Below are positions 1 through 64,000 of a stretch of 64,000 nt of DNA, one piece after another (positions within the stretch are counted from its first letter, which is position 1; every line of letters begins with the position of its first letter). The notes under the pieces are model-generated. The model saw only the letters and a program-made list of their open reading frames with translations, was not told the origin of the DNA and ran no database searches. The translations under genes and the position numbers were made by a program. The DNA comes from Acidobacteriaceae bacterium. Its GTDB lineage: Bacteria > Acidobacteriota > Terriglobia > Terriglobales > Acidobacteriaceae. The stretch lies in NCBI GenBank assembly GCA_003132405.1, contig PKXQ01000151.1:1-64000 (forward strand), given 5' to 3'.

Positions 1-75
1 GATGAGCTCGACCAGCGTGAGGCCGGCTTCCCGGCCCCGCCGCGCTTGCTCTCGGTTGTACAAGATCAACTGCAT
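1..75 (-). CDS. Type IV prepilin/pseudopilin, N-terminal fragment (cut by window edge)
   Basis: The minus strand from 75 to 1 stays open for 25 codons and reads MQLILYNREQARRGREAGLT followed by LVELI. This is a class III signal peptide: a charged leader of 19 residues, a Gly before the cleavage site, then a hydrophobic start with Glu at mature position +5 (G^LTLVE). Prepilin peptidase would cleave after that Gly. It lies 24 bases downstream of the secretin gene on the same strand, as expected for a type II secretion or type IV pilus operon. Leu rather than the usual Phe at +1 is a mild variation. The rest lies outside the window, so the pilin subtype cannot be named. Confidence 0.75.
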   Translation of the reverse strand, partial: MQLILYNREQARRGREAGLTLVELI

Positions 76-98
76 AGTTTCACCACTTCGACAGCCGC

Positions 99-2465
99 TC
101 ACTGAATGTGCACGACCGCCTGAGATCCCATCGCGGGGATCGGCTGCTGCTGGCTGTTGCGGACAACCCGTCTCACAATGGCAACCGACGCGTCGCCTGG
201 GGCTTTCGCCTGGAAGGTGAGCACGCACAGCGCGCCCGAGCCAGTAACGCCTTTGGTTCCAGGCGGACGCGAAGCGGCGACAGCGGCGTTGCCTTTTCCG
301 TCATCGCGATGCGCCAGGGCTACGGCCTGTCCGTCTTTCCCCAGGACGTTCGGATTCTGCGGATCGTCGGTGTCCACATTGATAAGGGTCAGCTTTGAGG
401 CGTCATACTGCACGTCCATGGGCACAGCAAAAACGTCGCTTCCGCCGGAAAGATTGACGATCATTTTGAAACTCGAACCCACTTTCTGCGTGGACTGCGG
501 TGGGGTCAGCTGCAGATTCACCGGCGCCGCGGGATTCGCCTGCTGCTGCATGTTGGTCATGGCCTGCTGGGCCGCCGTGGCTGCGGTGGCCGGCGTCGGC
601 GTCGGCGCCGGCGGTGGAGGTACCGGAGCAGCCTGCTGTCCGCCAAAAGCCGGCGTGACGGATTGTGCTGGCGCCTGCATCGCGGCCGCTAACTGCTGCG
701 GCGAGTTAATGGGGCGCAGTTCGATATTGTTTGTCGTGCCCGTATCGATCTGCTGGATATTTTCCGGATCGACTTCTTCGGCACGCACAACGTGGGGGAT
801 CATCAGAAAGATCACCTCGTCGTCGGTGACTTCCTTCTGCTGGGTGCTGAAGAGGTATTTGATGAGCGGAAGCTGCGCCAGACCCGGATAACCGCTGATG
901 GCGAAAGTGGTCTGATGCTGCAGGATGCCGCCCAGCAGATTGGCTTCGCCGTCTCGCAGGCGCACCGTGTGATCCACGGAGCGCTGGGTGATGATGGGCT
1001 CCGTAATGCCGCCGATACTCGAATTGCCGTTGGTGGCCGACACCTCAATCTTGCTTTTCAGCGTGACGTCGCGATCGAAGTGCACGGTCGGCTTGATGGT
1101 CATATTGACGCCGACATCGATGTACTGAAACTGGGTGTTCACCAGCGAGCTGACGATGGCTGTGGCGGCGCCGGTCTGGTAAGAACCGGTGGCGATGGGG
1201 ATGCGTTCGCCGATCTTCAGCGTTGCCTCCTGTCCGTCAGAGGCGCGAATCTGCGGATTCTGAATCACCTTGGTGTCGTTGTCCGCCATCAACGCCGTCG
1301 CCGTAGCTTGCGAAATCGTCACCTGGAAATCGGTCGCATTGAGATTGGCGAGCGTATTCAGGCTGATGCCGTTCGTCGTTGTGGATGTAGTACTTGAGGT
1401 CGTAGTGGTAGTTGAAGTGGTTGACCCGGTGGTACCGATATTCGGCTGCAATTGCACCGAAACGCTGGTCGGTGGATTGATGCCGAGGGTGTGCGATTTG
1501 TCAGTGCTCACCTGCATGACCGCGATTTCAATCATGACCTCAGGCTTCGCCTTGTCGAGGTCGTCCACCAGTTTCTGCGCCAGGGCTACCTGGTCGGGCG
1601 TACCGCGCACTACGATCGCTCCCTGCGAAGGCAACTGCTGAATGCGGCTGACTTCGAGAATGGTGCGCATCGCGTTGACTACGTCCTGCAATTCGGTCGG
1701 CAGGGAAAGATTCGAAAGATAAAAAGTTTTGATGACGTTTTGTTCCAGCTCTTTCCGTTTGGCAGGATTATCTTGCGCGATGAAGATCGTATTGGGCGTC
1801 ACCGGACGCCAAAAGGTTTTGGTCTCGAACGAAATGATCTCGAGCGCCTCTTGCAGCGTAACGTTATTGAGTTCAACGTGCACCTGGCGCGGCGTGTAAT
1901 CGGGATCGAAAAGAACGTTGATGCCGGCGAGCTTGCCAACCGTTTCGTAGATTACGTTCGACTTCTCCGTCACCTTAAGCGTGATGGGCACATTCGAGAT
2001 GGGAGCCAGTTCGACCGGGCCCTGCGCCGAATCCAATCGCCGCCGCAACGCAGTCGGCGGCGCCGCCTGCGGCACTGGAGCCTGCGCATCTTTGATCATC
2101 TGCTGCGTGCGCTTCAATTCCTGCAGCGCGATGAACGACGACGGATCAGTTTCGATTGCCTTCTGGAATTCGAGCATTGCCTCATCAAGTTTGCCGGCAT
2201 CGCGCAAAGTCTGGCCCCTGTGAACGTGCGATGCCCCAGCAAGGAAGCGCGTCCGCTCGAAAGCTGTGCGGTATCTCAGATCTTTCGGCTTGAGGTTATA
2301 GGCCTGCTTGAAATAGTCGAACGCTTGCTCGTAGTTCTGGCGCGCCTCGGCATCGGTGCCTTTGTCGTAAAGCGCCTTGGCCGAATCATGACTTTTCCCA
2401 GAGAGCGGAAGCGCCAAACAGAGCAACACGAGAACCGACAAAGCCGGAGGGATCAGGCGTCTCAT
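99..2465 (-). CDS. Type II/IV secretion secretin with TPR N-terminus and cohesin-like C-terminus
   Basis: The protein has 788 residues. The order is a signal peptide (MRRLIPPALSVLVLLCLALP), TPR-like helices at about 25-130, a secretin/TonB short N-terminal domain (around VIYETVGKLAGINVLFDPDY), N-type ring domains to about 310, and the secretin beta-barrel domain at about 380-570. The barrel domain ends with the usual ...VIFLMIPHVV and carries an unusual Thr/Ser run in its middle. A Pro/Ala-rich linker leads to a final domain at about 660-788 that resembles a cohesin fold (VGSSFKMIVNLSGGSDVFAV, LTINVDTDD-type strands). It should form the outer-membrane pore of a type II secretion or pilus system. 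ATG at 2465 is preferred over TTG at 2468 because GAGG precedes it by 8 bases. A prepilin gene follows. Confidence 0.88.
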   Translation of the reverse strand: MRRLIPPALSVLVLLCLALPLSGKSHDSAKALYDKGTDAEARQNYEQAFDYFKQAYNLKPKDLRYRTAFERTRFLAGASHVHRGQTLRDAGKLDEAMLEFQKAIETDPSSFIALQELKRTQQMIKDAQAPVPQAAPPTALRRRLDSAQGPVELAPISNVPITLKVTEKSNVIYETVGKLAGINVLFDPDYTPRQVHVELNNVTLQEALEIISFETKTFWRPVTPNTIFIAQDNPAKRKELEQNVIKTFYLSNLSLPTELQDVVNAMRTILEVSRIQQLPSQGAIVVRGTPDQVALAQKLVDDLDKAKPEVMIEIAVMQVSTDKSHTLGINPPTSVSVQLQPNIGTTGSTTSTTTTTSSTTSTTTNGISLNTLANLNATDFQVTISQATATALMADNDTKVIQNPQIRASDGQEATLKIGERIPIATGSYQTGAATAIVSSLVNTQFQYIDVGVNMTIKPTVHFDRDVTLKSKIEVSATNGNSSIGGITEPIITQRSVDHTVRLRDGEANLLGGILQHQTTFAISGYPGLAQLPLIKYLFSTQQKEVTDDEVIFLMIPHVVRAEEVDPENIQQIDTGTTNNIELRPINSPQQLAAAMQAPAQSVTPAFGGQQAAPVPPPPAPTPTPATAATAAQQAMTNMQQQANPAAPVNLQLTPPQSTQKVGSSFKMIVNLSGGSDVFAVPMDVQYDASKLTLINVDTDDPQNPNVLGKDGQAVALAHRDDGKGNAAVAASRPPGTKGVTGSGALCVLTFQAKAPGDASVAIVRRVVRNSQQQPIPAMGSQAVVHIQ

Positions 2466-2839
2466 CAAGCAATCCTCATAAAAATTTCCTTCGTCCGGCC
2501 GCGGCGCCGGCCAGACTTATCCCAGCGAGACGCATCGAACCACCCGAAAAACGAACCGGTCAGGCATCTCCGGGGTGGTCACGTGCAAAAAGTACCGGAA
2601 ATTCGGATTATAGCATCGTAACAATGAGCACCCGAAGTGATTGGTAGGTCGATGTTTACACTCATTAGTACAGGTACTGAAGGTCGCCGGTGACAGGTGT
2701 CAGGAAAAACATGAAAAGCAACTCCTGACTCGTCGCGATGTTGAGACGTTGTTTTTCCTGCCTTTCCTAGTTTGCCTTTCCCTTGTCTTTCCTGCGACCT
2801 GCCGTGTTACTTTCTTTTCAGTGTCATCTTTTCAGCACC
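2466..2839. other. Intergenic region between the divergent secretin and smpB genes
   Basis: This is 374 bases between divergent genes and must hold both promoters. Apart from the TATAAT on the minus strand I see only short direct repeats (GGTCGCCGGTGACAGGTGTC area) and no RNA gene. Confidence 0.5.
2607..2612 (-). promoter_or_regulatory. Possible -10 box for the secretin operon
   Basis: The minus strand reads GCTATAAT here, a perfect TATAAT -10 hexamer about 140 bases upstream of the secretin start. No good TTGACA match lies 17 bases further upstream, so this is a weak call. Confidence 0.3.
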
Positions 2840-3370
2840 ATGGCTAAGCAGACTACCCACCAAACCGCGCCCAATCGCGAGAAAAACCCGCGCCGCCAGC
2901 CGACCGCTTCAGGGGAAAAGGATGCCGCCGTAAATAGGAACGCGAGTCACAACTATTTCTTGCTCGAAAAATTCGAGGCTGGTGTCGTGCTCACCGGAAC
3001 CGAGGTAAAATCGGTCCGCACCGGCAAGACCAATCTCAAAGACGCCTACGGCCTAATCAAAGATGGCGAACTGTGGCTGCTTAACTGCCACATCAGCCCG
3101 TATGACTTTGGCAACTACGCCAATCACGCCGCCCTGCGCACGCGCAAGCTTCTGATTCACAAAGAAGAAATTCGAAAACTTATCGGCAAAACGCAGCAGA
3201 AGGGCCTGACTCTGATTCCAACAAGAATGTATTTCAAGAACGGCAGGATCAAAGTCGAACTCGCCCTGGCCAAGGGCAAACAACTGTGGGATAAACGCGA
3301 GACCGAGCGCCGCCGCACCGCCGACAAAGAAGCCCGCGAGGCGATCTCGCGGGGTAGAAAACAGGCATGA
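2840..3370 (+). CDS. smpB: SsrA-binding protein SmpB
   Basis: The protein has 176 residues and binds tmRNA in trans-translation. The conserved core is plain: NYFLLEKFEAGVVLTGTEVK, SVRTGKTNLKDAY, CHISPY, RKLLIHKEEI, GLTLIPTRMYF and KVELALAKGK, followed by the basic WDKRETERRRTADKEAREAI tail. The first 35 or so residues (Lys/Arg/Gln-rich) are a variable extension. The open frame runs further upstream to 2783, but ATG 2840 gives the normal family length. The gene stands alone. The next gene is convergent on the minus strand. Confidence 0.95.
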   Translation: MAKQTTHQTAPNREKNPRRQPTASGEKDAAVNRNASHNYFLLEKFEAGVVLTGTEVKSVRTGKTNLKDAYGLIKDGELWLLNCHISPYDFGNYANHAALRTRKLLIHKEEIRKLIGKTQQKGLTLIPTRMYFKNGRIKVELALAKGKQLWDKRETERRRTADKEAREAISRGRKQA

Positions 3371-3380
3371 CCACAGGCCG

Positions 3381-4061
3381 CTACAGCACGTTAGACACGA
3401 AGTCCACCAAGAAGTGCCCGAACATATTCGCCACCAGATCGCGACGCCATAAATAAAAAGCGGTCAGAATTCCTCCGAGCACGAGCGCGATCAGAATATT
3501 CGCCGCGCCTCCCGTCCAGTGGGCCGCGCTAAAGATCGCGAGTGGGATCGCCCAGGACGCGATTCGCCCAGCGCCCACCGCTCGCAGGCGTTCGATGGCG
3601 TAGCCGCGAAAAAATAATTCTTCTACGATTCCGGCGCGCAGCACCACGACAAACAAAACCCAAACCGGCAACTTGGCGAAGGCCTGCGAAGCGGCACCAT
3701 GGCCGTAGCCAGTCAGCTTCACCATCACCGCCGCGGGCACTATGCACGCAATGGCGATCACTACGCCCCAGGCCAGCGACTTCCACAGCGGAGACGTGCC
3801 GATGCCGATGGAAGTGAGCGGCAGCGCTTCCCTTTTGCGCACGAGCCAGACGAGCAGGCCGGCACTCGCAAACATGCAAGCCTCCCGGGCCAGCGTCAGC
3901 GCAGTTCCGGGCTCAGGCGTGACCGCTCGGAACACCTGTCGAATGATCAGCATGGAGAACAAAGACAGACCCAGCCCGATCCACGTTACGGCCTTGCCGG
4001 CCCCAGACGATGCCAAGACATTCTTCTCCGACGGCGTTTCCACAACTACCGCATCGCTCAT
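3381..4061 (-). CDS. CPBP (Abi/CAAX-type) family intramembrane metalloprotease
   Basis: The protein has 226 residues with about six hydrophobic segments. The three CPBP/ABI motifs are visible: E147-E148-x3-R152 (EELFFRGY), F177-x3-H181 (FSAAH) and H216-x3-D220 (HFLVD). These are the predicted metal ligands and catalytic residues of this Rce1-like membrane protease family. The substrate cannot be predicted, and many members are linked to bacteriocin immunity or protein secretion. ATG 4061 is preferred to the in-frame TTG at 4067. It converges with smpB with an 11-base gap. Confidence 0.87.
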   Translation of the reverse strand: MSDAVVVETPSEKNVLASSGAGKAVTWIGLGLSLFSMLIIRQVFRAVTPEPGTALTLAREACMFASAGLLVWLVRKREALPLTSIGIGTSPLWKSLAWGVVIAIACIVPAAVMVKLTGYGHGAASQAFAKLPVWVLFVVVLRAGIVEELFFRGYAIERLRAVGAGRIASWAIPLAIFSAAHWTGGAANILIALVLGGILTAFYLWRRDLVANMFGHFLVDFVSNVL

Positions 4062-4183
4062 AAACAAGCTTACGAAGCGGGCGACGCAGAAGTTCCCAAA
4101 CCGCAGCCTTCACGGCAAGCAATTCGAAATTCGCAGTGGGCGATGAATTCAACAAAACTTAGAGAATTGTGCTACTGGTTTAG

Positions 4184-4247
4184 ATTGCCCGGCCCGCCGC
4201 TTGGGGGCGGCTATGTGGGGTCGTGGGGTAAGGCCGGGCAATTTTTG
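4184..4247 (+). terminator. Large hairpin with U-tract, orphan terminator or end of a small RNA
   Basis: ATTGCCCGGCC (4184-4194) pairs perfectly with GGCCGGGCAAT (4232-4242) and is followed by TTTTG. The 37-base loop contains a second small GC hairpin. No plus-strand gene ends nearby, since the flanking CPBP gene is on the minus strand. It may therefore close an unannotated short transcript or act in the leader of the ferredoxin gene downstream. Confidence 0.45.
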
Positions 4248-4298
4248 TTTCCAGGATTGCAATTGCTAACTTTATACCCCACCCGACCGAAAACGCTG

Positions 4299-4314
4299 TG
4301 TGACCACGATCACC
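4299..4314 (+). promoter_or_regulatory. CRP/FNR-family operator, distal copy (TGTGA-N6-TCACC)
   Basis: TGTGACCACGATCACC contains a perfect GTGA-N6-TCAC dyad, the half-site spacing used by CRP-type regulators. It lies 113 bases upstream of the ferredoxin ATG and 43 bases (about four helical turns) from a second copy. The binding protein is not identified. Confidence 0.5.
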
Positions 4315-4341
4315 ATTCTTTGTGACTGAGACACCTCCGCC

Positions 4342-4357
4342 TGTGACAAATATCACT
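4342..4357 (+). promoter_or_regulatory. CRP/FNR-family operator, proximal copy (TGTGA-N6-TCACT)
   Basis: TGTGACAAATATCACT matches the E. coli CRP consensus TGTGA-N6-TCACA at nine of ten positions. It lies 70 bases upstream of the ferredoxin start, a usual activator position, and pairs with the copy at 4299-4314. Confidence 0.55.
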
Positions 4358-4426
4358 GCCCCGGCGGACATCCCGCCGTAAGGTAGAAACTGAATTACAC
4401 CACTAACGTTTTCAGGAGAAGCACCC

Positions 4427-4681
4427 ATGGCATACGTGATTACCGACAACTGCGTTAAGGACGAGCTCTGCGTCGAAGTCTGCCCCACCGATTGCATTCA
4501 TCCCAAGAAAGACGAGCCCGAGTTCGAGGCTGCAACCCAGCTTTATATCGATCCCGAAGGCTGCATCGATTGCGGAGCCTGCGTGCCCGCTTGCACCTCC
4601 GATTCGCTGTTCGCGGCGGAAGATCTGCCCGAGGACAAGAGAGAGTTTCTGGAAAAGAACGCCACTTATTTCGGCAAATAG
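4427..4681 (+). CDS. Small ferredoxin with two iron-sulfur cluster motifs
   Basis: The protein has 84 residues and is a cytoplasmic electron carrier. The first cluster set is C9-x5-C15-x3-C19-P-x2-C23 (CVEVCPTDC). The second is C46-x2-C49-x2-C52-x3-C56 (CIDCGACVPAC), where Thr replaces the usual Pro. The sequence resembles the 7Fe/8Fe ferredoxin (FdxA-like) group, but the first Cys spacing is shorter than in the classic 7Fe proteins, so the cluster type is uncertain. AGGAGA lies 10 bases before the ATG. Two CRP/FNR-like operators lie upstream, and similar boxes precede the hydrogenase genes near 30 and 42 kb, so a link to hydrogen oxidation is possible. Confidence 0.88.
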   Translation: MAYVITDNCVKDELCVEVCPTDCIHPKKDEPEFEAATQLYIDPEGCIDCGACVPACTSDSLFAAEDLPEDKREFLEKNATYFGK

Positions 4682-4780
4682 CGCTTTCGCATTGCGCCCA
4701 GGCAAATCAGGCGGCCGGCGCACTCTCGCGTCATATGAGAATGCGCCCGGCCCCCGTCTCCATTCCTTATTCCTCGCCGG

Positions 4781-5608
4781 CTAACGCCCACTGGAATTTG
4801 AAGATGGCGCCAGCGGCGAACCCACCAGATAAGTAATCGGCGTCCCTCCGCCTAAAGCCTCGCCAATCTCCCATCGGTATTCCCTGCCGCTCAGCCGTCC
4901 CACCATCTCACGCAGTTCTTGAGGGGGATAGCTGCGCAGGCACGACACGACCCCATCAAATAACAACGCGAAAGGGACGATCGGAATCAAGTACGTCCAT
5001 AGCAGCCGCGACCACCGAAATGGACGGATCCACGGCGTGCCCACAAACAACATCAATACGAAGCCAAACGTAAGCAGTATGGTCGATAGAGCTCGCCTTG
5101 GCAGTTCAAAAATGCCAATGCCTTTGCCGGCATCGACCGCATTTTGAATGATTGCGCGAGCCTCGTCCGGCGGGAAATGGTGGAAGGAAGTAAACATGGT
5201 TCGCAATCCCTGCAATTCTTCAGGAACCTTCATCGCATCCACTGAAGCGGGATAGAAATTTATGCGATTGCAGGAAGCCGCTTTAACATTTTCGAAGGCG
5301 CGGAGATTGGGATATTTATCGGTCAGTAATATTTGAAGGTCAGGCGCTTTTTGCCGTCCATTCGAAGATGGGGCTCTTCGAGCTTCAAGCTGACGGGCCA
5401 GATCAATCCACGGACCGCCTCCGCCCGAGCACATATCAACAATCGATCGGCTCTCTGTCGCTTTAAGCGTGCGCTCAAGCATAGGAACAATCGGCGCATA
5501 AGCTCGCAAGCAACGGATGCCAAACTGCAGCGCATCCGTAACCCCATCCCGCAGAGACGAGGGGAACCACGCTTGTTCATGGAGTTCGAAAAATTGTATG
5601 CGACGCAT
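4781..5608 (-). CDS. Membrane-anchored class I methyltransferase-like protein
   Basis: The protein has 275 residues. SIVDMCSGGGGPWIDLARQL near residues 55-74 has the form of a SAM-binding motif I (hDxxxGxGxxxxxLA), and ILLTDKYPN and MFTSFHHFPPDEA fit later strands of the Rossmann fold. Two hydrophobic stretches follow (STILLTFGFVLMLFVGTPWI and LLWTYLIPIVPFALLF), so the C-terminal part probably sits in the membrane. The substrate is unknown. The frame extends upstream to 5719, but ATG 5608 (MRRIQFFELHEQ) starts the conserved-looking part, and no convincing ribosome binding site decides it. The gene stands alone. Confidence 0.6.
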   Translation of the reverse strand: MRRIQFFELHEQAWFPSSLRDGVTDALQFGIRCLRAYAPIVPMLERTLKATESRSIVDMCSGGGGPWIDLARQLEARRAPSSNGRQKAPDLQILLTDKYPNLRAFENVKAASCNRINFYPASVDAMKVPEELQGLRTMFTSFHHFPPDEARAIIQNAVDAGKGIGIFELPRRALSTILLTFGFVLMLFVGTPWIRPFRWSRLLWTYLIPIVPFALLFDGVVSCLRSYPPQELREMVGRLSGREYRWEIGEALGGGTPITYLVGSPLAPSSNSSGR

Positions 5609-5705
5609 GGCTTGCTGGCCTGGAATGCCGCGATTATGACTGCAGCTAATCGCTGATCGGCACGCGAGCATAGTAACAGGGCGTTGCGCCCGACAGGTTG
5701 CGAAA

Positions 5706-5806
5706 TGTAGCGCCGGCATCCTTGCCGGCTGTCCCGAGGGCGTCCTCGCCCTCGCCCCTGACGGGCCGGATGCCCGCAGGACAGCCGCCGTGACGGCGGC
5801 GCTACA
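5706..5806. repeat. REP/MITE-like palindromic element with TGTAGCGCCG ends
   Basis: TGTAGCGCCG (5706-5715) is mirrored by CGGCGCTACA ending at 5806. Inside are stacked hairpins: GCCGGC-atcct-tGCCGGC and CGAGGGCG-tcct-CGCCCTCG. The element sits between divergent genes and contains no open frame. It has the form of the small non-coding mobile palindromes common in GC-rich genomes. Confidence 0.65.
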
Positions 5807-5911
5807 ATCACGGGCGCGCGGGATTAAGCCACTGCCCGCTGATCTTTCTTCTTTCTGCCAATCGCGAAATCGTGCATACTCGTCTGCTCCCCCATGGAGG
5901 CCGCGTCGGCC

Positions 5912-8287
5912 ATGCTTTTTCGTATCTGGGTCGTCATCACCCTGTCAGTTACTTCCCTGCTTGCTCCATCTACAGGCTTATACGCGGCCGATACTCCGGC
6001 CGGTCCTAACTCCGATCCGACTTACCAGCAACTTCGTAACTTGACGCTCTCGGGCGAAGCGGTCAGTGTTACTAACTTCGAGTTAAAGCGCGAGGCCGGC
6101 ACTTTCCACCTGCACTCCGGGACCATGTGCTTTGTAACGCCGGTGATGGGCAAGGTTACGGGCGCTGTGTTTGTCGGCGAAGGTCACTTTGTGCTCGATC
6201 CATCCGAGCAATCCGAGCGCAATAATCTAAAGCTGCTAACCAAGGAAGATGAATTCAGCGAGAGCTTCAATCAGGCAGTCTTTCGCTTCACTGATTCGAC
6301 TTATGACGACATCAAAAAAGGTGGGATTTCCGCGTCCGGCGGCTGCGATGCAGGGCTATTAAAAGACAGTCAGAATACGACGCGCCACAAACTGAAGAAT
6401 AACCTTGAGGCTCGCATCCTGGAAGATGTTTTGAGTCCCGAGCCCGGAGGGCTGTTCTATGCCTTCATTCACGGCAAGCACTACGACAGCAAGGAAATTT
6501 ACGAGATCGATCCAAACCACGGCTCCGGCCAAGTCAATTTTCGGACTTATGACGAAAACAAATGGGGACACTGGGCATCGTTCAATATGGCACGCGCACA
6601 TTCGAGAAATTCGATTGGACACCTGACCCGGATCGAGCACCAACAGCTCGACGTTACCTTTGAAAAGAACGGAAGTTTGAAGGGAACAGCAACCACCGAT
6701 TTGGTCGCGCAGCGGAACGGCGTGCGGGTTGTGCCTTTCAACCTCTTCCGGCCTTTACGGGTACAGAGCGTGACCACGAATGGACAGCCTCTCGCCTTCA
6801 TTCAAGAGGACAAGAACGACGACGGCAACTTCGCAGTCATTTTGCCCAAAGCTCTCAGCGCAGGAGAAAAGCTCGCCATCACGACGACCTATGGCGGAAA
6901 AGATGCGGTGAGCAACGAGGGCGGCGGCAACTATTTTCCGATCGCGCGAGAAAATTGGTACCCCAACAGTCCCGGAGCAGAGTTCGGCGAGTACGCGCTC
7001 TATGACATGACGCTGCGCATTCCGAAAGGAATGAAGATGGCGGCCACCGGAGTCCTTGTCTCCGAGAGCAATGAAGGCGGACAAAATGTAACCGTCTGGA
7101 AGAGCGAGAATCCGCAGACCGTGGCCGGCTTCAGCTTCGGCCTCTTCAAAGAAGAGGAGGCGAAGCTTACCAAGCCCGAATACTTCATACAATCCTACGC
7201 CAATGAAAACCCTCCCGACTGGGTCGACGTGATGCGGCGCAGGGGAACTCTCGGATCGATGAGCACGGTTTCGCTGAACAAGAAAGCGCTGGCTGAGGGC
7301 CAACTGGCGGTGGAACTCTACACCGATTATTTCGGCCCTTCTCTCTTCAAACACATGCAGTTGACGCAGCAGACCGCGTGCAACTTTGGCCAGTCGTGGC
7401 CGGAGCTTGTATGGATTCCAATTTGCTACTACTTTGACACCACCGTCCGACATGAGCTTGGACTCGATTGGGGTGACCGCGGATACTGGAAGGTAGTGGC
7501 GCCGCACGAAGTCGCCCATCAATGGTGGGGACACACGGTCGGTTTCGCCTCGGGCCGCGACCAGTGGATGAGTGAGGGCTTCGCCGAGATGTCCGCCTCG
7601 CTCTACATCAGCATGATCGAGAAGAATCCGAAGAAATTTATCGAGTTCTGGAACGACGAACGCGAGTTGCTGCTCGAAAAAGATGCTCAAGGTTTTCGCG
7701 CCATCGACGTCGGTCCACTAACTATGGGATATAGGGCCGATAACTCGCGCACGGGATTCGGAGTAACTCGACGTCTTATCTACCCCAAGGGTGCATATGT
7801 TCTCCACATGATCCGCATGATGATGTGGGACCGCAACACCGGCGACCAGAATTTCAAGGCAGCCATGCAGGACTTCGTCAAGACTTACTCCGGCAAAGCC
7901 GCTACCACCGAAGACTTCAAAGCCATGATGGAAAAACACATGACCAAGGAGGTGGACCTCGACAACAATCATCGCCTCGATTGGTTCTTCGACGAATACG
8001 TCTACGGCACGGCGCTACCCACTTACAAGATCAGTTACACCTTCGATAAAGACGCGAACGGCGATGTGCTCTTCGGTTTCAAAGTCACGCAGTCCGGAGT
8101 GGATGACAAATTTCGGATGATCGTGCCCATCTATCTAGAACTGGCCGACGGCCGCACCGCGTTCGTGGGCCGCACTCATCTGATCGGAAACAGTTCGATC
8201 GATCGCAAAGTTCCACTCAAGGGACTGAAAGACACGCCCAAGCGCGCGATGGTGAACGCCAACGACGATGTGCTGGCTTCGAACTAG
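5912..8287 (+). CDS. Exported M1-family zinc aminopeptidase
   Basis: The protein has 791 residues. A signal peptide (MLFRIWVVITLSVTSLLAPS) precedes an N-terminal beta-rich domain. The gluzincin catalytic motif is complete: HEVAHQWWGH with H532, E533 and H536, and the third zinc ligand E555 in WMSEGFAE. It is predicted to remove N-terminal residues from peptides outside the cytoplasm. I do not see a clear GxMEN motif, so the exopeptidase specificity is less certain. ATG 5912 is chosen because GGAGG (5896-5900) precedes it, while ATG 5894 has no ribosome binding site. The gene appears monocistronic. Confidence 0.88.
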   Translation: MLFRIWVVITLSVTSLLAPSTGLYAADTPAGPNSDPTYQQLRNLTLSGEAVSVTNFELKREAGTFHLHSGTMCFVTPVMGKVTGAVFVGEGHFVLDPSEQSERNNLKLLTKEDEFSESFNQAVFRFTDSTYDDIKKGGISASGGCDAGLLKDSQNTTRHKLKNNLEARILEDVLSPEPGGLFYAFIHGKHYDSKEIYEIDPNHGSGQVNFRTYDENKWGHWASFNMARAHSRNSIGHLTRIEHQQLDVTFEKNGSLKGTATTDLVAQRNGVRVVPFNLFRPLRVQSVTTNGQPLAFIQEDKNDDGNFAVILPKALSAGEKLAITTTYGGKDAVSNEGGGNYFPIARENWYPNSPGAEFGEYALYDMTLRIPKGMKMAATGVLVSESNEGGQNVTVWKSENPQTVAGFSFGLFKEEEAKLTKPEYFIQSYANENPPDWVDVMRRRGTLGSMSTVSLNKKALAEGQLAVELYTDYFGPSLFKHMQLTQQTACNFGQSWPELVWIPICYYFDTTVRHELGLDWGDRGYWKVVAPHEVAHQWWGHTVGFASGRDQWMSEGFAEMSASLYISMIEKNPKKFIEFWNDERELLLEKDAQGFRAIDVGPLTMGYRADNSRTGFGVTRRLIYPKGAYVLHMIRMMMWDRNTGDQNFKAAMQDFVKTYSGKAATTEDFKAMMEKHMTKEVDLDNNHRLDWFFDEYVYGTALPTYKISYTFDKDANGDVLFGFKVTQSGVDDKFRMIVPIYLELADGRTAFVGRTHLIGNSSIDRKVPLKGLKDTPKRAMVNANDDVLASN

Positions 8288-8295
8288 ATTCCTCC

Positions 8296-8468
8296 GTAGT
8301 GGCTCCGTTTGACTCGGCGTTAAAAGGGCACGTCTTCAGCAGGCTGCGGAAAAACTCGGTGTCGGCCCTGATTTTGGGTTGCGCAGCGGTTTACCGCTGC
8401 GATAAATGCCCTGTTTTGAATCCGGCTTTAGCCGCTGAGGGAATGCGTCTTTCAAACTGAGCCACTAC
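8296..8468. repeat. MITE-like element A with terminal inverted repeats and internal twin hairpins
   Basis: GTAGTGGCTC (8296-8305, extended by cGTTTGA) is mirrored by GAGCCACTAC (8459-8468). A nearby inverted pair overlaps the right end: TGCGGAAAAAC (8345-8355) and GTTTTTCCGCA (8480-8490). In the centre are two hairpins, GCAGCGGTTTACCGCTGC and CGGCTTTAGCCG. The central part recurs near 17.1, 24.75 and 61.3 kb. No open frame is present. It fills most of the 303-base gap between the aminopeptidase gene and hisS. Confidence 0.6.
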
Positions 8469-8590
8469 CGATCCCTCAGGTTTTTCCGCAAAACACAATT
8501 CAACGTTACACTAATCATGACTTATGCTTAGAGACAGGCTGGCCTCGCCTCGCTGAAGGGCTGAGCGGATTCGCGAACGACTTACGACCA

Positions 8591-9868
8591 ATGATCAAAT
8601 CTCCCCGAGGAACTCGCGACCTTCTCCCGCCCGACACTGCGCTTTGGAATTTCGTCGAAGCCACCGTCCGCGACGTGTTTCGCGCCTACAACTTCCACGA
8701 AATCCGCACTCCAATCTTCGAATCGACGGAACTGTTCGCTCGCGGAGTAGGCGAAGAGACCGACATCGTCTCAAAAGAAATGTTCACCTGGGAAGATCGC
8801 GGCCGCGCCGAAAGCGATAAGGGGCAATCCCTGACCCTGCGCCCCGAAAACACCGCCGGCATCGTCCGCGCTTACATCGAGCACAAACTCTGGGAGCGCG
8901 GCCTCAACAAATTCTTCTCCATCGGACCTATGTTTCGCCGCGAGCGCCCACAAAAAGGCCGCTACCGCCAGTTCTACCAGATCGATGCCGAAGTCATCGG
9001 ACCCGCCTCCGCCGGCAGCCAGTCTCCAGCCAGAGACGCGGAGATCCTCGAACTACTCGCCACCCTGCTCGACCGTGTTGGCATCACCGGCTGGACGCTG
9101 GAACTGAACTCCGTTGGTTGCCCCGCCGATCGCACAAAATTCAATGAAGCCTTGCGCAACGCGCTCGCGCCGGTGGTCGATAAAATGTGCGCCGATTGCC
9201 AGCGCCGCGCCGTAACCAATCCATTCCGAGTTTTCGATTGCAAAGTTCCGGAAGACCAGCCAATCATCGCAACTCTTCCGACGATCGCCCACTTTCTCGA
9301 TGACGCTTGCCGCGCCCACTACAAAGAAGTAAAACAAATTCTCAACGCCGTCGAGATTCCCTACACAGAAAACCCGCGCCTGGTGCGCGGACTCGATTAC
9401 TACACCCGCACGGCATTCGAATTTACCCACGGCGGCCTGGGCGCGCAGAATGCGATTCTAGGCGGCGGACGCTACGACGGTTTATCCGAAGCTCTCGGCG
9501 GCCCGCCCGCTCCAGGCATCGGCTTTGCCATCGGCGAGGATCGCCTGGTCCTTTCGCTACCAGCGTCGGCGGAGTCGGTGGTGCGCCAGCCAGATGTTTA
9601 TATCGCTCCCCTCGGCCCTGGCATGAATCGCGAAGCCGCCCGACTGGCGCGTGAACTCCGCCGTCACGACCTGGTTGTCGAACTGGGCGACGAATCATTC
9701 CGCCTTAAAAAATCATTCGAGGCCGCCGACAAGATCGGTTCACGATACATTCTCATTGTCGGCGAAAACGAAGTCGCGGCCAACGCATTCGCGCTCAAGC
9801 ATCTGGCTTCAGGTGAACAAGTCACCATTCCGCGCGCGGAACTGGCGCAAAAACTTTTGTCGAAATAG
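8591..9868 (+). CDS. hisS: Histidyl-tRNA synthetase
   Basis: The protein has 425 residues, the usual length, and charges tRNA-His with histidine in the cytoplasm. Class II motifs are visible: motif 1 region KSPRGTRDLLPPDT, LTLRPENTAGIVRAYIEH, motif 2 MFRRERPQKGRYRQFYQ, the histidine-A loop VRGLDYYTRTAFEF, GGGRYDGL, and motif 3 GIGFAIGEDRL. A C-terminal anticodon-binding domain (VYIAPLG...LRRHDLVVEL...GENEV) completes it. ATG 8591 is the natural start. A good intrinsic terminator follows, so the gene is probably transcribed alone. Confidence 0.97.
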   Translation: MIKSPRGTRDLLPPDTALWNFVEATVRDVFRAYNFHEIRTPIFESTELFARGVGEETDIVSKEMFTWEDRGRAESDKGQSLTLRPENTAGIVRAYIEHKLWERGLNKFFSIGPMFRRERPQKGRYRQFYQIDAEVIGPASAGSQSPARDAEILELLATLLDRVGITGWTLELNSVGCPADRTKFNEALRNALAPVVDKMCADCQRRAVTNPFRVFDCKVPEDQPIIATLPTIAHFLDDACRAHYKEVKQILNAVEIPYTENPRLVRGLDYYTRTAFEFTHGGLGAQNAILGGGRYDGLSEALGGPPAPGIGFAIGEDRLVLSLPASAESVVRQPDVYIAPLGPGMNREAARLARELRRHDLVVELGDESFRLKKSFEAADKIGSRYILIVGENEVAANAFALKHLASGEQVTIPRAELAQKLLSK

Positions 9869-9888
9869 TTCGGTCGCATTTTCAAAAG

Positions 9889-9912
9889 GGCTCCGCGACC
9901 GGAGCCTTTTTT
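9889..9912 (+). terminator. Rho-independent terminator of hisS
   Basis: GGCTCCG (9889-9895) pairs with CGGAGCC (9900-9906) across a 4-base loop and is followed by six T, 21 bases after the hisS stop. Confidence 0.85.
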
Positions 9913-10046
9913 CTTGCGCGCGGAGATTGGTGGTTCAGCCCTCCCAAACTCCCCGTCGCTGCAACTGCTCAGCTGTGAACGAAAAAACAATCCGTGATTA
10001 AATACTCCTTCACCCAAATAGCTTTCACTCCAACCCGGACGGTGCA

Positions 10047-12323
10047 ATGCTCTGGTATTTCGTTTTCTTTTTCGTCTCTGGTTTCTGCAGCATTCTCTAT
10101 GAACTGATCTGGCTTCGCCTGGCCATGGCGCAGTTTGCCGTGACCACCGCCCTGGTGTCGATTGTTCTATCGGCTTTCATGATCGGGCTGGGCGCAGGCT
10201 CATGGGGAGCCGGCCGCTATATTCGCCGCCATTCGCCTCTGCCCTTTCCCGCTCTCCGGCTTTATGCCGCTACCGAACTCTTCATCGGCCTGTCAGCCAT
10301 TCTGGTTCCCTACGAATTAATCGCCGGACGAATTTTTCTCCACAAAATTGATGCTGGCAATCCGCTCCCCATAGGCGCTTACTATACGGCAGCCGGATTC
10401 TGGATCGTGCTCACTTTGGTGCCATGGTGTGCCTGCATGGGCGCAACTTTCCCCTTCGCAATGGCCGCCATTCGCGAAAACTTTTCTGGCGAATCCGCCC
10501 GCTCCTTCAGCTACCTCTATCTCGCCAATGTCCTCGGAGCAGTGACGGGCGCGTTCATCCCTCTACTGTTGATAGAGTCGCTGGGATTCAAAGGCACACT
10601 ACATATTGGAGCCCTGTTGAATCTCGCATTGGCCTGTTCAGCAATGATCCTCAGCAGGGTTCGACAAAAACAACCAGCGGAAAGCCCATCGCAGCAGGCG
10701 ATTTCAGCGAGTTCCGCCGCAACGCTCCCTCGTGCGCCCACCACGTGGCCCTACTTCCTGCTCTTCTTCACCGGCTTAACCAGTATGGGTGTAGAGGTCG
10801 TATGGATTCGCCTTTTCACCGTCGGCCTCGGCACAGTCGTATACGCCTTTGCTGCCATCCTCGGCCTGTATCTCGGAGCAACCTACCTCGGTTCCCTGCT
10901 CTATCGCCGCAGCATGCATCGTCGAAACACCTCCACTGAAGCGCCCGGGAATTTGTTTCTGGCATTGCTCGCGTTTTCTGTAGTCCTGCCACTCGTGCTG
11001 AGCGATCCCCGCGTACACATCGTCTACGCCATGCGCGTAATCGCTATTATTCCCTTTTCGTTGGCTGTGGGATTTGTGACTCCCATGATTCTCGATCGCG
11101 TTTCACAAGGCGACCCCGATCGCGCCGGCCGCGGTTATGCCGTCAACATCATTGGCTGTGTTTTCGGTCCCCTGGTCGCCGGATTTCTTCTGTTGCCGAT
11201 CCTTGGCGAACGCCTCACGCTGTTAGCCTTCGCTCTTCCCTGGATCGTCGTCAGTTTTCGCAGACCGCAAGCGATCCCAGCTGCTTCCTCGTCCATGCAG
11301 TCGCGCGTTTCACGGCCGGCAATGCCCAAAAGAAACTTCGCCGCGCCCCTCGCCGTCGGAGCGCTGACGCTCCTAGTCGTCTTCGCCACCAGGAGTTTTG
11401 AAAGCCAGTTCACCCCTCGTGAAGTTCGCCGCGACAGCACCGCCACCGTTACCGCCATGGGCGCGAGCAGAACGCAAAAGCAGCTTCTGGTCAATGGCAT
11501 CGGCATGACCGGCCTCACGCCCATCACCAAGATGATCGCGCATCTCCCGCTCGCCTTCCTGTCGAGGCCGCCGAAAAATGTTCTGGTCATCTGTTTCGGA
11601 ATGGGTACCACCCATCGTTCCGCAATGTCATGGGGCGTTTCTTCCACGGCCGTCGAACTGGTGCCGAGCGTGGTTTCCGTCTTTCCGTTCTTCTACAGCG
11701 ACGCCCGTCAAATCATCGATTCGCCGCGTTCCAATGTAGTCATCGACGATGGCCGCTTCTACATGGAGCGATCGAGCCAGCAGTACGATGTCATCGCCAT
11801 CGATCCGCCGCCGCCCGTCGAGGCTGCCGCCTCCAGCCTTCTCTACTCCAAACAGTTCTACGCCATCGCCAAGCTGCACCTCGCGCCCGACGGCATCCTC
11901 CAGCAATGGTTTCCCACCGGCAGTCAGGATCCCGCAATTATCGCGTCCGTTGCCAAGGCGCTGCATGAGTCGTTCCCTTACGTTCGCGTCTTCCGCTCTA
12001 TCGAGGGATGGGGCTACCATTTTCTCGCCAGTAAGTCTCCGCTGCCGGTGAACACGGCCGCCAGTCTCGCGAGCCACATGCCTCCCGCAGCCGTAGCCGA
12101 TTTGCTGGAGTGGGGACCCGCGCACGATGCGGAGCAGCAGTTTGCGGGAGTGTTGAATCAGGAATTATCGCTCGACGCCCTTATCGCTCAAGACCCCAAC
12201 GCTCCCGCTCTACAGGATGACCGTCCTGTCAATGAATACTTCATCCTGCGCCGGGTTCGAGATCCGAAGTATCTACACGGGGTATGGCAACGGATGCTCG
12301 CCCGTGTGGGAATCAAATCATAA
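10047..12323 (+). CDS. Spermidine synthase-like domain fused to a multi-spanning membrane domain
   Basis: The protein has 758 residues. The first ~480 contain many hydrophobic helices in two blocks (FVSGFCSILYELIWLRLAMA..., then YFLLFFTGLTSMGVEVVWIR...), each opening with the G-x-x-S/M-x-x-E-hhWhR motif of this family. The C-terminal ~260 residues look like the spermidine/spermine synthase Rossmann domain (VLVICFGMGTTHRSAM, YDVIAIDPPPPVEAAASSLL, LHLAPDGILQQWFP). The order fits the fused MFS/spermidine synthase proteins, whose substrate is generally unproven. True polyamine synthesis is not implied. It follows the hisS terminator and has its own leader. Confidence 0.82.
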   Translation: MLWYFVFFFVSGFCSILYELIWLRLAMAQFAVTTALVSIVLSAFMIGLGAGSWGAGRYIRRHSPLPFPALRLYAATELFIGLSAILVPYELIAGRIFLHKIDAGNPLPIGAYYTAAGFWIVLTLVPWCACMGATFPFAMAAIRENFSGESARSFSYLYLANVLGAVTGAFIPLLLIESLGFKGTLHIGALLNLALACSAMILSRVRQKQPAESPSQQAISASSAATLPRAPTTWPYFLLFFTGLTSMGVEVVWIRLFTVGLGTVVYAFAAILGLYLGATYLGSLLYRRSMHRRNTSTEAPGNLFLALLAFSVVLPLVLSDPRVHIVYAMRVIAIIPFSLAVGFVTPMILDRVSQGDPDRAGRGYAVNIIGCVFGPLVAGFLLLPILGERLTLLAFALPWIVVSFRRPQAIPAASSSMQSRVSRPAMPKRNFAAPLAVGALTLLVVFATRSFESQFTPREVRRDSTATVTAMGASRTQKQLLVNGIGMTGLTPITKMIAHLPLAFLSRPPKNVLVICFGMGTTHRSAMSWGVSSTAVELVPSVVSVFPFFYSDARQIIDSPRSNVVIDDGRFYMERSSQQYDVIAIDPPPPVEAAASSLLYSKQFYAIAKLHLAPDGILQQWFPTGSQDPAIIASVAKALHESFPYVRVFRSIEGWGYHFLASKSPLPVNTAASLASHMPPAAVADLLEWGPAHDAEQQFAGVLNQELSLDALIAQDPNAPALQDDRPVNEYFILRRVRDPKYLHGVWQRMLARVGIKS

Positions 12324-12499
12324 GGCGCGCGGTGGCTGGGCAATGAACCAATGTGAAAAAGGATGTGCAACAAGAAAAAGCGCGACAAAAAACAAACCCT
12401 GCCCAGCGTATTCAAAGACTCTCACTCCGATTCGGAGCGGCGTCTCAAGAATCCGCCGGTTGAGCAGGGCTCGCCAATAAGTGGTGATAAAGCGGAACG

Positions 12500-12730
12500 C
12501 TAGGCCTGATAAACCTGCTCGTGCCGACGCGCTTCATACCAGAGCGCCAGTTCCACCCGGTTCCACAATCCCAGCTTGTCATAGATCAAGCGCAAATAAT
12601 TTTTCACCACGTGCTCGGTAGTGCCAAGCGAGTGAGCGATTTCAGAATTCTTGCAACCCTCGGCTACGCGTTGAATGATGAGTTGTTCGCGTTCACTGGG
12701 CCCGACGCGGATTGCTGCCTCTCCAACCAT
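12500..12730 (-). CDS. Stand-alone LuxR-type HTH protein, downstream of a tandem pair
   Basis: The protein has 76 residues and is almost only a GerE/LuxR helix-turn-helix (PSEREQLIIQRVAEGCKNSE, IAHSLGTTEHVVKNYLRLIY, DKLGLWNRVELALWY). It has no receiver or ligand domain, so it is likely a small DNA-binding regulator or a partner of another protein. ATG 12730 is preceded by GGAGG five bases away, which lies inside the 3' end of the upstream gene. The two genes overlap by 67 bases in different frames, which implies translational coupling. Confidence 0.75.
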   Translation of the reverse strand: MVGEAAIRVGPSEREQLIIQRVAEGCKNSEIAHSLGTTEHVVKNYLRLIYDKLGLWNRVELALWYEARRHEQVYQA

Positions 12731-12939
12731 AATTGCCTCCGATAAAGTAATGTTGCGAGTTTGACCCGCTTGATGCCGCCCTTGATCCCAAACCTCAGAA
12801 ACAGACGGTTAAAGTGTGCCTTGACGGTACGCTCCGCAATGTGAAGATCGCGAGCGATTTCTGAGTTGTCACATCCCTGAAGCAACAGCTCGATAATCTG
12901 CCTCTCCCGGGGTCCCACTTGTTCAAACTTTTCTTCCAT
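12664..12939 (-). CDS. Stand-alone LuxR-type HTH protein, upstream of a tandem pair
   Basis: The protein has 91 residues and an HTH core (VGPRERQIIELLLQGCDNSE, IARDLHIAERTVKAHFNRLF, LRFGIKGGIKRVKLATLLY) similar to its downstream neighbour, suggesting an old duplication. ATG 12939 is chosen because AAGGTG lies about nine bases upstream. ATG 12969 and TTG 12978 are in frame and possible. It carries no sensor domain. Its target is unknown. Confidence 0.7.
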   Translation of the reverse strand: MEEKFEQVGPRERQIIELLLQGCDNSEIARDLHIAERTVKAHFNRLFLRFGIKGGIKRVKLATLLYRRQLWLERQQSASGPVNANNSSFNA

Positions 12940-13285
12940 AAAACACAGCACCTTCCCAATGCATTCCATCCGCCGCAAGTGGCCTTACGATTCCGGTTTC
13001 TGGACGCATCTGGATTAGGTCTTTGTCAGATATTTTGCATTCGCACGGCCAAAACTAGCCCCGAAACGTTATCAGTTGATGAAATTGTCAATTCCAGCGC
13101 TTTTCTTCGGAAAATTCAGGTCACTATAGTAATTTCAGGAGGTTGCACGCCGCCGACTACAGTATTCTCCCGCAGCTTCTAAGGTGAACTACTTAGTACA
13201 AAATTCATATACTCCCCCTTCCAAAGCCCATATTTACACAGAAGTGCAGCCATGAACCTACCTGGTTCCTCCCTTATAATGGAGT
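12940..13285. other. Regulatory gap between the LuxR pair and uvrB
   Basis: This is 346 bases between divergent genes, AT-richer than the flanking genes. It must hold the promoters of both units. The only clear element is TATAAT at 13275-13280. I see no RNA gene and no recognisable LexA box. Confidence 0.4.
13275..13280 (+). promoter_or_regulatory. -10 box directly before uvrB, suggesting a leaderless transcript
   Basis: A perfect TATAAT ends five bases before the uvrB GTG, so a transcript started from it would begin at or beside the start codon. No strong -35 is seen. The same TTATAATGGAG string recurs at the sigma-factor start near 43.65 kb. Confidence 0.45.
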
Positions 13286-15277
13286 GTGGACTTTAAGCTG
13301 GTAAGCAACTACAAGCCTCAGGGGGATCAGGCGCGAGCCATTGAAGCGCTCACCCGAGGCGTCTTCGATCGCGAGCAGCATCAGGTCTTGCTCGGCGTCA
13401 CCGGATCAGGCAAAACCTATACCGCCGCCAAGGTGATCGAAGCGGCCAACCGCCCCGCCCTCGTCATGGCTCACAATAAGACCCTGGCCGCCCAGCTCTA
13501 TCACGAGTTCAAGACTTTTTTCCCCCACAATGCCGTCGAGTTCTTCGTCTCCTACTACGACTTCTATCAACCGGAGGCCTACGTCCCCGCGGCCGACCTT
13601 TATATCGAAAAAGAATCGACGATCAACGATGAACTCGACAAGCTGCGTCTCTCCGCGACTCGATCTCTCTTCGAGCGCCGCGACTGTCTGATTGTCGCCT
13701 CCGTCAGTTGCATCTATGGCCTGGGATCGCCCGAAGCCTACTACGGCATGATGCTCTTCCTCGAAAAGGGGCAAAAGATCAAGCGCTCCGACATCACGCG
13801 CAAGCTGGTCGACATTCTGTATGAGCGCACCGAAGGCGATTTCCGCCGTGGAACGTTTCGTGTGCGCGGCGATGTCATCGAGATCTATCCCACCTATGAC
13901 GACAACGCTTATCGCGTGGAGATGTTTGGCGACGAGGTGGAATCGCTTTCTCAAATCGATCCTCTGTTCGGCACCGTCAAGCAGCGCTACATGCGCCTGC
14001 CAATCTATCCGAAGACGCACTACGTGATGAAGGAAGAAACTCGCGCCTCGGCCGTCGCTTCCATCAAAGCTGAGCTGGCCTGGTGGGAAGTCGAACTGGA
14101 GAAGCAGGGACGTCTGGTCGAATCGCAGCGCATCCATCAGCGCGTCATGTATGACCTCGAAATGATCAAGGCCATGGGCTATTGCCATGGCATCGAAAAC
14201 TACTCCCGCCATTTCACCGGGCGGTTACCCGGCGAGCCTCCGCCCACGCTGCTGGATTATTTCCCGCGCGATTATCTGATGTTCATCGACGAATCGCATC
14301 AGACCGTGCCGCAGCTCCACGGCATGTATCACGGCGACCGCTCGCGTAAGCAGACGCTGGTCGAGTACGGTTTCCGCATGCCGTCGGCGCTCGACAATCG
14401 TCCGCTTACATTCGAGGAATTCGAGCATCGCACCAACCAACTCGTCTATGTTTCGGCGACCCCTGGTCCCTATGAACTCACGAAGTCTGCTGGAGTCGTA
14501 GTCGAGCAGATCATTCGCCCCACTGGCCTGATCGACCCACCCGTCGAGATTCGCCCGGTGAAGGGCCAGATTGACGATCTGCTGCACATGATCCGCGATC
14601 GCGTGGCCCGCAACGAGCGCGTGCTCGTGACCACGCTTACCAAACGCATGTCGGAAGATCTCGCCGAATACTACAGCGAAGTAGGCGTGAAGTGCCGCTA
14701 CATGCACTCCGAGATCGAGACGCTGGAGCGGGTCAAAATTCTGCGCGATCTGCGTAAAGGCGAATTCGATGTATTGATCGGCATCAATCTCTTGCGCGAG
14801 GGCCTAGACCTGCCCGAAGTATCGCTAGTCGCGATTCTCGATGCCGATAAAGAAGGCTTCCTCCGCTCGGCCGGTTCGCTGATCCAGACGATTGGCCGCT
14901 GCGCGCGCAATCTCAACGGCCGCGCGATTCTCTATGCCGATCGCATGACCGACTCCATGAAAAAAGCGCTCGACGAAACCAACCGCCGCCGCGCCATCCA
15001 GCAGGCCTATAACGAAGAAAACGGAATCACTCCCGAGTCGATTATCCGTCCGCTCGATATGACGCTGGTCGCGATCGTCGGAGCCGACTACGCCGATCTA
15101 ACCTCGTCCGAAGTCGACGGCATCCCCGATCTCAAATCGCAAGAGGAGTTGGACGCCTACATCGGGAAACTAGAAAGCGATATGCGGGAAGCGGCCAAAC
15201 GCTTTGAGTTCGAGAAGGCAGCGAAACTGCGGGATACGATCAAAGAACTACGCACGAAAGAGTTCTTGTTCGCGTAA
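13286..15277 (+). CDS. uvrB: UvrABC system protein B (excinuclease subunit)
   Basis: The protein has 663 residues, full family length. Walker A is [12 protein letters not shown]. The damage-binding beta-hairpin region is [20 protein letters not shown]. The DEAD-like box is FIDESHQ, helicase motif VI is QTIGRCARN, and the C-terminal UVR/UvrC-binding helix pair is [20 protein letters not shown]. It loads on damaged DNA with UvrA and recruits UvrC in nucleotide excision repair. GTG 13286 ([15 protein letters not shown]) matches the usual N-terminus, and the ATG at 13279 is out of frame and closes at once. No uvrA or uvrC is in the window. Confidence 0.97.
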
Positions 15278-15340
15278 GATCTCAGATTCGCACTCGTTAA
15301 GAAGTATTGTGATCCGAAAACCGGCTACAGCCCCTTGGCC

Positions 15341-16003
15341 ATGAAGCGCATTCTTCTCTCCTGGAGCAGCGGCAAAGACAGCGCATGGAGTCTCCACGTT
15401 CTTCGCCAGCGTGGCGAGTACGAGGTCGTGGGCCTGCTGACTACTTTCAACGAAGCGGCGGGCCGCGTCGCCATGCATGCCGTAAGGCGCGAATTGGTCG
15501 AGCAACAAGCCGCCGCCGCCCAACTCCCGCTCTGGGCCGTTCCATTGCCCTGGCCCTGCTCCAATGAACAATACGAATCGCTGATGGCGCAAACCTGCGC
15601 CAAGGCAGTCTCCGAAGGAATCGAAGGAGTCGCATTCGGCGATCTGTTCCTCGAGGACGTGCGCGCCTACCGCGAAAAACAAATGGCAGCCACCGGACTC
15701 GATCCGATATTCCCTTTGTGGGGCCTGCCAACCCGAGGTTTAGCCGAAGAAATGATTGCCGCCGGTCTGCAAGCCAAGCTTACTTGTGTCGACACTACGA
15801 AACTCGATCAGTCCTTCGCCGGCCGTGAATTCGACCAGCCACTTCTTTCGGCGTTGCCCGATGGCATAGATCCCTGCGGCGAGCGCGGCGAGTTTCATTC
15901 CTTTGTATATGCCGGCCCTATGCTGAATGTTGCCCTACCGATTTCCGTAGGCGTGACTGTGATTCGCGATCAGTTCGCCTTCGCCGATCTGACTGCGAGT
16001 TGA
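15341..16003 (+). CDS. PP-loop ATP pyrophosphatase, diphthine-ammonia ligase-like (DUF71)
   Basis: The protein has 220 residues. SWSSGKDSAW at residues 6-15 is the PP-loop that binds ATP in the adenine nucleotide alpha-hydrolase fold. The C-terminal signature IDPCGERGEFHSFVYAGPML is typical of the DUF71 family, whose eukaryotic member amidates diphthine on EF2. Bacteria lack diphthamide, so the bacterial substrate is unknown. ATG 15341 is favoured over an in-frame TTG at 15335. It starts 63 bases after uvrB on the same strand and may be co-transcribed. Confidence 0.82.
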   Translation: MKRILLSWSSGKDSAWSLHVLRQRGEYEVVGLLTTFNEAAGRVAMHAVRRELVEQQAAAAQLPLWAVPLPWPCSNEQYESLMAQTCAKAVSEGIEGVAFGDLFLEDVRAYREKQMAATGLDPIFPLWGLPTRGLAEEMIAAGLQAKLTCVDTTKLDQSFAGREFDQPLLSALPDGIDPCGERGEFHSFVYAGPMLNVALPISVGVTVIRDQFAFADLTAS

Positions 16004-16214
16004 CGGCGCGCAACCGAGCTGCCTGAAACAAATGCCAGCGCTCAACTGTTCACGGCCGGCCCCTATTCCGAAAAGCCGTTCGACTTGCGGGATTGCCGCC
16101 CCGCGTTTACGGTGATCTCCCTATTGTCGAATATCCACCCCTCAGCGATAAACGATATAGCGCGCCACGCTAAGAGCACTTCACTAGCACTTCGTCTCGC
16201 AATCATATTGTGCC

Positions 16215-16913
16215 GTGTCGTCTACATCTTTATTTTTTTCCGTAGCAGCACTCGCGTGTTTGCTCGTTCTCCTCGCCGGCTGCCAAGGCTTACCCGCGAA
16301 CGTGGCGAACTGTCCAGTCACGCCTACTCCTCCTCAGAACACATCCGTAGTCACGCCCGCTACCGAACCGCCGCCGCAATCGGTCTGCGGATTCCCCCTC
16401 GAGATCTCGAACCCAGCGCCCGCAGCCCATACCGATCTCGTCGCAGGCGTCAGTTCCCCCGTCCTCATCATCGCCCAGGCTTCGCCGCCCGATCCCATCT
16501 ACACTATGCGCCTCTATGTCGATGGAGAGGCCGTTCTTTACGTGCCCTCCACCACCATCAATCAATACATCTGGATGCCCAACGGCCAGCACACAGTCGA
16601 GGTCGTCGCCGAAGATGTAGCCGGCTACATCGCAACCTCGACCACGCAGGTTAACGTAACCTCGCAAGCGCCCGGCGTCTCCAACATCCAAAATCTTCCC
16701 GATTGGGTTTCATGTTCCGCCCAACTAGCCACCGGCCTGACTTGCGCGGCTGGACTCGGAGTCGCCAGCTCGACCCTGACGCAGGATCAATCGTCACCGT
16801 CTCTGGACGGTTCGTCGGCCCGCTTCAGCCTCGCAGGCAACCACCCTTATTCCAACGAGCTTTAGGAGCCATACAACGTCTGGCTCGATGACGTCACGCT
16901 CAACGCGTACTAG
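16215..16913 (+). pseudogene. Lipoprotein gene interrupted by an in-frame TAG
   Basis: GTG 16215 starts a lipoprotein signal peptide with lipobox LLAGC at residues 19-23. An Ig-like/bacterial surface domain follows (LYVDGEAVLYVPSTTINQYI, PNGQHTVEVVAEDVAGYI). The frame stops at TAG 16863-16865, after 216 residues, inside what looks like a continuing beta-rich domain. After the TAG the same frame continues EPYNVWLDDVTLNAY before a second TAG at 16911-16913. The strand-like WLDDVTL tail suggests the first TAG is a nonsense mutation or sequencing error. The shorter 216-residue product may still be made. Confidence 0.5.
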
Positions 16914-16975
16914 CCACGGTCTGATTCAGCTGCCCCTCTCAACAGGGGAAAAACTCTATTGTATTTTTTCTCTTG

Positions 16976-17135
16976 AGTGTCGCAGCGTTCAGCCTTTGCC
17001 TTTGGGTAGCACAGCGCTTCCGTCTTTCTTTTTTTGTGGCGCAGCGCTTGCGTCTTCGCTTTTGCGTGGCGTAGCCATTTTGCCTTTGCTTTTGGGTGGC
17101 GCAGCGCTTTACTTTTGGGTGGCGCAGCGCTTCAG
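16976..17135. repeat. 30-bp tandem repeat array with a twin-hairpin end
   Basis: Units of the form TTTTGGGTGGCGCAGCGCTT plus about 10 variable bases repeat with a 29-30-base period (equivalent positions near 16978, 17007, 17037, 17067 and 17097), then a shortened 23-base unit at 17120. The last unit runs into the hairpin AGCGCTTCAGCGCT, so the array seems to be a local expansion of the dispersed hairpin element found elsewhere in the window. No open frame fits it. Confidence 0.65.
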
Positions 17136-17190
17136 CGCTGCGATAACAGCTTTGTCTTGACTGCGCCTTTAAGGCGCTGAGGTCGCGTTC
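17136..17190 (+). repeat. Dispersed twin-hairpin element, copy C (second half)
   Basis: GCGATAACAGCTTTGTCTTG leads to a second hairpin, GCGCCTTTAAGGCGC followed by TGAGG, matching the layout of the copies at 8.4, 24.75 and 61.3 kb. Confidence 0.55.
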
Positions 17191-17206
17191 TCTCCGGCAA
17201 GCGACT

Positions 17207-17608
17207 TTACGGCGTCCGCTTGAGCGTCAGACTCAGGTTCGCTCCACCTTGCTTCCACGTGCCCACAATTTCCGACGCGTCCTTGTTCATGGTGCCATCG
17301 TAAGCGCAAAGGTTGGAGCTGCTTTCGAGGTGCAGCACCGCTGCCTTGAAGGTGATAGCTGTGATGACAATGCCGGAGGAGTCCTGGTCAGGGTAGTCAA
17401 TGGTGCCGCTGAGAGTTCCGTCTTCCGCAGCCGAAATGTGCACCACAACTCGCTGTTTCGGTTTGGCGCCCGGATCGAGCGTGCCTTCCCAATCGGCAAC
17501 AATCGGCGGAGTATCGGCGGCCACCGCGCGCGACGGGACAATGCTCGGGGCGAGCACGATCGCTAATCCCCAGCACAGCGCGAACCACGAAATGCGAGGC
17601 TTTCTCAT
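17207..17608 (-). CDS. Small exported protein of unknown function
   Basis: The protein has 133 residues with a signal peptide (MRKPRISWFALCWGLAIVLA...RAVAA). The mature part is beta-rich (ADWEGTLDPGAKPKQRVVVH, GTLSGTIDYPDQDSSGIVIT, GTMNKDASEIVGTWKQGGAN, LSLTLKRTP). It resembles small acidobacterial periplasmic domains that often precede peptidase or hydrolase domains, but here the domain stands alone. The frame is open back to 17716, but that part overlaps a tRNA gene on the same strand, so ATG 17608 is the start. I cannot assign a function. Confidence 0.65.
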   Translation of the reverse strand: MRKPRISWFALCWGLAIVLAPSIVPSRAVAADTPPIVADWEGTLDPGAKPKQRVVVHISAAEDGTLSGTIDYPDQDSSGIVITAITFKAAVLHLESSSNLCAYDGTMNKDASEIVGTWKQGGANLSLTLKRTP

Positions 17609-17638
17609 TCTCGAATCCCTCTCGCAAGCAGGGGATTT

Positions 17639-17714
17639 TGGTGGACCTGGTCGGGATCGAACCGACGACCTCTTCCATGCCATGGAAGCGCGCTCCCAGC
17701 TGCGCCACAGGCCC
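17639..17714 (-). tRNA. tRNA-Ala (anticodon GGC)
   Basis: The 76-base cloverleaf is complete. Acceptor GGGCCTG pairs with CAGGTCC, the anticodon stem is CTTCC/GGAAG with loop ATGGCAT (anticodon GGC, reading GCC and GCU), and the T-arm is GTCGG-TTCGATC-CCGAC. CCA is encoded at 17641-17639. It lies just upstream of the small exported protein on the same strand. Confidence 0.95.
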
Positions 17715-17869
17715 ACGTGCGATTGCGGGCAGTCGCTATCTTGAATTGCTACCGTTCAATTCTCGCTTAGCTCGGCCGCGCCGTCAAACTGGCTGGTCAT
17801 CCTCGACGCCGACCGTCAAGCTCAACTAGGATATCCTTGGCAATTGCAAAGCACACAATTTGGAGCCTC

Positions 17870-18586
17870 ATGATCTTGCAGAACATTTTTCTTCGGTCAC
17901 TTCCCTGCCTCAGCGCCGTGTTGGCGGCAATGCTGGCGCCAGCGCCGTCGAACGCCCAAGCGGCACCCAGCGCCGCACCCACTGCACAGCCTCCGGTTGC
18001 TTATACATCGGTCAACCAGCTCAACGGTATTTTGACTCCTTTGCAACAGACGGCACAGAGCATCTTGACCGACCTCAGCAAAATGCGCATCGAGAAATGG
18101 AAGACCGACTCCACCAACAAGCAGCAGGCGCTCGCTAATGTCAGCTCAATTCAGCGCAATCTCCAGGACGCACTGCCCGACATGATCGCGCAACTCAACA
18201 ACTCGCCGGAGGACTTGGCAGCAAGTTTCAAACTCTACCGCAATCTCGACGCGCTCTATGACGTCTTCGGATCGTTAGTCGAATCAGCCGGAGCATTCGG
18301 AAACAAAGAAGAATTTCAGAGCCTCAGCAACGACATGAATGGCCTCGAAAGCGCGCGCCGTACATTCGGCGAACGCATGCAGAAACTGGCCGCGAGCAAA
18401 GAAGATGAACTGACGCATCTGCGCGCCCAGGTGAAGACGTTATCAGCGGCGCCGCCTCCTCCTCCGAAGAAGATCGTAGTCGATGACACCGAGCCGCCGA
18501 AAAAGCCTGTGAAAAAGAAAACAACGAAACCAAAGCCGCCCGCGACCACGACAACCCCGACTCCGCCCAATCCATCACCGAACTAA
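17870..18586 (+). CDS. Exported helical protein with a Pro/Lys/Thr-rich tail
   Basis: The protein has 238 residues. A signal peptide (MILQNIFLRSLPCLSAVLAA to about residue 31) is followed by an Ala/Pro linker, a mostly helical domain (LNGILTPLQQTAQSILTDLS, ...SPEDLAASFKLYRNLDALYDVFG) with coiled-coil character to about residue 190, and a low-complexity basic tail rich in Pro, Lys and Thr. I do not recognise the family. ATG 17870 is chosen over TTG 17837 because GGAG lies four bases upstream and it starts the signal peptide cleanly. It is divergent from the tRNA-Ala gene. Confidence 0.65.
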   Translation: MILQNIFLRSLPCLSAVLAAMLAPAPSNAQAAPSAAPTAQPPVAYTSVNQLNGILTPLQQTAQSILTDLSKMRIEKWKTDSTNKQQALANVSSIQRNLQDALPDMIAQLNNSPEDLAASFKLYRNLDALYDVFGSLVESAGAFGNKEEFQSLSNDMNGLESARRTFGERMQKLAASKEDELTHLRAQVKTLSAAPPPPPKKIVVDDTEPPKKPVKKKTTKPKPPATTTTPTPPNPSPN

Positions 18587-18682
18587 AAAAAGTGACCAGC
18601 GGTGGAGCGGGTTGAAGCCTTTCCTTCGTGGCCTTGGTGGTAAAGCTCTCCTCCGGCTAGACGAAGATGTTGCGTAATCTCC

Positions 18683-20104
18683 CTACTTCATCGGCGGAAT
18701 ATAAGGAATGTATCGCGCAAACAACCAGCAAAGAAAAAACACCACCGGCACGTGCACCATCAACTGCAGCACTCCGTACCCCACAATGTCCCGCGCCTTC
18801 AATTTCAATAAACCAAGCAGAGGCAGCATCCAGAAGGGATTGACGAGGTTCGGCAGCGCTTCCGACGCATTGTAGATCTGCACCACCCAACCCAGATGGA
18901 CCTGATGCAGGTTCGCCGCCTGGAGCACATACGGCGCTTCAATCACCCACTTGCTGCCGCCCGACGGAATAAACACTCCCAGCACCGCCGAATACATTGC
19001 CACCAGTAAAGGATAGGTATTGTGGGTACTGACGGACGCAAAAAGTTTGGCTAGCGCATCGGCAATTCCCGTCCCGATAATCATTCCGAAAATCACCGCA
19101 TAGAAAGGAAACTGGATCAGCACGCCGCCCGTCGCCGGAACGCAATCCGCCACCGCCCGCATAAAACGCTTCGGCCGCCAGTGCAACAAGAGACCCACCG
19201 TGATGAACATCAGGTTGTAAGTATTCAGATCAAGCGCCGCGAGCGCGCCCTGCGGCGAAGTGCGGAACACGTCCACCAGATACCAGCACAACAGCGCCGC
19301 CACCAGAATCGTCAGCAGCGGACTGTATTCCAGCCACTCGCCGGGAGTTCTCCTGATCGGAAGGCTAGATCGAATTGGCTCGTATTCAATTCCATAAGAT
19401 TCCGCCGTTCGCGCATTCTCCGGCGACGGCGTCGACAGATAAGCAATCAGCACCGAGAGCACAATCAAAATCACGGTAGTGGCAATGCTTTGCCAAAGAA
19501 AGAGCGTTTGCGTCAGCGGAATCAGCCCGCTGATGTTAAACAACGATGGCGGCATCGAGGACTTAGTCGCCATCAGCATCGCGGCCGAGGAAGACAATCC
19601 CATCGCCCACACCGCTCCCAGCCCGAGATACGCCGCGCCGCCCGCCGCGCGATAGTCCATTCCTTTGACGCGGTTGGCCAGTTCGCGTACCAATAGCCCG
19701 CTGAAAATCAGGCTCAATCCCCACGAGATCAGCGAGGTCAGCATGGAAAAAAGCGCAACCATTGCAACCGCTCCCCGCGGAGTCGTCGGAATTCCAGCCA
19801 GCCGGCGAATGGCGCCATACACAATCGGCGTCGAGGCAACAACATAACCGCCGATAATAATCATCACCATCTGCATGGTGAAGGGCACAAGCGTCCAGAA
19901 ATTTTTCCCGCCCTGAATGGCAAGCTTAGCCGCTGGCTGTCGCAGCAAGAGCCCCACGACAAAAACCACCACAATTCCCAGCAGCGCAAAAATCAACGGA
20001 TCCGGAAACCAGCGCTCGCTCCAGTTCGCGAGCCTGAGGCCAAACCGGACAAGTGGTTGTTCCTGAGTTGCCTCCTGCTTCTGTCGTGGAACTGGCACGG
20101 TCAT
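18683..20104 (-). CDS. atoE: Short-chain fatty acid transporter, AtoE family
   Basis: The protein has 473 residues and about 12 hydrophobic segments, full family length. The sequence fits AtoE (NWSERWFPDPLIFALLGIVV, MISWGLSLIFSGLL-like helix, GGAAYLGLGAVWAMGLSSSA, FIPSGGSKWVIEAPYVLQAA near the end). The family carries acetoacetate, butyrate and related acids into the cell. ATG 20104 is used (TTG 20110 is in frame). It is divergent from cstA across 230 bases and forms part of a run of organic-acid uptake genes. No ato catabolic genes are nearby. Confidence 0.85.
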   Translation of the reverse strand: MTVPVPRQKQEATQEQPLVRFGLRLANWSERWFPDPLIFALLGIVVVFVVGLLLRQPAAKLAIQGGKNFWTLVPFTMQMVMIIIGGYVVASTPIVYGAIRRLAGIPTTPRGAVAMVALFSMLTSLISWGLSLIFSGLLVRELANRVKGMDYRAAGGAAYLGLGAVWAMGLSSSAAMLMATKSSMPPSLFNISGLIPLTQTLFLWQSIATTVILIVLSVLIAYLSTPSPENARTAESYGIEYEPIRSSLPIRRTPGEWLEYSPLLTILVAALLCWYLVDVFRTSPQGALAALDLNTYNLMFITVGLLLHWRPKRFMRAVADCVPATGGVLIQFPFYAVIFGMIIGTGIADALAKLFASVSTHNTYPLLVAMYSAVLGVFIPSGGSKWVIEAPYVLQAANLHQVHLGWVVQIYNASEALPNLVNPFWMLPLLGLLKLKARDIVGYGVLQLMVHVPVVFFLCWLFARYIPYIPPMK

Positions 20105-20334
20105 ACTCAATCCTTTCTGTTCGGCGGCGCACTCTGAAAAGCCCCGCCGGGCATCGCAAGAATACGCCCGACATTGTACAGCGTATTATGTGCCGGGAGC
20201 CGCCTGGTAATAAACCATCACGCAACGCCACATGCACCCCCTCAGCGCAAACTCGATTGAATTGCCTTCCGCGATGGGTGTACCATGCGTTCGGTCAAAA
20301 TCGCAAACACGGTTCTTCGCCTACGGAGCAAGTC

Positions 20335-22188
20335 ATGAACACATTTCCGGTCCTATTGGTTGCGCTCTGCGTGTACGTCATCGGCTATCGTTACTACAGC
20401 GCCTTCATCGCCGCCAAGGCCATGGTGCTCGACGACCGCCGCACCACGCCCGCCCACCTCTACGCCGACGGCCATAACTACGTCGCCTCACCAAAGTGGG
20501 TTCTCTTCGGACACCACTTCGCCGCCATCGCCGGAGCCGGCCCACTAGTCGGCCCCACCCTCGCCGCTCAATTCGGTTTCGCTCCCGGCTTCCTCTGGAT
20601 CTTGATCGGCGCTGTTCTGGCCGGATGTGTCCAGGATTTCACCGTGCTCGTGGCATCGGTGCGTCACCGCGGCCGTTCGCTAGCCGAAATCGCCCGCACC
20701 GAGATCAGCCCCTTCGCCGGCCTCGTGGCCATGATCTCTATTCTCTTTATTCTTCTCGTCACCCTCGCCGGCCTCGCCCTCGTTGTCGTCAACGCATTGG
20801 CCAACAGCCCCTGGGGAGTCTTTACCATCGGCATGACCATCCCCATCGCCGTCATCATGGGCTTGTGGATGTTCAAAAGCCACGCTGGAAAAATCACCGT
20901 CACCGGTCCCAGCATCTTCGGCGTCGTCCTTTTACTCGGCGCGGTCGTCGCCGGTCACTGGTTCGCCCAGAGCGGAGCCGCATCCGCCCTCACCTTCACG
21001 CCCCATCAGATCATCTACATCATCGGTATCTACGGCCTCGTCGCTTCGGTTCTTCCCGTATGGCTGGTGCTCGAGCCGCGCGATTATCTCTCCACCTACG
21101 TTAAGCTCGGCACCATCGCAGCCCTGGTCATCGGAGTTTTCATCGTTCATCCCAACATCCAATTTCCCAACTTCACGCCCTTCATCCACGGCGGCGGCCC
21201 CATCATCAAAGGCAAGCTCTTCCCATTCCTTTTCGTCACCATCGCCTGCGGAGCCATCTCCGGCTTCCATTCGCTGGTCTCTTCTGGCACTACTCCAAAG
21301 ATGCTCGACAAAGAAACCGACGCCCGCTTCATCGGCTACGGAGCCATGGTCGCCGAGTCCCTGGTCGGAGTCCTCGCCCTGATCGCTGCCTGCTCCATGT
21401 ATCCCGGAGACTACTTCGCCATCAACACCACGCCTGCCGTCTTCAGCCACCTCGGACTATCCACGGTCAATTTAAATCTCTACTCCCACGAAGTCGGCGA
21501 GCAACTCGCCGGCCGCACCGGCGGAGCCGTTTCTCTGGCCATCGGCATGGCGGGAATCTTCCGCGGCCTGCCCGGCATGGATCGCCTGATGGGCTACTGG
21601 TATCACTATGCCATCATGTTCGAGGCGCTCTTCATCCTGACCACGGTCGACACCGGCACGCGCGTGGCCCGCTACGTTCTCCAGGAACTCATGGGCAGGG
21701 TCTACAAGCCCTTCGGCAACAATGCTTGGCTGCCGGGCAATCTCCTCACCAGCTCCGTCGTGGTTCTCGGGTGGGGATACCTCATCTACACAGGAAATAT
21801 TTCCACCATATGGCCACTCTTCGGAACCGGCAACCAGTTGCTCGCCACAATTGCCCTCGCGGTCGTTACCACCTTCCTCATCAATATGGGCAAGCAGAAA
21901 TATGCCTGGATTACGGCGGTTCCGATGTGCTTTGTGGGTGTCACTACGATTACGGCTGGAGTGCTGTCGATCAAAAACATTTTCTGGCCATTGACCACTA
22001 AGCCCGGACAGGTATTTACCGGCTACCTGGATTCAGTCCTCATGTGCATCTTTATCACGGGCGTAGTGCTCGTGGTAGCCGACGCCGTGCGACGTTGGGT
22101 GAAGACGCTGAACGGCGTTCCGGCTCCGCAAGAGGCCTTCGGCCCTCCGCTCACCGCCACCGGCGAAGTGAAGATGGGTTGCTGCTAG
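20335..22188 (+). CDS. cstA: Carbon starvation protein A / peptide-pyruvate transporter family
   Basis: The protein has 617 residues and many membrane segments. The N-terminal CstA signature is clear: YYSAFIAAKAMVLDDRRTTP, HNYVASPKWVLFGHHFAAIA, GAGPLVGPTLAAQFGFAPGF, then QDFTVLVASVRHRGRSLAEI. Members import pyruvate or peptides when carbon is scarce. ATG 20335 has GGAG seven bases upstream. The upstream open frame (to 20053) overlaps the divergent atoE gene and is not real. The unusual Cys-rich C-terminus (GEVKMGCC) is short. A GC hairpin follows the gene. Confidence 0.93.
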   Translation: MNTFPVLLVALCVYVIGYRYYSAFIAAKAMVLDDRRTTPAHLYADGHNYVASPKWVLFGHHFAAIAGAGPLVGPTLAAQFGFAPGFLWILIGAVLAGCVQDFTVLVASVRHRGRSLAEIARTEISPFAGLVAMISILFILLVTLAGLALVVVNALANSPWGVFTIGMTIPIAVIMGLWMFKSHAGKITVTGPSIFGVVLLLGAVVAGHWFAQSGAASALTFTPHQIIYIIGIYGLVASVLPVWLVLEPRDYLSTYVKLGTIAALVIGVFIVHPNIQFPNFTPFIHGGGPIIKGKLFPFLFVTIACGAISGFHSLVSSGTTPKMLDKETDARFIGYGAMVAESLVGVLALIAACSMYPGDYFAINTTPAVFSHLGLSTVNLNLYSHEVGEQLAGRTGGAVSLAIGMAGIFRGLPGMDRLMGYWYHYAIMFEALFILTTVDTGTRVARYVLQELMGRVYKPFGNNAWLPGNLLTSSVVVLGWGYLIYTGNISTIWPLFGTGNQLLATIALAVVTTFLINMGKQKYAWITAVPMCFVGVTTITAGVLSIKNIFWPLTTKPGQVFTGYLDSVLMCIFITGVVLVVADAVRRWVKTLNGVPAPQEAFGPPLTATGEVKMGCC

Positions 22189-22222
22189 GTCATCCTGAGC
22201 GCAATAGAGTAGATGCGGGTGC

Positions 22223-22256
22223 CCCACCCTCTCCGCGTACTTTGCGGAAGGGTGGG
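22223..22256. terminator. GC-rich hairpin between convergent cstA and the porin gene
   Basis: CCCACCCT-ct-CCGC pairs with GCGG-a-AGGGTGGG around a GTACTTT loop. There is no T-run, so it may be a factor-independent barrier for both convergent genes or a repeat unit. It lies 35 bases after the cstA stop. Confidence 0.35.
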
Positions 22257-22355
22257 CGTAGCCGCCACAATCTCAACACCGATCTCATCTATAAAAAACT
22301 CCTGCAGACCGCTGGCTATCGGGTCCGCAGGAGGTAATTCCGACTTGGAAAAACG

Positions 22356-24335
22356 TCAGAACGTGAAGATTGGTCCAAACTCCTCGCGCCAATCGTGTGC
22401 CTGGGTCCGGTCCTCTGCCATGAAGAGTTTGCCGGGCCTCGAAGCCGTATGGGTTGCGATATAGCTGGCCTCGTCGACGAACGACACCCAAGTGTTCATC
22501 TTGTAGGTCAGCGAAACCGTATCGAGATCGGTGCGAGCCAAGCCGTTGCCCTTGCGGGCGTCGTTCGCCTTGGCGCGATCCGTGCCATATTGCATATGGA
22601 ATACCCATCCCGCATTATGGCCCTCGGGATTGGCATGGAAGATTCGCGACAGTGGGAAACTTAACTCTGTGAATCCACCGAGACCTCCGGCCGGTTGCAG
22701 GTTTGCAATATACACCGGTTGGTTGGTACCGCCAGCGCCGCAGTTCCACGCCCCGGTTGTAGTGTCGAGCGCTCCGCCCACGCAGCCGAACGTGATTGCT
22801 CGCCCGCTGAAGGAAGATCCGCCCCCGCCGATCGGGTCAACACCCACTCCCAGGTTCGACCAAACATCGTTAAGCTGGCCACCGAAGGGGTATCGCAGGT
22901 CATCGCCTTTGTAAAACTTTGCGACCCACGTAACCCATGGGGTGGGCAATTGCACTTCGGTAGTCCAGACATTCTGTGGATTCCCGTCCTGTATGCCCTT
23001 GGGGAAAATATGCAACAGGGTGCACGTCCCTGTAGCGGGACAGTTGGAAGCGTTTTCGATCAACATGGTGTTGTCCAGGCCGATCGGCGGAAGTGTGGAA
23101 GTGGCCGCGCTCAACGCCTGGCCAGGAATGATTTCATTCATCCGGGCATGGTGCACGCTGGCGATCAACTGCGCCGGCGCCACGCCTCTCCATTCATGCG
23201 AGAGTGGGAATTGGAATACAAGTCTCGATTCCACACCCGGCCGGTTAGAGTCGGAACCTGCGCGGTCTCCAAAACGCGCCCTCTGATCCGGAGTTAGCGC
23301 TGCTGAGCCTGCAACCGGCAAGACAATGGCGAATTCCGGCTGAATCTTCAAATCCCCAGCACGAAACTGAACGCCCGTCTTGAATTGCGGGTCGCGCTCA
23401 TACAGCGTGCCCATGGCCACGCCTAAGCCGGTGGTCTCGAACAGGCTGGGCAGCGAGGTGGAGAACAGATTCCAATCCTGGCCAAACTCAGCGAACCATG
23501 GCAAGCCGCCCAGCTTGTGATCGAGCCGCATGTAAGCGTACCGGAGGTCAAACTCGCTGGAACGGACGCTGCTGATGTTGCGGTTGCTGACATCAGTGTA
23601 ATCGCCTTCGAAATCCCCCTCTACCCTTGCGGTGATCGTAAAGTCAGAATTTCTCGGCACCCATTCAAATTGTGCTCCCGCTCGAGTGCTGCGAGCTTTG
23701 AGATGGAAACTAGGGTCGGAGGTTGGCCCGGTATCGCCACCGATAAACATCGGGAGCGGCCAATCCTGGTCGCCAAAATCGGGACCGCCGCTCGAGGCGG
23801 TATCCTCAACGACACTCGCCTTGAAGAAGCCATATAACTTCAGGTTGGCGCCGCTCCCCAGCCGGATATCTGGAATCAGCCCACCTTGCTTGGGGAGATC
23901 GATGGGCAGTACGCGCACCGGCGCTACCGCAGAAATCTGAGCCGGTCCGGCTGCCTGTGGTGGAGTTCCCATTGGAGCGGACGGTGGCTGCATCTGCGAT
24001 CCCGTCGTTTGAGGCGTAATCTCCACCGCATTGACCAGCCGCGGTCCCGGGGAGTACATGCTCACGGGCACAGGCGCGACCGTAGCGGAGTACTCCTGTT
24101 GACTGATGAGGCCCTTGTCCACGAGCAAGCGAGCAAGGCGCGCATCCGCCTCCTCGGGAGAAGCAGCCTGGTTGACCATCGCTACCTCCGCGGGAGTCAG
24201 AATTCCCTTGGACTGTAGCAGCAGCGCGAGTGGGTTGTTACGGGTTGTCGGAGTTTCCTGCTGCTGTGCCATGGCCGACAGGGCCAGCGCAAACGCAGAA
24301 GTCAGTAAGAGTAATCGCCAAAACGTTCTTTTCAT
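22356..24335 (-). CDS. Outer-membrane porin, DcaP-like
   Basis: The protein has 659 residues. A signal peptide (MKRTFWRLLLLTSAFALALS AMA) is followed by a small helical domain (LALLLQSKGILTPAEVAMVN...LARLLVDKGLISQQEY) resembling SHOCT-type segments. A Pro/Gln-rich linker leads to a long beta-barrel starting at IRLGSGANLKLYGFFKASVV, with alternating aromatic strands to the end (EEFGPIFTF, terminal Phe). The terminal aromatic residue fits barrel assembly by BamA. DcaP-like porins pass dicarboxylates and other negatively charged solutes, which fits the neighbouring acid permeases. ATG 24335 has GGAGAG upstream. The open frame up to 24452 has no such site. Confidence 0.72.
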   Translation of the reverse strand: MKRTFWRLLLLTSAFALALSAMAQQQETPTTRNNPLALLLQSKGILTPAEVAMVNQAASPEEADARLARLLVDKGLISQQEYSATVAPVPVSMYSPGPRLVNAVEITPQTTGSQMQPPSAPMGTPPQAAGPAQISAVAPVRVLPIDLPKQGGLIPDIRLGSGANLKLYGFFKASVVEDTASSGGPDFGDQDWPLPMFIGGDTGPTSDPSFHLKARSTRAGAQFEWVPRNSDFTITARVEGDFEGDYTDVSNRNISSVRSSEFDLRYAYMRLDHKLGGLPWFAEFGQDWNLFSTSLPSLFETTGLGVAMGTLYERDPQFKTGVQFRAGDLKIQPEFAIVLPVAGSAALTPDQRARFGDRAGSDSNRPGVESRLVFQFPLSHEWRGVAPAQLIASVHHARMNEIIPGQALSAATSTLPPIGLDNTMLIENASNCPATGTCTLLHIFPKGIQDGNPQNVWTTEVQLPTPWVTWVAKFYKGDDLRYPFGGQLNDVWSNLGVGVDPIGGGGSSFSGRAITFGCVGGALDTTTGAWNCGAGGTNQPVYIANLQPAGGLGGFTELSFPLSRIFHANPEGHNAGWVFHMQYGTDRAKANDARKGNGLARTDLDTVSLTYKMNTWVSFVDEASYIATHTASRPGKLFMAEDRTQAHDWREEFGPIFTF

Positions 24336-24592
24336 TGGGGCTCTCTCCTTTAATTTCAACTGGTTCGCCCGATATAGACAGGACGCGGTCATCATCGAGA
24401 CAAAGATAAAAATTGACGGTTCTAAATACTGCTGTAACGAGTTCAATGTCAAGCTATTTTCTTTTCAGGAAGCCGGAAAGCTACTCCAACGCCGGCACAA
24501 AGCAGCCAGATTAGCCGCGCGCGAATGCGGCCGCAGTGACCAATGCCACGCTCCTCTGTGATTAGCGGCAAGCGCTTTTCCTAGGGATTCGA

Positions 24593-24982
24593 AGTGGGTC
24601 AGTTTGAACTTGCCTTGAAAAGGCCATGGCTTCAGAGCTCGCGGAAAAACTCGACTCACGGCCGCTTCGGGGAGGGCATGAGTTCCACTCGTGCCGCTAA
24701 ATCGCTGACGCCCATGCGCTTCAGCGCCTGAGGTCGGCTCTTGCTTTTGGGTGGCGCAGCGGTTTACCGCTGCGATAAAAGACCTGCTTTCAATGACGGC
24801 TTCAGCCGCTGCGGCTAACTGTGGCGCACTGCATGAATTTTTCAGCAATCTGTTTAGGCGCTGAGGTCTCCCTCTCTGCCAGCCGACTTTCCCGCCGCCG
24901 GTTCATCCATGCCGTAACCGCCGAAATCAATTAGCGGCTTTTAGAAGCTGGAGAACTGTGCTTTCCAGACTGACCCGCTACT
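24593..24982. repeat. MITE-like element B related to element A
   Basis: AGTGGGTCAGTTTGAAC (24593-24609) is mirrored by CCAGACTGACCCGCTACT (24965-24982), a version of the ends of element A. GCGGAAAAACTCG (24641-24653) matches an internal repeat of A. The twin-hairpin core (GTGGCGCAGCGGTTTACCGC, then CGGCTTCAGCCGC) sits near 24753-24806, flanked by partial extra hairpins at about 24716-24735 and 24855-24870. It lies within the 742-base gap between the divergent porin and lactate permease genes, which holds no other gene. Confidence 0.5.
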
Positions 24983-25077
24983 CAGGCATCCTGAAAATTG
25001 ACAGTAAACACATCTGGCTTATGGAGGCTTACGGGATTACAATGCCCACGAAATGTCGCAGGCTCCAGGAGGAACCT

Positions 25078-26841
25078 TTGACCTCTACCGCCGTGCCGCC
25101 ACTCAAACCGTCTACCGTACCGCCAAATCCTCTGCCATGGCTGGTCGCACTAGTAGCGGCCATCATTGCCGCCGTGCTGATCCTAAGGCTCCCGCCCCTC
25201 GCCCATCCCTGGCCACAGAACTACGACCCCACTGGACACTGGTGGCTCTCCGCACTGCTGGCCGCACTGCCGGTGGTCGTGCTGCTCGGCTCTCTCGCCC
25301 TCCTGCACATGAAGGCGCACTATTCCGCATTGCTCGGCTTGGCCACCTCGATCCTCTGCGCGATCTGGATATTCGGCATGCCCGCAAGACTCGCCGCCAA
25401 AACGGCCGTCTTGGGCGCGGGCTATGGCTTGCTACCCATCGGCTGGATTATTCTGAACGTCATCTTTATGTATCAACTCACCTGCGAGGCCGGCCTGTTC
25501 AAGGTGCTTCAGGAGAGCCTGACCGGAATCACGCAGGATCGGCGTCTGCAACTGCTCCTAATTGCCTTTAGCTTCGGCGCCTTCTTTGAAGGCGCGGCCG
25601 GCTTTGGCACCCCCGTAGCTGTAACCGCCGCCGTGCTGATCGGGTTGGGGTTCAAACCGCTCGAAGCCTCCGGACTATCGTTGATCGCCAACACAGCTCC
25701 AGTTGCTTATGGCGCCATCGGAACTCCTCTGATCGCTCTGCACGGAGTTACAGGAATAGATCTTCTGCAATTGAGCGCACAAGCGGGCCGCATCCTCCCT
25801 TTTTTCTCCGTTCTCGTTCCCTTCTGGCTGATCTGGGCATTCGCCGGGTTCAGTGGGATGATCGAGGTCTGGCCGGCGGTGCTGGTCGCGGGAGTATTCT
25901 TTGCCGTCCCACAATTTTTGGTCTCGAACTTCCATGGCCCATGGTTGGTCGATGTAGTCGCGGCTGTTGTTTCCATGCTGGCGCTGATCCTGTTCTTGCT
26001 GAAGTGGCAACCCAAGCGTATTTGGGGCTTTGAAAATGAAGGTCAACGCGAAGCCCGCGGTACCCACGGCCACAGCCGCGCCCTGGTGGCCAGAGCCTGG
26101 GTTCCGTGGCTGGTTCTAAGCATCCTCGTCTTCTTGTGGGGACTGCCCACGGTGAAGACAGCCTTAGACAAAATATCCTCGCCAAAGTTCACAGTCGTTG
26201 GACTGCATCTCATGGTGCAGCGCGTACCTCCAGTCGTACCCAAACCCGCCGCCGAAGCCGCCGTATACGCCCTGAATTGGCTGACTGCAACCGGCTCAGG
26301 TATCTTGCTAGCGGCCGTGATCGCCGGTCTGATCATGGGCTTCACCCCCTGGAAGATGGCCCACGTCTATTGGAAGACGATCGTGCGAGTCCGCTTCTCC
26401 CTCCTCACCATCGCAGCAATGCTTTCAATCGGATACATGACCCGCTACTCCGGCCTCGACGCCACCATGGGCCTCGCCTTCGCGCGAAGCGGCGTCCTCT
26501 ATCCCTTCTTCGGCACCCTCCTCGGCTGGCTTGGCGTGGCCCTGACCGGCTCCGACACCGCCTCGAACGTCCTCTTCGGCAGCCTGCAAAAAATCTCCGC
26601 CGAACAGGTCGGCGTCTCGTCGACCTTGATGGCTGCCGCCAACAGTTGCGGCGGCGTCATGGGCAAGATGATCGACGCCCAAAGCATCGTAGTCGCCAGC
26701 ACCGCGACCGAGTGGTACGGACACGAAGGCGACATCCTCCGCTACGTCTTCTTCCACAGCATCGCGCTGGCCGCCCTGGTAGGGATCATGGTGACGCTGC
26801 AGGCCTACGTCTTTCCCTTCACGAGGCTGGTGGTGCGCTAG
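25078..26841 (+). CDS. lldP: L-lactate permease
   Basis: The protein has 587 residues with about 13-14 membrane segments. The LctP core is clear: GYGLLPIGWIILNVIFMYQL, SFGAFFEGAAGFGTPVAVTA, LIANTAPVAYGAIGTPLIAL, and near the end GSDTASNVLFGSLQKISAEQ with AANSCGGVMGKMIDAQSIVV. It imports L-lactate or glycolate with protons. TTG 25078 is preferred because a perfect AGGAGG (25067-25072) sits five bases before it. An in-frame GTG at 24958 lies inside the MITE-like element, and ATGs at 25021 and 25042 lack a site. The unusual TTG start may limit expression. Confidence 0.9.
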   Translation: MTSTAVPPLKPSTVPPNPLPWLVALVAAIIAAVLILRLPPLAHPWPQNYDPTGHWWLSALLAALPVVVLLGSLALLHMKAHYSALLGLATSILCAIWIFGMPARLAAKTAVLGAGYGLLPIGWIILNVIFMYQLTCEAGLFKVLQESLTGITQDRRLQLLLIAFSFGAFFEGAAGFGTPVAVTAAVLIGLGFKPLEASGLSLIANTAPVAYGAIGTPLIALHGVTGIDLLQLSAQAGRILPFFSVLVPFWLIWAFAGFSGMIEVWPAVLVAGVFFAVPQFLVSNFHGPWLVDVVAAVVSMLALILFLLKWQPKRIWGFENEGQREARGTHGHSRALVARAWVPWLVLSILVFLWGLPTVKTALDKISSPKFTVVGLHLMVQRVPPVVPKPAAEAAVYALNWLTATGSGILLAAVIAGLIMGFTPWKMAHVYWKTIVRVRFSLLTIAAMLSIGYMTRYSGLDATMGLAFARSGVLYPFFGTLLGWLGVALTGSDTASNVLFGSLQKISAEQVGVSSTLMAAANSCGGVMGKMIDAQSIVVASTATEWYGHEGDILRYVFFHSIALAALVGIMVTLQAYVFPFTRLVVR

Positions 26842-26864
26842 GTGGCCCGTCTACTTTTGTACAT

Positions 26865-26890
26865 ACAAATGTTCCACGTGGAACATTTGT
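26865..26890. promoter_or_regulatory. parS: parS-like centromere site
   Basis: The core TGTTCCACGTGGAACA (26870-26885) is a perfect 16-base palindrome. It fits the known ParB-binding consensus TGTTnCACGTGnAACA, including the CC/GG variant known from pseudomonads. The symmetry extends to 26 bases (26865-26890). A further flanking pair, GTACATAC (26859-26866) and GTATGTAC (26903-26910), brackets it. It lies in the 97-base gap between the convergent lldP and PEP-domain genes, where no operator is expected. Such sites usually cluster near the chromosome origin. No parA or parB is in the window. Confidence 0.8.
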
Positions 26891-26938
26891 GGTTGCATAA
26901 CTGTATGTACCTATTTGGAGTTACTTATGGATTTCGGT

Positions 26939-29900
26939 TCAAGATGACGAGTTCGTGGGGAGCGTACGTTCCTCGACTCCGGGTTTGAAGATCGCTCCCT
27001 GACTGGTGCGGCTGTTCATTATTACGCGTATTTGGTCACTGAAGTGCAAGTGACGGACGCAGCCTTGCTCTTCTACAGCTTGCTGCTGGGCTAGCCATTG
27101 CCAATCTACGCTGCCCTCGCCGGCGTCGGGATTCACGGTGAAGTAGCCGGTCTGGAAGGCGGTCAGATTCTGGAAGAAATGGCTGCCTTGGGACGGGGTG
27201 ACACGGAAGTCGCGGAAGCCGGCTTCCACGATTACGCGCGCACCGGAGATTTCATCCCACTCTACGGGAATGCCCAGCCAGAGTTCGTTCGAACCCCAGC
27301 GGCCGACACCGATGAGCAAGTAGGGGCGATTCTCGTCAGAGAGGCGACGATTGAAGTGCGCGACGGCTTGTGCTACCTCTTGACTGCGGGCGCGTTCGAA
27401 GCGTTGCGAGTCGACTACCACTACATCGTGAAGATCGCCGACGCTGCCGTTACCTAGAACTTTGCTGCTGCGGCAGATCAAGCCTTCCGGATGCACATCA
27501 TCCAAGGAGAGATCTTCGTCGTGGCGCGTTAAGGTCAGCGGGCGAATCTGAAGGAAGCCGAACTCAGCGATGTCTTCGCCTGAAGAATTGGCTAACCGCG
27601 CCAGGCGCACCGCGAATTCAATTTCCACCGGATTACCAAGTGCATCTTCGCCGGCCTGAATCAGCACCTCGAGAATTTCGGCCAGCGGGAAGGTGCCGTG
27701 CTTGAGCATGGGCGCAAAAGTGACGATGCGCGATCCGGGTCGGCTTACTCCATCGTAGACGGCGTTATTGTCACGAGAATAAGTCGAGGCGAGCGCTTGC
27801 AGCGTGCCATCTTTCTCGGCTATGTGCAGTCCGAAACGCCGTTCGTGCCAGTGGCCGGGACGGCCGTCGGCAGCGCCATCCAACTCCAAGGCCCAAAATT
27901 CCGACTGCGAGTTGGCCAGTATGTCTTCGACGGAAGAAAACTGAACGAGGTTGAGGGGATAGCGCGGGCAGAAGGTCAGACACTTCCCTCCGTCGACTAC
28001 GGCGCGGCCCAGACCGAGAGCCACCGCGGCGATGCCGTCTTCGAAGGCCATCGGCGGCACGGGATAAAAATTGCGTGAGCGCACTACGCCGGAAAAATCA
28101 GGATAGAAGCGGCACCCGTGGACGGTGCCGACCACTTGCTGGAGAATCACCGCCATCTTTTCTTCTTCGAGCCGGTAAGGCGTTGCGCGCACGTAGGCCT
28201 TGGCGTGGCGGCTGAATGTCGACGCATAAACGCGACGAATGGCCTCGCTCAGCGCGGTGAGACGGGCATCGGGATCGGCTTGCAAATCTGGTTGCTGGTT
28301 GCCGAGCATGAAAGTTTTATAGACGCCAGTGAAGGGTTGGTATTGCGAATCCTCGAGCAGGCTGGAAGAGCGCACGGCTAGCGGGTATTTCACCTCGGCT
28401 AAGAACGCCTTCAAATTTTCGTTGAGAGCGTTTGAGAGCGGAGCGGCGAGAAATTTGCGATGAATCTCGGCGTCATCTTCGCAATGCAGGGCAAAATCGA
28501 GAAGGTTGTTCTCGGAGATGAATTGATCGAAGACATCGGTGGCCAAAACTACGGCTGGAGGCACGGAGATGCGAACACCGGGAAAGCGGCGGGTGAGACG
28601 ACTCTTGCGCAGTAGATGGCGCACAAAGGCCAGGCCGCGGGCTTTTCCGCCTAGCGACCCGGAGCCGATGCGCAGAAAACTTGATTCCGACGGCTGGAAA
28701 GTGTCGGCTTTAAAGTCGCCAATCAGGACTTCGCTTTGTTCGCGGCGATACTCATTGATCGATTCGATCAGATCACGGCGAAGATGTTCGGGGCTGGCAA
28801 AATCGGAGACTTTTCGCGGGCGCAGTTTCGCGGCGAGCGCGAACTCGGTGCGCGCCATTAGCCAGTGCGAGAAATGATTGCTCTGCGAATGGAAGACGAT
28901 GCTCTCGGCGGGAACGGTCTGCAGCTGTTCTTCCAACTCGTTCATGTCTTTGGCGCGGCCGACCTCGCTGGAATCAGGCAGACGAAATACAAAGTCGCCA
29001 AAGCCAAATTGCTCGGTCAATATCTCGCGCAAATCTTTGAGTAGCGTAGGCGAACGCTTGCGCAAAAAAGAATAGCCCTCGGCATGAGCGCGCGGGCGGA
29101 ACTCGGTGCGGCTGGTTTGCAAAACCACGGGCGCGTCGGGCACGAGACTCTTCACCATGTGCGCCAGTTCGAAGCCAGCCTCTGGACTGAGTTTACCCTC
29201 CCAGGGAAACTCGACGTCCGAGACCAGGCCGAAGAGATAGTTGCGATATTCCTGCACCAGGCTGGCGGCGTCTTCAAAATCGGAACTCAGCAGAATTCTC
29301 GGCCGCGCCTGCATGCGCACAAGTTTGTGCGCGACGTTGATGCCCTCCTGAATCACGCGCCGCGACTGTTTGATCAGCTCGGTATAGATAACGGGCAAGA
29401 ACGCGGAGTAGTAGCGAATGTTGTCTTCGACCACGAGCAGCACGGGAACGCCCATGGCGTGCGTGTCGTGGAGGACGTTGCGCTTGTCCTCGATATATTT
29501 GACGATCGCAATCAGAATGCGAGCATTGCCTTGCCAGAGGAAGATTCGTTCGATATCGGTGACTGGATTGCGCGCGACGAAATTCTTGATCTCGCGATGG
29601 TCGTAGCCGAGCACGACGACCGGAACATCGAGCCCGGCTCTCTTGATTTCACTCGCCAACTGCGCAGCATTCATGTCGCCGACGGTGAGGTTGGTGACGA
29701 TCAGGTTGAATTGGCGTGAGCGAGCGAGTTCGGCCGCTTCCGCGCAGGAGTTGACGTGAGTGATTCCGGGAACGTGCTCGGGACTGAGATCGAGCGATTG
29801 ATCAATGAGCAATTCGTTGAGCCGGCCGTCTTCGCGCAGGATGAACGAATCGTAGAGGCTCGAAACCAGAAGGATGTTATGCACCTTGAAGGGCATCAGA

Positions 29901-30052
29901 TTTTCGAAGCCTTCAAAACGCTCTTCCGCGTCGGTAATGAAGTCGGGCTCGGCCACGCGACGCAGGTTCATGGGGATATCGTAGCCCATGTATTGATGGA
30001 GATGCGCGGGCAAGTTTAGATTCTCGGTGAGTTTACGGCTGGCGCCCGTCAC
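26939..30052 (-). CDS. PEP/pyruvate-binding (PPDK N-terminal) protein with receiver-like N-terminal domains
   Basis: The protein has 1037 residues. Two alpha/beta receiver-like domains lie at about 55-165 (HNILLVSSLYDSFILREDG...FNLIVTNLTVGDM) and 200-360 (VPVLLVVEDNIRYYSAFLPV...GLVSDVEFPW). The pyruvate phosphate dikinase ATP-grasp region follows (LRIGSGSLGGKARGLAFVRH at about 455, LAVRSSSLLEDSQYQPFTGV at about 560, VEIEFAVRLA...FLQIRPLTL). I do not see the phosphohistidine swivel (TSHAA-type) or the PEP-binding barrel, so it is not a normal PEP synthase. A role in phosphotransfer or sensing is possible. GTG 30052 is the longest start, and ATG 29989 is also plausible. It is divergent from hypC across a CRP-like box. 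Confidence 0.7.
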   Translation of the reverse strand: MTGASRKLTENLNLPAHLHQYMGYDIPMNLRRVAEPDFITDAEERFEGFENLMPFKVHNILLVSSLYDSFILREDGRLNELLIDQSLDLSPEHVPGITHVNSCAEAAELARSRQFNLIVTNLTVGDMNAAQLASEIKRAGLDVPVVVLGYDHREIKNFVARNPVTDIERIFLWQGNARILIAIVKYIEDKRNVLHDTHAMGVPVLLVVEDNIRYYSAFLPVIYTELIKQSRRVIQEGINVAHKLVRMQARPRILLSSDFEDAASLVQEYRNYLFGLVSDVEFPWEGKLSPEAGFELAHMVKSLVPDAPVVLQTSRTEFRPRAHAEGYSFLRKRSPTLLKDLREILTEQFGFGDFVFRLPDSSEVGRAKDMNELEEQLQTVPAESIVFHSQSNHFSHWLMARTEFALAAKLRPRKVSDFASPEHLRRDLIESINEYRREQSEVLIGDFKADTFQPSESSFLRIGSGSLGGKARGLAFVRHLLRKSRLTRRFPGVRISVPPAVVLATDVFDQFISENNLLDFALHCEDDAEIHRKFLAAPLSNALNENLKAFLAEVKYPLAVRSSSLLEDSQYQPFTGVYKTFMLGNQQPDLQADPDARLTALSEAIRRVYASTFSRHAKAYVRATPYRLEEEKMAVILQQVVGTVHGCRFYPDFSGVVRSRNFYPVPPMAFEDGIAAVALGLGRAVVDGGKCLTFCPRYPLNLVQFSSVEDILANSQSEFWALELDGAADGRPGHWHERRFGLHIAEKDGTLQALASTYSRDNNAVYDGVSRPGSRIVTFAPMLKHGTFPLAEILEVLIQAGEDALGNPVEIEFAVRLARLANSSGEDIAEFGFLQIRPLTLTRHDEDLSLDDVHPEGLICRSSKVLGNGSVGDLHDVVVVDSQRFERARSQEVAQAVAHFNRRLSDENRPYLLIGVGRWGSNELWLGIPVEWDEISGARVIVEAGFRDFRVTPSQGSHFFQNLTAFQTGYFTVNPDAGEGSVDWQWLAQQQAVEEQGCVRHLHFSDQIRVIMNSRTSQGAIFKPGVEERTLPTNSSS

Positions 30053-30059
30053 ACCCCGA

Positions 30060-30075
30060 TGTGTCGGACATCACA
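30060..30075 (+). promoter_or_regulatory. CRP/FNR-family operator upstream of hypC
   Basis: TGTGTCGGACATCACA matches TGTGA-N6-TCACA with one mismatch. It lies 46 bases upstream of the hypC GTG and between hypC and the divergent PEP-domain gene, so it could serve both. The same dyad type precedes hybO and the ferredoxin gene. Confidence 0.45.
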
Positions 30076-30121
30076 GATGGCGGTAATTCCCAGTGTTGTA
30101 CTAACAGTGGAGGGCGCTACC

Positions 30122-30376
30122 GTGTGTCTGGCGATTCCGGGGAAGATTTTGGAGATTCAGGAGCAGGGGCCGTTGCGCGCCGCTCGTGTGCAGTTTGGCG
30201 GTATCGTGCGCCAGGTTTCACTGAACTTCGTGCCTGAGGCGGGATTGGGCGACTATGTGATGGTGCACGTCGGCTTCGCGATCAGCCGTATCGATGCGGC
30301 CGAGGCGGAACGGACTTACAAAGTCTTGGAAGAGATGGGGGAGTTGGAGGCCGAATTGCCTCCGGCAGAGGCGTGA
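30122..30376 (+). CDS. hypC: Hydrogenase maturation chaperone HypC
   Basis: The protein has 84 residues starting VCLAIPGKILEIQEQGPLRA. Its N-terminal Cys2 is the family's ligand for the Fe(CN)2CO unit it carries from HypD to the large subunit precursor. The open frame runs back to 30059, but GTG 30122 gives the conserved MCLAIPG-type start and has GGAGGG seven bases upstream. It is the first gene of hypCDEABF. The Ala/Glu-rich tail (LEAELPPAEA) is variable in the family. A 147-base gap separates it from hypD. Confidence 0.93.
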   Translation: MCLAIPGKILEIQEQGPLRAARVQFGGIVRQVSLNFVPEAGLGDYVMVHVGFAISRIDAAEAERTYKVLEEMGELEAELPPAEA

Positions 30377-30523
30377 TAGCTGGAACGCGCGTTGTTCGCT
30401 GTTCGCTTTTCGCTTCGGTAAATTGAGCGATGTACCAACAGCGAATCGCGAGCGACGAAGAGCGTTCCCGAACAAGCGTAAGTAAGTCGACTGATTCCGT
30501 GGCGTTCGCGCTGCGTTTAAAGC

Positions 30524-31657
30524 ATGAAATATCTCGACGAATATCGTGATCATCGCATTGCGCGCGGTTTGGCTACGGAGATTGCGCAGTCAACGACTCA
30601 GCCGTGGGTGCTGATGGAGATTTGCGGTGGCCAGACGCACACCATCATGCGTTATGGTTTGGACGAGTTGCTGCCGCGCGAGATTGAAATCGTGCACGGG
30701 CCGGGATGTCCGGTGTGCGTAACGCCACTTGAGACTGTCGACAAGGCGATTGCGCTGGCGCTGCGGCCGGACGTCATTTTAGTTTCTTACGGAGATATGC
30801 TGCGGGTACCGGGGTCGCATTCTGATCTGTTTCGGGCGAAGGCGCAGGGCGCGGATGTTCGCATTGCATACTCGCCAATGGAAGCGGTGAAGATTGCACG
30901 CGCGAATCCTGAGCGTAAAGTCGTATTTCTCGCGATTGGATTCGAGACCACGGCGCCGGCGAATGCTATGGCTGCCTGGCAAGCGCGGAGTGAAGGGCTA
31001 ACCAATTTTTCTTTGCTGGTGTCCCATGTGCTGGTGCCGCCGGCGATCCGCGCCTTGATGGTTTCGCAGACCAACCGCGTGCAGGGTTTTATTGCGCCGG
31101 GGCATGTATGCACGGTGATGGGATGCGCGGAGTACGAGTCGCTGGTGCGCGATTTTCGCGTACCGATCGTGGTGGGAGGATTCGAGCCGGTAGATATTTT
31201 GGCAGCCGTTCTCATGCTGGTGCGTCAACTGGAAGCTGGAGAGGCGCGGCTGGAGAATCAATATGTGCGCTCGGTCAGCTATCAGGGAAATCTCCCGGCG
31301 CAGCAACTAGTGGGCGAGGTATTTGAAATTGGCGATCAGAAGTGGCGTGGAATCGGGATGATTCCGCAGAGTGGATTGCGGCTGCGCGAAGAGTACGCGG
31401 CGTTTGATGCGAATCGCGTTTTTGATTTGGGCGAGATGAGCGTGGACGAGCCCGCAGAGTGCATCAGCGCGCGGGTTTTGCAGGGGTTGAAGAAGCCTAC
31501 GGATTGCGCCGCGTTTGGCATGCGCTGCACGCCGGAGAATCCGTTGGGAGCGCCGATGGTTTCAACCGAGGGAGCATGCGCGGCGTATTACCACTATCGG
31601 CGGCATGCGGTTGTAAAACAGGAGAAACTGTGTCAGCAATCACTTCAGGCGAAATAA
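30524..31657 (+). CDS. hypD: Hydrogenase maturation protein HypD
   Basis: The protein has 377 residues. It is the [4Fe-4S] protein on which the Fe(CN)2CO group is assembled with HypC. Conserved stretches are [79 protein letters not shown] and, near the end, [29 protein letters not shown]. The Cys residues needed for the cluster and catalysis are present. Its last 28 bases overlap the start of hypE. Confidence 0.96.
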
Positions 31658-32697
31658 AATTCGAGCTTAGTTGCCCTACACCGCTTCCGGCTAGGGATAC
31701 GATTCTGTTGGGGCACGGCAGCGGCGGCAAGCTGAGCGCTGAGTTGATTCGCGACATTTTTCTGCCGGCGTTTGAGAATCCAGTGCTGGCGCGTTTGGAT
31801 GATCAGGCGATCGTCAACGTGAACGGGCAGCGACTCGCGATTACTACCGATTCTTTCGTGGTCAAGCCGCTGTTTTTTCCGGGCGGCGATATTGGCTCGC
31901 TCGCAGTGCATGGGACGGTGAACGATCTGGCTATGGGCGGCGCCACGCCGCTATTTCTAAGCGCCGCTTTCATTATCGAAGAAGGCTTCTCGATGGAGGA
32001 ATTGCGGCGTGTCGTGAATTCACTGAGGCGAGCGGCGTCAGACGCGGGCGTAAATGTGGTAACTGGCGATACGAAGGTCGTCGAAAAAGGTAAGGGCGAC
32101 GGGCTGTTCATCAACACTACAGGAATTGGGCTCGTGCCGCCGGGCATCGATCTTTCGGCCGACCGCGCGCGTCCTGGCGATAAAGTGATTTTGAGTGGAT
32201 CGATTGGCGATCACGGCATCGCGATTCTGGCGCAGCGCGAGGGGCTGGAATTCGAAACGCAGATCCAGAGTGACAGCGCGGCTTTGCACACGCTGGTGGC
32301 GCGGATGTTGGGCGTGAGTTGCGGCATTCGCTGTATGCGCGATCCGACGCGCGGCGGTGTCTCCAGCACGCTGAATGAAATTGCGGAGCGCTCGCAGGTT
32401 GGGATTGAAATCGAGGAGAGTTCGCTTCCGATCCATGAAGAGGTTCGGGGCGCTTGCGAGCTACTGGGGCTGGATCCTCTTTATGTGGCGAATGAAGGCA
32501 AGCTAATCGCAATCGTCGCGCCCGAAGCTGCCAGCGCGGTATTGACGGCAATGAGATGCCATCCGCTGGGGGCGGAAGCGCGGATTATCGGCACGGTCAA
32601 GAAAGAGGACGCGGGTCTGCTGACAATGCGAACACCGCTGGGTACGACACGAGTCGTGGATATGCTCGCTGGCGATCAGTTGCCGCGCATTTGCTAG
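31630..32697 (+). CDS. hypE: Hydrogenase maturation carbamoyl dehydratase HypE
   Basis: The protein has 355 residues. It dehydrates the carbamoyl group that HypF puts on its C-terminal Cys to give the cyanide ligands of the active site. The PurM-type fold is visible ([80 protein letters not shown]), and the protein ends with the required PRIC. GTG 31630 has GGAG five bases upstream and overlaps hypD by 28 bases. The longer open frame to 31459 is an artefact of that overlap. Confidence 0.95.
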
Positions 32698-32703
32698 AGA
32701 TTT

Positions 32704-33081
32704 ATGCACGAGATGGGGATTGCGAGTTCGGTGCTGGAGGCGGTTCGAACTGAGATGCGCCGCTATCCGGAATCTTATCCGTGCAAGGTCGGCGTACGGA
32801 TTGGCGAGATGGCGGCGATCGATCCGGAGGCGTTGCGTTTTTGTTTTGAGGCGATGATTCTTGATACCGATCTGGCATCGATCGAGTTGGCGATTGAGGT
32901 CTGCCCGCGTCGCCATCGCTGTTTGGCTTGCGGACATGAGTTTGTTGTGCACGACTACGATTGCAGCTGCCCGAAATGCTCAAGCCTCGGGACGACATGC
33001 ATCAGTGGCGATGAGTTAGAACTGGCCTACCTGGAGGTGGAGCAGTATGGATCGAGTACCGTTGGAGCGAAAAGTACTTAG
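32704..33081 (+). CDS. hypA: Nickel chaperone HypA
   Basis: The protein has 125 residues. The N-terminal Met-His-Glu is the nickel-binding site, and the zinc site is C73-x2-C76 and C89-x2-C92 (CLACGHEF...CSCPKCSS), with an extra Cys at 87. It delivers nickel with HypB to the hydrogenase large subunit. It starts six bases after hypE, and its last 35 bases overlap hypB. Confidence 0.95.
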   Translation: MHEMGIASSVLEAVRTEMRRYPESYPCKVGVRIGEMAAIDPEALRFCFEAMILDTDLASIELAIEVCPRRHRCLACGHEFVVHDYDCSCPKCSSLGTTCISGDELELAYLEVEQYGSSTVGAKST

Positions 33082-33724
33082 CGAGAACGACCGCATTGCG
33101 GCAGAGTTGCGCGCGCGCTTTCAGGAGCACAATGTTTTGTGCCTGAATATCATCAGTTCTCCGGGGTCGGGCAAGACAAGCCTGCTGGAGCGCACGCTCG
33201 AGACCTTGCCGCGGCATGATCGCGTGGCTGTATTGACGGGCGATATCCAAACGGAAAACGATGCGAACCGGCTCAAACGATTTCTTTTTCCGGTAAAGCA
33301 GATCACGACCGGCGGCACCTGCCACCTCGATGCGCGCATGATCGAGCGGCACCTGGCGGATTGGCCGCTCGAAGATCTCGATCTTCTCTTCATTGAAAAC
33401 GTGGGCAACCTGGTTTGCCCGTCCAGTTACGATCTCGGAGAAGCGGCAAAGGTCGTGGTGTTGAGCGTGACCGAAGGCGAAGACAAGCCTCTGAAATACC
33501 CCTCGATATTTTTCAAGTCCGACTTGATGGTGTTAAGTAAGATCGACTTGCTTCCTTACGTGCCATTTGATATGAACGCGGCGGCGGAGAATGCGCGGAA
33601 AGTTCATCCGGGGATGGAGATTGTGAAGGTGTCTTGCCTCACGGGCAACGGTCTGCACGAATGGATGACCTGGCTAGAGCAGCGGCGCAGCGCGCATAAA
33701 TCGCCGGTGGAGGCTGTAAGCTAA
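33047..33724 (+). CDS. hypB: Nickel-insertion GTPase HypB
   Basis: The protein has 225 residues. The P-loop is SSPGSGKTS (37-45), followed by VLTGDIQTENDANRLKRF, the metal-linked GGTCHLDARM, LLFIENVGNLVCPSSYDLGE and the specificity loop VLSKIDLLPY. It is a SIMIBI-class GTPase that powers nickel insertion. The N-terminal CxxCGC and His-rich nickel-storage region of some homologues is missing, as in many short HypB. GGAGGTGG lies six bases before ATG 33047 inside hypA. Confidence 0.95.
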   Translation: MDRVPLERKVLSENDRIAAELRARFQEHNVLCLNIISSPGSGKTSLLERTLETLPRHDRVAVLTGDIQTENDANRLKRFLFPVKQITTGGTCHLDARMIERHLADWPLEDLDLLFIENVGNLVCPSSYDLGEAAKVVVLSVTEGEDKPLKYPSIFFKSDLMVLSKIDLLPYVPFDMNAAAENARKVHPGMEIVKVSCLTGNGLHEWMTWLEQRRSAHKSPVEAVS

Positions 33725-33730
33725 TGGCCT

Positions 33731-36061
33731 ATGGAGGTTCGACGCCGGATCGAAGTCTCGGGCATTGTGCAGGGCGTCGGATTCCGTCCCTACATTTATC
33801 GCTTGGCGACGAGCAGGCATCTTAGTGGCACGATTCGCAATACTTCTGCCGGAGTTACCATTGAGATTCAGGGCGCGGCCGAGACCGTCCAGGATTTCGT
33901 TGAACACTTGCCCACCGATGCGCCGCCTCTGGCGCGGATTACCAGCTTCACCGTTAGTGAAGTCGCCTGCAACGGTGACAGCGACTTCCGCATTATTCAT
34001 AGCCGCGAGGGCGAAGAAGTTCGCACGCTGATTTCTCCGGACGTCGCGATCTGTGCCGACTGCCTGCGCGAAATGTTCGACGCCAATGATCGGCGCTATC
34101 GTTATCCATTTATTAACTGCACGAATTGCGGGCCGCGCTTCACCATCATTCGCGACATTCCTTACGACCGGCCAAGCACGTCCATGGCCGTGTTTCCTAT
34201 GTGCGCGGCTTGTCTTGCGGAGTATGAGAATCCGCTCGACCGGCGCTTCCACGCGCAACCCAACGCTTGTTGGGATTGCGGACCGCGCGTGGAGCTTTGG
34301 GATAAATCGGGGCAGCGAATGGAGTGCGACGATCCGATTGCCGAAGTCGCTTCCAGTCTGCGTACGGGCTTGGTCGTTGCGGTCAAGGGGTTGGGAGGAT
34401 TTCATCTAGCCGTGGATGCTACAAATGCCGAGGCAGTCGCTTTACTGCGGCAGCGGAAACGTCGAGTAGAGAAGCCGTTTGCAGTGATGGTTCCGGACGT
34501 TGTGGCGGCGGGCGAAATCTGCGAGTTGGATTACGCGGCTCGCGCGGCGTTGCAGTCAATTCAGCGGCCGATTGTTTTGCTGCCGAAGAAAATGCGGACA
34601 GGCGACGACCCTCGGCGCTCCACAATTCCTGAAAAGGTTGCGCCTTTCAATCGCTACCTGGGAGTTTTTCTGCCCTACACGCCGCTTCATTATCTGCTGC
34701 TTGCAGCCGGAGAGTTCAAGGCTCTGGTGATGACCAGCGGCAACCTGAGCGAGGAGCCAATCGCAATCGACAATCGCGAGGCGGTCAATCGGTTGAGCGG
34801 GCTTGCCGATCAGTTTCTAGTGCACAACCGCGACATTTTACTTCGCTGCGACGATTCGGTAGTGCGAGTTGCGGGGGGAGTGGCGCGGCAGTTGCGGCGT
34901 TCGCGCGGATTTGTTCCCGTGCCAGTCTTTCTCAAGGACGAGCAGCCTTCGGTGCTGGCCGTGGGCGGCGAACTAAAGAACACGATCTGTCTGATTAAAG
35001 GAAAGAATGCTTTCCTCAGCCAACACGTTGGAGATTTGGAAAACCCCGAGAGTTTTAAGTTTTTTCATGAGGCGATCGAGCATCTGGAACGGATTCTTGA
35101 GATCCGGCCGGAGGTCATTGCCTACGATCTTCATCCCGATTATTTCTCGACACAATGGGCATTGAAGCAAAGCGGTGTGAAGTTGGTCGGCGTGCAGCAT
35201 CATCACGCGCATACTGCCAGTTGCATGGCCGAGAATCACCTTGAGGGCCGGGTGATTGGATTCGCTCTCGATGGCACCGGCTACGGCACCGACGGAAAGA
35301 TTTGGGGCGGCGAGGTGCTGATTGCCGGCTATGAAGGTTTCGAGCGCGCCGCTCATTTTGAATATATGCCCCTGCCCGGCGGGGCGACTGCGATCCGTGA
35401 GCCTTGGCGGATGGCGGTGAGTTATCTGGCGCATCATTTTGGGCGCGAGTTCTTAGAGATGGATTTCATGAAGTCGGACACTTCGTTCGCGCGGGAGATA
35501 GATCGGACGAAGGTGAACTTTCTTCTGGGCATGATCGAAAAGGGTGTGAACTCGCCGCTTACTTCGAGTTGCGGGCGGCTATTCGACGCGGTCGCGGCGC
35601 TGGTGGGAATCCGGCAGCAGGTCAACTATGAAGCGCAGGCTGCGATTGAATTGGAGATGGCGATGACGCTCTCCGAGATCGGATTGTCAGAAGAAGCGAG
35701 TTTCTATCCGATGAAGCTTTTGCCGGAGAACGACCGCTGGCTCATCAGCACGCGCCCGCTGTTTGATGCGCTGATTCATGATCTCGACAGCAACGTTTCG
35801 TCGGCGACGATCAGCAGGCGCTTTCACAATGCGCTGGTGGAGTGTTTCGTCGAATTGGCAGCGCTTCTGCGAAGGAAAAATGATCTCAACCGCGTCTGCC
35901 TGAGCGGCGGGACATTTCACAACATCTACCTATCGCAGCAGCTCGAAGCGCGGTTAGTGCAGGCTGGATTTGAGGTGTTTACGCAGAAAGAAGTGCCCGC
36001 GGGAGATGGCGGGTTGAGCTTGGGACAGGCGTTAGTCGGAGCTGCTAAATCACAGATATAG
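33731..36061 (+). CDS. hypF: Carbamoyltransferase HypF
   Basis: The protein has 776 residues. The domains in order are acylphosphatase (VSGIVQGVGFRPYIYRLATS, 1-90), two zinc fingers (CADCLREM...CTNCGP and CAACLAEY...CWDCGP, about 105-190), a YrdC-like carbamoyl-adenylate domain (about 200-390), and a Kae1-like transferase domain with VQHHHAHTASCMAEN and FALDGTGYGTDG. It makes carbamoyl-AMP and carbamoylates HypE. ATG 33731 follows hypB by six bases. It is the last gene of the hyp operon. Confidence 0.96.
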   Translation: MEVRRRIEVSGIVQGVGFRPYIYRLATSRHLSGTIRNTSAGVTIEIQGAAETVQDFVEHLPTDAPPLARITSFTVSEVACNGDSDFRIIHSREGEEVRTLISPDVAICADCLREMFDANDRRYRYPFINCTNCGPRFTIIRDIPYDRPSTSMAVFPMCAACLAEYENPLDRRFHAQPNACWDCGPRVELWDKSGQRMECDDPIAEVASSLRTGLVVAVKGLGGFHLAVDATNAEAVALLRQRKRRVEKPFAVMVPDVVAAGEICELDYAARAALQSIQRPIVLLPKKMRTGDDPRRSTIPEKVAPFNRYLGVFLPYTPLHYLLLAAGEFKALVMTSGNLSEEPIAIDNREAVNRLSGLADQFLVHNRDILLRCDDSVVRVAGGVARQLRRSRGFVPVPVFLKDEQPSVLAVGGELKNTICLIKGKNAFLSQHVGDLENPESFKFFHEAIEHLERILEIRPEVIAYDLHPDYFSTQWALKQSGVKLVGVQHHHAHTASCMAENHLEGRVIGFALDGTGYGTDGKIWGGEVLIAGYEGFERAAHFEYMPLPGGATAIREPWRMAVSYLAHHFGREFLEMDFMKSDTSFAREIDRTKVNFLLGMIEKGVNSPLTSSCGRLFDAVAALVGIRQQVNYEAQAAIELEMAMTLSEIGLSEEASFYPMKLLPENDRWLISTRPLFDALIHDLDSNVSSATISRRFHNALVECFVELAALLRRKNDLNRVCLSGGTFHNIYLSQQLEARLVQAGFEVFTQKEVPAGDGGLSLGQALVGAAKSQI

Positions 36062-36079
36062 GACGAGCATATACAACGC

Positions 36080-36101
36080 CTTACTTATTGTATAATGTAA
36101 G
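36080..36101 (+). promoter_or_regulatory. VapBC-type promoter with overlapping operator dyad
   Basis: TATAAT (36091-36096) lies seven bases before the antitoxin ATG, giving a near-leaderless transcript. It is embedded in the dyad CTTAC-N12-GTAAG (36080-36101). A dyad over the -10 box fits autorepression by the AbrB-type antitoxin. Confidence 0.5.
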
Positions 36102-36103
36102 AC

Positions 36104-36349
36104 ATGAAAGATAATTGTACTACTTTGACCTCCAAGGGCCAACTGGTAATTCCGGTAGAACTTCGCCGCAAACATAAGATTAAAGCGGGCACCAAGATCC
36201 AATTGTTGGAAGATCAATTCGGCCGCATTGTGTTGCAACCACTCACCGAAGATTACATCGACAAGGTAATGGGCATGCTGGCGGACGGTCCGGACCTGCT
36301 GGCCAGTTGGGAAAAGGAACATCGGGAAGAGGGCAAGCACGATAAATGA
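36104..36349 (+). CDS. AbrB/MazE-type antitoxin (VapB-like)
   Basis: The protein has 81 residues. The swapped-hairpin AbrB DNA-binding domain is at the N-terminus (TTLTSKGQLVIPVELRRKHK, IKAGTKIQLLEDQFGRIVLQ). The acidic/basic C-terminal tail (LLASWEKEHREEGKHDK) should wrap the toxin. It is expected to neutralise the following PIN ribonuclease and repress its own promoter through the dyad over the -10 box. Its stop overlaps the toxin start in ATGA. The pair sits between the hyp and hyb operons. Confidence 0.85.
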   Translation: MKDNCTTLTSKGQLVIPVELRRKHKIKAGTKIQLLEDQFGRIVLQPLTEDYIDKVMGMLADGPDLLASWEKEHREEGKHDK

Positions 36350-36750
36350 GAACCTACGTGCTTGATGCCAGCGCGCTGCTCGCTTTTCTTCAGAAGACTC
36401 CAGGTGCTTATAGGGTCAGGGAACTGCTAAAAGAAGCCCAGCAAGAGCGCGTGAAAGTACTGATGTCAGCGGTGAATTTCGGGGAAGTGTATGGCAGGAT
36501 TCTGCGCGAATACGGCTTCGAGCCAACTCTTACGATTATGCAAGCGGTGAAACCATTGGCAATTGAGATGGTGGACGCAACACCGCAGAGGGCATGCAAA
36601 GCCGCGGATGTTAAGGCCCAACATAAGCTTTATTACGCCGATAGTTTTGCGGCGGCGCTGGCGATTGAACACAAGGCTACGCTAGTTACCAGCGACAATG
36701 ATTTCCGCAAACTCGGCCGCGGTTTTCCGGTTATCTGGCTGAAGAACTGA
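36346..36750 (+). CDS. PIN-domain ribonuclease toxin (VapC-like)
   Basis: The protein has 134 residues. The acidic PIN residues are in place: D7 in YVLDASALL, Glu in AVNFGEVYGR, Asp in LYYADSFAAALA, and the late Asp of TSDNDF. It is predicted to be a Mg-dependent RNase that blocks translation, held in check by the overlapping antitoxin. The target RNA is unknown. The gene ends five bases before the convergent hydrogenase protease gene. Confidence 0.87.
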   Translation: MRTYVLDASALLAFLQKTPGAYRVRELLKEAQQERVKVLMSAVNFGEVYGRILREYGFEPTLTIMQAVKPLAIEMVDATPQRACKAADVKAQHKLYYADSFAAALAIEHKATLVTSDNDFRKLGRGFPVIWLKN

Positions 36751-36755
36751 GTAGG

Positions 36756-37301
36756 CTACTTAGCTAATGCAGGCTCCACCGCTTCGGTAGCCCACCAAGT
36801 GCCGAGGTCCTCAGGATGCTCGCGGTGCCAATAGCTGATGCCCAGGCGATCGAGTTCATTCAAGACTTCTGCGATCGCCTCTTCTAACGACGCTTGCACT
36901 GGCTGGCTCAGGGTGCAGCCTGGCTCGAAGGACTCGCCTTTAATTCCTACGAGGAGTAGGTCAGCGGGCGCGACTCCGAATAACTCGGCGCTCAGCATGG
37001 CATCGACGAGGGCGGGCGAGTGCGGATCCATGCGAACCGCGGGGCGTATGCGCATGACGTCTTCTTTGCGGTAGCGCAACACCGTTCCGGCGTCTGCATC
37101 CGTATTGACGGAATCGATCAGGATGACGGCATCGTTGGCGGTGAGCTGATCGATCAGGTCGAGGGCCGGGGTCCCCAGGTCGGCGACTTCTACGCCCTCT
37201 TCGAATGCGTAGTGAGCGGCCAGAAGCCGCGCGACATACGGCCCGACGCCGTCATCCCCCAGCAAGACGTTTCCGATTCCGCCAATTAATACTTTTTTCA
37301 T
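36756..37301 (-). CDS. hybD: Hydrogenase maturation protease, HybD/HyaD family
   Basis: The protein has 181 residues. Its N-terminus is VLIGGIGNVLLGDDGVGPYV, with the acidic residue and later Asp/His (LIDSVNTDAD, MDPHSPALVDAML) that bind nickel. It cleaves the C-terminal 15 residues of the large subunit after nickel insertion. It lies nine bases downstream of the large-subunit gene, its expected substrate, in the hyb operon. The long C-terminal part (RLGISYWHREHPEDLGTWWA) exceeds the usual ~160 residues slightly. Confidence 0.92.
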   Translation of the reverse strand: MKKVLIGGIGNVLLGDDGVGPYVARLLAAHYAFEEGVEVADLGTPALDLIDQLTANDAVILIDSVNTDADAGTVLRYRKEDVMRIRPAVRMDPHSPALVDAMLSAELFGVAPADLLLVGIKGESFEPGCTLSQPVQASLEEAIAEVLNELDRLGISYWHREHPEDLGTWWATEAVEPALAK

Positions 37302-37310
37302 CGCAGCCTT

Positions 37311-39011
37311 TTACAGCACTTTCACTTTCGCAATTTGCTGGCCCGATGGATCGAAAGTGTGACACGCGCATGCCATGCAGGGATCGAAGGAGTGAATGGT
37401 TCGCAAGACCTCCAACGGTTCCTCGGGGCGGGCCAGCGGCGTGTGCAGCAACGACGCTTCATACGGGCCGTGCGCGCCGGAGGCGTCGCGCGGGCTGGCA
37501 TTCCAAGTCGAGGGAACGACAGCCTGGTAGTTCTTTATCTTTCCGTCCTTGACAACGATCCAGTGTGACAGGGTGCCGCGCGGCGCTTCGTGAGTTCCAA
37601 CGCCTTCTTGTTCTCCGCTGGGAAATTCGGGCGGGTTATGGACTGAGTAATCTCCCTGACCAATGTTATCAATGAGCAATTGCAGATGCTTCTGCGCCAG
37701 CTCGCCTAACATCGCGCAGCGAATGGCGCGCGCGCCGTGGCGGCCAAGGGTCGATTCGAGCATCGCGGGAGTCGCCTGCACGCCGGCTACGGCCGAGATC
37801 TTCTCGAGCGCTAGGCCGGCATATTTCTTAGTTAGAGGATGACCTTGCGCGAACCCTACCAGCACTTGCGCCAGCGGACCAACCTGCATGGGTGCGCCGT
37901 TGAAGCGCGGCGCCTTGACCCACGAGTATTTCTGGTCGCCGTTCCAGCCGGTGAAGTCGGGATCGGTGACTCCCTTATAAGGATGAAGCGGTTTGTCGCC
38001 GTGATAGTAGGCGTGGGCTACATCTTCGCTGACGCCATCGCGAAAATCCTTGTCGGCTGCGGTCTCGAACGAATGCACGCCGGCGATATTTCCATTCATG
38101 ATGTAGCCGCCGGGCAGATCGTAGGATGTAGAGGCGCTGTCGAGCGGTAGGTCAGGGACGGCGAGATAATTATTGACGCCCTTGCCGATCTTGAACCACT
38201 CGGGATACATGCCGGCTACGGCACAAACATCGACAAAATAAACTTCGTTGACGAACCGAACAACCTGGCCCAACAGCTCGCGAATCATCTCCAGCTTGTC
38301 CATGTCGAGGGCGCTGGTGCTGTCTAAATCGATGGCATTGGCTACGCCACCGACGGTCAGGTTCTGAATGTGCGGAGTCTTGCCCCCGAGGATGCCGACC
38401 ACCTGAAGAGCTTTGCGCTGATATTCGAGCGCTTGCACGTAGTGCGTGAAGGCTAGAAGGTTAACTTCGGGCGAGAGATGCATCGCCGGATGGCCCCAGT
38501 AGCCATTCATGAAGATGCCAAGCTGGCCGCTGGCGGCGACGGCTTTCACGCGGTCCTGCGCGGCCTTGAATTCAGTCTTCGAATTGCGCGTCCAGGGCGA
38601 GAGGCTTTCGGCCAACTTGGCGGTCGCGACGGGATCGGCCTTCGGAATCTGCAAAATGTCGACCCAGTCGAGCGCGGATAGTTGATAGAAGTGGACGATG
38701 TGATCATGCAATGCGTGCGCAATCAGAATGAGATTGCGGATGTACTGGGCGTTGATCGGCACCTGGACCTTCAACGCGTCTTCGACCGAACGAACGCTCG
38801 CCATCGCGTGCACGGTGGTGCAGACGCCGCAGAAACGTTGCGTGAAGAGCCACGCATCGCGCGGATCGCGACCTTTGAGAATGTTCTCGATGCCGCGCCA
38901 CATGGTGCAGGAAGCCCATGCGTTACTGACTGCGTTGTTGTCGACTTCGACGTCGATGCGAAGGTGGCCTTCGATTCTGGTGATGGGATCGATCGTGATT
39001 CGGTTTGCCAT
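37311..39011 (-). CDS. hybC: [NiFe]-hydrogenase large subunit, Hyb type
   Basis: The protein has 566 residues and carries the NiFe active site. L1 is RFCGVCTTVH with C61 and C64. L2 is DPCMACACH with C545 and C548. Cleavage after H551 would remove a 15-residue tail ending in VKVL, close to what I know of the E. coli HybC tail. It works outside the cytoplasmic membrane with the small subunit, oxidising H2 (or evolving it under reducing conditions). TRIEGHLRIDVEV is the usual N-terminal motif. An extra Cys (C550) inside L2 is a small oddity. It is the fourth gene of hybOABCD. Confidence 0.96.
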   Translation of the reverse strand: MANRITIDPITRIEGHLRIDVEVDNNAVSNAWASCTMWRGIENILKGRDPRDAWLFTQRFCGVCTTVHAMASVRSVEDALKVQVPINAQYIRNLILIAHALHDHIVHFYQLSALDWVDILQIPKADPVATAKLAESLSPWTRNSKTEFKAAQDRVKAVAASGQLGIFMNGYWGHPAMHLSPEVNLLAFTHYVQALEYQRKALQVVGILGGKTPHIQNLTVGGVANAIDLDSTSALDMDKLEMIRELLGQVVRFVNEVYFVDVCAVAGMYPEWFKIGKGVNNYLAVPDLPLDSASTSYDLPGGYIMNGNIAGVHSFETAADKDFRDGVSEDVAHAYYHGDKPLHPYKGVTDPDFTGWNGDQKYSWVKAPRFNGAPMQVGPLAQVLVGFAQGHPLTKKYAGLALEKISAVAGVQATPAMLESTLGRHGARAIRCAMLGELAQKHLQLLIDNIGQGDYSVHNPPEFPSGEQEGVGTHEAPRGTLSHWIVVKDGKIKNYQAVVPSTWNASPRDASGAHGPYEASLLHTPLARPEEPLEVLRTIHSFDPCMACACHTFDPSGQQIAKVKVL

Positions 39012-39022
39012 GATACCTGCTT

Positions 39023-40375
39023 TTAGTGGGATTTCTTGTCGGACAACGACAGCTCGTTGTGGCCGAAGAATCCGAGATATTTATTCCGGCTGATGGCCGG
39101 TTTGCGAGCCTTGTAATATGCGGCCATATTGCGCCACTCCTGGTTAGAAGCGGGCAGAATAGCGAGTAATTTGACCATCACGAGAAAGATCGCGATGCCG
39201 ATGGAAGCGAAGCCGAGCGCGATCAGGATTTCGATGGCGGACGGAAAATACATCGTGTGTGGGCCAGGCATATACGCCAAAGTCGTAGGGCTGAAGCGAT
39301 AGAGCATGCCGCCGAGTGAACTAAGGGCGTAGCCGACAAACATGGTTTGTCTTTTGTGAGTCTTGAGAGATTGCAGAAGCAGCCAGCCGCCATAAGCAAT
39401 CAGTAATGTCTCCGTCCAGAAAATGCCGGCGTAGCGGGTGAAGTGGAAGGCGGTAAATAGCGATCCGCGGAATAAGAGGTCGAGGTTGCGGATGGCGAGC
39501 CAGCCGAAAATTGTCCAGGCGGAGATGCGGGCGGCTTCGTCAAGAACTTCCATGTCCATTGCACGCTTCCAGATAAGGCAACACAGCATCGTGGTTCCGG
39601 CGACGCACCCGAACGACATGAAAGTGGCTGCGCCCACATACAGCAGAGGAAGAAACGGCGTCTGCCACAAGGGATGAACTCGCTGCCCTGCCAGCAGCAT
39701 CAGGGCGCCCAGCGACGACTGGTGCATCGCGGGCAGCAAGTAAGCGGCGGCAGCGATGATGGGAAAAAATTTGTGGAGAGCGTGCTCGACGCGCTCTATG
39801 GCAGGCTGCCAGCTAACGTTGACATGCCAGAGCCGCTCCAGGATCGGAGGAATGTTTTCCAGGAAGAGGGGGATGGAGGCATACACCGACATGCAGATGG
39901 CAATCTCCGCCATCGGCGAATGTATGTTCCAATGCCAGGGCAAAACGACCCAGTAGAAATTCCAGGGCCGGCCGACATCGACGCCCAACAGGCAAAGGCC
40001 GCAAGCATAGGCCAACATGCTGGTGAGCAGGGCCATTCGCATCAGCGGAAATAAGCGCTTGCGGCCGAATACCCAGGCAAAAACTCCCACCGCGAAGGCT
40101 CCCGAGCCCCACGCCGTCAGCACTACCACGTTGAACGTCTTCCAGATTCCCCAGCCGAATTTGTCGTTCATGCCGCTGGCTGGACCGAGGCCAACGACTT
40201 CACGGTAGACGGTTAGGAAAAGCGACAATACGGCTAAGCCGGCCAGAGCGAGAAAGATCGGCGTGATCACGGAGACGCCATAGACTGGCACCGCTCGCTC
40301 CCAGCGCGGCTTATTGTCGGCGGCCGGCGGCTTACTTCCACCGAACGGCACGTTAGATAGGGTTGCAGTGCTCAT
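39023..40375 (-). CDS. hybB: Hydrogenase membrane subunit HybB (NrfD/PsrC family)
   Basis: The protein has 450 residues with about ten membrane helices. It fits the HybB branch of the NrfD family (NIHSPMAEIAICMSVYASIP, FLPLLYVGAATFMSFGCVAG, YRFSPTTLAYMPGPHTMYFP). It links the periplasmic hydrogenase to the quinone pool and may move protons. ATG 40375 uses GAGGG seven bases upstream. That site comes from a 14-base tandem duplication (GAGGGCGCAATTAT twice), whose other copy forms the last codons of hybA. Confidence 0.93.
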   Translation of the reverse strand: MSTATLSNVPFGGSKPPAADNKPRWERAVPVYGVSVITPIFLALAGLAVLSLFLTVYREVVGLGPASGMNDKFGWGIWKTFNVVVLTAWGSGAFAVGVFAWVFGRKRLFPLMRMALLTSMLAYACGLCLLGVDVGRPWNFYWVVLPWHWNIHSPMAEIAICMSVYASIPLFLENIPPILERLWHVNVSWQPAIERVEHALHKFFPIIAAAAYLLPAMHQSSLGALMLLAGQRVHPLWQTPFLPLLYVGAATFMSFGCVAGTTMLCCLIWKRAMDMEVLDEAARISAWTIFGWLAIRNLDLLFRGSLFTAFHFTRYAGIFWTETLLIAYGGWLLLQSLKTHKRQTMFVGYALSSLGGMLYRFSPTTLAYMPGPHTMYFPSAIEILIALGFASIGIAIFLVMVKLLAILPASNQEWRNMAAYYKARKPAISRNKYLGFFGHNELSLSDKKSH

Positions 40376-40401
40376 AATTGCGCCCTCATAATTGCGCCCT
40401 C
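40374..40401. repeat. 14-base tandem duplication at the hybA/hybB junction
   Basis: ATAATTGCGCCCTC occurs twice head to tail. On the coding strand one copy encodes the C-terminal RAQL* of HybA, and the other supplies the ribosome binding site and start of hybB. Confidence 0.75.
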
Positions 40402-41312
40402 AGTCCGGTCTCTTTTTCTTGCTCGTGCGCTTCCTGCTCGTAGCCCTTCAGGTTCTTGCGAATCACCGTCACCAGGCCGGCATACAAAACGGCGGGCAGC
40501 GCGAAGTAGGAATAAATGCGTTTCTGCCAGCGCAGGGTTGAGGACGGGCCGGAGTCCGGTCCGATCTCGGGCAAGCCAAGTTTCTCGAAGGGAACACGAG
40601 ATAGATAAAGAGCCTGCGTGCCGCCGTTCTCGGTCTCTCCGTAGACGCGATCCTGATAGTAGCGGCCAGGATTGTTCTTGATGCGGCGCTTGGCTTCGAG
40701 CAGCAATTCCGACCGCGTCCCAAAAATCACCGCGCTGGTAGGACATACGCTGGTGCAACCAGGCTTCAATCCCTTGGCCAGACGATGGCTGCACAACTCG
40801 CACTTGGTAATGACGGGATTGAATCCCAGCCACTGAAAGCGCGGTACGGAGTAGGGGCAGGCGATCGTGCAATAGCGGCAGCCGATGCACTTGCTGCCAT
40901 CCCAGTGAACGATGCCGTCGTCCTTATCTTTATAGAGAGCTTCAAAGGGACAACCGGCGACGCACCCCGGATCGAAACATTGCATGCACTGGCGTTTCAC
41001 GAAAGATGAAGGCGAGCCATCCGCCGGTTTGTAGAGCTTGATGATGTTGCGGGTGAAAACGTTGAGATCGGCGGGCGCCTGATGCAGTCCGTCGCGGCTG
41101 ATATCGGGCGGTGTGTTGTTCGCCGCGTTACAAGCGGATTCGCAGGCCTTGCAGCCGATGCACAGGCTGGCATCATAGAACAGACTGAGCGGCTCGGTAG
41201 GAACCGTGAGTTCCTCCGCCTGAAGCGTTTGGGTGCCGACGGTCATGGCGACGGCCACCGGCACTCCGGCCTTGCCGATATTCGTGATCAGTTCTCGCCG
41301 AGTGATCGCCAC
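40386..41312 (-). CDS. hybA: Hydrogenase iron-sulfur subunit HybA
   Basis: The protein has 308 residues. It is a Tat-exported ferredoxin-like protein (ITRRELITNIGKAGVPVAVA) with four 4Fe-4S cluster motifs: CIGCKACESAC, CMQCFDPGCVAGCP, CIGCRYCTIACP, and CELCSHRL...CTSVCP. A C-terminal hydrophobic helix (YSYFALPAVLYAGLVTVI) anchors it. It passes electrons from the hydrogenase to HybB. GTG 41312 is the start: it follows the hybO stop by one base and begins the Tat signal. The long frame back to 41459 overlaps hybO and is discarded. Confidence 0.94.
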   Translation of the reverse strand: MAITRRELITNIGKAGVPVAVAMTVGTQTLQAEELTVPTEPLSLFYDASLCIGCKACESACNAANNTPPDISRDGLHQAPADLNVFTRNIIKLYKPADGSPSSFVKRQCMQCFDPGCVAGCPFEALYKDKDDGIVHWDGSKCIGCRYCTIACPYSVPRFQWLGFNPVITKCELCSHRLAKGLKPGCTSVCPTSAVIFGTRSELLLEAKRRIKNNPGRYYQDRVYGETENGGTQALYLSRVPFEKLGLPEIGPDSGPSSTLRWQKRIYSYFALPAVLYAGLVTVIRKNLKGYEQEAHEQEKETGLRAQL

Positions 41313-41313
41313 A

Positions 41314-42498
41314 TTAGACCTCTTTCCGGTCAGATTTCTTGTCGAGCTGTTTCTCGGCCTGACCAGCTTCGATTCGTTCCGCGCCAGCCTCCTGGCTGCT
41401 TGTGAAGCGTTGCGAGTAGACGTAGGTAGCGCCGCCGAGCCCTCCGGCCACCGCGCCAACTAATGCTGCTGCGCCGATGCTGACGCCGCCGATCGGACTG
41501 TAAATTGGTGGGTAATTGTCTGGCGGAGTGGCAAGGTGAATGGGCACGGTTTCGAATGTTCCCAGTTTCCAGACCACGTCTTTCTCGGTGCAGCCCACGC
41601 ACGGGATGCCGGCTCCGATCGGCCAGCAATCGGCGATCTCGTTGAAGTGGCGCGTCGCGCACGCAGCATGAGTAACCGGTCCCTTGCAGCCGAGCTTATA
41701 CAGGCACCATCCTTTGCGGTGACCTTCGTCGCCAAATGCGGTGGCAAAACGGCCAGCATCGAAGTGGGCGCGACGGGGGCAGTTCTCGTGGATGACGCGC
41801 TCGTAGGCGAACTTCGGGCGACCCTGATCGTCCAAGGCTGGTAACTTGCCCATGGTGACGTATTCGAGAACTACGCCGAGCAGGTTGTAAGGATTGGGAG
41901 GGCAGCCGGGAAGATTGACGACCGGCTTGTCGGTGATGATGGAATCGACTCCGACGGCGCCGGTGGGATTCGGATCGGCGGATGGCACTCCGCCCCATGA
42001 TGCGCAGGAACCGATGGCGATCACCGCTGCCGACTTGGCTGCGACTTCGCGCAGCACCTGAACGGCCGGCTTGCTGCCCAGTTGCATGTAATTGCCGTCT
42101 TCCTTCATCGGAATCGAGCCTTCGACGACGAGCACAAATTTGCCCTCGTTTTCGGCGATGGCGGAGCGCAGAGCCGCTTCGGCCTGCACGCCCGAGGCGG
42201 CCATCAAAGTCTCGTGATAATCGAGGGAGATGACGTCAAGGATGAGGTGCGCAACGTCGGGAGCGGACGTGCGCAGCAAGGTCTCGGTGCATCCGGTGCA
42301 GTCCTGGAAATGAAGCCAGATCACGGATGGGCGCTTGATCTTGCCGATGGCGGCGGCGACCTGGAGGACCGACTTCTTGCTTGTGAGCGACAAGCCAACG
42401 GGCGCGGTCGCGATCAGCATGCCGCACAGCTGGACGAAATTTCTGCGGGAGACTCCGCTCGCCTTCAGGTGTTCTGCAATGGTTGGACGCTTGGACAT
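41314..42498 (-). CDS. hybO: [NiFe]-hydrogenase small subunit, Hyb type
   Basis: The protein has 394 residues. The Tat motif SRRNF (17-21) exports the folded heterodimer. The proximal cluster starts DCTGCTE (C67, C70). The single-Gly CTGC form, not CTCC, is the standard 4Fe-4S type rather than the oxygen-tolerant 4Fe-3S type. Later ligands lie in NLPGCPPNP, HENCPRRAHF, GWCLYKLGCKGP and PCVGCTEKD. A Gly/Ala-rich C-terminal helix (SIGAAALVGAVAGGLGGATY) anchors it. ATG 42498 has AGGAAGG five bases upstream. It heads the hyb operon. Gene order and subunit types fit group 1c-like hydrogenase-2. Confidence 0.95.
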   Translation of the reverse strand: MSKRPTIAEHLKASGVSRRNFVQLCGMLIATAPVGLSLTSKKSVLQVAAAIGKIKRPSVIWLHFQDCTGCTETLLRTSAPDVAHLILDVISLDYHETLMAASGVQAEAALRSAIAENEGKFVLVVEGSIPMKEDGNYMQLGSKPAVQVLREVAAKSAAVIAIGSCASWGGVPSADPNPTGAVGVDSIITDKPVVNLPGCPPNPYNLLGVVLEYVTMGKLPALDDQGRPKFAYERVIHENCPRRAHFDAGRFATAFGDEGHRKGWCLYKLGCKGPVTHAACATRHFNEIADCWPIGAGIPCVGCTEKDVVWKLGTFETVPIHLATPPDNYPPIYSPIGGVSIGAAALVGAVAGGLGGATYVYSQRFTSSQEAGAERIEAGQAEKQLDKKSDRKEV

Positions 42499-42913
42499 TT
42501 GTGCCTTCCTGAGCACGGCATTACCCAGTTCCCGGTGGCCGGAAGAACTCTGCTGCGTTCCGATTTGGGTTTCGTGCCGAATCGCGGGACGCTGGAAAGA
42601 GCTGCGAGGAAAGCTGGACAAAGCGCGCTTGAAGATGTATTAAGACCAATTAGGCATTGCTGATGCGCGGCTGCCGTTTTCTCTCGTTTTCCCCTGCATC
42701 CTTGTAGTTCCGACATCACCAACCGTTATCTGGGCACTACGATACTGTTATCGCTGCCGGGCGTGGTTTGGGTCAGTGACCTGAATCACTCATATCGGTG
42801 ATTACTTGGAAAGTGGCGGAATGGCAGGAAATATTTTGGAGTATGGGGACAGAATCGAACAGGCGAGGGCGGACAGCAGCCCTTCAACCTTTGCCATTTT
42901 CGCGGCGCGGGCT
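42499..42913. other. Promoter region of the hyb operon
   Basis: This is 415 bases without a gene between hybO and a broken membrane-protein gene on the same strand. It holds the CRP/FNR-like box at 42775-42790 and the short dyad GATACTGTTATC (42741-42752). Nothing else is recognised. Confidence 0.45.
42775..42790 (-). promoter_or_regulatory. CRP/FNR-family operator upstream of hybO (AGTGA-N6-TCACT)
   Basis: AGTGACCTGAATCACT has a fully symmetric GTGA-N6-TCAC dyad. It lies 277 bases upstream of the hybO start and 124 bases past the end of the broken membrane-protein gene, so it most likely serves the hyb operon. Confidence 0.5.
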
Positions 42914-43456
42914 TTAGCTGCGCACCGACTCAGCATGAAACTTCTTGGCCGAGAGAACACCGATCGCCAGGAAAATCGCCATGACAATAAGTTGAGCGAC
43001 GAGGAATGGCGGCTCCTTCTGAGTGGGAGCGAGCGCGTGCGCCGCCGGGACCTTCATAAAAATCTGCGCCACAAACACGAACACATTCAGGTAGAGCGCC
43101 AGCACGGCTCAGACAACGTAGATCCGCCGACACGGGCCGGCCATGTGAAGCGGGTAGCGGGCGACGATGGCTATCGCGAGGGCGATCAGCGAAATGATGC
43201 CGACCACGTGCGAGGGCGGAAGGCGCACGAATGGGAAGAGGAATCCGGTTACGCTGGTTAGGACCGTGGTGAGCAAGAAGATCGCGGTCGCGCCGTCAAA
43301 TCTTTTGCCGGAAAGCAGGCCGTAGACGACGAGCAGGCCCGAGGCGATCCCTATCACGCTCAACAATACGTGCAAAGCAGTGAATGTCGATTCGGTCATA
43401 CCCAAGATGGTTGTCGCTAGGGTTGTTGCGCTTGAGAGCGTCATGGCTGAAATCAT
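42914..43456 (-). pseudogene. Small four-helix membrane protein interrupted by an in-frame TGA
   Basis: ATG 43456 (GAGGG seven bases upstream) opens a frame with three hydrophobic helices (TALHVLLSVIGIASGLLVVY, AIFLLTTVLTSVTGFLFPFV, VVGIISLIALAIAIVARYPL) that ends at TGA 43111-43109 after CRRIYVV. The same frame then continues for 65 codons as AVLALYLNVFVFVAQIFMKV PAAHALAPTQKEPPFLVAQL and a further helix to a natural TGA at 42914. As far as I can judge, the two halves join as one family of integral membrane proteins with a small residue at the TGA position. A nonsense mutation, sequencing error or readthrough is likely. An ATG at 43399 is an alternative start. Confidence 0.6.
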
Positions 43457-43646
43457 GTGGCTGCCCTCTTCGAGGCGGAATTGTACTTGCGGGCCGAGAA
43501 AATTTCCACCTCCCGATTCATATGGAAATACACGACTTAGCCGTGGGAACTCCGCGGACCGGCCCGGAGTCTAAGTAGGTAGCGGCAAGGCCGTCCGCCC
43601 ATTCAGCATGAATTAAAGATTCCCGCCGCTCGGGCACGAGTGACTT

Positions 43647-43652
43647 TATAAT
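43647..43652 (+). promoter_or_regulatory. -10 box overlapping the sigma-factor start
   Basis: TATAAT overlaps the first ATG of the sigma-factor frame. A transcript from it would begin near 43659 and would favour GTG 43669 as the real start, or the ATG is used from another promoter. Confidence 0.4.
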
Positions 43653-44430
43653 GGAGGGCAACGCCACCGTGGCGGGAGCTACTACATTGGGCGATCTTGC
43701 CAGCGCTATCGGAGCCCGTACCGAGGAATCGGCCGTCATCGCTGCCTTGAAGGCAGGATCGGAAGAGGCCTACGCGTGGTTGATTGGCGAGTTTCACCAG
43801 CCCATCTACAGCGTCGTCTACCGCATCGTGAATGACCCTTCGGACGCGGCCGATACCACGCAAGATGTTTTTTTGAAAGTTTTTCGCGGGATGAAGCATT
43901 TTCACGGCGAGTCGAGCCTGAAGACTTGGATCTACCGCATCGCGCTGCACGAAGCGGCCAATCGCCGGCGCTGGTGGTTCCGTCACAAGGCGCAGGAAAC
44001 GCCGATCGATCCTGCGGCCAGTGGTGAGTGCGAGTTTTCGGGGGACGATCACCTGGTCGATAAAGGCGAGTCGCCATTTGAAAAGTTCGCGCACACGGAG
44101 GTGCAGGCCGCCGTGGAGCAGGCTCTGCAACAGGTGCCGGAGCCATATCACACGGCCTTGATCCTGCGCGATCTGGAAGATATGTCGTATGAAGAGATCG
44201 CGGAAGTGCTGGCGATTTCGCTGGGCACGGTGAAGTCGCGGATCACGAGGGGACGCGATGCACTGCGCCAGAGATTAGCGGGATATGTTCGAGAGGTTGG
44301 TCCGGAATTAGGACTGCTTTCACCGGACGATGACCGAGACGAAAAACAAAAGAAGGGCGCGACCCAGACTTCGCGAGACAGTTCTCGGGAAAGATCGCGC
44401 GGTGGGAGAGAGATTGAGGTGACACCGTGA
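43651..44430 (+). CDS. ECF RNA polymerase sigma factor (RpoE-like)
   Basis: The protein has up to 259 residues. Region 2 is AYAWLIGEFHQPIYSVVYRI with DAADTTQDVFLKVFRGMKHF and SSLKTWIYRIALHEAANRRR. Region 4 is ALQQVPEPYHTALILRDLED MSYEEIAEVLAISLGTVKSR ITRGRDALRQRL. It directs RNA polymerase to a stress or envelope regulon. The ~45-residue polar tail (DDDRDEKQKKGATQTSRDSS) is longer than usual. The start is unclear: ATG 43651 lies in a TATAAT box, and GTG 43669 has GGAGGG upstream. Its stop overlaps the anti-sigma start as GTGA. Confidence 0.92.
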   Translation: MEGNATVAGATTLGDLASAIGARTEESAVIAALKAGSEEAYAWLIGEFHQPIYSVVYRIVNDPSDAADTTQDVFLKVFRGMKHFHGESSLKTWIYRIALHEAANRRRWWFRHKAQETPIDPAASGECEFSGDDHLVDKGESPFEKFAHTEVQAAVEQALQQVPEPYHTALILRDLEDMSYEEIAEVLAISLGTVKSRITRGRDALRQRLAGYVREVGPELGLLSPDDDRDEKQKKGATQTSRDSSRERSRGGREIEVTP

Positions 44431-45098
44431 AGTGCACTGAGATCAGGAAGCTGTTTTCGCCATATCTCGATGGCCGGGTGAGCGGCGCGGAGATGCGCAC
44501 GGTCGCGCGCCACGTGGAGCAGTGCTCCGCTTGCGAGCGGGAATATGCCGCGATGCAGCGCACGCAGCAACTGTTATCCGAGCTGGGAACGAAAAAAGCT
44601 CCGGCGGACCTGGCGCTGAAGTTGCGGCTGGCGATTTCGCGCGAGGCCGCACAGTCGCGGCGTCCTCGATTTGAAGGCATACTGGTGCGCCTGGAAAATG
44701 CTCTTAACGCTTTCATGGTTCCGGCGACGGCAGGGCTGGTAAGCGCGATATTGTTTTTTGGGCTGCTGCTCGGCTTCTTCGCCTTGCCTGCCGAACTGCG
44801 GGCGAGCAGTGGAGACGTTCCGCTGATGCTCTATACCGGACCACAGCTCGATCAGTCGGCCTTCGGCACTTCGCTTGGCAACATGGGTGACGATGCGGTG
44901 GTGGTCGAAGCATACGTCGATGCCAATGGCCGCGTCGAAGATTACCGCATTCTGTCGCAACCGGATGAGGCCAAGGCGGTGCTGCCGCAATTGAAGAACC
45001 TGCTGATCTTTACGACCTTCCATCCCGCGCTTTCGATGGGACGGCCGACCGCGGGTACGGCGGTGCTGTCGTTTTCGAAGATCAGCGTTAAGGGTTAA
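44427..45098 (+). CDS. Membrane-bound zinc-finger anti-sigma factor
   Basis: The protein has 223 residues. The N-terminal zinc-finger anti-sigma domain has HVEQCSACEREY (H-x3-C-x2-C) after an upstream Cys in KCTEIRKLFSPYLDG. A single membrane helix (PATAGLVSAILFFGLLLGFF) separates it from a periplasmic domain with a TonB-C-like stretch (VVVEAYVDANGRVEDYRILS...LLIFTTFHPALSMG). It should hold the coupled sigma factor at the membrane until a periplasmic signal releases it. The GTG start overlaps the sigma stop by four bases. The palindrome AGGGTTAACCCT lies across its 3' end. Confidence 0.88.
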   Translation: MKCTEIRKLFSPYLDGRVSGAEMRTVARHVEQCSACEREYAAMQRTQQLLSELGTKKAPADLALKLRLAISREAAQSRRPRFEGILVRLENALNAFMVPATAGLVSAILFFGLLLGFFALPAELRASSGDVPLMLYTGPQLDQSAFGTSLGNMGDDAVVVEAYVDANGRVEDYRILSQPDEAKAVLPQLKNLLIFTTFHPALSMGRPTAGTAVLSFSKISVKG

Positions 45099-45129
45099 CC
45101 CTGCCTCATACTTCCGCACCTGAGTGCTA

Positions 45130-46554
45130 CTACGTGCTTTCGAGCACCGAATGGCATTCGTTCTCTAATAAGGCCAACAGCTGGTCCATGTGTTCGGTAC
45201 GCGTGCGAAAGTTTACCGGGTTAATTCGAAACCACGCCTTCCCTTTCAGTTCAGTAGTCGAAATCCAGAATTTGCCGCTCGATTCAACTCGCCGCGCAAC
45301 CTCGGCATGTAACTCCTTGGATCGCGGCTCATCCGATTCGGCGCCACGATATCGAATGCAGATTGCCGACATCGGCGGATCGCTTGCCGCTTCGAACTCG
45401 GAATGCTTGGCGACCATGGAATATAGGTGCTTCGCCTGGCGAACATTGTTGTCGATCCACTCGCCGATCTGGCTCGCTCCGTAACGCTTAAAGCTCATCC
45501 ACACTTTCAGTCCGCGAAAGCGCCTCGACTGCTCGAAGCTGTGAACGTAATACTGATATCGTTCGTTGGCGCGGTCGAGCTCATCTGTGAGATAAGACGG
45601 CTTCATCCCGAAAGACGCTGTCAGCCGGCGATCATCCTTAACCAGAATCGCTCCTGCATCGAGCGGCGCATAGAACCATTTGTGCGGATCGATGGTGATT
45701 GAGTCGGCCAGTTCCAGGCCCTGGTCGCGCATCGGCCATGCGTGGGAGAGCAGCATGCCGCCTCCGTAGGCCGCGTCGGCGTGGAGCCACATTCCTTCGC
45801 GATCGGCAATCTTTCGCAGCGCGCGGATCGGATCGACCGCGCCAGTGTTGGTAGTGCCGGAGATTCCTACGATGCACAGGGGACGGATACCACGCTTATG
45901 ATCCTCCGAAATGGCCACCTCAAGCGCATCGAGCCGCACCCGGAATTCGGCGTCGGTCGGCAGCGCGCGTAGCGCTGTTCGTCCAAGTCCTACCGCGTCG
46001 ACAGCCTTATCCACCGACACATGCCGCTCTTCGGAGGCATAGACTGCCCAACGATCTTGCACTCCATCTTGTTGTATGCGATCGCCCGAGACTGCGTCGC
46101 GGGCCAGCTTGAGGCCAACAAAGTTGGCCATCATGCCGCCGCTGGTGAGGTTGCCCCCGGCCTTGTCGTCGTAACCGGCGAGGTCGGTAAGCCAGCGGAC
46201 GGTTCGCCGCTCCATGGCGACCGCGGCTGGGCCAATCGTATAGGCTCCGATATTTTGGTTGAGGGCGGAACAGATGAAATCCGCAATGATGCCGACGGGG
46301 TTAGGCGACGGCGTGATGAGGCCCATGTATCCGGGGTGTCCAACATGCGTGCAATACGGTAGAAGCTTTTCTTCCAGTTCTGCCAGCACTTTTTCGGGAG
46401 GGCTGGAATCCTGCGGCAGTGGCTCCGCAAAAAACTGCGTGAGCGTGCTCGGCTCCACGTTCGGAAACACGGGTTTTTCTTCGATATGTTCGAGGTATTC
46501 GGCCAGCATATCCACCACGCGGTGGCCAAGTTCGCGAAATTCTCCGGGGTTCAT
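45130..46554 (-). CDS. PLP-dependent group II amino acid decarboxylase
   Basis: The protein has 474 residues, typical of aromatic-L-amino-acid or related group II decarboxylases. The PLP lysine is K292 in ITIDPHKWFYAPLD. HADAAYGGGMLLSH holds the PLP-contacting Asp, and the N-terminal HVGHPGYMGLITPSPNPVGI is typical. It removes CO2 from an amino acid. The substrate cannot be read from sequence. ATG 46554 (MNPGEFRELGHRVVDMLAEY) is preferred to TTG 46590. It is convergent with the anti-sigma gene and divergent from a TPR protein. Confidence 0.88.
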   Translation of the reverse strand: MNPGEFRELGHRVVDMLAEYLEHIEEKPVFPNVEPSTLTQFFAEPLPQDSSPPEKVLAELEEKLLPYCTHVGHPGYMGLITPSPNPVGIIADFICSALNQNIGAYTIGPAAVAMERRTVRWLTDLAGYDDKAGGNLTSGGMMANFVGLKLARDAVSGDRIQQDGVQDRWAVYASEERHVSVDKAVDAVGLGRTALRALPTDAEFRVRLDALEVAISEDHKRGIRPLCIVGISGTTNTGAVDPIRALRKIADREGMWLHADAAYGGGMLLSHAWPMRDQGLELADSITIDPHKWFYAPLDAGAILVKDDRRLTASFGMKPSYLTDELDRANERYQYYVHSFEQSRRFRGLKVWMSFKRYGASQIGEWIDNNVRQAKHLYSMVAKHSEFEAASDPPMSAICIRYRGAESDEPRSKELHAEVARRVESSGKFWISTTELKGKAWFRINPVNFRTRTEHMDQLLALLENECHSVLEST

Positions 46555-46702
46555 AGGTCCGCCTGATTTTGTAGTCGCATCCAACCTCAAAAAACAGGAT
46601 ACCTTGTACCTCAGATTTTGCGTTTCAGATCCGCCTTACCCGACACTCCCCTTCCCTGTTTGACCGCGAATTAACCAGTTCGTACACTAAGTTGATCTGT
46701 CT

Positions 46703-48256
46703 ATGCCCGAATTTCGCAGGGAGTGCCGAACGAATTTCCGAAGGACAATCCTGCGTTGCTTTCGACTCGCGTTTGCTCTTAGCCTCTTAGCGGCGTCGGG
46801 CTGGGCGCAAAACTCTCCGCAGGTATCGCTTGAAACCAACGAAACGCTGTTCACGGTACTGACCGCTATCAATACGTGCGGCTACGACCAGGAATTGAGC
46901 GTTTCCGATCCGCTGCGCACGCAGATCCGCTCGGAGGTCGCCAAGGCGGTCGAGAATACAGACAAGGCTCAGGATGTGATCGGTCCGATGTGCTTGTTCT
47001 ACCGCCAGCATCAGTCCCCAGACCCTTCCCACGATTTATCCCACTATGTTTCTCTGGCGCTCTATCTGGGAGAGCCGCCGGCCTTTGCGCTCAAAGCAAG
47101 AGAGGCGGAATTGCCTCCCGATGCGGAAGTGGTGGTGGGGATATTGCCGCTGATGCAGGCTTTTTATGAAAAGATTGGGCTGCACGCCATCTGGGAAAAA
47201 CACCGCGCTCGCTATGCGGAACTGCTCGATATCTATCACCAGCCGCTGGCGAAGATGACCTTCGACACGGAGATATATCTGAAACTGGCATCGGCGGGCT
47301 ACCTTGGACGTCAGTTCACCGTCTATCTGGATGCGCTGGGCGCGCCGGGACAGACCAACGCGCGCAACTATGCGGAAAATTACTATGTCGTGATTTCACC
47401 GACTCCGGGGACTGCGATCAAGTTGCAGCAGATTCGGCACACGTATCTGCATTATCTGCTCGATCCGCTGGCGCTGAAAAATGGTGGGGCATTCGGGCGT
47501 CTGGAACCGTTGCTCGCGGCGGTCGACAGCGCACCACTGGATGAGACGTTCAAGAGCAATATCTCGCTGCTGGTGAATGAATGCCTGATCCGGGCGATTG
47601 AACAGCGCATGGCGAAGATTCCGGAGGCGGAGCGCGCACACGCTGTCGACGAAGCGGTCGACGAAGGTTATATTTTGACGCGTTATTTCTACGATGCATT
47701 GGGCCGGTTCGAACAGGATCCCTCGGGCATGCGCAGCGCTTATACTGACCTGCTCGGCAACATTGAAGTCGGAAAAGAAATGAAGCGTGCGGCACAGATC
47801 CAGTTTGTAAGCCAGGCGTCGCCCGAAGTCTTGCGCCAAGCGCGTCCGCAGAATGACAATCTGCTGCTGAAGGCGGAACGGCGCCTGGCGGCTGGCGATC
47901 CAGAAGGGGCGCAGAAATTGGCGCAAAAGGCGCTCGACGAACAGGCCGGCGATTCCGGACGGGCGCTCTTTATTCTGGCGGAAGTTGCTACCGCGAATCG
48001 CGACATCGACGGCGCGCGATCCTATTTTGAGCGAGCGCTGCAGTCCGCGCATGAGCCAAAGCTGATTGCATGGTCTCATATCTATCTAGGGCGCATTTAT
48101 GATTTGAAAGAGAATCGGGACGCGGCGCTCGACCAATATCGTGCGGCACTGAGCGCAGCAGATGCCGAGGGAGCAGCCCTTCCCGAGGCGAAGCTGGCGG
48201 CACAGCGGGGGCTGGATAAGCCGTATGAGCCTCCGGTGGCGAAGCAGCCGCACTAG
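46703..48256 (+). CDS. Exported protein with C-terminal TPR repeats, unknown function
   Basis: The protein has 517 residues. An N-terminal signal peptide (CFRLAFALSLLAASGWAQ) is followed by a helical domain of about 280 residues with HQSPDPSHDLSHYVSLALYL and IRHTYLHYLLDPLALKNGGA. The latter resembles inactive or divergent metallopeptidase-like His patterns but lacks a clear HExxH. TPR motifs lie at about 390-500 (LLKAERRLAAGDPEGAQKLA, RALFILAEVATANRDIDGAR, AWSHIYLGRIYDLKENRDAA). It is probably a periplasmic scaffold. A second TPR gene follows 56 bases on. Confidence 0.7.
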   Translation: MPEFRRECRTNFRRTILRCFRLAFALSLLAASGWAQNSPQVSLETNETLFTVLTAINTCGYDQELSVSDPLRTQIRSEVAKAVENTDKAQDVIGPMCLFYRQHQSPDPSHDLSHYVSLALYLGEPPAFALKAREAELPPDAEVVVGILPLMQAFYEKIGLHAIWEKHRARYAELLDIYHQPLAKMTFDTEIYLKLASAGYLGRQFTVYLDALGAPGQTNARNYAENYYVVISPTPGTAIKLQQIRHTYLHYLLDPLALKNGGAFGRLEPLLAAVDSAPLDETFKSNISLLVNECLIRAIEQRMAKIPEAERAHAVDEAVDEGYILTRYFYDALGRFEQDPSGMRSAYTDLLGNIEVGKEMKRAAQIQFVSQASPEVLRQARPQNDNLLLKAERRLAAGDPEGAQKLAQKALDEQAGDSGRALFILAEVATANRDIDGARSYFERALQSAHEPKLIAWSHIYLGRIYDLKENRDAALDQYRAALSAADAEGAALPEAKLAAQRGLDKPYEPPVAKQPH

Positions 48257-48312
48257 GTTTAGCCGCATCGTTAAACTGACTTGTTAATAAATTTTGCATT
48301 ATGGGAGACAGC

Positions 48313-49200
48313 ATGAAGCGCAGAGGAGTGATTCCAGTTTTACTGATTCGGGGAATATTGAGTTTCGCGGTTTGGGCCGGCGCCGAAGCCAGCGGACAAG
48401 CGGCGCCGCAGAATGCGCCCCCCGCAGGCCCGACGACTGCAGCGCCAGGCGCAACGCCCGCAGTCAAGCGTCCTCCGCAACTTAAGAGCAAGCCGGAACA
48501 GGATGCCTATAACGCGGCGGCGGCGAATACCGATCCAGCTGGATTGGAAAAGGCAGCCGACGATTTTGCCACCAAGTTTCCGGACAGCGAAGTTCGCGTG
48601 CTGCTCTATGAACAGGGGATGCGCCTTTACCAGAATGCCAATAATGCCGACAAGACCGACGCCATGGGCCGGAAGGTCCTCAGCCTTGATTCCGACAATC
48701 CCGAGGCGCTGGTTACAGTCGCCGAGGTCGTTGCCGAGAGGACGCGCGATTCCGATATTGACAAAGATCAGCGTTATGCCGAAGCCATGACGATGGCGAA
48801 GAAAGCCACTGAGACGGTAGACACCGATATAAGCATCCCGGCGAACACGCCTCAACCCCAGATCGACAAATACAAAGGGCTCTTGCGCTCGAACGCCTAT
48901 TCGATTCTTGGAACCATTGAGTTCAAGAAAGACAATTTCGCAGCCGCGCAGGAGGATTTGCAGAAGTCGATCGACGTCTATCCCAGCGAACCGGATCCCG
49001 TCGTCGTTCTGCGCCTGGCGCTGGCGCTCGATAAACAGCAAAAATATCCGGAAGCGCTCAAGGTGGCGAATCGCGCCGTAGAGCTGACGCAGGACAACAC
49101 GACGGTGGGCACGCCGGCGCGGCGCGAGCGAGAACGCTTGCAACAACTGACGGGCGCTGCCCCGCCAGCAACGCCGGCGCAGACTCCACCAAAAAACTAG
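48313..49200 (+). CDS. Exported TPR protein
   Basis: The protein has 295 residues with a signal peptide (MKRRGVIPVLLIRGILSFAV...SGQA) and an Ala/Pro-rich linker. TPR-type helices follow (EKAADDFATKFPDSEVRVLL, LRSNAYSILGTIEFKKDNFA, VVVLRLALALDKQQKYPEAL) and the tail is low-complexity Pro/Ala. ATG 48313 is chosen because GGGAG sits five bases upstream. ATG 48301 has none. It likely forms a pair with the preceding exported TPR protein. The partner is unknown. Confidence 0.75.
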   Translation: MKRRGVIPVLLIRGILSFAVWAGAEASGQAAPQNAPPAGPTTAAPGATPAVKRPPQLKSKPEQDAYNAAAANTDPAGLEKAADDFATKFPDSEVRVLLYEQGMRLYQNANNADKTDAMGRKVLSLDSDNPEALVTVAEVVAERTRDSDIDKDQRYAEAMTMAKKATETVDTDISIPANTPQPQIDKYKGLLRSNAYSILGTIEFKKDNFAAAQEDLQKSIDVYPSEPDPVVVLRLALALDKQQKYPEALKVANRAVELTQDNTTVGTPARRERERLQQLTGAAPPATPAQTPPKN

Positions 49201-49277
49201 TTGGAATCCTAGTTGGAATCAATGAGGCGCTAAATCATCGAGGTAGCGAAGCATTGCCGTAAGCCTCCCGTGCCTTA

Positions 49278-50123
49278 ATGATCCGTAGCCTCAACTTCCC
49301 TTTTGTGATGAAGTCACGCGAAACCATGGCGCTTGAAGAAAGTCTGGGCTACCGCTTCCAGCGCCCCGAGCTGCTGGAGCAGGCGCTCACTCACAGTTCG
49401 CAAGCGCGCGAAGTAGAGGCGCTGGCTGGGAGCAGCGCTCCGGCCGTCGTCGGTTCGTTCCGGGGCGATAACGAAATACTTGAGTTTCTCGGCGACGCCG
49501 TGCTCGGCCTGGTGACGAGCGAGGCGCTGTTCCACCGCTTCCCTCAGTTTCAGGAAGGCCATCTATCAAAGTTGCGCGCGCACCTAGTTGGGCAGCGGCA
49601 TTTGCTGCGTGTGGCCGAGCATCTCCAGATTGGCCATTACATGCGCCTCGGCCGCGGTGAAGAAAAAAGCGGCGGCCGCAATAAGGCGAGCCTGCTGGTG
49701 GACTCGCTGGAAGCGATTTTAGCCGCACTCTACCTCGACGGCGGCTGGACCGTGGCGCGAGACTTCATCTTGCGCGAGATCGTTGAGCCCGAACTGGCTC
49801 ACATGAAATTGGAGACCAGCGCGATTCCGGTGATGGATTTCAAGTCCGCATTGCAGGAGGCACTCCAAGCCAGAGGCGGTCCGCAGCCGGTTTATGCGCT
49901 CGTCAAAGAAGAAGGCCCCGAACACAAGAAGACGTTTACGGTCGAGGTGAGGCTGCCGGAAGCAGATTCGGCTGATCGAGAATTCGGGCAATTCGTCAGC
50001 CGCGCGCAAGGCGCGACCAAGAAACGCGCTGAGCAGGAAGCGGCGCGACAAGCGCTGGAGCACCTGTCCACTGTACCTCGAACAAAGATCATGGATGACC
50101 GCAAGAGCGGTAGCGTAACCTAG
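49278..50123 (+). CDS. rnc: Ribonuclease III
   Basis: The protein has 281 residues. The RNase III signature is NEILEFLGDAVLGLVTSEAL, the second catalytic acidic cluster is NKASLLVDSLEAILAALYLD, and a C-terminal double-stranded RNA-binding domain follows (DFKSALQEALQARGGPQPVY...TKKRAEQEAARQALEHL). It processes rRNA precursors and other duplex RNA. The 25-residue Ala/Gly loop before NEILEFLGD is longer than in E. coli. The true start may be ATG 49326 (MALEESLGYRF) rather than 49278. It is followed closely by signal peptidase genes, and an rnc-lep grouping is also seen in other bacteria. Confidence 0.95.
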   Translation: MIRSLNFPFVMKSRETMALEESLGYRFQRPELLEQALTHSSQAREVEALAGSSAPAVVGSFRGDNEILEFLGDAVLGLVTSEALFHRFPQFQEGHLSKLRAHLVGQRHLLRVAEHLQIGHYMRLGRGEEKSGGRNKASLLVDSLEAILAALYLDGGWTVARDFILREIVEPELAHMKLETSAIPVMDFKSALQEALQARGGPQPVYALVKEEGPEHKKTFTVEVRLPEADSADREFGQFVSRAQGATKKRAEQEAARQALEHLSTVPRTKIMDDRKSGSVT

Positions 50124-50173
50124 AAGCGCTTCTTTCAACTCCACGTGACGGTAGAATAACTAGTACGCGCTTT

Positions 50174-50923
50174 ATGTCGTGGGGCGAGAAGATTTCGGCG
50201 GGGGATTGGCCCGCGACCATTCAGTCGGTCGCGGGAACAATTGTCATCGCCGTTTTTGTGGTGACGTTTCTAGTCCAAGCGTTCACCATTCCTTCGGAAT
50301 CCATGGAGCGGACGCTGCTGGTCGGCGACTATCTGCTGGTGGATAAATTCTGCTACGGCGGCGCCACCGGCTGGAACCGTCTTCTCCCCTATCGCAACGT
50401 AAAACGCGGCGACGTCATCGTCTTCCATTATCCGGTGAATCCGGCGCAGGACTTTGTGAAGCGCGTGGTCGCTTTGCCCGGAGACCGCCTGCGTCTCATC
50501 AACAAGCGCGTCTACGTCAATGGTATTCCGTTGATCGAACCCTATGTGCAGTACAACACCACCCTGCGCAATTTCTATCGCGACGATTTTCCGCGCACCG
50601 ATTCTCCCGACTACGGGGTGGAGGCGAAATGGTGGAAAGAGATGCCGAAACTGGTCGAAGACCGGCAGTTGATTATTCCCGAGGGGCATTATTTTGTGCT
50701 GGGCGATAATCGCGATGACAGCCAGGACAGCCGCTATTGGGGATTCGTGCCGCGCGAAAATATTATCGGACGGCCGCTTCTGATTTACTGGTCGGCGGGC
50801 AATTTAAATAATGATCTGCCCGGATCGCCGACCGTCGGTGATAGGCTTTATCATCTGGCCTACGCGGTGACCCATTTGTTCCAGATCACACGCTGGGGAA
50901 GAACTTTCAGGCTGGTGCGGTAA
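50174..50923 (+). CDS. lepB: Signal peptidase I, first of three tandem copies
   Basis: The protein has 249 residues. One N-terminal membrane helix (TIVIAVFVVTFLVQAFTI) is followed by the catalytic Ser43 in PSESMERTLLVGDYLLVD and the general base Lys96 in DFVKRVVALPGDRL. Box D/E is GHYFVLGDNRDDSQDSRYWG. It removes signal peptides on the outer side of the cytoplasmic membrane. It is the most divergent of the three copies, with a short N-terminus. It starts 50 bases after rnc. Confidence 0.93.
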   Translation: MSWGEKISAGDWPATIQSVAGTIVIAVFVVTFLVQAFTIPSESMERTLLVGDYLLVDKFCYGGATGWNRLLPYRNVKRGDVIVFHYPVNPAQDFVKRVVALPGDRLRLINKRVYVNGIPLIEPYVQYNTTLRNFYRDDFPRTDSPDYGVEAKWWKEMPKLVEDRQLIIPEGHYFVLGDNRDDSQDSRYWGFVPRENIIGRPLLIYWSAGNLNNDLPGSPTVGDRLYHLAYAVTHLFQITRWGRTFRLVR

Positions 50924-50962
50924 GAGTCATCTATCGACTAACGACTTAACACAAAAAATTGG

Positions 50963-51793
50963 ATGGCCAATGTGCCGAAGCAAGAAGAAGTCGTAGCCAA
51001 CAAGAACGCTAACAACGATAACGAAGCGCCCGTGGAGGGAAAACCGCGGGAGACTACCGTGGAATTCCTGGCTTCGCTGGCCGGAGTGCTGGTCACCGGG
51101 CTATTCATCATCACCTTTGTTCTGCAGGCGTTTGAGATTCCCTCCAGTTCGATGGAGGACACGCTCCTGATCGGCGATCACGTATTCGTAAATCGGGAGC
51201 AGTTCGCGACGCCAACGCGCTGGATGGGGCCGTTGATGCCCTATCGTGACATTCGCCACGGCGACATCGTCGTGTTTCTGTCTCCGGCGGAGCATGGGCT
51301 GTTCGTCGTGAAGCGCATCATCGGAATTCCTGGCGACCGTATTCACTTGCGCAATGGAGTCGTTTATCGCAACGGAAAAAAGCTCGATGAGCCGTACGTT
51401 CAATACAAGGGTGATCCGGGCGATCCCAAGTGCGGCCGATGCCCGTATCGCATGAATTTCCCGGCGGTTGCGCCCTCGCCTGTCGACCAACTCGCCGATT
51501 ACTGGCAGTTTTCGCTCCCGCAATATATTCAGGGCGAAGATCTGGTGGTGCCGCCCGACAGTTACTTTGGCATGGGTGACAATCGCGATGTGAGTTACGA
51601 CAGCCGCTACTGGGGATTCATTCCGCGAAAGAACGTGATCGGCCGCCCCATGTTCATCTACTGGTCGTTTATCACGCCAGCTGATCAATACGAGATGCGT
51701 AGTGTTAGTGACCGGTTGGGCTTCATGGCGCACATCATCATTCACTTCTTGGATCAAACCCGCTGGTCGCGGACCCTCAAACTGGTACGCTGA
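50963..51793 (+). CDS. lepB: Signal peptidase I, second tandem copy
   Basis: The protein has 276 residues. Catalytic Ser63 is in PSSSMEDTLLIGDHVFVNRE and Lys117 in VVKRIIGIPGDRI. Box D/E is SYFGMGDNRDVSYDSRYWGF. A charged ~30-residue N-terminus precedes the single membrane helix. An insert with Cys-x2-Cys-like spacing (DPKCGRCPYRMNF) is absent from the other copies. It is clearly closer to the third copy than to the first (shared PSSSMEDTLLIGDHV, REQFAxPTRWMGPLxPYRD), which indicates a recent duplication. Confidence 0.92.
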   Translation: MANVPKQEEVVANKNANNDNEAPVEGKPRETTVEFLASLAGVLVTGLFIITFVLQAFEIPSSSMEDTLLIGDHVFVNREQFATPTRWMGPLMPYRDIRHGDIVVFLSPAEHGLFVVKRIIGIPGDRIHLRNGVVYRNGKKLDEPYVQYKGDPGDPKCGRCPYRMNFPAVAPSPVDQLADYWQFSLPQYIQGEDLVVPPDSYFGMGDNRDVSYDSRYWGFIPRKNVIGRPMFIYWSFITPADQYEMRSVSDRLGFMAHIIIHFLDQTRWSRTLKLVR

Positions 51794-51813
51794 GAGGAGA
51801 TTTTCCGATACGT

Positions 51814-52587
51814 ATGCCGACTACAACGATAACGAAGAACTTGCCGACAAAAGAGCCAGCCGTCAAGCAGCAACCGCGCGAAACGCCGGTGGAATTCTTC
51901 GTCTCGCTGGCCGAGTTGTTTGTCATTGTTCTTTTCATCATGACGTTTGTACTGCAGAATTTTGAGATTCCCTCCAGTTCGATGGAGGATACTTTGCTGA
52001 TCGGCGACCACGTCGTCGTGAACCGCGAGCAGTTCGCGCCGCCGACGCGCTGGATGGGACCACTGCTGCCCTATCGCGATCTACATCGCGACGATATTGC
52101 TGTGTTCTTGTCGCCCGAACAACCGGGCCTGTTTCTCGTGAAACGGATCATCGGCATTCCCGGCGACCGCATTCACTTGCGCGACGATGTCGTCTACCGC
52201 AATGGCGAGAGACTGGTTGAGCCGTTCGTCCGCCACAAGCGGCAGCACAATCCCTATACCGATAATTTTCCATCGGTTGCGCCATCGGAGATGTACGGCG
52301 TGCGCAACGAAAAATGGGCGCAGGAATTGCCTTCGCACATCGTTGGAGACGACATCGTCGTGCCGCCGGACAGCTACTTCGCCATGGGCGACAACCGAGA
52401 CGTGAGCTACGACAGCCGCTTCTGGGGCTTTCTTCCTCGGAAAAATCTGATTGGCCGGCCCATGTACATCTATTGGTCATTTAACACTCCACCCGATAGC
52501 ACTCATGGGCTGGCATCTCTGCCCTACACCATCATTCACTTCTTCGACGAGACGCGCTGGTCGCGAACTTTCCGGGCAGTTCGGTGA
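51814..52587 (+). CDS. lepB: Signal peptidase I, third tandem copy
   Basis: The protein has 257 residues. Catalytic Ser56 is in PSSSMEDTLLIGDHVVVNRE and Lys110 in LVKRIIGIPGDRI. Box D/E is SYFAMGDNRDVSYDSRFWGF. AGAGGAGA precedes ATG 51814. All catalytic residues are kept, so it should be active. Its stop overlaps the start of the AsmA-like gene as GTGA, so the two are translationally coupled. Confidence 0.92.
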   Translation: MPTTTITKNLPTKEPAVKQQPRETPVEFFVSLAELFVIVLFIMTFVLQNFEIPSSSMEDTLLIGDHVVVNREQFAPPTRWMGPLLPYRDLHRDDIAVFLSPEQPGLFLVKRIIGIPGDRIHLRDDVVYRNGERLVEPFVRHKRQHNPYTDNFPSVAPSEMYGVRNEKWAQELPSHIVGDDIVVPPDSYFAMGDNRDVSYDSRFWGFLPRKNLIGRPMYIYWSFNTPPDSTHGLASLPYTIIHFFDETRWSRTFRAVR

Positions 52588-52631
52588 AAAGTGCAGTGAA
52601 AAGTGCAGTGCAAAGTGCAGTGAAAGGTGCC
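52584..52631 (+). repeat. Four 12-base repeats at the AsmA-like gene start
   Basis: GTGAAAAGTGCA is followed by three near copies (GTGAAAAGTGCA, GTGCAAAGTGCA, GTGAAAGGTGCC). Each codes for (V/M)-K-S-A-type residues and brings its own in-frame GTG codon. Confidence 0.85.
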
Positions 52632-55376
52632 GTGAACTTGCCGCGATCCAGATTTCTGCGATCCAAACGCGGCGTTGCCGTCCTCGCAATTCTCCTGCTG
52701 GTTCTGTTCCTCTTCCGGCCCGCCGTTTATCACTTGCGCACCCGGATCGCCAACTCCATCGGCAGAGCGCTCGGACGACGGATCACATTGGAGAACGTAC
52801 GTTTGCGTGTGTTGCCGCGGCCTGGCTTCGATCTCGAAGGGCTTGTGATTTACGACGCACCCGCATTCAGCGCCGAGCCGATGATTCGCGCTGAGGAAGT
52901 TTCGGCGGCTATACGGCTCACTTCCCTGCTGCGCGGCCGACTTGAGATCGCGACACTCAGCGCTACCGAGCCCAGCATCAATCTGGTGCGCAACGAGCAG
53001 GGCCGATGGAACCTGGCAAGCCTCATCGAACGCAACGCGCAGATTCCCGCCGCTCCGACCGCCAAGCGGGCTTCTGAGCGGCGTCCGGCTTTCCCTTATC
53101 TCGAAGCGACCGGCGCGCGCATCAATTTCAAGATCGGGCAAACCAAGAAATCCTACGCGCTGATGGACGCCGACGTGGCGCTTTGGCAGGAGTCGGAAAA
53201 TTCCTGGGGCGCTCGCCTTAAAGCCGCGCCGGTGCGCACGGATTTCCATCTCACAGACACCGGCATCGTCCAGGTCAATGCCACGTGGCAGCGCGCTCCG
53301 ACCTTGCGTTTGACCCCGCTGCAACTCGCGGTGCAATGGCATTATGGGCAACTCGGACAAATCACACAGTTGCTTAGCGGAAAAGATCGCGGATGGCGCG
53401 GTGGATTAAATTTCACGGCAAACATTTCCGGCACTCCCGAAGCGCTGCAGATCAAGAGCCAAGCGAGCATTGAAGATCTTCGCCGCTACGATATTGTCGG
53501 TACCGAAAGTGTGCGCCTGGCCAGCGGTTGCTCGGGAGAATACAACGCGATGACCAGCGAACTTGCTGATCTCCTGTGTGACTCTCCGATCGGTGGCGGC
53601 AGGGTGCGCCTCCGTGGAGTGCTTTCTTTGGCATCGGAATCGCCCACCTACGATCTAACTTTGGACGTTGCGAAAGTGCCGCTGACTTCGGTGGCGCGAT
53701 TGCTGCGCCAGGCGAAAAAACAGATTCCATCCGACCTCACAGCCAGCGGATTGCTGAATGCTGAGTTCAGTGCCAAACGTCACACCCACCAAACGGCGAA
53801 TGATGCCTCGTCGCTTTTCCCCCCAGATGCGTGGACCGGGAGTGGATCGGCGACCAATGTAATTCTGTCGTCAAATGCGAGGCACGATGTGATTGCGCTC
53901 GGCACGATTCCACTGGCCCTGGTCGCGAACGATGCGGGCCCACCCACGGTGATGTCCGCGAAGACGGTGACGAATCTCTTGCGGACAAGAAGATATCTGG
54001 CGCCGCAAAAGAACTCGGAGGTGAGTGACCATCGACTTCAGCTTGGCCCGTCAACCCTTGCCGTGAATGGATCCGCACCGCTGAGCGCCGACGGATGGAT
54101 CTCAACCTCCGGGTACCTGTTCTCCTTGCGCGGCGATGACGAACTCCAAGACCTGTTTCGCCTGGAGCGCGTTCTGGGCCTGCCCGTAGCCCACCCGGCC
54201 GCCGAGGGTTCCGCAAAGTTGAATGTGAGCATTTCCGGCGCCTGGCAAGGGTTCGCGCCTGCATCAACGCTCGGAACTGTGCAATTGCGAAACGTGCGGG
54301 CGGAGACGCGGGGCTTGAATACGCCGATTCAGATCAGCGCAGCGAGTATTTCCCTTACCGCAGACGCGCTATCGATGCAGAAGATTTCCGCGCGAACCGG
54401 AAACACCCATTGGAGTGGTGGCGTTACAGCGCCCCGACATTGCGTTATGGCCAACACTGCGGCTGACAATTCTTTCGGCACAGGCCCGGGAGTTGTTCCC
54501 AACTGCATCTTCCAGTTTGATCTCACGGCGGATCAGCTTTCGGCCGCCGACCTCGCCGAATGGTTCACTCCGCACCCGGCCAAACATCCGTGGTATCGCA
54601 TCTTGAATTCCAGTTCCGACTCGATCGACGCGCCTGGTAGTTCGCCGCTGCTCGCAGTGCAGGCACAGGGCAACTTGCATATCGGCCGATTCGCATTGAA
54701 GAAGGTCATTGCCACACAGATTGCAACCCATGTGGATGTGGATCGCGGCAAGATCGCGCTAACGATGCTGCGAGCGCAAATGCTGCAAGGCACTCACCAG
54801 GGCAACTGGACCATCGATGTTTCGAATCGCGGGATTTCGGATCATGCCGTATTGAATCAGGCGGCCGCATCTCGCGATGCGTCCATGCTGGGGATCAGGT
54901 ACCACGGCACCGGCACTCTGCGCGACATTTCATTGCCGCAGGTGGCAACAGTAATGAATGACGACTGGATTACAGGAATGGCCGACGGGACGTTCGACGT
55001 AGATGGATCCTCCGACAGTTTCCGTGCCCTGTTAACTAGCTCCGTCGGCACGTTGCAATTCGTAATGCGCAATGGAACCTTTCCGCATATCGATCTTCCC
55101 GAATCGCCAGCACCTTTTCCCGTCCATCGTTTCAGCGGAGACCTGCGCTTGAAAAAAGGCGAGTGGGAACTTTCGAGCGGAAAACTGGAATCGCGTGACG
55201 GCATTTATCAGGTGAGCGGGACAGCTTCCGCAAGCCAGAACTGCGATTTCCTGCTGACGCGCGGCGACGATCGATCGTGGGAACTAACCGGCACGCTCAC
55301 CGCTCCCAGCGTCGCGCCAGCGAATGGGGCCGTTGCCAAACGCGCCGAAGCGACTGCCGACAAACCGCAGGATTAG
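52584..55376 (+). CDS. AsmA-family envelope protein
   Basis: The protein has 930 residues. A basic N-terminus and one membrane helix (GVAVLAILLLVLFLFRPAVY) are followed by the AsmA N-terminal domain (ITLENVRLRVLPRPGFDLEG LVIYDAPAFS...EPSINLVRNEQGRWNLASL) and a long beta-rich body ending in an AsmA-2-like region (DISLPQVATVMND...WITGMADGTFDVDG...GDLRLKKGEWELSSGKLES). Related proteins help move lipids across the periplasm or shape the outer membrane. The first 48 bases are four 12-base repeats, GTGAAAAGTGCA-like, each with an in-frame GTG, so the start is ambiguous. GTG 52584 overlaps lepB by four bases. Confidence 0.82.
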   Translation: MKSAVKSAVQSAVKGAVNLPRSRFLRSKRGVAVLAILLLVLFLFRPAVYHLRTRIANSIGRALGRRITLENVRLRVLPRPGFDLEGLVIYDAPAFSAEPMIRAEEVSAAIRLTSLLRGRLEIATLSATEPSINLVRNEQGRWNLASLIERNAQIPAAPTAKRASERRPAFPYLEATGARINFKIGQTKKSYALMDADVALWQESENSWGARLKAAPVRTDFHLTDTGIVQVNATWQRAPTLRLTPLQLAVQWHYGQLGQITQLLSGKDRGWRGGLNFTANISGTPEALQIKSQASIEDLRRYDIVGTESVRLASGCSGEYNAMTSELADLLCDSPIGGGRVRLRGVLSLASESPTYDLTLDVAKVPLTSVARLLRQAKKQIPSDLTASGLLNAEFSAKRHTHQTANDASSLFPPDAWTGSGSATNVILSSNARHDVIALGTIPLALVANDAGPPTVMSAKTVTNLLRTRRYLAPQKNSEVSDHRLQLGPSTLAVNGSAPLSADGWISTSGYLFSLRGDDELQDLFRLERVLGLPVAHPAAEGSAKLNVSISGAWQGFAPASTLGTVQLRNVRAETRGLNTPIQISAASISLTADALSMQKISARTGNTHWSGGVTAPRHCVMANTAADNSFGTGPGVVPNCIFQFDLTADQLSAADLAEWFTPHPAKHPWYRILNSSSDSIDAPGSSPLLAVQAQGNLHIGRFALKKVIATQIATHVDVDRGKIALTMLRAQMLQGTHQGNWTIDVSNRGISDHAVLNQAAASRDASMLGIRYHGTGTLRDISLPQVATVMNDDWITGMADGTFDVDGSSDSFRALLTSSVGTLQFVMRNGTFPHIDLPESPAPFPVHRFSGDLRLKKGEWELSSGKLESRDGIYQVSGTASASQNCDFLLTRGDDRSWELTGTLTAPSVAPANGAVAKRAEATADKPQD

Positions 55377-55434
55377 CTGTCTTCCAGAGACTTACCTCGC
55401 GCTACTTTAAGGCGCGGCAGCCTGCTGCATATCG

Positions 55435-56757
55435 TCAGTTTCTAATCCTCGGATGGCCGATTAGTGTGCCAAGAAGAATCCAGAGGCCAAGGGCGAGCCA
55501 TTCCCAGACCGAAAAGTGTCCTGGAACCAAGGGGACGAACTTCATCAGCATCATCGCCAAGCCGACCAATGCGCCTAACAGAGCGATCAAGCGGTCGGCC
55601 ATGCGTGGTTTCATCCACAAATAAGCGGAGCACACCGCCAACCATCCGCTTGCGGAAGCTACCGATCCGACCTCCGAGATCGGGACCAGAATGGCGCTGC
55701 CGAGAAACATACACAGTGCGGTAGCGAGGCCAACCGCAGTGACGGCGGTTGCTGGCGTTTGATTGAGAGGGTGCACGCTAGCGAGTCGGGTGTCGACTAA
55801 CCCGCGACGTCCCATCGCGAACAACAAGCGGCTAGCGGCGACGAAATTCCCGTTGAAGACCTTGAACAGCGATAGCAGCGCGGCGCTAAGAACGATGCTC
55901 ACAATCCAGCGCGAGCCGACAGCATCCTCGAAAGCTACGGCGGTCATGAACGGCGCACTCGTCAACGTGCGCCACGGCGCTACGAAGCCAACCGCCGCGA
56001 TCACGATGATGTAGAACACGGCGCCGACGATGATTGCGGCGAAGATAGCGCGGGAGAATCCGCGCGAGCGAAATTCAGGACTCGCTTCTTCCGCGGCCTT
56101 GGTTACCGATTCATATCCTGTCATGTAATAAGGAACGATCTGCAGCACCAGCAAAATGGAGATGAAGGGCGTGTGGGTGAATAAAGGAGGGAAATTGGCG
56201 GGCGATCCGCGCGTGACGCCAATGGCGACGAATACGACGAAGAGCGCGAGCGTGCCGAATGTGCTCCAGTTCTGGAACGAGGCGCTCAGGCGGATACCGC
56301 GGTAATTCACCACTGTAACGAGCGCTGTGAGCGCTAGCCCAATCACTAGATGCGGCAGGTAAACTGGCTTTCCAGCCACGCGATATAACTCGATGGAATC
56401 GAGCGCAGGGAAAATATATCCGGCGATGCGGCCCACAGCTACGGCTTCCCAAGGACAGACGATGAAGTAGGCGAGCATCATCATCCATCCTGTGTAGAAG
56501 CTGACCGGGCGTGGGAAGACTTTCGCGGTGTATGCGACTTCGCCCGCAGCGTCGGGCATCGCGGTCACAAGTTTGCCATATACGTAACCGATGGGAAGCA
56601 GAAGAATGCTGCCGATGGCGAAGCCGAGAACTCCTCCGAGCGGTCCGCCGCGCAGCAGCCAATCGTCCATGACGACGAGCCAACCGACTCCAACCATCGT
56701 TCCCCAACCGAGAGAGAAATAGTCGGTGACGCGCAATTTGCGGGCGAGTTGCGTCAT
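55435..56757 (-). CDS. APC-family amino acid permease
   Basis: The protein has 440 residues with about 12 membrane helices. The APC N-terminus is LRVTDYFSLGWGTMVGVGWL VVMDDWLLRGGPLG, a helix with AGEVAYTAKVFPRPVSFYTG WM follows, and GYESVTKAAEEASPEFRSRG is the cytoplasmic-loop signature in which E of EEASPE is conserved. It probably imports an amino acid or related amine. The substrate is unknown. ATG 56757. It is convergent with the AsmA-like gene. Confidence 0.87.
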   Translation of the reverse strand: MTQLARKLRVTDYFSLGWGTMVGVGWLVVMDDWLLRGGPLGGVLGFAIGSILLLPIGYVYGKLVTAMPDAAGEVAYTAKVFPRPVSFYTGWMMMLAYFIVCPWEAVAVGRIAGYIFPALDSIELYRVAGKPVYLPHLVIGLALTALVTVVNYRGIRLSASFQNWSTFGTLALFVVFVAIGVTRGSPANFPPLFTHTPFISILLVLQIVPYYMTGYESVTKAAEEASPEFRSRGFSRAIFAAIIVGAVFYIIVIAAVGFVAPWRTLTSAPFMTAVAFEDAVGSRWIVSIVLSAALLSLFKVFNGNFVAASRLLFAMGRRGLVDTRLASVHPLNQTPATAVTAVGLATALCMFLGSAILVPISEVGSVASASGWLAVCSAYLWMKPRMADRLIALLGALVGLAMMLMKFVPLVPGHFSVWEWLALGLWILLGTLIGHPRIRN

Positions 56758-56841
56758 CGCGCGAGATTAATGCTTCGTTTTATTCGATCGGGGAGAATGG
56801 GCAGCGCAGACAGGAAAATCTTGAGTTGAGCGGAAAGCCCC

Positions 56842-56878
56842 GACAACTGAAAACTGACGACTGAGAACTGACAACTGA
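56842..56878. repeat. Short tandem ACTGA-type repeats
   Basis: GACAACTGA-AAACTGACGA-CTGAGAACTGA-CAACTGA is a run of five degenerate AACTGA units between the APC permease and the STAS gene. Confidence 0.6.
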
Positions 56879-56930
56879 TTTCAGGAAGCATGGGCGCGAA
56901 TTATAGCTTATCGCGCCCTTGCTCACTTAC

Positions 56931-57314
56931 TCAGGCGATGGCGAAGCGCGCGGTCTGACAATCCTTTGCGCGCAGGATACAGATTGCCTCTTTCAGGGAC
57001 GAGATCTCAAAGACCGAGTTGAGATGCGTCGCTTCGAGCAGGCGGCGGAAGAAGACTGGCGGATTCACCAGCTTCATCGTCGCGCCATTGCGCACAGCCC
57101 AACGACGCACCAGCAGCAGCATTCCCAAGCCGCCAGCATCGAGGTGATCCACATTGGAAACATCGAGCACGAGCACGCGAACGCGATCCAGTTGCTCGAT
57201 GCGTCGACGCAATTCGTCGAGCGCGGCGCCGCGCACCATGCGTCCAGAGCAGTTTACGACGGCTACGTCCTGCAGGCGTTCGACTTGAAATTCGAGTTCC
57301 ACTTGTGCGTTCAT
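56931..57314 (-). CDS. STAS-domain protein, anti-sigma-factor-antagonist-like
   Basis: The protein has 127 residues and is a single STAS domain (VELEFQVERLQDVAVVNCSG RMVRGAALDELRRRIEQLD, VRVLVLDVSNVDHLDAGGLG, MLLLVRRWAVRNGATMKLVN). The site that is normally D-S-S-G, holding the phosphorylated Ser in SpoIIAA-type antagonists, reads D-A-G-G here. It therefore cannot be switched off by the usual kinase. No partner kinase is next to it. ATG 57314 is chosen, with 57323 also possible. Confidence 0.85.
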   Translation of the reverse strand: MNAQVELEFQVERLQDVAVVNCSGRMVRGAALDELRRRIEQLDRVRVLVLDVSNVDHLDAGGLGMLLLVRRWAVRNGATMKLVNPPVFFRRLLEATHLNSVFEISSLKEAICILRAKDCQTARFAIA

Positions 57315-57508
57315 AAAATCCATCCTCAACTCTCGTGTGTATTGATACGAGTTGCCCTTGAAAAAGTTCCCACGATTTTCGGTCTTAGCTTATAGACGTG
57401 GGAACGACATAAACGTCACCTCTTGCGCGCAAATCAACAGCGCTGAAATAATTTGGGCAAATGTTAAAAACACGTGAATTTACTGGGTAAGTTATAGATG
57501 TTATGTGG

Positions 57509-58366
57509 TTACAAGCCCGCTTCAATGCGGGATCTGGGATCGAGCAGATCGCGCAGCGCGTCGCCAATAAAGTTGAAAGCAAGCACTGCAAGCATCACGG
57601 TAAACGCCGGAAAGAGCACGAGATGCGGCGCGTCGAAAAGATGCGAGCGCGCGTCGTTGAGCATCGATCCCCAACTCGCAGTGGGCGGAGGAACGCCTAA
57701 TCCCAAGAAACTCATCGTCGCTTCAGCGAGAACCGCGCCTGCCATTCCGATGGCCGCTTGCACAATCACGGGCTGAATAATGTTGGGCAAAATGTGGCGA
57801 GTGATGATGTGGAAATCTCCCGCGCCGAGAGCGCGCGCCGCTTCGACAAATTCGCGTTCGCGCACGGCCAGCACTTGCGCGCGCACCAGACGCGCGTAGC
57901 CGACCCATCCTCCGAGAGAGAGCGCGAGAATAAGGTTGAAAATTCCCGGACCGCGAAAGGCGACGAAAGCGATCGCGATGAGAATGCCGGGGAATGAAAG
58001 GAATGCGTTCATGACGACGACGTTCACGAAGCGGTCGATGCCTCCGCCGTAGTAGCCGGCGACGCTGCCGATGATGAGGCCGAGCCCGAGCGAGCCGACA
58101 ACCACGCTGCTGCCGACAAAGAGCGAGATGCGCGCTCCCCAAATTAGGCGGGAGAGGATGTCGCGGCCAAGTTCATCGGTGCCGCACCAGTGCTGCGCTG
58201 TCGGAGATTGCAGGCGGTTCGGGAGGTCGATGTGCGCGGGATCTTGCGGAGAGATCCAGGGCGCGAAGATCGCGGAGAAGACGAAGATGGAGACGAGCAC
58301 GACTCCAATGGCAGCCAGCGGATTGTGGCGCGCTATGCGCGGGAGCGAGATGGCGAGAGTGGACAT
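57509..58366 (-). CDS. dppC: Peptide ABC transporter permease, DppC type
   Basis: The protein has 285 residues with six membrane helices. The N-terminal OppC domain is RIARHNPLAAIGVVLVSIFV, then HWCGTDELGRDILSRLIWGA (typical of DppC). The EAA loop is VEAARALGAGDFHIITRHIL PN. It forms the inner-membrane channel with DppB for import of di- or oligopeptides or nickel-type substrates. The partner dppB ends 1993 bases upstream, with opposite-strand genes between them, which is unusual. No binding-protein or ATPase gene follows within the window. Confidence 0.9.
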   Translation of the reverse strand: MSTLAISLPRIARHNPLAAIGVVLVSIFVFSAIFAPWISPQDPAHIDLPNRLQSPTAQHWCGTDELGRDILSRLIWGARISLFVGSSVVVGSLGLGLIIGSVAGYYGGGIDRFVNVVVMNAFLSFPGILIAIAFVAFRGPGIFNLILALSLGGWVGYARLVRAQVLAVREREFVEAARALGAGDFHIITRHILPNIIQPVIVQAAIGMAGAVLAEATMSFLGLGVPPPTASWGSMLNDARSHLFDAPHLVLFPAFTVMLAVLAFNFIGDALRDLLDPRSRIEAGL

Positions 58367-58890
58367 CGGCGGCGACTTGGATCACTTATATAGAAAATGG
58401 ATGGGAGGAGCAATTGTTACGTGATACCGCGGTTTGCTTCACTTTCATTTAGACTATTTACTAAATGATTATTAACGCTAGTTACTGCCCTCCCCCTCCC
58501 CCCGCAGCTAGCAGAATCAGAAGGTTAGGGAGAAATTTTTGACTTGGTCTTTGATTTCAAATGACTTAGAAGTAAAGTATTCCGAAATCAGCGAGTTGCG
58601 TCGATTTATCGCTAGATTCTACCAAGATTCATAGTTTTCGCGATTTTTCGAGGGCCGCTTGCTTGCTCAAATCAAGTAATCACCTGGTTAATAATCGGGC
58701 GTCTAGCGAGGATTTGCACACCTCTTCACCGTCCCTAATCCGCGTCATTGTCGCGCATTGCAGGATCGGGTGTCTGTGATGGCGCACACCGCGCGTTTGT
58801 GATGAAAAAGTCAATCGTCAGAGATGGGGCCTCAGCGGTCGGCAATGTACCTTTTGTGGTACACTCATTTTCAATTACGGTTGAGGATGA
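58367..58890. other. AT-richer intergenic stretch at the left edge of the dppB-dppC insert
   Basis: This is 524 bases clearly lower in GC than the neighbours (for example 58430-58480 and 58555-58690), with a C-rich run (CCCTCCCCCTCCCC) near 58487. It contains a 30-codon open frame at 58802-58894 whose TGA overlaps the HTH start as ATGA. I see no RNA gene or transposon end. Confidence 0.45.
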
Positions 58891-59169
58891 ATGACCAAGA
58901 AGAATTTGGGATCGAGCATTGACGATTTCTTGAAGAAGGAAAACATCTTTGAGGAAGCGCAGGCGCAAGCGGTTAAAGAGGTCGTGGCCTGGCAATTGGC
59001 CAAGGCTATGAAGAAGAAAAAGATTTCCAAGGCGCGCATGGCAGTCTTGCTGAAGACGAGCCGTTCGCAAGTCGATCGCATTCTCGATCCGAAGCGCGAT
59101 ATTACGTTGGGGAGTTTGCAGCGGGCGGCGGCGCTAGTGGGGCAGCGGGTGGTGGTTGAGTTGGTGTGA
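58891..59169 (+). CDS. XRE/HigA-like HTH protein
   Basis: The protein has 92 residues. An N-terminal helical part (SIDDFLKKENIFEEAQAQAV KEVVAWQLAKAMKKKKISKA) leads into a helix-turn-helix (RMAVLLKTSRSQVDRILDPK, ITLGSLQRAAALVGQRVVVE). The form fits small antitoxin-type regulators of the HigA group that pair with a toxin. No RelE/HigB toxin is recognisable upstream. Instead its stop overlaps the GTG of the next gene as GTGA, so the coupled partner is the 334-residue protein. It lies in an insert that splits dppB from dppC. Confidence 0.72.
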   Translation: MTKKNLGSSIDDFLKKENIFEEAQAQAVKEVVAWQLAKAMKKKKISKARMAVLLKTSRSQVDRILDPKRDITLGSLQRAAALVGQRVVVELV

Positions 59170-60170
59170 CGCTGTCGCGGCAGCCCACCTTCGCAAAGAA
59201 TGGGAAGGATGGGGCACCCGGCAACCGCCATGCGAAAACGTGCGAGGAGATTTGTTTGAGCGATTTAGAACCAAAGACAATGGTTTGGACCTACTGCGGC
59301 ATACGCAACGTTGAGCTCGACGCGGCCCATGCTCCCTTGGAATTAGGCTCGGGGTTCTGTTTGGCGAAGCCAAATGATGTTCTTCTGTCCGCAAGACACC
59401 GGTATTTCATGAGTGAGGAAGCATACAAAGAGGCTGAAGCCGTAAGTGCCTACTTGATTTACAAGAACGAGCATCCCGCCATTCAAGATGAGGGCTGGGA
59501 TGAAAGTCTAGAGGTGTTTCAGGACGGCTTGATGGCACTTCAAATACTCAAGCCTGTGCGGACCTTGGGTTTCGTTTTTCAGGGCTCGGGAAAGAGTGGC
59601 GTCGCAAGCCTGAGTCCGGGACCGACACACCACCGACCACCGACCGACGGCGGCCAGTGGGCAAGTATGCGGCACTTCGACGGTCGCCTGCTTGGAGAGG
59701 TCTCGGATTTGATTCCCAAGATACGCCGGGTAATGCAGGGAACGAATGCGGAACACAGAAACTCAATTGTCCTGCTCCAACTGGGTCTTGAACACTCCCA
59801 TCCGCTAATCGCTGGGCTCCTGTGCATCATGGGAATGGAAGCGAGATTCGACAGCTGTGATAGACATGACTTCAAGAAAACACTGTGCGCTTGCTTAGGA
59901 GCGTCAACTCTGGCGTTTCCTGATTGGAATTCTCCCAATTTTCCGCAACCGAAGTACACAGTTGAAGAACTAGCGATTCCGATGTACATGCTCCGAAGTA
60001 AGTTGGCGCACGGTGCTGACCTGCGAAAGGCAAGCGTCGATAAAAGCACGCCGGTTGACCTTACCAAGAAAGTCGATTTGATTCCAGAGCTAGAGCCAAG
60101 GGCCAACGCATATCTACTCAGCGAGGCTGCTGTTTATCTCCTCTGCCAAGTCTTACAAAAATGTGTCTAA
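59166..60170 (+). CDS. Unrecognised protein with a C-terminal HEPN-like R-x4-H motif
   Basis: The protein has up to 334 residues and no signal peptide or membrane segment. I do not recognise the family. The C-terminal third is helical (RNSIVLLQLGLEHSHPLIAG LLCIMGMEARFDS; PMYMLRSKLAHGADLRK; LLSEAAVYLLCQVLQKC) and includes R277-SKLA-H282, which matches the R-x4-H core of HEPN ribonucleases and of ApeA-like HEPN domains. The middle carries a Pro/Gly-rich loop (GVASLSPGPTHHRPPTDGGQ). GTG 59166 couples it to the HTH gene. ATG 59280 is an alternative start. A toxin or anti-phage effector is an inference only. Confidence 0.5.
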   Translation: MTLSRQPTFAKNGKDGAPGNRHAKTCEEICLSDLEPKTMVWTYCGIRNVELDAAHAPLELGSGFCLAKPNDVLLSARHRYFMSEEAYKEAEAVSAYLIYKNEHPAIQDEGWDESLEVFQDGLMALQILKPVRTLGFVFQGSGKSGVASLSPGPTHHRPPTDGGQWASMRHFDGRLLGEVSDLIPKIRRVMQGTNAEHRNSIVLLQLGLEHSHPLIAGLLCIMGMEARFDSCDRHDFKKTLCACLGASTLAFPDWNSPNFPQPKYTVEELAIPMYMLRSKLAHGADLRKASVDKSTPVDLTKKVDLIPELEPRANAYLLSEAAVYLLCQVLQKCV

Positions 60171-60213
60171 ACGTCGCTGAATGTGGGCGCTGGACTACCT
60201 GCAGCCAAACGGG

Positions 60214-60232
60214 AAGTTCGTTGCACAATTTG
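60214..60232. other. Hairpin after the HEPN-like gene
   Basis: CGTTGC-ACAATTT-GCAACG is a perfect six-base-pair stem 44 bases after the stop. No T-run follows, so termination is uncertain. Confidence 0.35.
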
Positions 60233-60358
60233 CAACGCCGATCCCACAAAAAAAACCAATATCCAGCAACACGACACAGCAAATCGAGTTTCTGAAAACA
60301 TTCGCAAGTGCTCTGTTTATGAGGGCTGGATGGTGCATTGAGAATCTTCCGTCCTAGC

Positions 60359-61276
60359 TCATTGTCTGATCCGCGGGTTCACCGCCGAATACAGTAAGTC
60401 AGTCAGGAAATTCACCGCGACATAAGTCAACCCAATTGCCAGAATGCATCCTTGTACCAGATAGTAATCGCGGTTGGCTATGGCTTGGATGGTTAGGCGT
60501 CCGATGCCGGGCCAGGAGAAGATGGTTTCGGTTACGATTGTGCCCGCCAGGAGAGCGCCGAATTGCAAGCCTAGGACGGTCAGGATGGGGATCATGGCGT
60601 TGCGTAGGGCGTGGCGATAGACTACTGTGCGCTCGGGCAGGCCTTTGGCTCGGGCGGTGCGGATGTAGTCCTGGCCTAACTCCTCTAACATCGAAGTGCG
60701 CACCATGCGGGTTAGGATGGCGGCTAAGGCGCTGCCCATAGTGATGGCGGGTAAGACTAAGTGGGCCAAGCTGCCGGAACCGCTGACGGGAAGCCATCCT
60801 AACTGAATCGAGAAAAATAAGATCAGCACAGGACCTAACGCGAAGTTAGGGAACGACAGGCTGAAGAGACTTACTACACTTAGGGCGCGGTCATCCCATT
60901 GATTGCGTCTTTGGGCGGAGCGGACTCCGGCGGGAATCGCTAACACGATTGCGACTAATAAGGATGCCAGAGTTAGTTGTAAGGTGAAGGGATAGCGCTG
61001 GGCGATCAAGTTAGTAACTCCCTGATTGAAGCGCAGGGATTTTCCTAAGTCTCCATGTAACACGCCTCGCCAGTAGTTCAGGTATTGCTGGCCCAGCGGG
61101 ACGTCGAGGCCGTAGGCGTGTCTTGCGGCTTGGATGTCTCCAGCAGCAGCGCCTTCGCCTAACATTTGTTGGATGGGGTCTCCGGGGACGAAGTGGATTA
61201 GCAGGAAGACGGTGGAGACTACCAGCCATATGACCGGGAGGGTGTAGAGCAGGCGGGATAGGATGTAGCGCGGCAT
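60359..61276 (-). CDS. dppB: Peptide ABC transporter permease, DppB type
   Basis: The protein has 305 residues. The N-terminus PRYILSRLLYTLPVIWLVVSTVFLLIHFVPGDP is typical of DppB/OppB. The EAA loop is YIRTARAKGLPERTVVYRHALRNAMIPILT, and SWPGIGRLTIQAIANRDYYLVQG follows near the end. It pairs with the DppC homologue to form the peptide channel. Normally dppC follows directly; here it is separated by nearly 2 kb. The substrate-binding protein is not in the window. Confidence 0.92.
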   Translation of the reverse strand: MPRYILSRLLYTLPVIWLVVSTVFLLIHFVPGDPIQQMLGEGAAAGDIQAARHAYGLDVPLGQQYLNYWRGVLHGDLGKSLRFNQGVTNLIAQRYPFTLQLTLASLLVAIVLAIPAGVRSAQRRNQWDDRALSVVSLFSLSFPNFALGPVLILFFSIQLGWLPVSGSGSLAHLVLPAITMGSALAAILTRMVRTSMLEELGQDYIRTARAKGLPERTVVYRHALRNAMIPILTVLGLQFGALLAGTIVTETIFSWPGIGRLTIQAIANRDYYLVQGCILAIGLTYVAVNFLTDLLYSAVNPRIRQ

Positions 61277-61281
61277 ATTAC

Positions 61282-61348
61282 CTCAGCGGCTAAAGCCGCG
61301 TTCACGAGGCTGCAATTTCCGCAGCGCTAAAGCGCTGCGCCACCCAAA
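61282..61348 (-). repeat. Dispersed twin-hairpin element, copy D
   Basis: Read on the minus strand this is GGGTGGCGCAGCGCTTTAGC GCTGC, a spacer, then CGCGGCTTTAGCCGCTGAGG. The order matches copies near 8.4, 17.1 and 24.75 kb. It fills the gap between dppB and the CNNM-family gene. Confidence 0.65.
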
Positions 61349-61353
61349 ATCCA

Positions 61354-62751
61354 TCAATCGCCTGCTTGCTCTACCGGTGCCGGCAGCGCTGAGGCCACTT
61401 GCGCCTTCGGCAGCGGCTCGATCCTGACGGTCGCGATGCGATGGCCGTCCATTTTTTCTACCACAAAACGGCGGCCTTCATAGTCGAAGGCCTCGCCGCC
61501 GGTGGGCATTTTTTGCAGGCGCGAGAGGACAAATCCGGCCAGAGTTTCGTAGCCTTCATCTTGGGGAAGCTGCATGTCGTATTGGGCTTCGAGATCGCGA
61601 ATGTTGATGGCTCCGTCGAGAATTAGAGGCGCGTTCGCGTCGGTCGCGGCGGCCTGGGGCGGGGCGATATCGTACTCGTCTTGGAGTTCGCCAACTAGTT
61701 GTTCGAGGACATCTTCGACGCTAATCACTCCGGCGGTTGAGCCGAACTCGTCGACTACGACGGCTAGGTGGCGCTTGCGCTGCTGGAATTCGCTGAGCAG
61801 CTCCAGCAATGACTTGGTTTCGGGAACAACGAGAACGTCGTGCATGACCTGGCTGACTTTCATCTGAGAAATGCGTTGGACTCCTGCGGGTGGAGCTACG
61901 GCGGGGCCGAGGCGTTGGCGGGTCCAGCGCATGAGATCTTTGGCGTAGAGGACTCCGACGATGTGTTCGGGGCCGCGCTGGGGATCGTAGACGGGGACCC
62001 GCGAGTGCTGATCGTCGACCACGCGCGAGAGGGCCTCGTCGAGATTGAGGTCGGAGGGCAGAGAAAAAATTCTGGTGCGCGGGACCATCACCTGGCGGGC
62101 GGTGATGCTGTCGAGTTCGAGGGCGTTGAGCAGCATCTCTTCCTGCGCGGAAGAGAGCTGTCCGGAGTGGTGAGCGGCGGTGACGATGAGCTTGAGTTCG
62201 TCAGGAGAGTGGACGGAGCCATGCCGGATCTCGCGGGTGCCGAAGGCGCGGAGGACGAATCCAGCAACGCGGCTCATGCCGATGGTGAGCGGGCGCGTGA
62301 TGGTCAGGAAGACGTCCATGGGCGCGGCGACGGCGAGGGCGACGCGCTCGGCGCGCTGCAGGGCAAGCGACTTGGGGACGAGCTCGCCGAGGATTACGTG
62401 CAGGCTGGTGATGGAGACAAAGGCGACGGTTACGGCAATGGCGTGCGCGTAGAGGATGGCGTGCGGGATCGCGCCGATCCAGGTTTCGAAGAGGCGCGCC
62501 AGCACGGGCTCGCCTAGCCAGCCTAGAGTGAGGCTGGTGACGGTGATTCCTAGTTGGACTCCGTTGACGACGCGCTGGAGTTGCTGATGGAGTTTGAGGA
62601 CGGTGCGGGCGCCGGCGCGGTGAGATTCGATGAGCTGGAGGATGCGGGTTTCGCGGACGCTGACGAGCGCGAACTCGGCGGCGGCGAAGAAAGCATTGGC
62701 CGCTACCAGGAGCAGGATAACGAACACCCGCAGCAGCACGTACGCAATCAT
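61354..62751 (-). CDS. CNNM/CorC-type transporter with CBS pair (HlyC/CorC family)
   Basis: The protein has 465 residues. The DUF21/CNNM membrane domain (MIAYVLLRVFVILLLVAANA FFAAAEFALVSVRETRILQL, up to about 190) is followed by two CBS motifs (ITARQVMVPRTRIFSLPSDL, MHDVLVVPETKSLLELLSEF) and the C-terminal CorC/HlyC domain (DEGYETLAGFVLSRLQKMPT GGEAFDYEGRRFVVEKMDGH). Family members export magnesium or other divalent cations, with nucleotide binding at the CBS pair. The hemolysin label is historical. It starts at ATG 62751. Confidence 0.9.
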   Translation of the reverse strand: MIAYVLLRVFVILLLVAANAFFAAAEFALVSVRETRILQLIESHRAGARTVLKLHQQLQRVVNGVQLGITVTSLTLGWLGEPVLARLFETWIGAIPHAILYAHAIAVTVAFVSITSLHVILGELVPKSLALQRAERVALAVAAPMDVFLTITRPLTIGMSRVAGFVLRAFGTREIRHGSVHSPDELKLIVTAAHHSGQLSSAQEEMLLNALELDSITARQVMVPRTRIFSLPSDLNLDEALSRVVDDQHSRVPVYDPQRGPEHIVGVLYAKDLMRWTRQRLGPAVAPPAGVQRISQMKVSQVMHDVLVVPETKSLLELLSEFQQRKRHLAVVVDEFGSTAGVISVEDVLEQLVGELQDEYDIAPPQAAATDANAPLILDGAINIRDLEAQYDMQLPQDEGYETLAGFVLSRLQKMPTGGEAFDYEGRRFVVEKMDGHRIATVRIEPLPKAQVASALPAPVEQAGD

Positions 62752-63103
62752 TGAAGTCTAATTCTAACATTCCAAAGGGATAGACAGGGAGGGATCAGGG
62801 GAAGGCAGTGAAGGTCGCAGGTCGCAGGTGAGAGGTGGCAAGGAGAGAATCGGGACGATCATTGGCCGTGAGTTTTCGATTTGGATCGCGGTACAATTGA
62901 TTGATACACCCTTAATCGCCAGCGCGATTCGTGCTTTCTTTTTTCTCTCTCAGCGGTCTAACTATATACAGCGGGCAGAGTGGGATGGGTGCGGCAGTTG
63001 CGGGCGAATTTGGCCAGGAACTTCTTAGGAACTATTCTGAGGTTTCTTCCGTAACAACAGGTGAATGGCAGTTCTGAGATTTGAAATCAAGCAGGAGGCG
63101 GTC
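62752..63103. other. Promoter region between divergent CNNM and HlyD-type genes
   Basis: This is 352 bases between divergent genes. It contains the direct repeat GGTCGCAGGTCGCAGGT (62813-62829) and an AT-richer part near 62890-62950 where promoters are likely. No RNA gene is seen. Confidence 0.4.
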
Positions 63104-64000
63104 GTGGAAGGCAACGGCAATGGCAAGAGGAAACGGCGCAAACGAATCATCATCTGGAGTTCGATCGCAGCGATCGTTGTAATCCTGGTGGTGGCCGGGG
63201 CGCTGGCCGCATACAGCGGTGGCGTAAAGATCGACCCCTCGAAGCTGGCGAAGGTTGAAAAAGGCGACTTGGCGAAGAGCGTGGTGGCTACCGGCAAGAT
63301 CGAGCCCATCACCAAGGTCGAGGTCAAGTCGAAGGCCAGCGGCATTGTGAAGAAACTCTACGTCGATTACGGCGACAAGGTGAAGAAAGGCCAGGTACTG
63401 GCGGAGCTTGATCGCGACGAGATTCAGGCGCGGGTCGATCAGGCGCGGGCGCAGTTGGAGGCTTCGACTGCGAGCTTGAATGGCACGCGCGCCGATCTGG
63501 AGCGAGCTAAGGTCGATGCGGAGGGTCCGGATGTTCCGCTGTTGAAACGCGCATATGAGCGCGCTGATGGGATGGCTAAGGACGGCGTGGTTTCGGCGTC
63601 CGCGCTCGACGACGCCGAGAAAAATTACAAAATGGCGTTGAACAAGCAGAACGTGTCTAAGGCGCAATTGCTGGTTTTGCAGGCCAAAATTGGTCAGGCC
63701 GAAGGGCAGATGGCGCAGGACCGAGCGAACCTCAAGCAACTGGAAGAGCAGCTTGGTTACACGACGATTGAATCTCCGCTGGATGGAATTGTGTTGTCGC
63801 GCGACGTGGAAATTGGCGATGCGGTGAGTTCGATTCTCGTGCTGGGCTCGACGGCTACGCTGGTGATGACGCTCGGCGACACCAGCGAAGTTTACGTCAA
63901 AGGCAAAGTGGACGAGAGCGATATTGGCAAGGTTTATCTCGGGCAACCGGCGCGCATAAAAGTTGAGTCGTTTAAGGACAAGACTTTCACGGGCAAGGTG
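63104..64000 (+). CDS. HlyD/MacA-type periplasmic adaptor, cut by window edge
   Basis: The 299 codons are open to the window end. GTG 63104 has a perfect AGGAGG five bases upstream. After a basic stretch (GKRKRRKR) comes one membrane helix (IIIWSSIAAIVVILVVAGAL), then VVATGKIEPITKVEVKSKAS GIVKKLYVDYGDKVKKGQVL, the first half of the lipoyl/barrel-sandwich domain. A long coiled-coil hairpin (about 110-215) and the return half (YTTIESPLDGIVLSRDVEIG DAV) follow, then a beta-barrel start. It should bridge an inner-membrane ABC or RND pump (MacB-like) to an outer-membrane channel. The partner genes lie beyond the window. Confidence 0.92.
   Translation, partial: MEGNGNGKRKRRKRIIIWSSIAAIVVILVVAGALAAYSGGVKIDPSKLAKVEKGDLAKSVVATGKIEPITKVEVKSKASGIVKKLYVDYGDKVKKGQVLAELDRDEIQARVDQARAQLEASTASLNGTRADLERAKVDAEGPDVPLLKRAYERADGMAKDGVVSASALDDAEKNYKMALNKQNVSKAQLLVLQAKIGQAEGQMAQDRANLKQLEEQLGYTTIESPLDGIVLSRDVEIGDAVSSILVLGSTATLVMTLGDTSEVYVKGKVDESDIGKVYLGQPARIKVESFKDKTFTGKV

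Follow-up and report, generated by a model that had tools for sequence, protein, structure and literature searches.

An orphan HigA-like antitoxin gene and a probable HEPN protein gene as neighbors in a cargo hotspot between two acidobacterial permease genes

The 1,992 bp that separate two ABC permease genes in the window (the whole 64,000-nucleotide stretch of DNA analyzed) are probably a hotspot holding two separate things—an orphan HigA-like antitoxin gene, and an independently acquired gene encoding a HEPN RNase or defense protein. Sequence comparisons, together with predicted models, support the hotspot, the absence of a toxin whose palindrome is kept, purifying selection on the antitoxin, the HEPN motif, and the predicted fold. 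The host draft genome amounts to 5.72 Mb in 158 contigs, and the features discussed below are collected in Table 1.

Table 1. Features of the permease gap and its edges (window positions)
Feature	Position	Strand	Basis and remarks
dppC-type ABC permease gene	57509..58366	-	left hotspot edge; PF00528 7.4e-35; OppC_N 2.3e-10; present in congeners
dispersed intergenic repeat, ~330 bp, ends approximate	58492..58822		paired matches with similar spacing in several congeners
candidate operator palindrome TGTACC-TTTTGT-GGTACA of HTH gene	58846..58863		stem; upstream at 13/19 HTH loci
orphan HigA-like (XRE) antitoxin gene, 92 aa, without toxin	58891..59169	+	weak model matches; homologues beside Gp49; dN/dS
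REP-like hairpin, translated in the 334-aa reading	59172..59226	+	-25.5 kcal/mol, z -3.0; 14-base word repeated in genome
HEPN-like protein gene, 304 aa, likely TTG start; HEPN domain residues 141-304 (59676-60167); R247/H252	59256..60170	+	relatives, invariant R/H, models, structural matches
dppB-type ABC permease gene	60359..61276	-	right hotspot edge; PF00528 1.9e-44; Opp2B 349.4 bits, cut-off 350

The earlier note described a 2-kb, low-GC insert of plus-strand genes between minus-strand permeases, and this description holds: the insert has a GC fraction of 0.507, compared with 0.61 for dppC, 0.56 for dppB, and 0.571 for the window, and contains two plus-strand open reading frames (ORFs), at 58891–59169 (92 aa) and 59166–60170 (334 aa). 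Both flanking ABC permease genes match BPD_transp_1, but no NCBIfam permease model was over its cut-off for either of them (the best being Opp2B, as listed in Table 1, and Opp4C, with 295.2 of 350 bits), and the names dppB and dppC are those of the earlier note. A search for repeat pairs as transposon marks gave one direct and two inverted pairs of 13–18 bases, none at the insert ends. The dispersed repeat following dppC, whose conserved blocks include CCCCCTCCCCCC and GTCTGTGATG, has many copies in congeners (e.g., G003, G008, G017, and G020) and is rare in its own genome; all 12 of the 12 places that were re-read matched.

DNA of the site was searched for in 24 genomes of the genus, the host's own included, and permease matches were found in 22 of them, with G005 and G016 showing only intergenic repeats among the matches listed. 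The gap between the permease genes was measurable, with both genes on one contig, in 15 of the 23 congeners, the genes in the remaining eight being split across contigs or not found. The shortest gaps are 75 bp (G019), 87 bp (G013), and 106 bp (G022), and the other 12 measure 317, 577, 680, 804, 904, 916, 1,099, 1,444, 2,058, 2,615, 2,626, and 2,683 bp. The permeases, earlier taken to be normally adjacent, are therefore adjacent in only three of the 15 measured congeners. Against the short gaps of these three, the insert in the window is real. The alternative named in the earlier note, the same arrangement in related genomes but with unrelated contents, largely holds as well, the site being a hotspot. 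In G001, the gap holds a gene similar to the PIN gene found in G010, together with a Gp49 toxin gene, the HTH gene, and another HEPN-like gene; in G008, AbiEii with a below-cut-off AbiEi match; in G004, an SDH-type protease; in G010, the PIN gene itself; and in G017, a HAD-domain gene. A contig-edge copy of the gap in G021 contains a GIY-YIG/HNH-repeat gene. The HEPN gene of the window is absent from the listed congeners G001–G020. Since the contents of the 15 measured gaps differ, the site is an insertion or cargo hotspot, with defense-like genes that differ between related species.

The 92-aa HTH protein is, as judged from its homologues, the antitoxin of a Gp49/HigB-type module, the toxin of which is missing here. 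Its matches to curated models are weak (HTH_26, E 0.008; PADLOC PDC-M64B, 2.8e-4; antidote_HigA, 0.059), and the earlier description of it as a HigA-like HTH protein is borne out by homology to Gp49-linked antitoxins. Homologues occur in 17 of 61 genomes, the host's own included, in 22 rows representing 20 distinct places. At 10 of these 20 places, tblastn with the Gp49 protein of G001 as query (itself matching PF05973 at 2.1e-18) found a Gp49 match upstream of the HTH gene, with the match at L035 covering residues 38–120 only and L047 apparently frame-broken. Of the other ten places, L046 is uninformative because it starts at a contig edge, and divergent toxins could have escaped at others. 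The HTH copy in G001 is 95% identical to that of the window. Because half of the homologue places carry an upstream Gp49 (PF05973, RelE/HigB superfamily), the natural partner of the HTH protein is a RelE-type toxin, absent here; the insert gave no Gp49 match at E ≤ 1. Three other Gp49 genes in the host genome (G000) are over the family cut-off (G000:C131, C19, and C91; L103–L106), each with an HTH-like neighbor by eye. A fourth Gp49 match in the same genome lies just below that cut-off.

The antitoxin appears to be under purifying selection without its toxin. Compared with toxin-less G014, the dN/dS of the host HTH gene was calculated to be 0.055 (NG86) or 0.083 (YN00); compared with toxin-bearing G001, 0.030 (NG86) or 0.084 (YN00); and compared with G020, 0.25 (NG86). 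The toxin-less layout common to G000 and G014 is most simply explained by retention of the antitoxin, with no toxin, from a time before the two split, an explanation that independent losses would weaken. In a scan of 800 bp upstream of 19 HTH loci (L046 being left out), the candidate operator palindrome was found with at most five mismatches at 13; second-best matches in the scanned stretches had 8–9 mismatches, except at L038, which has two sites at 5. In nine of the 10 Gp49 loci, the palindrome precedes the toxin gene, 369–456 bp before the HTH gene, and the tenth, L035, is without it. In the window and in G014, G020, and G029, the palindrome lies approximately 39–45 bp before the HTH gene with no toxin between, and it is absent from the remaining five toxin-less loci. 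In G029, which belongs to another genus (L082), the HTH gene and palindrome also adjoin dppC, with the best dppB match on a different contig. In the window, the toxin is thus missing from between a retained operator-like palindrome and the antitoxin.

The HTH gene had been described as coupled by GTGA to the 334-residue protein, a coupling that is very probably an artifact. The 334-aa ORF has GTG 59166 as its start codon and overlaps the HTH stop there, and its codons 1–30 span the hairpin directly after that stop; one of 200 shuffles folded as well as this hairpin, and its 14-base word has four occurrences in the genome, versus none for the reversed control. In G014, a comparable hairpin, differing in stem sequence (-30.5 kcal/mol, z -5.0), lies between this HTH gene and dppB; the HEPN gene was not found in that genome. 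Furthermore, an AGGAG at 59245–59249 lies six bases upstream of TTG 59256, and the relatives align only from residue 6 or later of the 304-aa form. The 334-residue form was rejected, and TTG 59256 is likely the start of the HEPN gene, giving a protein of 304 aa.

The product of this gene very probably belongs to the HEPN superfamily. The motif first read as R277-x4-H282 becomes R247/H252 when numbered from the likely TTG start, and neither residue varies in any of the 11 aligned members, four of which are only 16–20% identical to the query. (The alignment contained 13 sequences, namely the window protein and 12 relatives, of which L092, with an X, and a broken copy in G342 were left out; both have the R-x4-H.) The motif is thus conserved beyond chance, as expected of the HEPN RNase core proposed earlier, and the proposed fold has likewise found support: a predicted model of residues 141–304 (pLDDT 84.7) resembles a HEPN bundle, and its seven best structural matches are solved HEPN domains, with other families possible among further rows. 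In the numbering of this domain model, helix 96–111 holds the R at 107, the H at 112 lies just beyond the helix end, and E55 lies in helix 43–58 at an acidic position that is E in 10 of the 11 members and D in one. It is quite improbable that the C-terminal bundle is something other than a HEPN RNase, with a merely structural R-x4-H in a protein of another role, given that the invariant R and H lie where the third core helix ends, that an acidic residue sits in the preceding helix, and that the seven best structural rows are HEPN entries. The protein is likely an RNA-cutting one, from a HEPN RNase or defense gene, with both activity and defense role as predictions.

The earlier note combined the two genes into a toxin–antitoxin or phage-defense module with a non-RelE partner. 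One toxin–antitoxin module is not supported, in that the natural partner is the RelE-type Gp49 and that the genes do not co-occur: the window HTH was found at none of 12 loci with HEPN relatives (3.3–16 kb each; tblastn, E ≤ 1), and the HEPN protein had no match at the other HTH loci, L033–L053 (tblastn, E ≤ 0.1). The HTH and HEPN genes are probably neighbors, not a toxin–antitoxin pair; a single toxin–antitoxin unit was rejected for this lack of co-occurrence in relatives and because the likely start codon undoes the coupling. A true two-gene module would require the HigA-like antitoxin to have switched partner and now to neutralize the HEPN RNase. Consistent with such a switch, the genes are adjacent on the same strand, with 86 bp between the HTH gene and the likely HEPN start, purifying selection on the HTH persists without Gp49, in G001 the gene next after this HTH has an R-x4-H-like stretch, and the HEPN relative at L055 is followed after 54 bp, on the opposite strand, by a different HigA-like gene, of HTH_37 (PF13744, 1.3e-11). 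We nevertheless consider it very unlikely in view of the missing co-occurrence and the apparently artifactual coupling, and also of G014, which keeps the HTH gene and palindrome without a visible partner, albeit on a contig that ends 181 bp before the HTH gene.

Three genomes, G000, G001, and G020, have different same-strand genes after the HTH gene. That of G001 (L060, L102) is a HEPN-like gene of 281 aa with the sequence RCDLVHNG, approximately 90 bp after the same HTH; it has no Pfam match and, among 101 genomes, matches only in G001 itself. Comparison with the window HEPN family by hhalign gave a probability of 0.2, with one aligned stretch superposing both R-x4-H motifs. The G020 gene (L073), of approximately 270–285 codons, has no Pfam match either; by eye we took it to be DUF3800-like, an assumption that the Pfam search did not bear out. 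The HTH position may favor such cargo. Read-through from the HTH promoter could in principle place the HEPN gene under transcriptional control of the antitoxin, the HTH and its operator switching any downstream gene without protein–protein neutralization. The intact palindrome and the varied downstream genes would fit this, as would a simple scan of the insert, which gave no sigma-70-type promoter against 1.6 expected by chance; however, the scan says little, since any promoter of the HTH gene itself was also missed, and a stable hairpin separates the two genes, leaving such control doubtful. Extended across genomes, the same idea would make the toxin-less antitoxin and operator a reusable platform next to dppC, fixed there across more than one genus, into which unrelated effectors—this HEPN family, the HEPN-like gene of G001, and the uncharacterized gene of G020—are plugged downstream under the antitoxin's transcriptional control, a proposal that we regard as unlikely.

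Under the preferred reading of an orphan antitoxin beside an independently acquired HEPN gene, the Gp49-type toxin, first in the related modules, is missing, with the palindrome and the antitoxin coding sequence kept. The HEPN gene, of 304 codons, would have been acquired independently; in its product, an N-terminal part that is poorly predicted precedes a C-terminal HEPN domain, a putative metal-independent endoribonuclease whose catalytic pair would be R247 and H252. This domain would likely be inactive until an infection or stress signal is sensed by the N-terminal part, and would then cut RNA, halting growth or phage. Repression of its own promoter is most likely the antitoxin's only role, apart from possible protection against incoming Gp49 toxins.

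Among the closest known systems, HEPN superfamily RNases (AbiV, the Csm6 HEPN, AF0298, and the ST0689 HEPN) have the same R-x4-H ending helix 3, an acidic helix-2 residue, and a helical core, a likeness that is structural (the seven best rows), with no sequence-level match, and the motif agrees with its description in passages of PMC3710099. Like ApeA (Apea-like HEPN, PF18739), which is named as a HEPN defense system in a passage of PMC7699616, the protein is encoded by a single gene and has its HEPN domain after an N-terminal part with beta strands, here in a weak model; passages of PMC3710099 describe this layout for ApeA. The N-terminal domain of ApeA is beta-rich and approximately 300 aa long; for the N-terminal 140 aa of the window protein, a model of low confidence shows five short strands. 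Membership in ApeA was rejected, with no PF18739 match for the window protein, its own genome, or the 11 members, and an hhalign probability of 0.1 to the Apea protein of G021, the only one found in a congener. Gp49-type HigBA modules share a homologous antitoxin and a palindrome before the pair, but the toxin gene is absent in the window; such modules have a toxin-first order and an antitoxin that represses the promoter, according to parts of PMC5906591. As in other orphan antitoxins, for which an anti-addiction role has been proposed in parts of PMC7354431, the antitoxin is retained without a toxin, but the window also keeps the palindrome and has the gene in a cargo hotspot. The locus offers a clear orphan-antitoxin case: genomes that have the toxin can be compared with those that lack it for the place of the operator, and the apparent selection on the toxin-less antitoxin makes the purpose of orphan antitoxins directly testable.

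The HEPN protein also adds a HEPN-domain family outside Pfam, NCBIfam, and PADLOC, none of which places it in a family, with several members beside defense or mobility genes. No Pfam match was obtained for any of the 11 members at E ≤ 1; in PADLOC, three families were each matched by one member (best E 0.025), and in PHROGs, three unnamed families were each matched by one member (best E 0.0053). Searches of plasmids, phages, and viral contigs with the HEPN protein gave no match, nor did a sequence search of solved structures, and Foldseek against viral predicted structures gave nothing significant. No paper on the family or the dppB–dppC hotspot was recognized among titles and abstract starts, a coverage outside which most subscription papers fall. 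A scan of genome contigs found five relatives with the alignment as query and none with the single protein. All members found are acidobacterial, the range beyond the phylum being covered only by the pattern-based scan and by searches of phages, plasmids, and viral sequences.

A defense or mobility gene lies nearby at six of the 12 loci with HEPN relatives, a raw count, uncorrected for background, from neighbors picked by eye and then tested, with only some of the neighbors covered at the other loci. A TIR/pentapeptide protein is encoded upstream at L089; a small defense-like cluster at L092 131-4821 comprises the family member, an AbiU2-type HEPN, and a Mrr_N/DNA methylase protein; and a Mrr_cat protein (Mrr-type restriction endonuclease) is encoded directly upstream, on the same strand, of the distant relative at L098 (G053). 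In addition, a resolvase (L056), a phage capsid gene (L058), a TrwC relaxase (L101), and DUF2971 (L100) were found near other relatives. By eye, a relaxase/helicase-like ORF lies alongside at L098, and a second weak HEPN-like stretch (L057 522-662, E 0.006) is present in G235, approximately 7 kb from the main relative.
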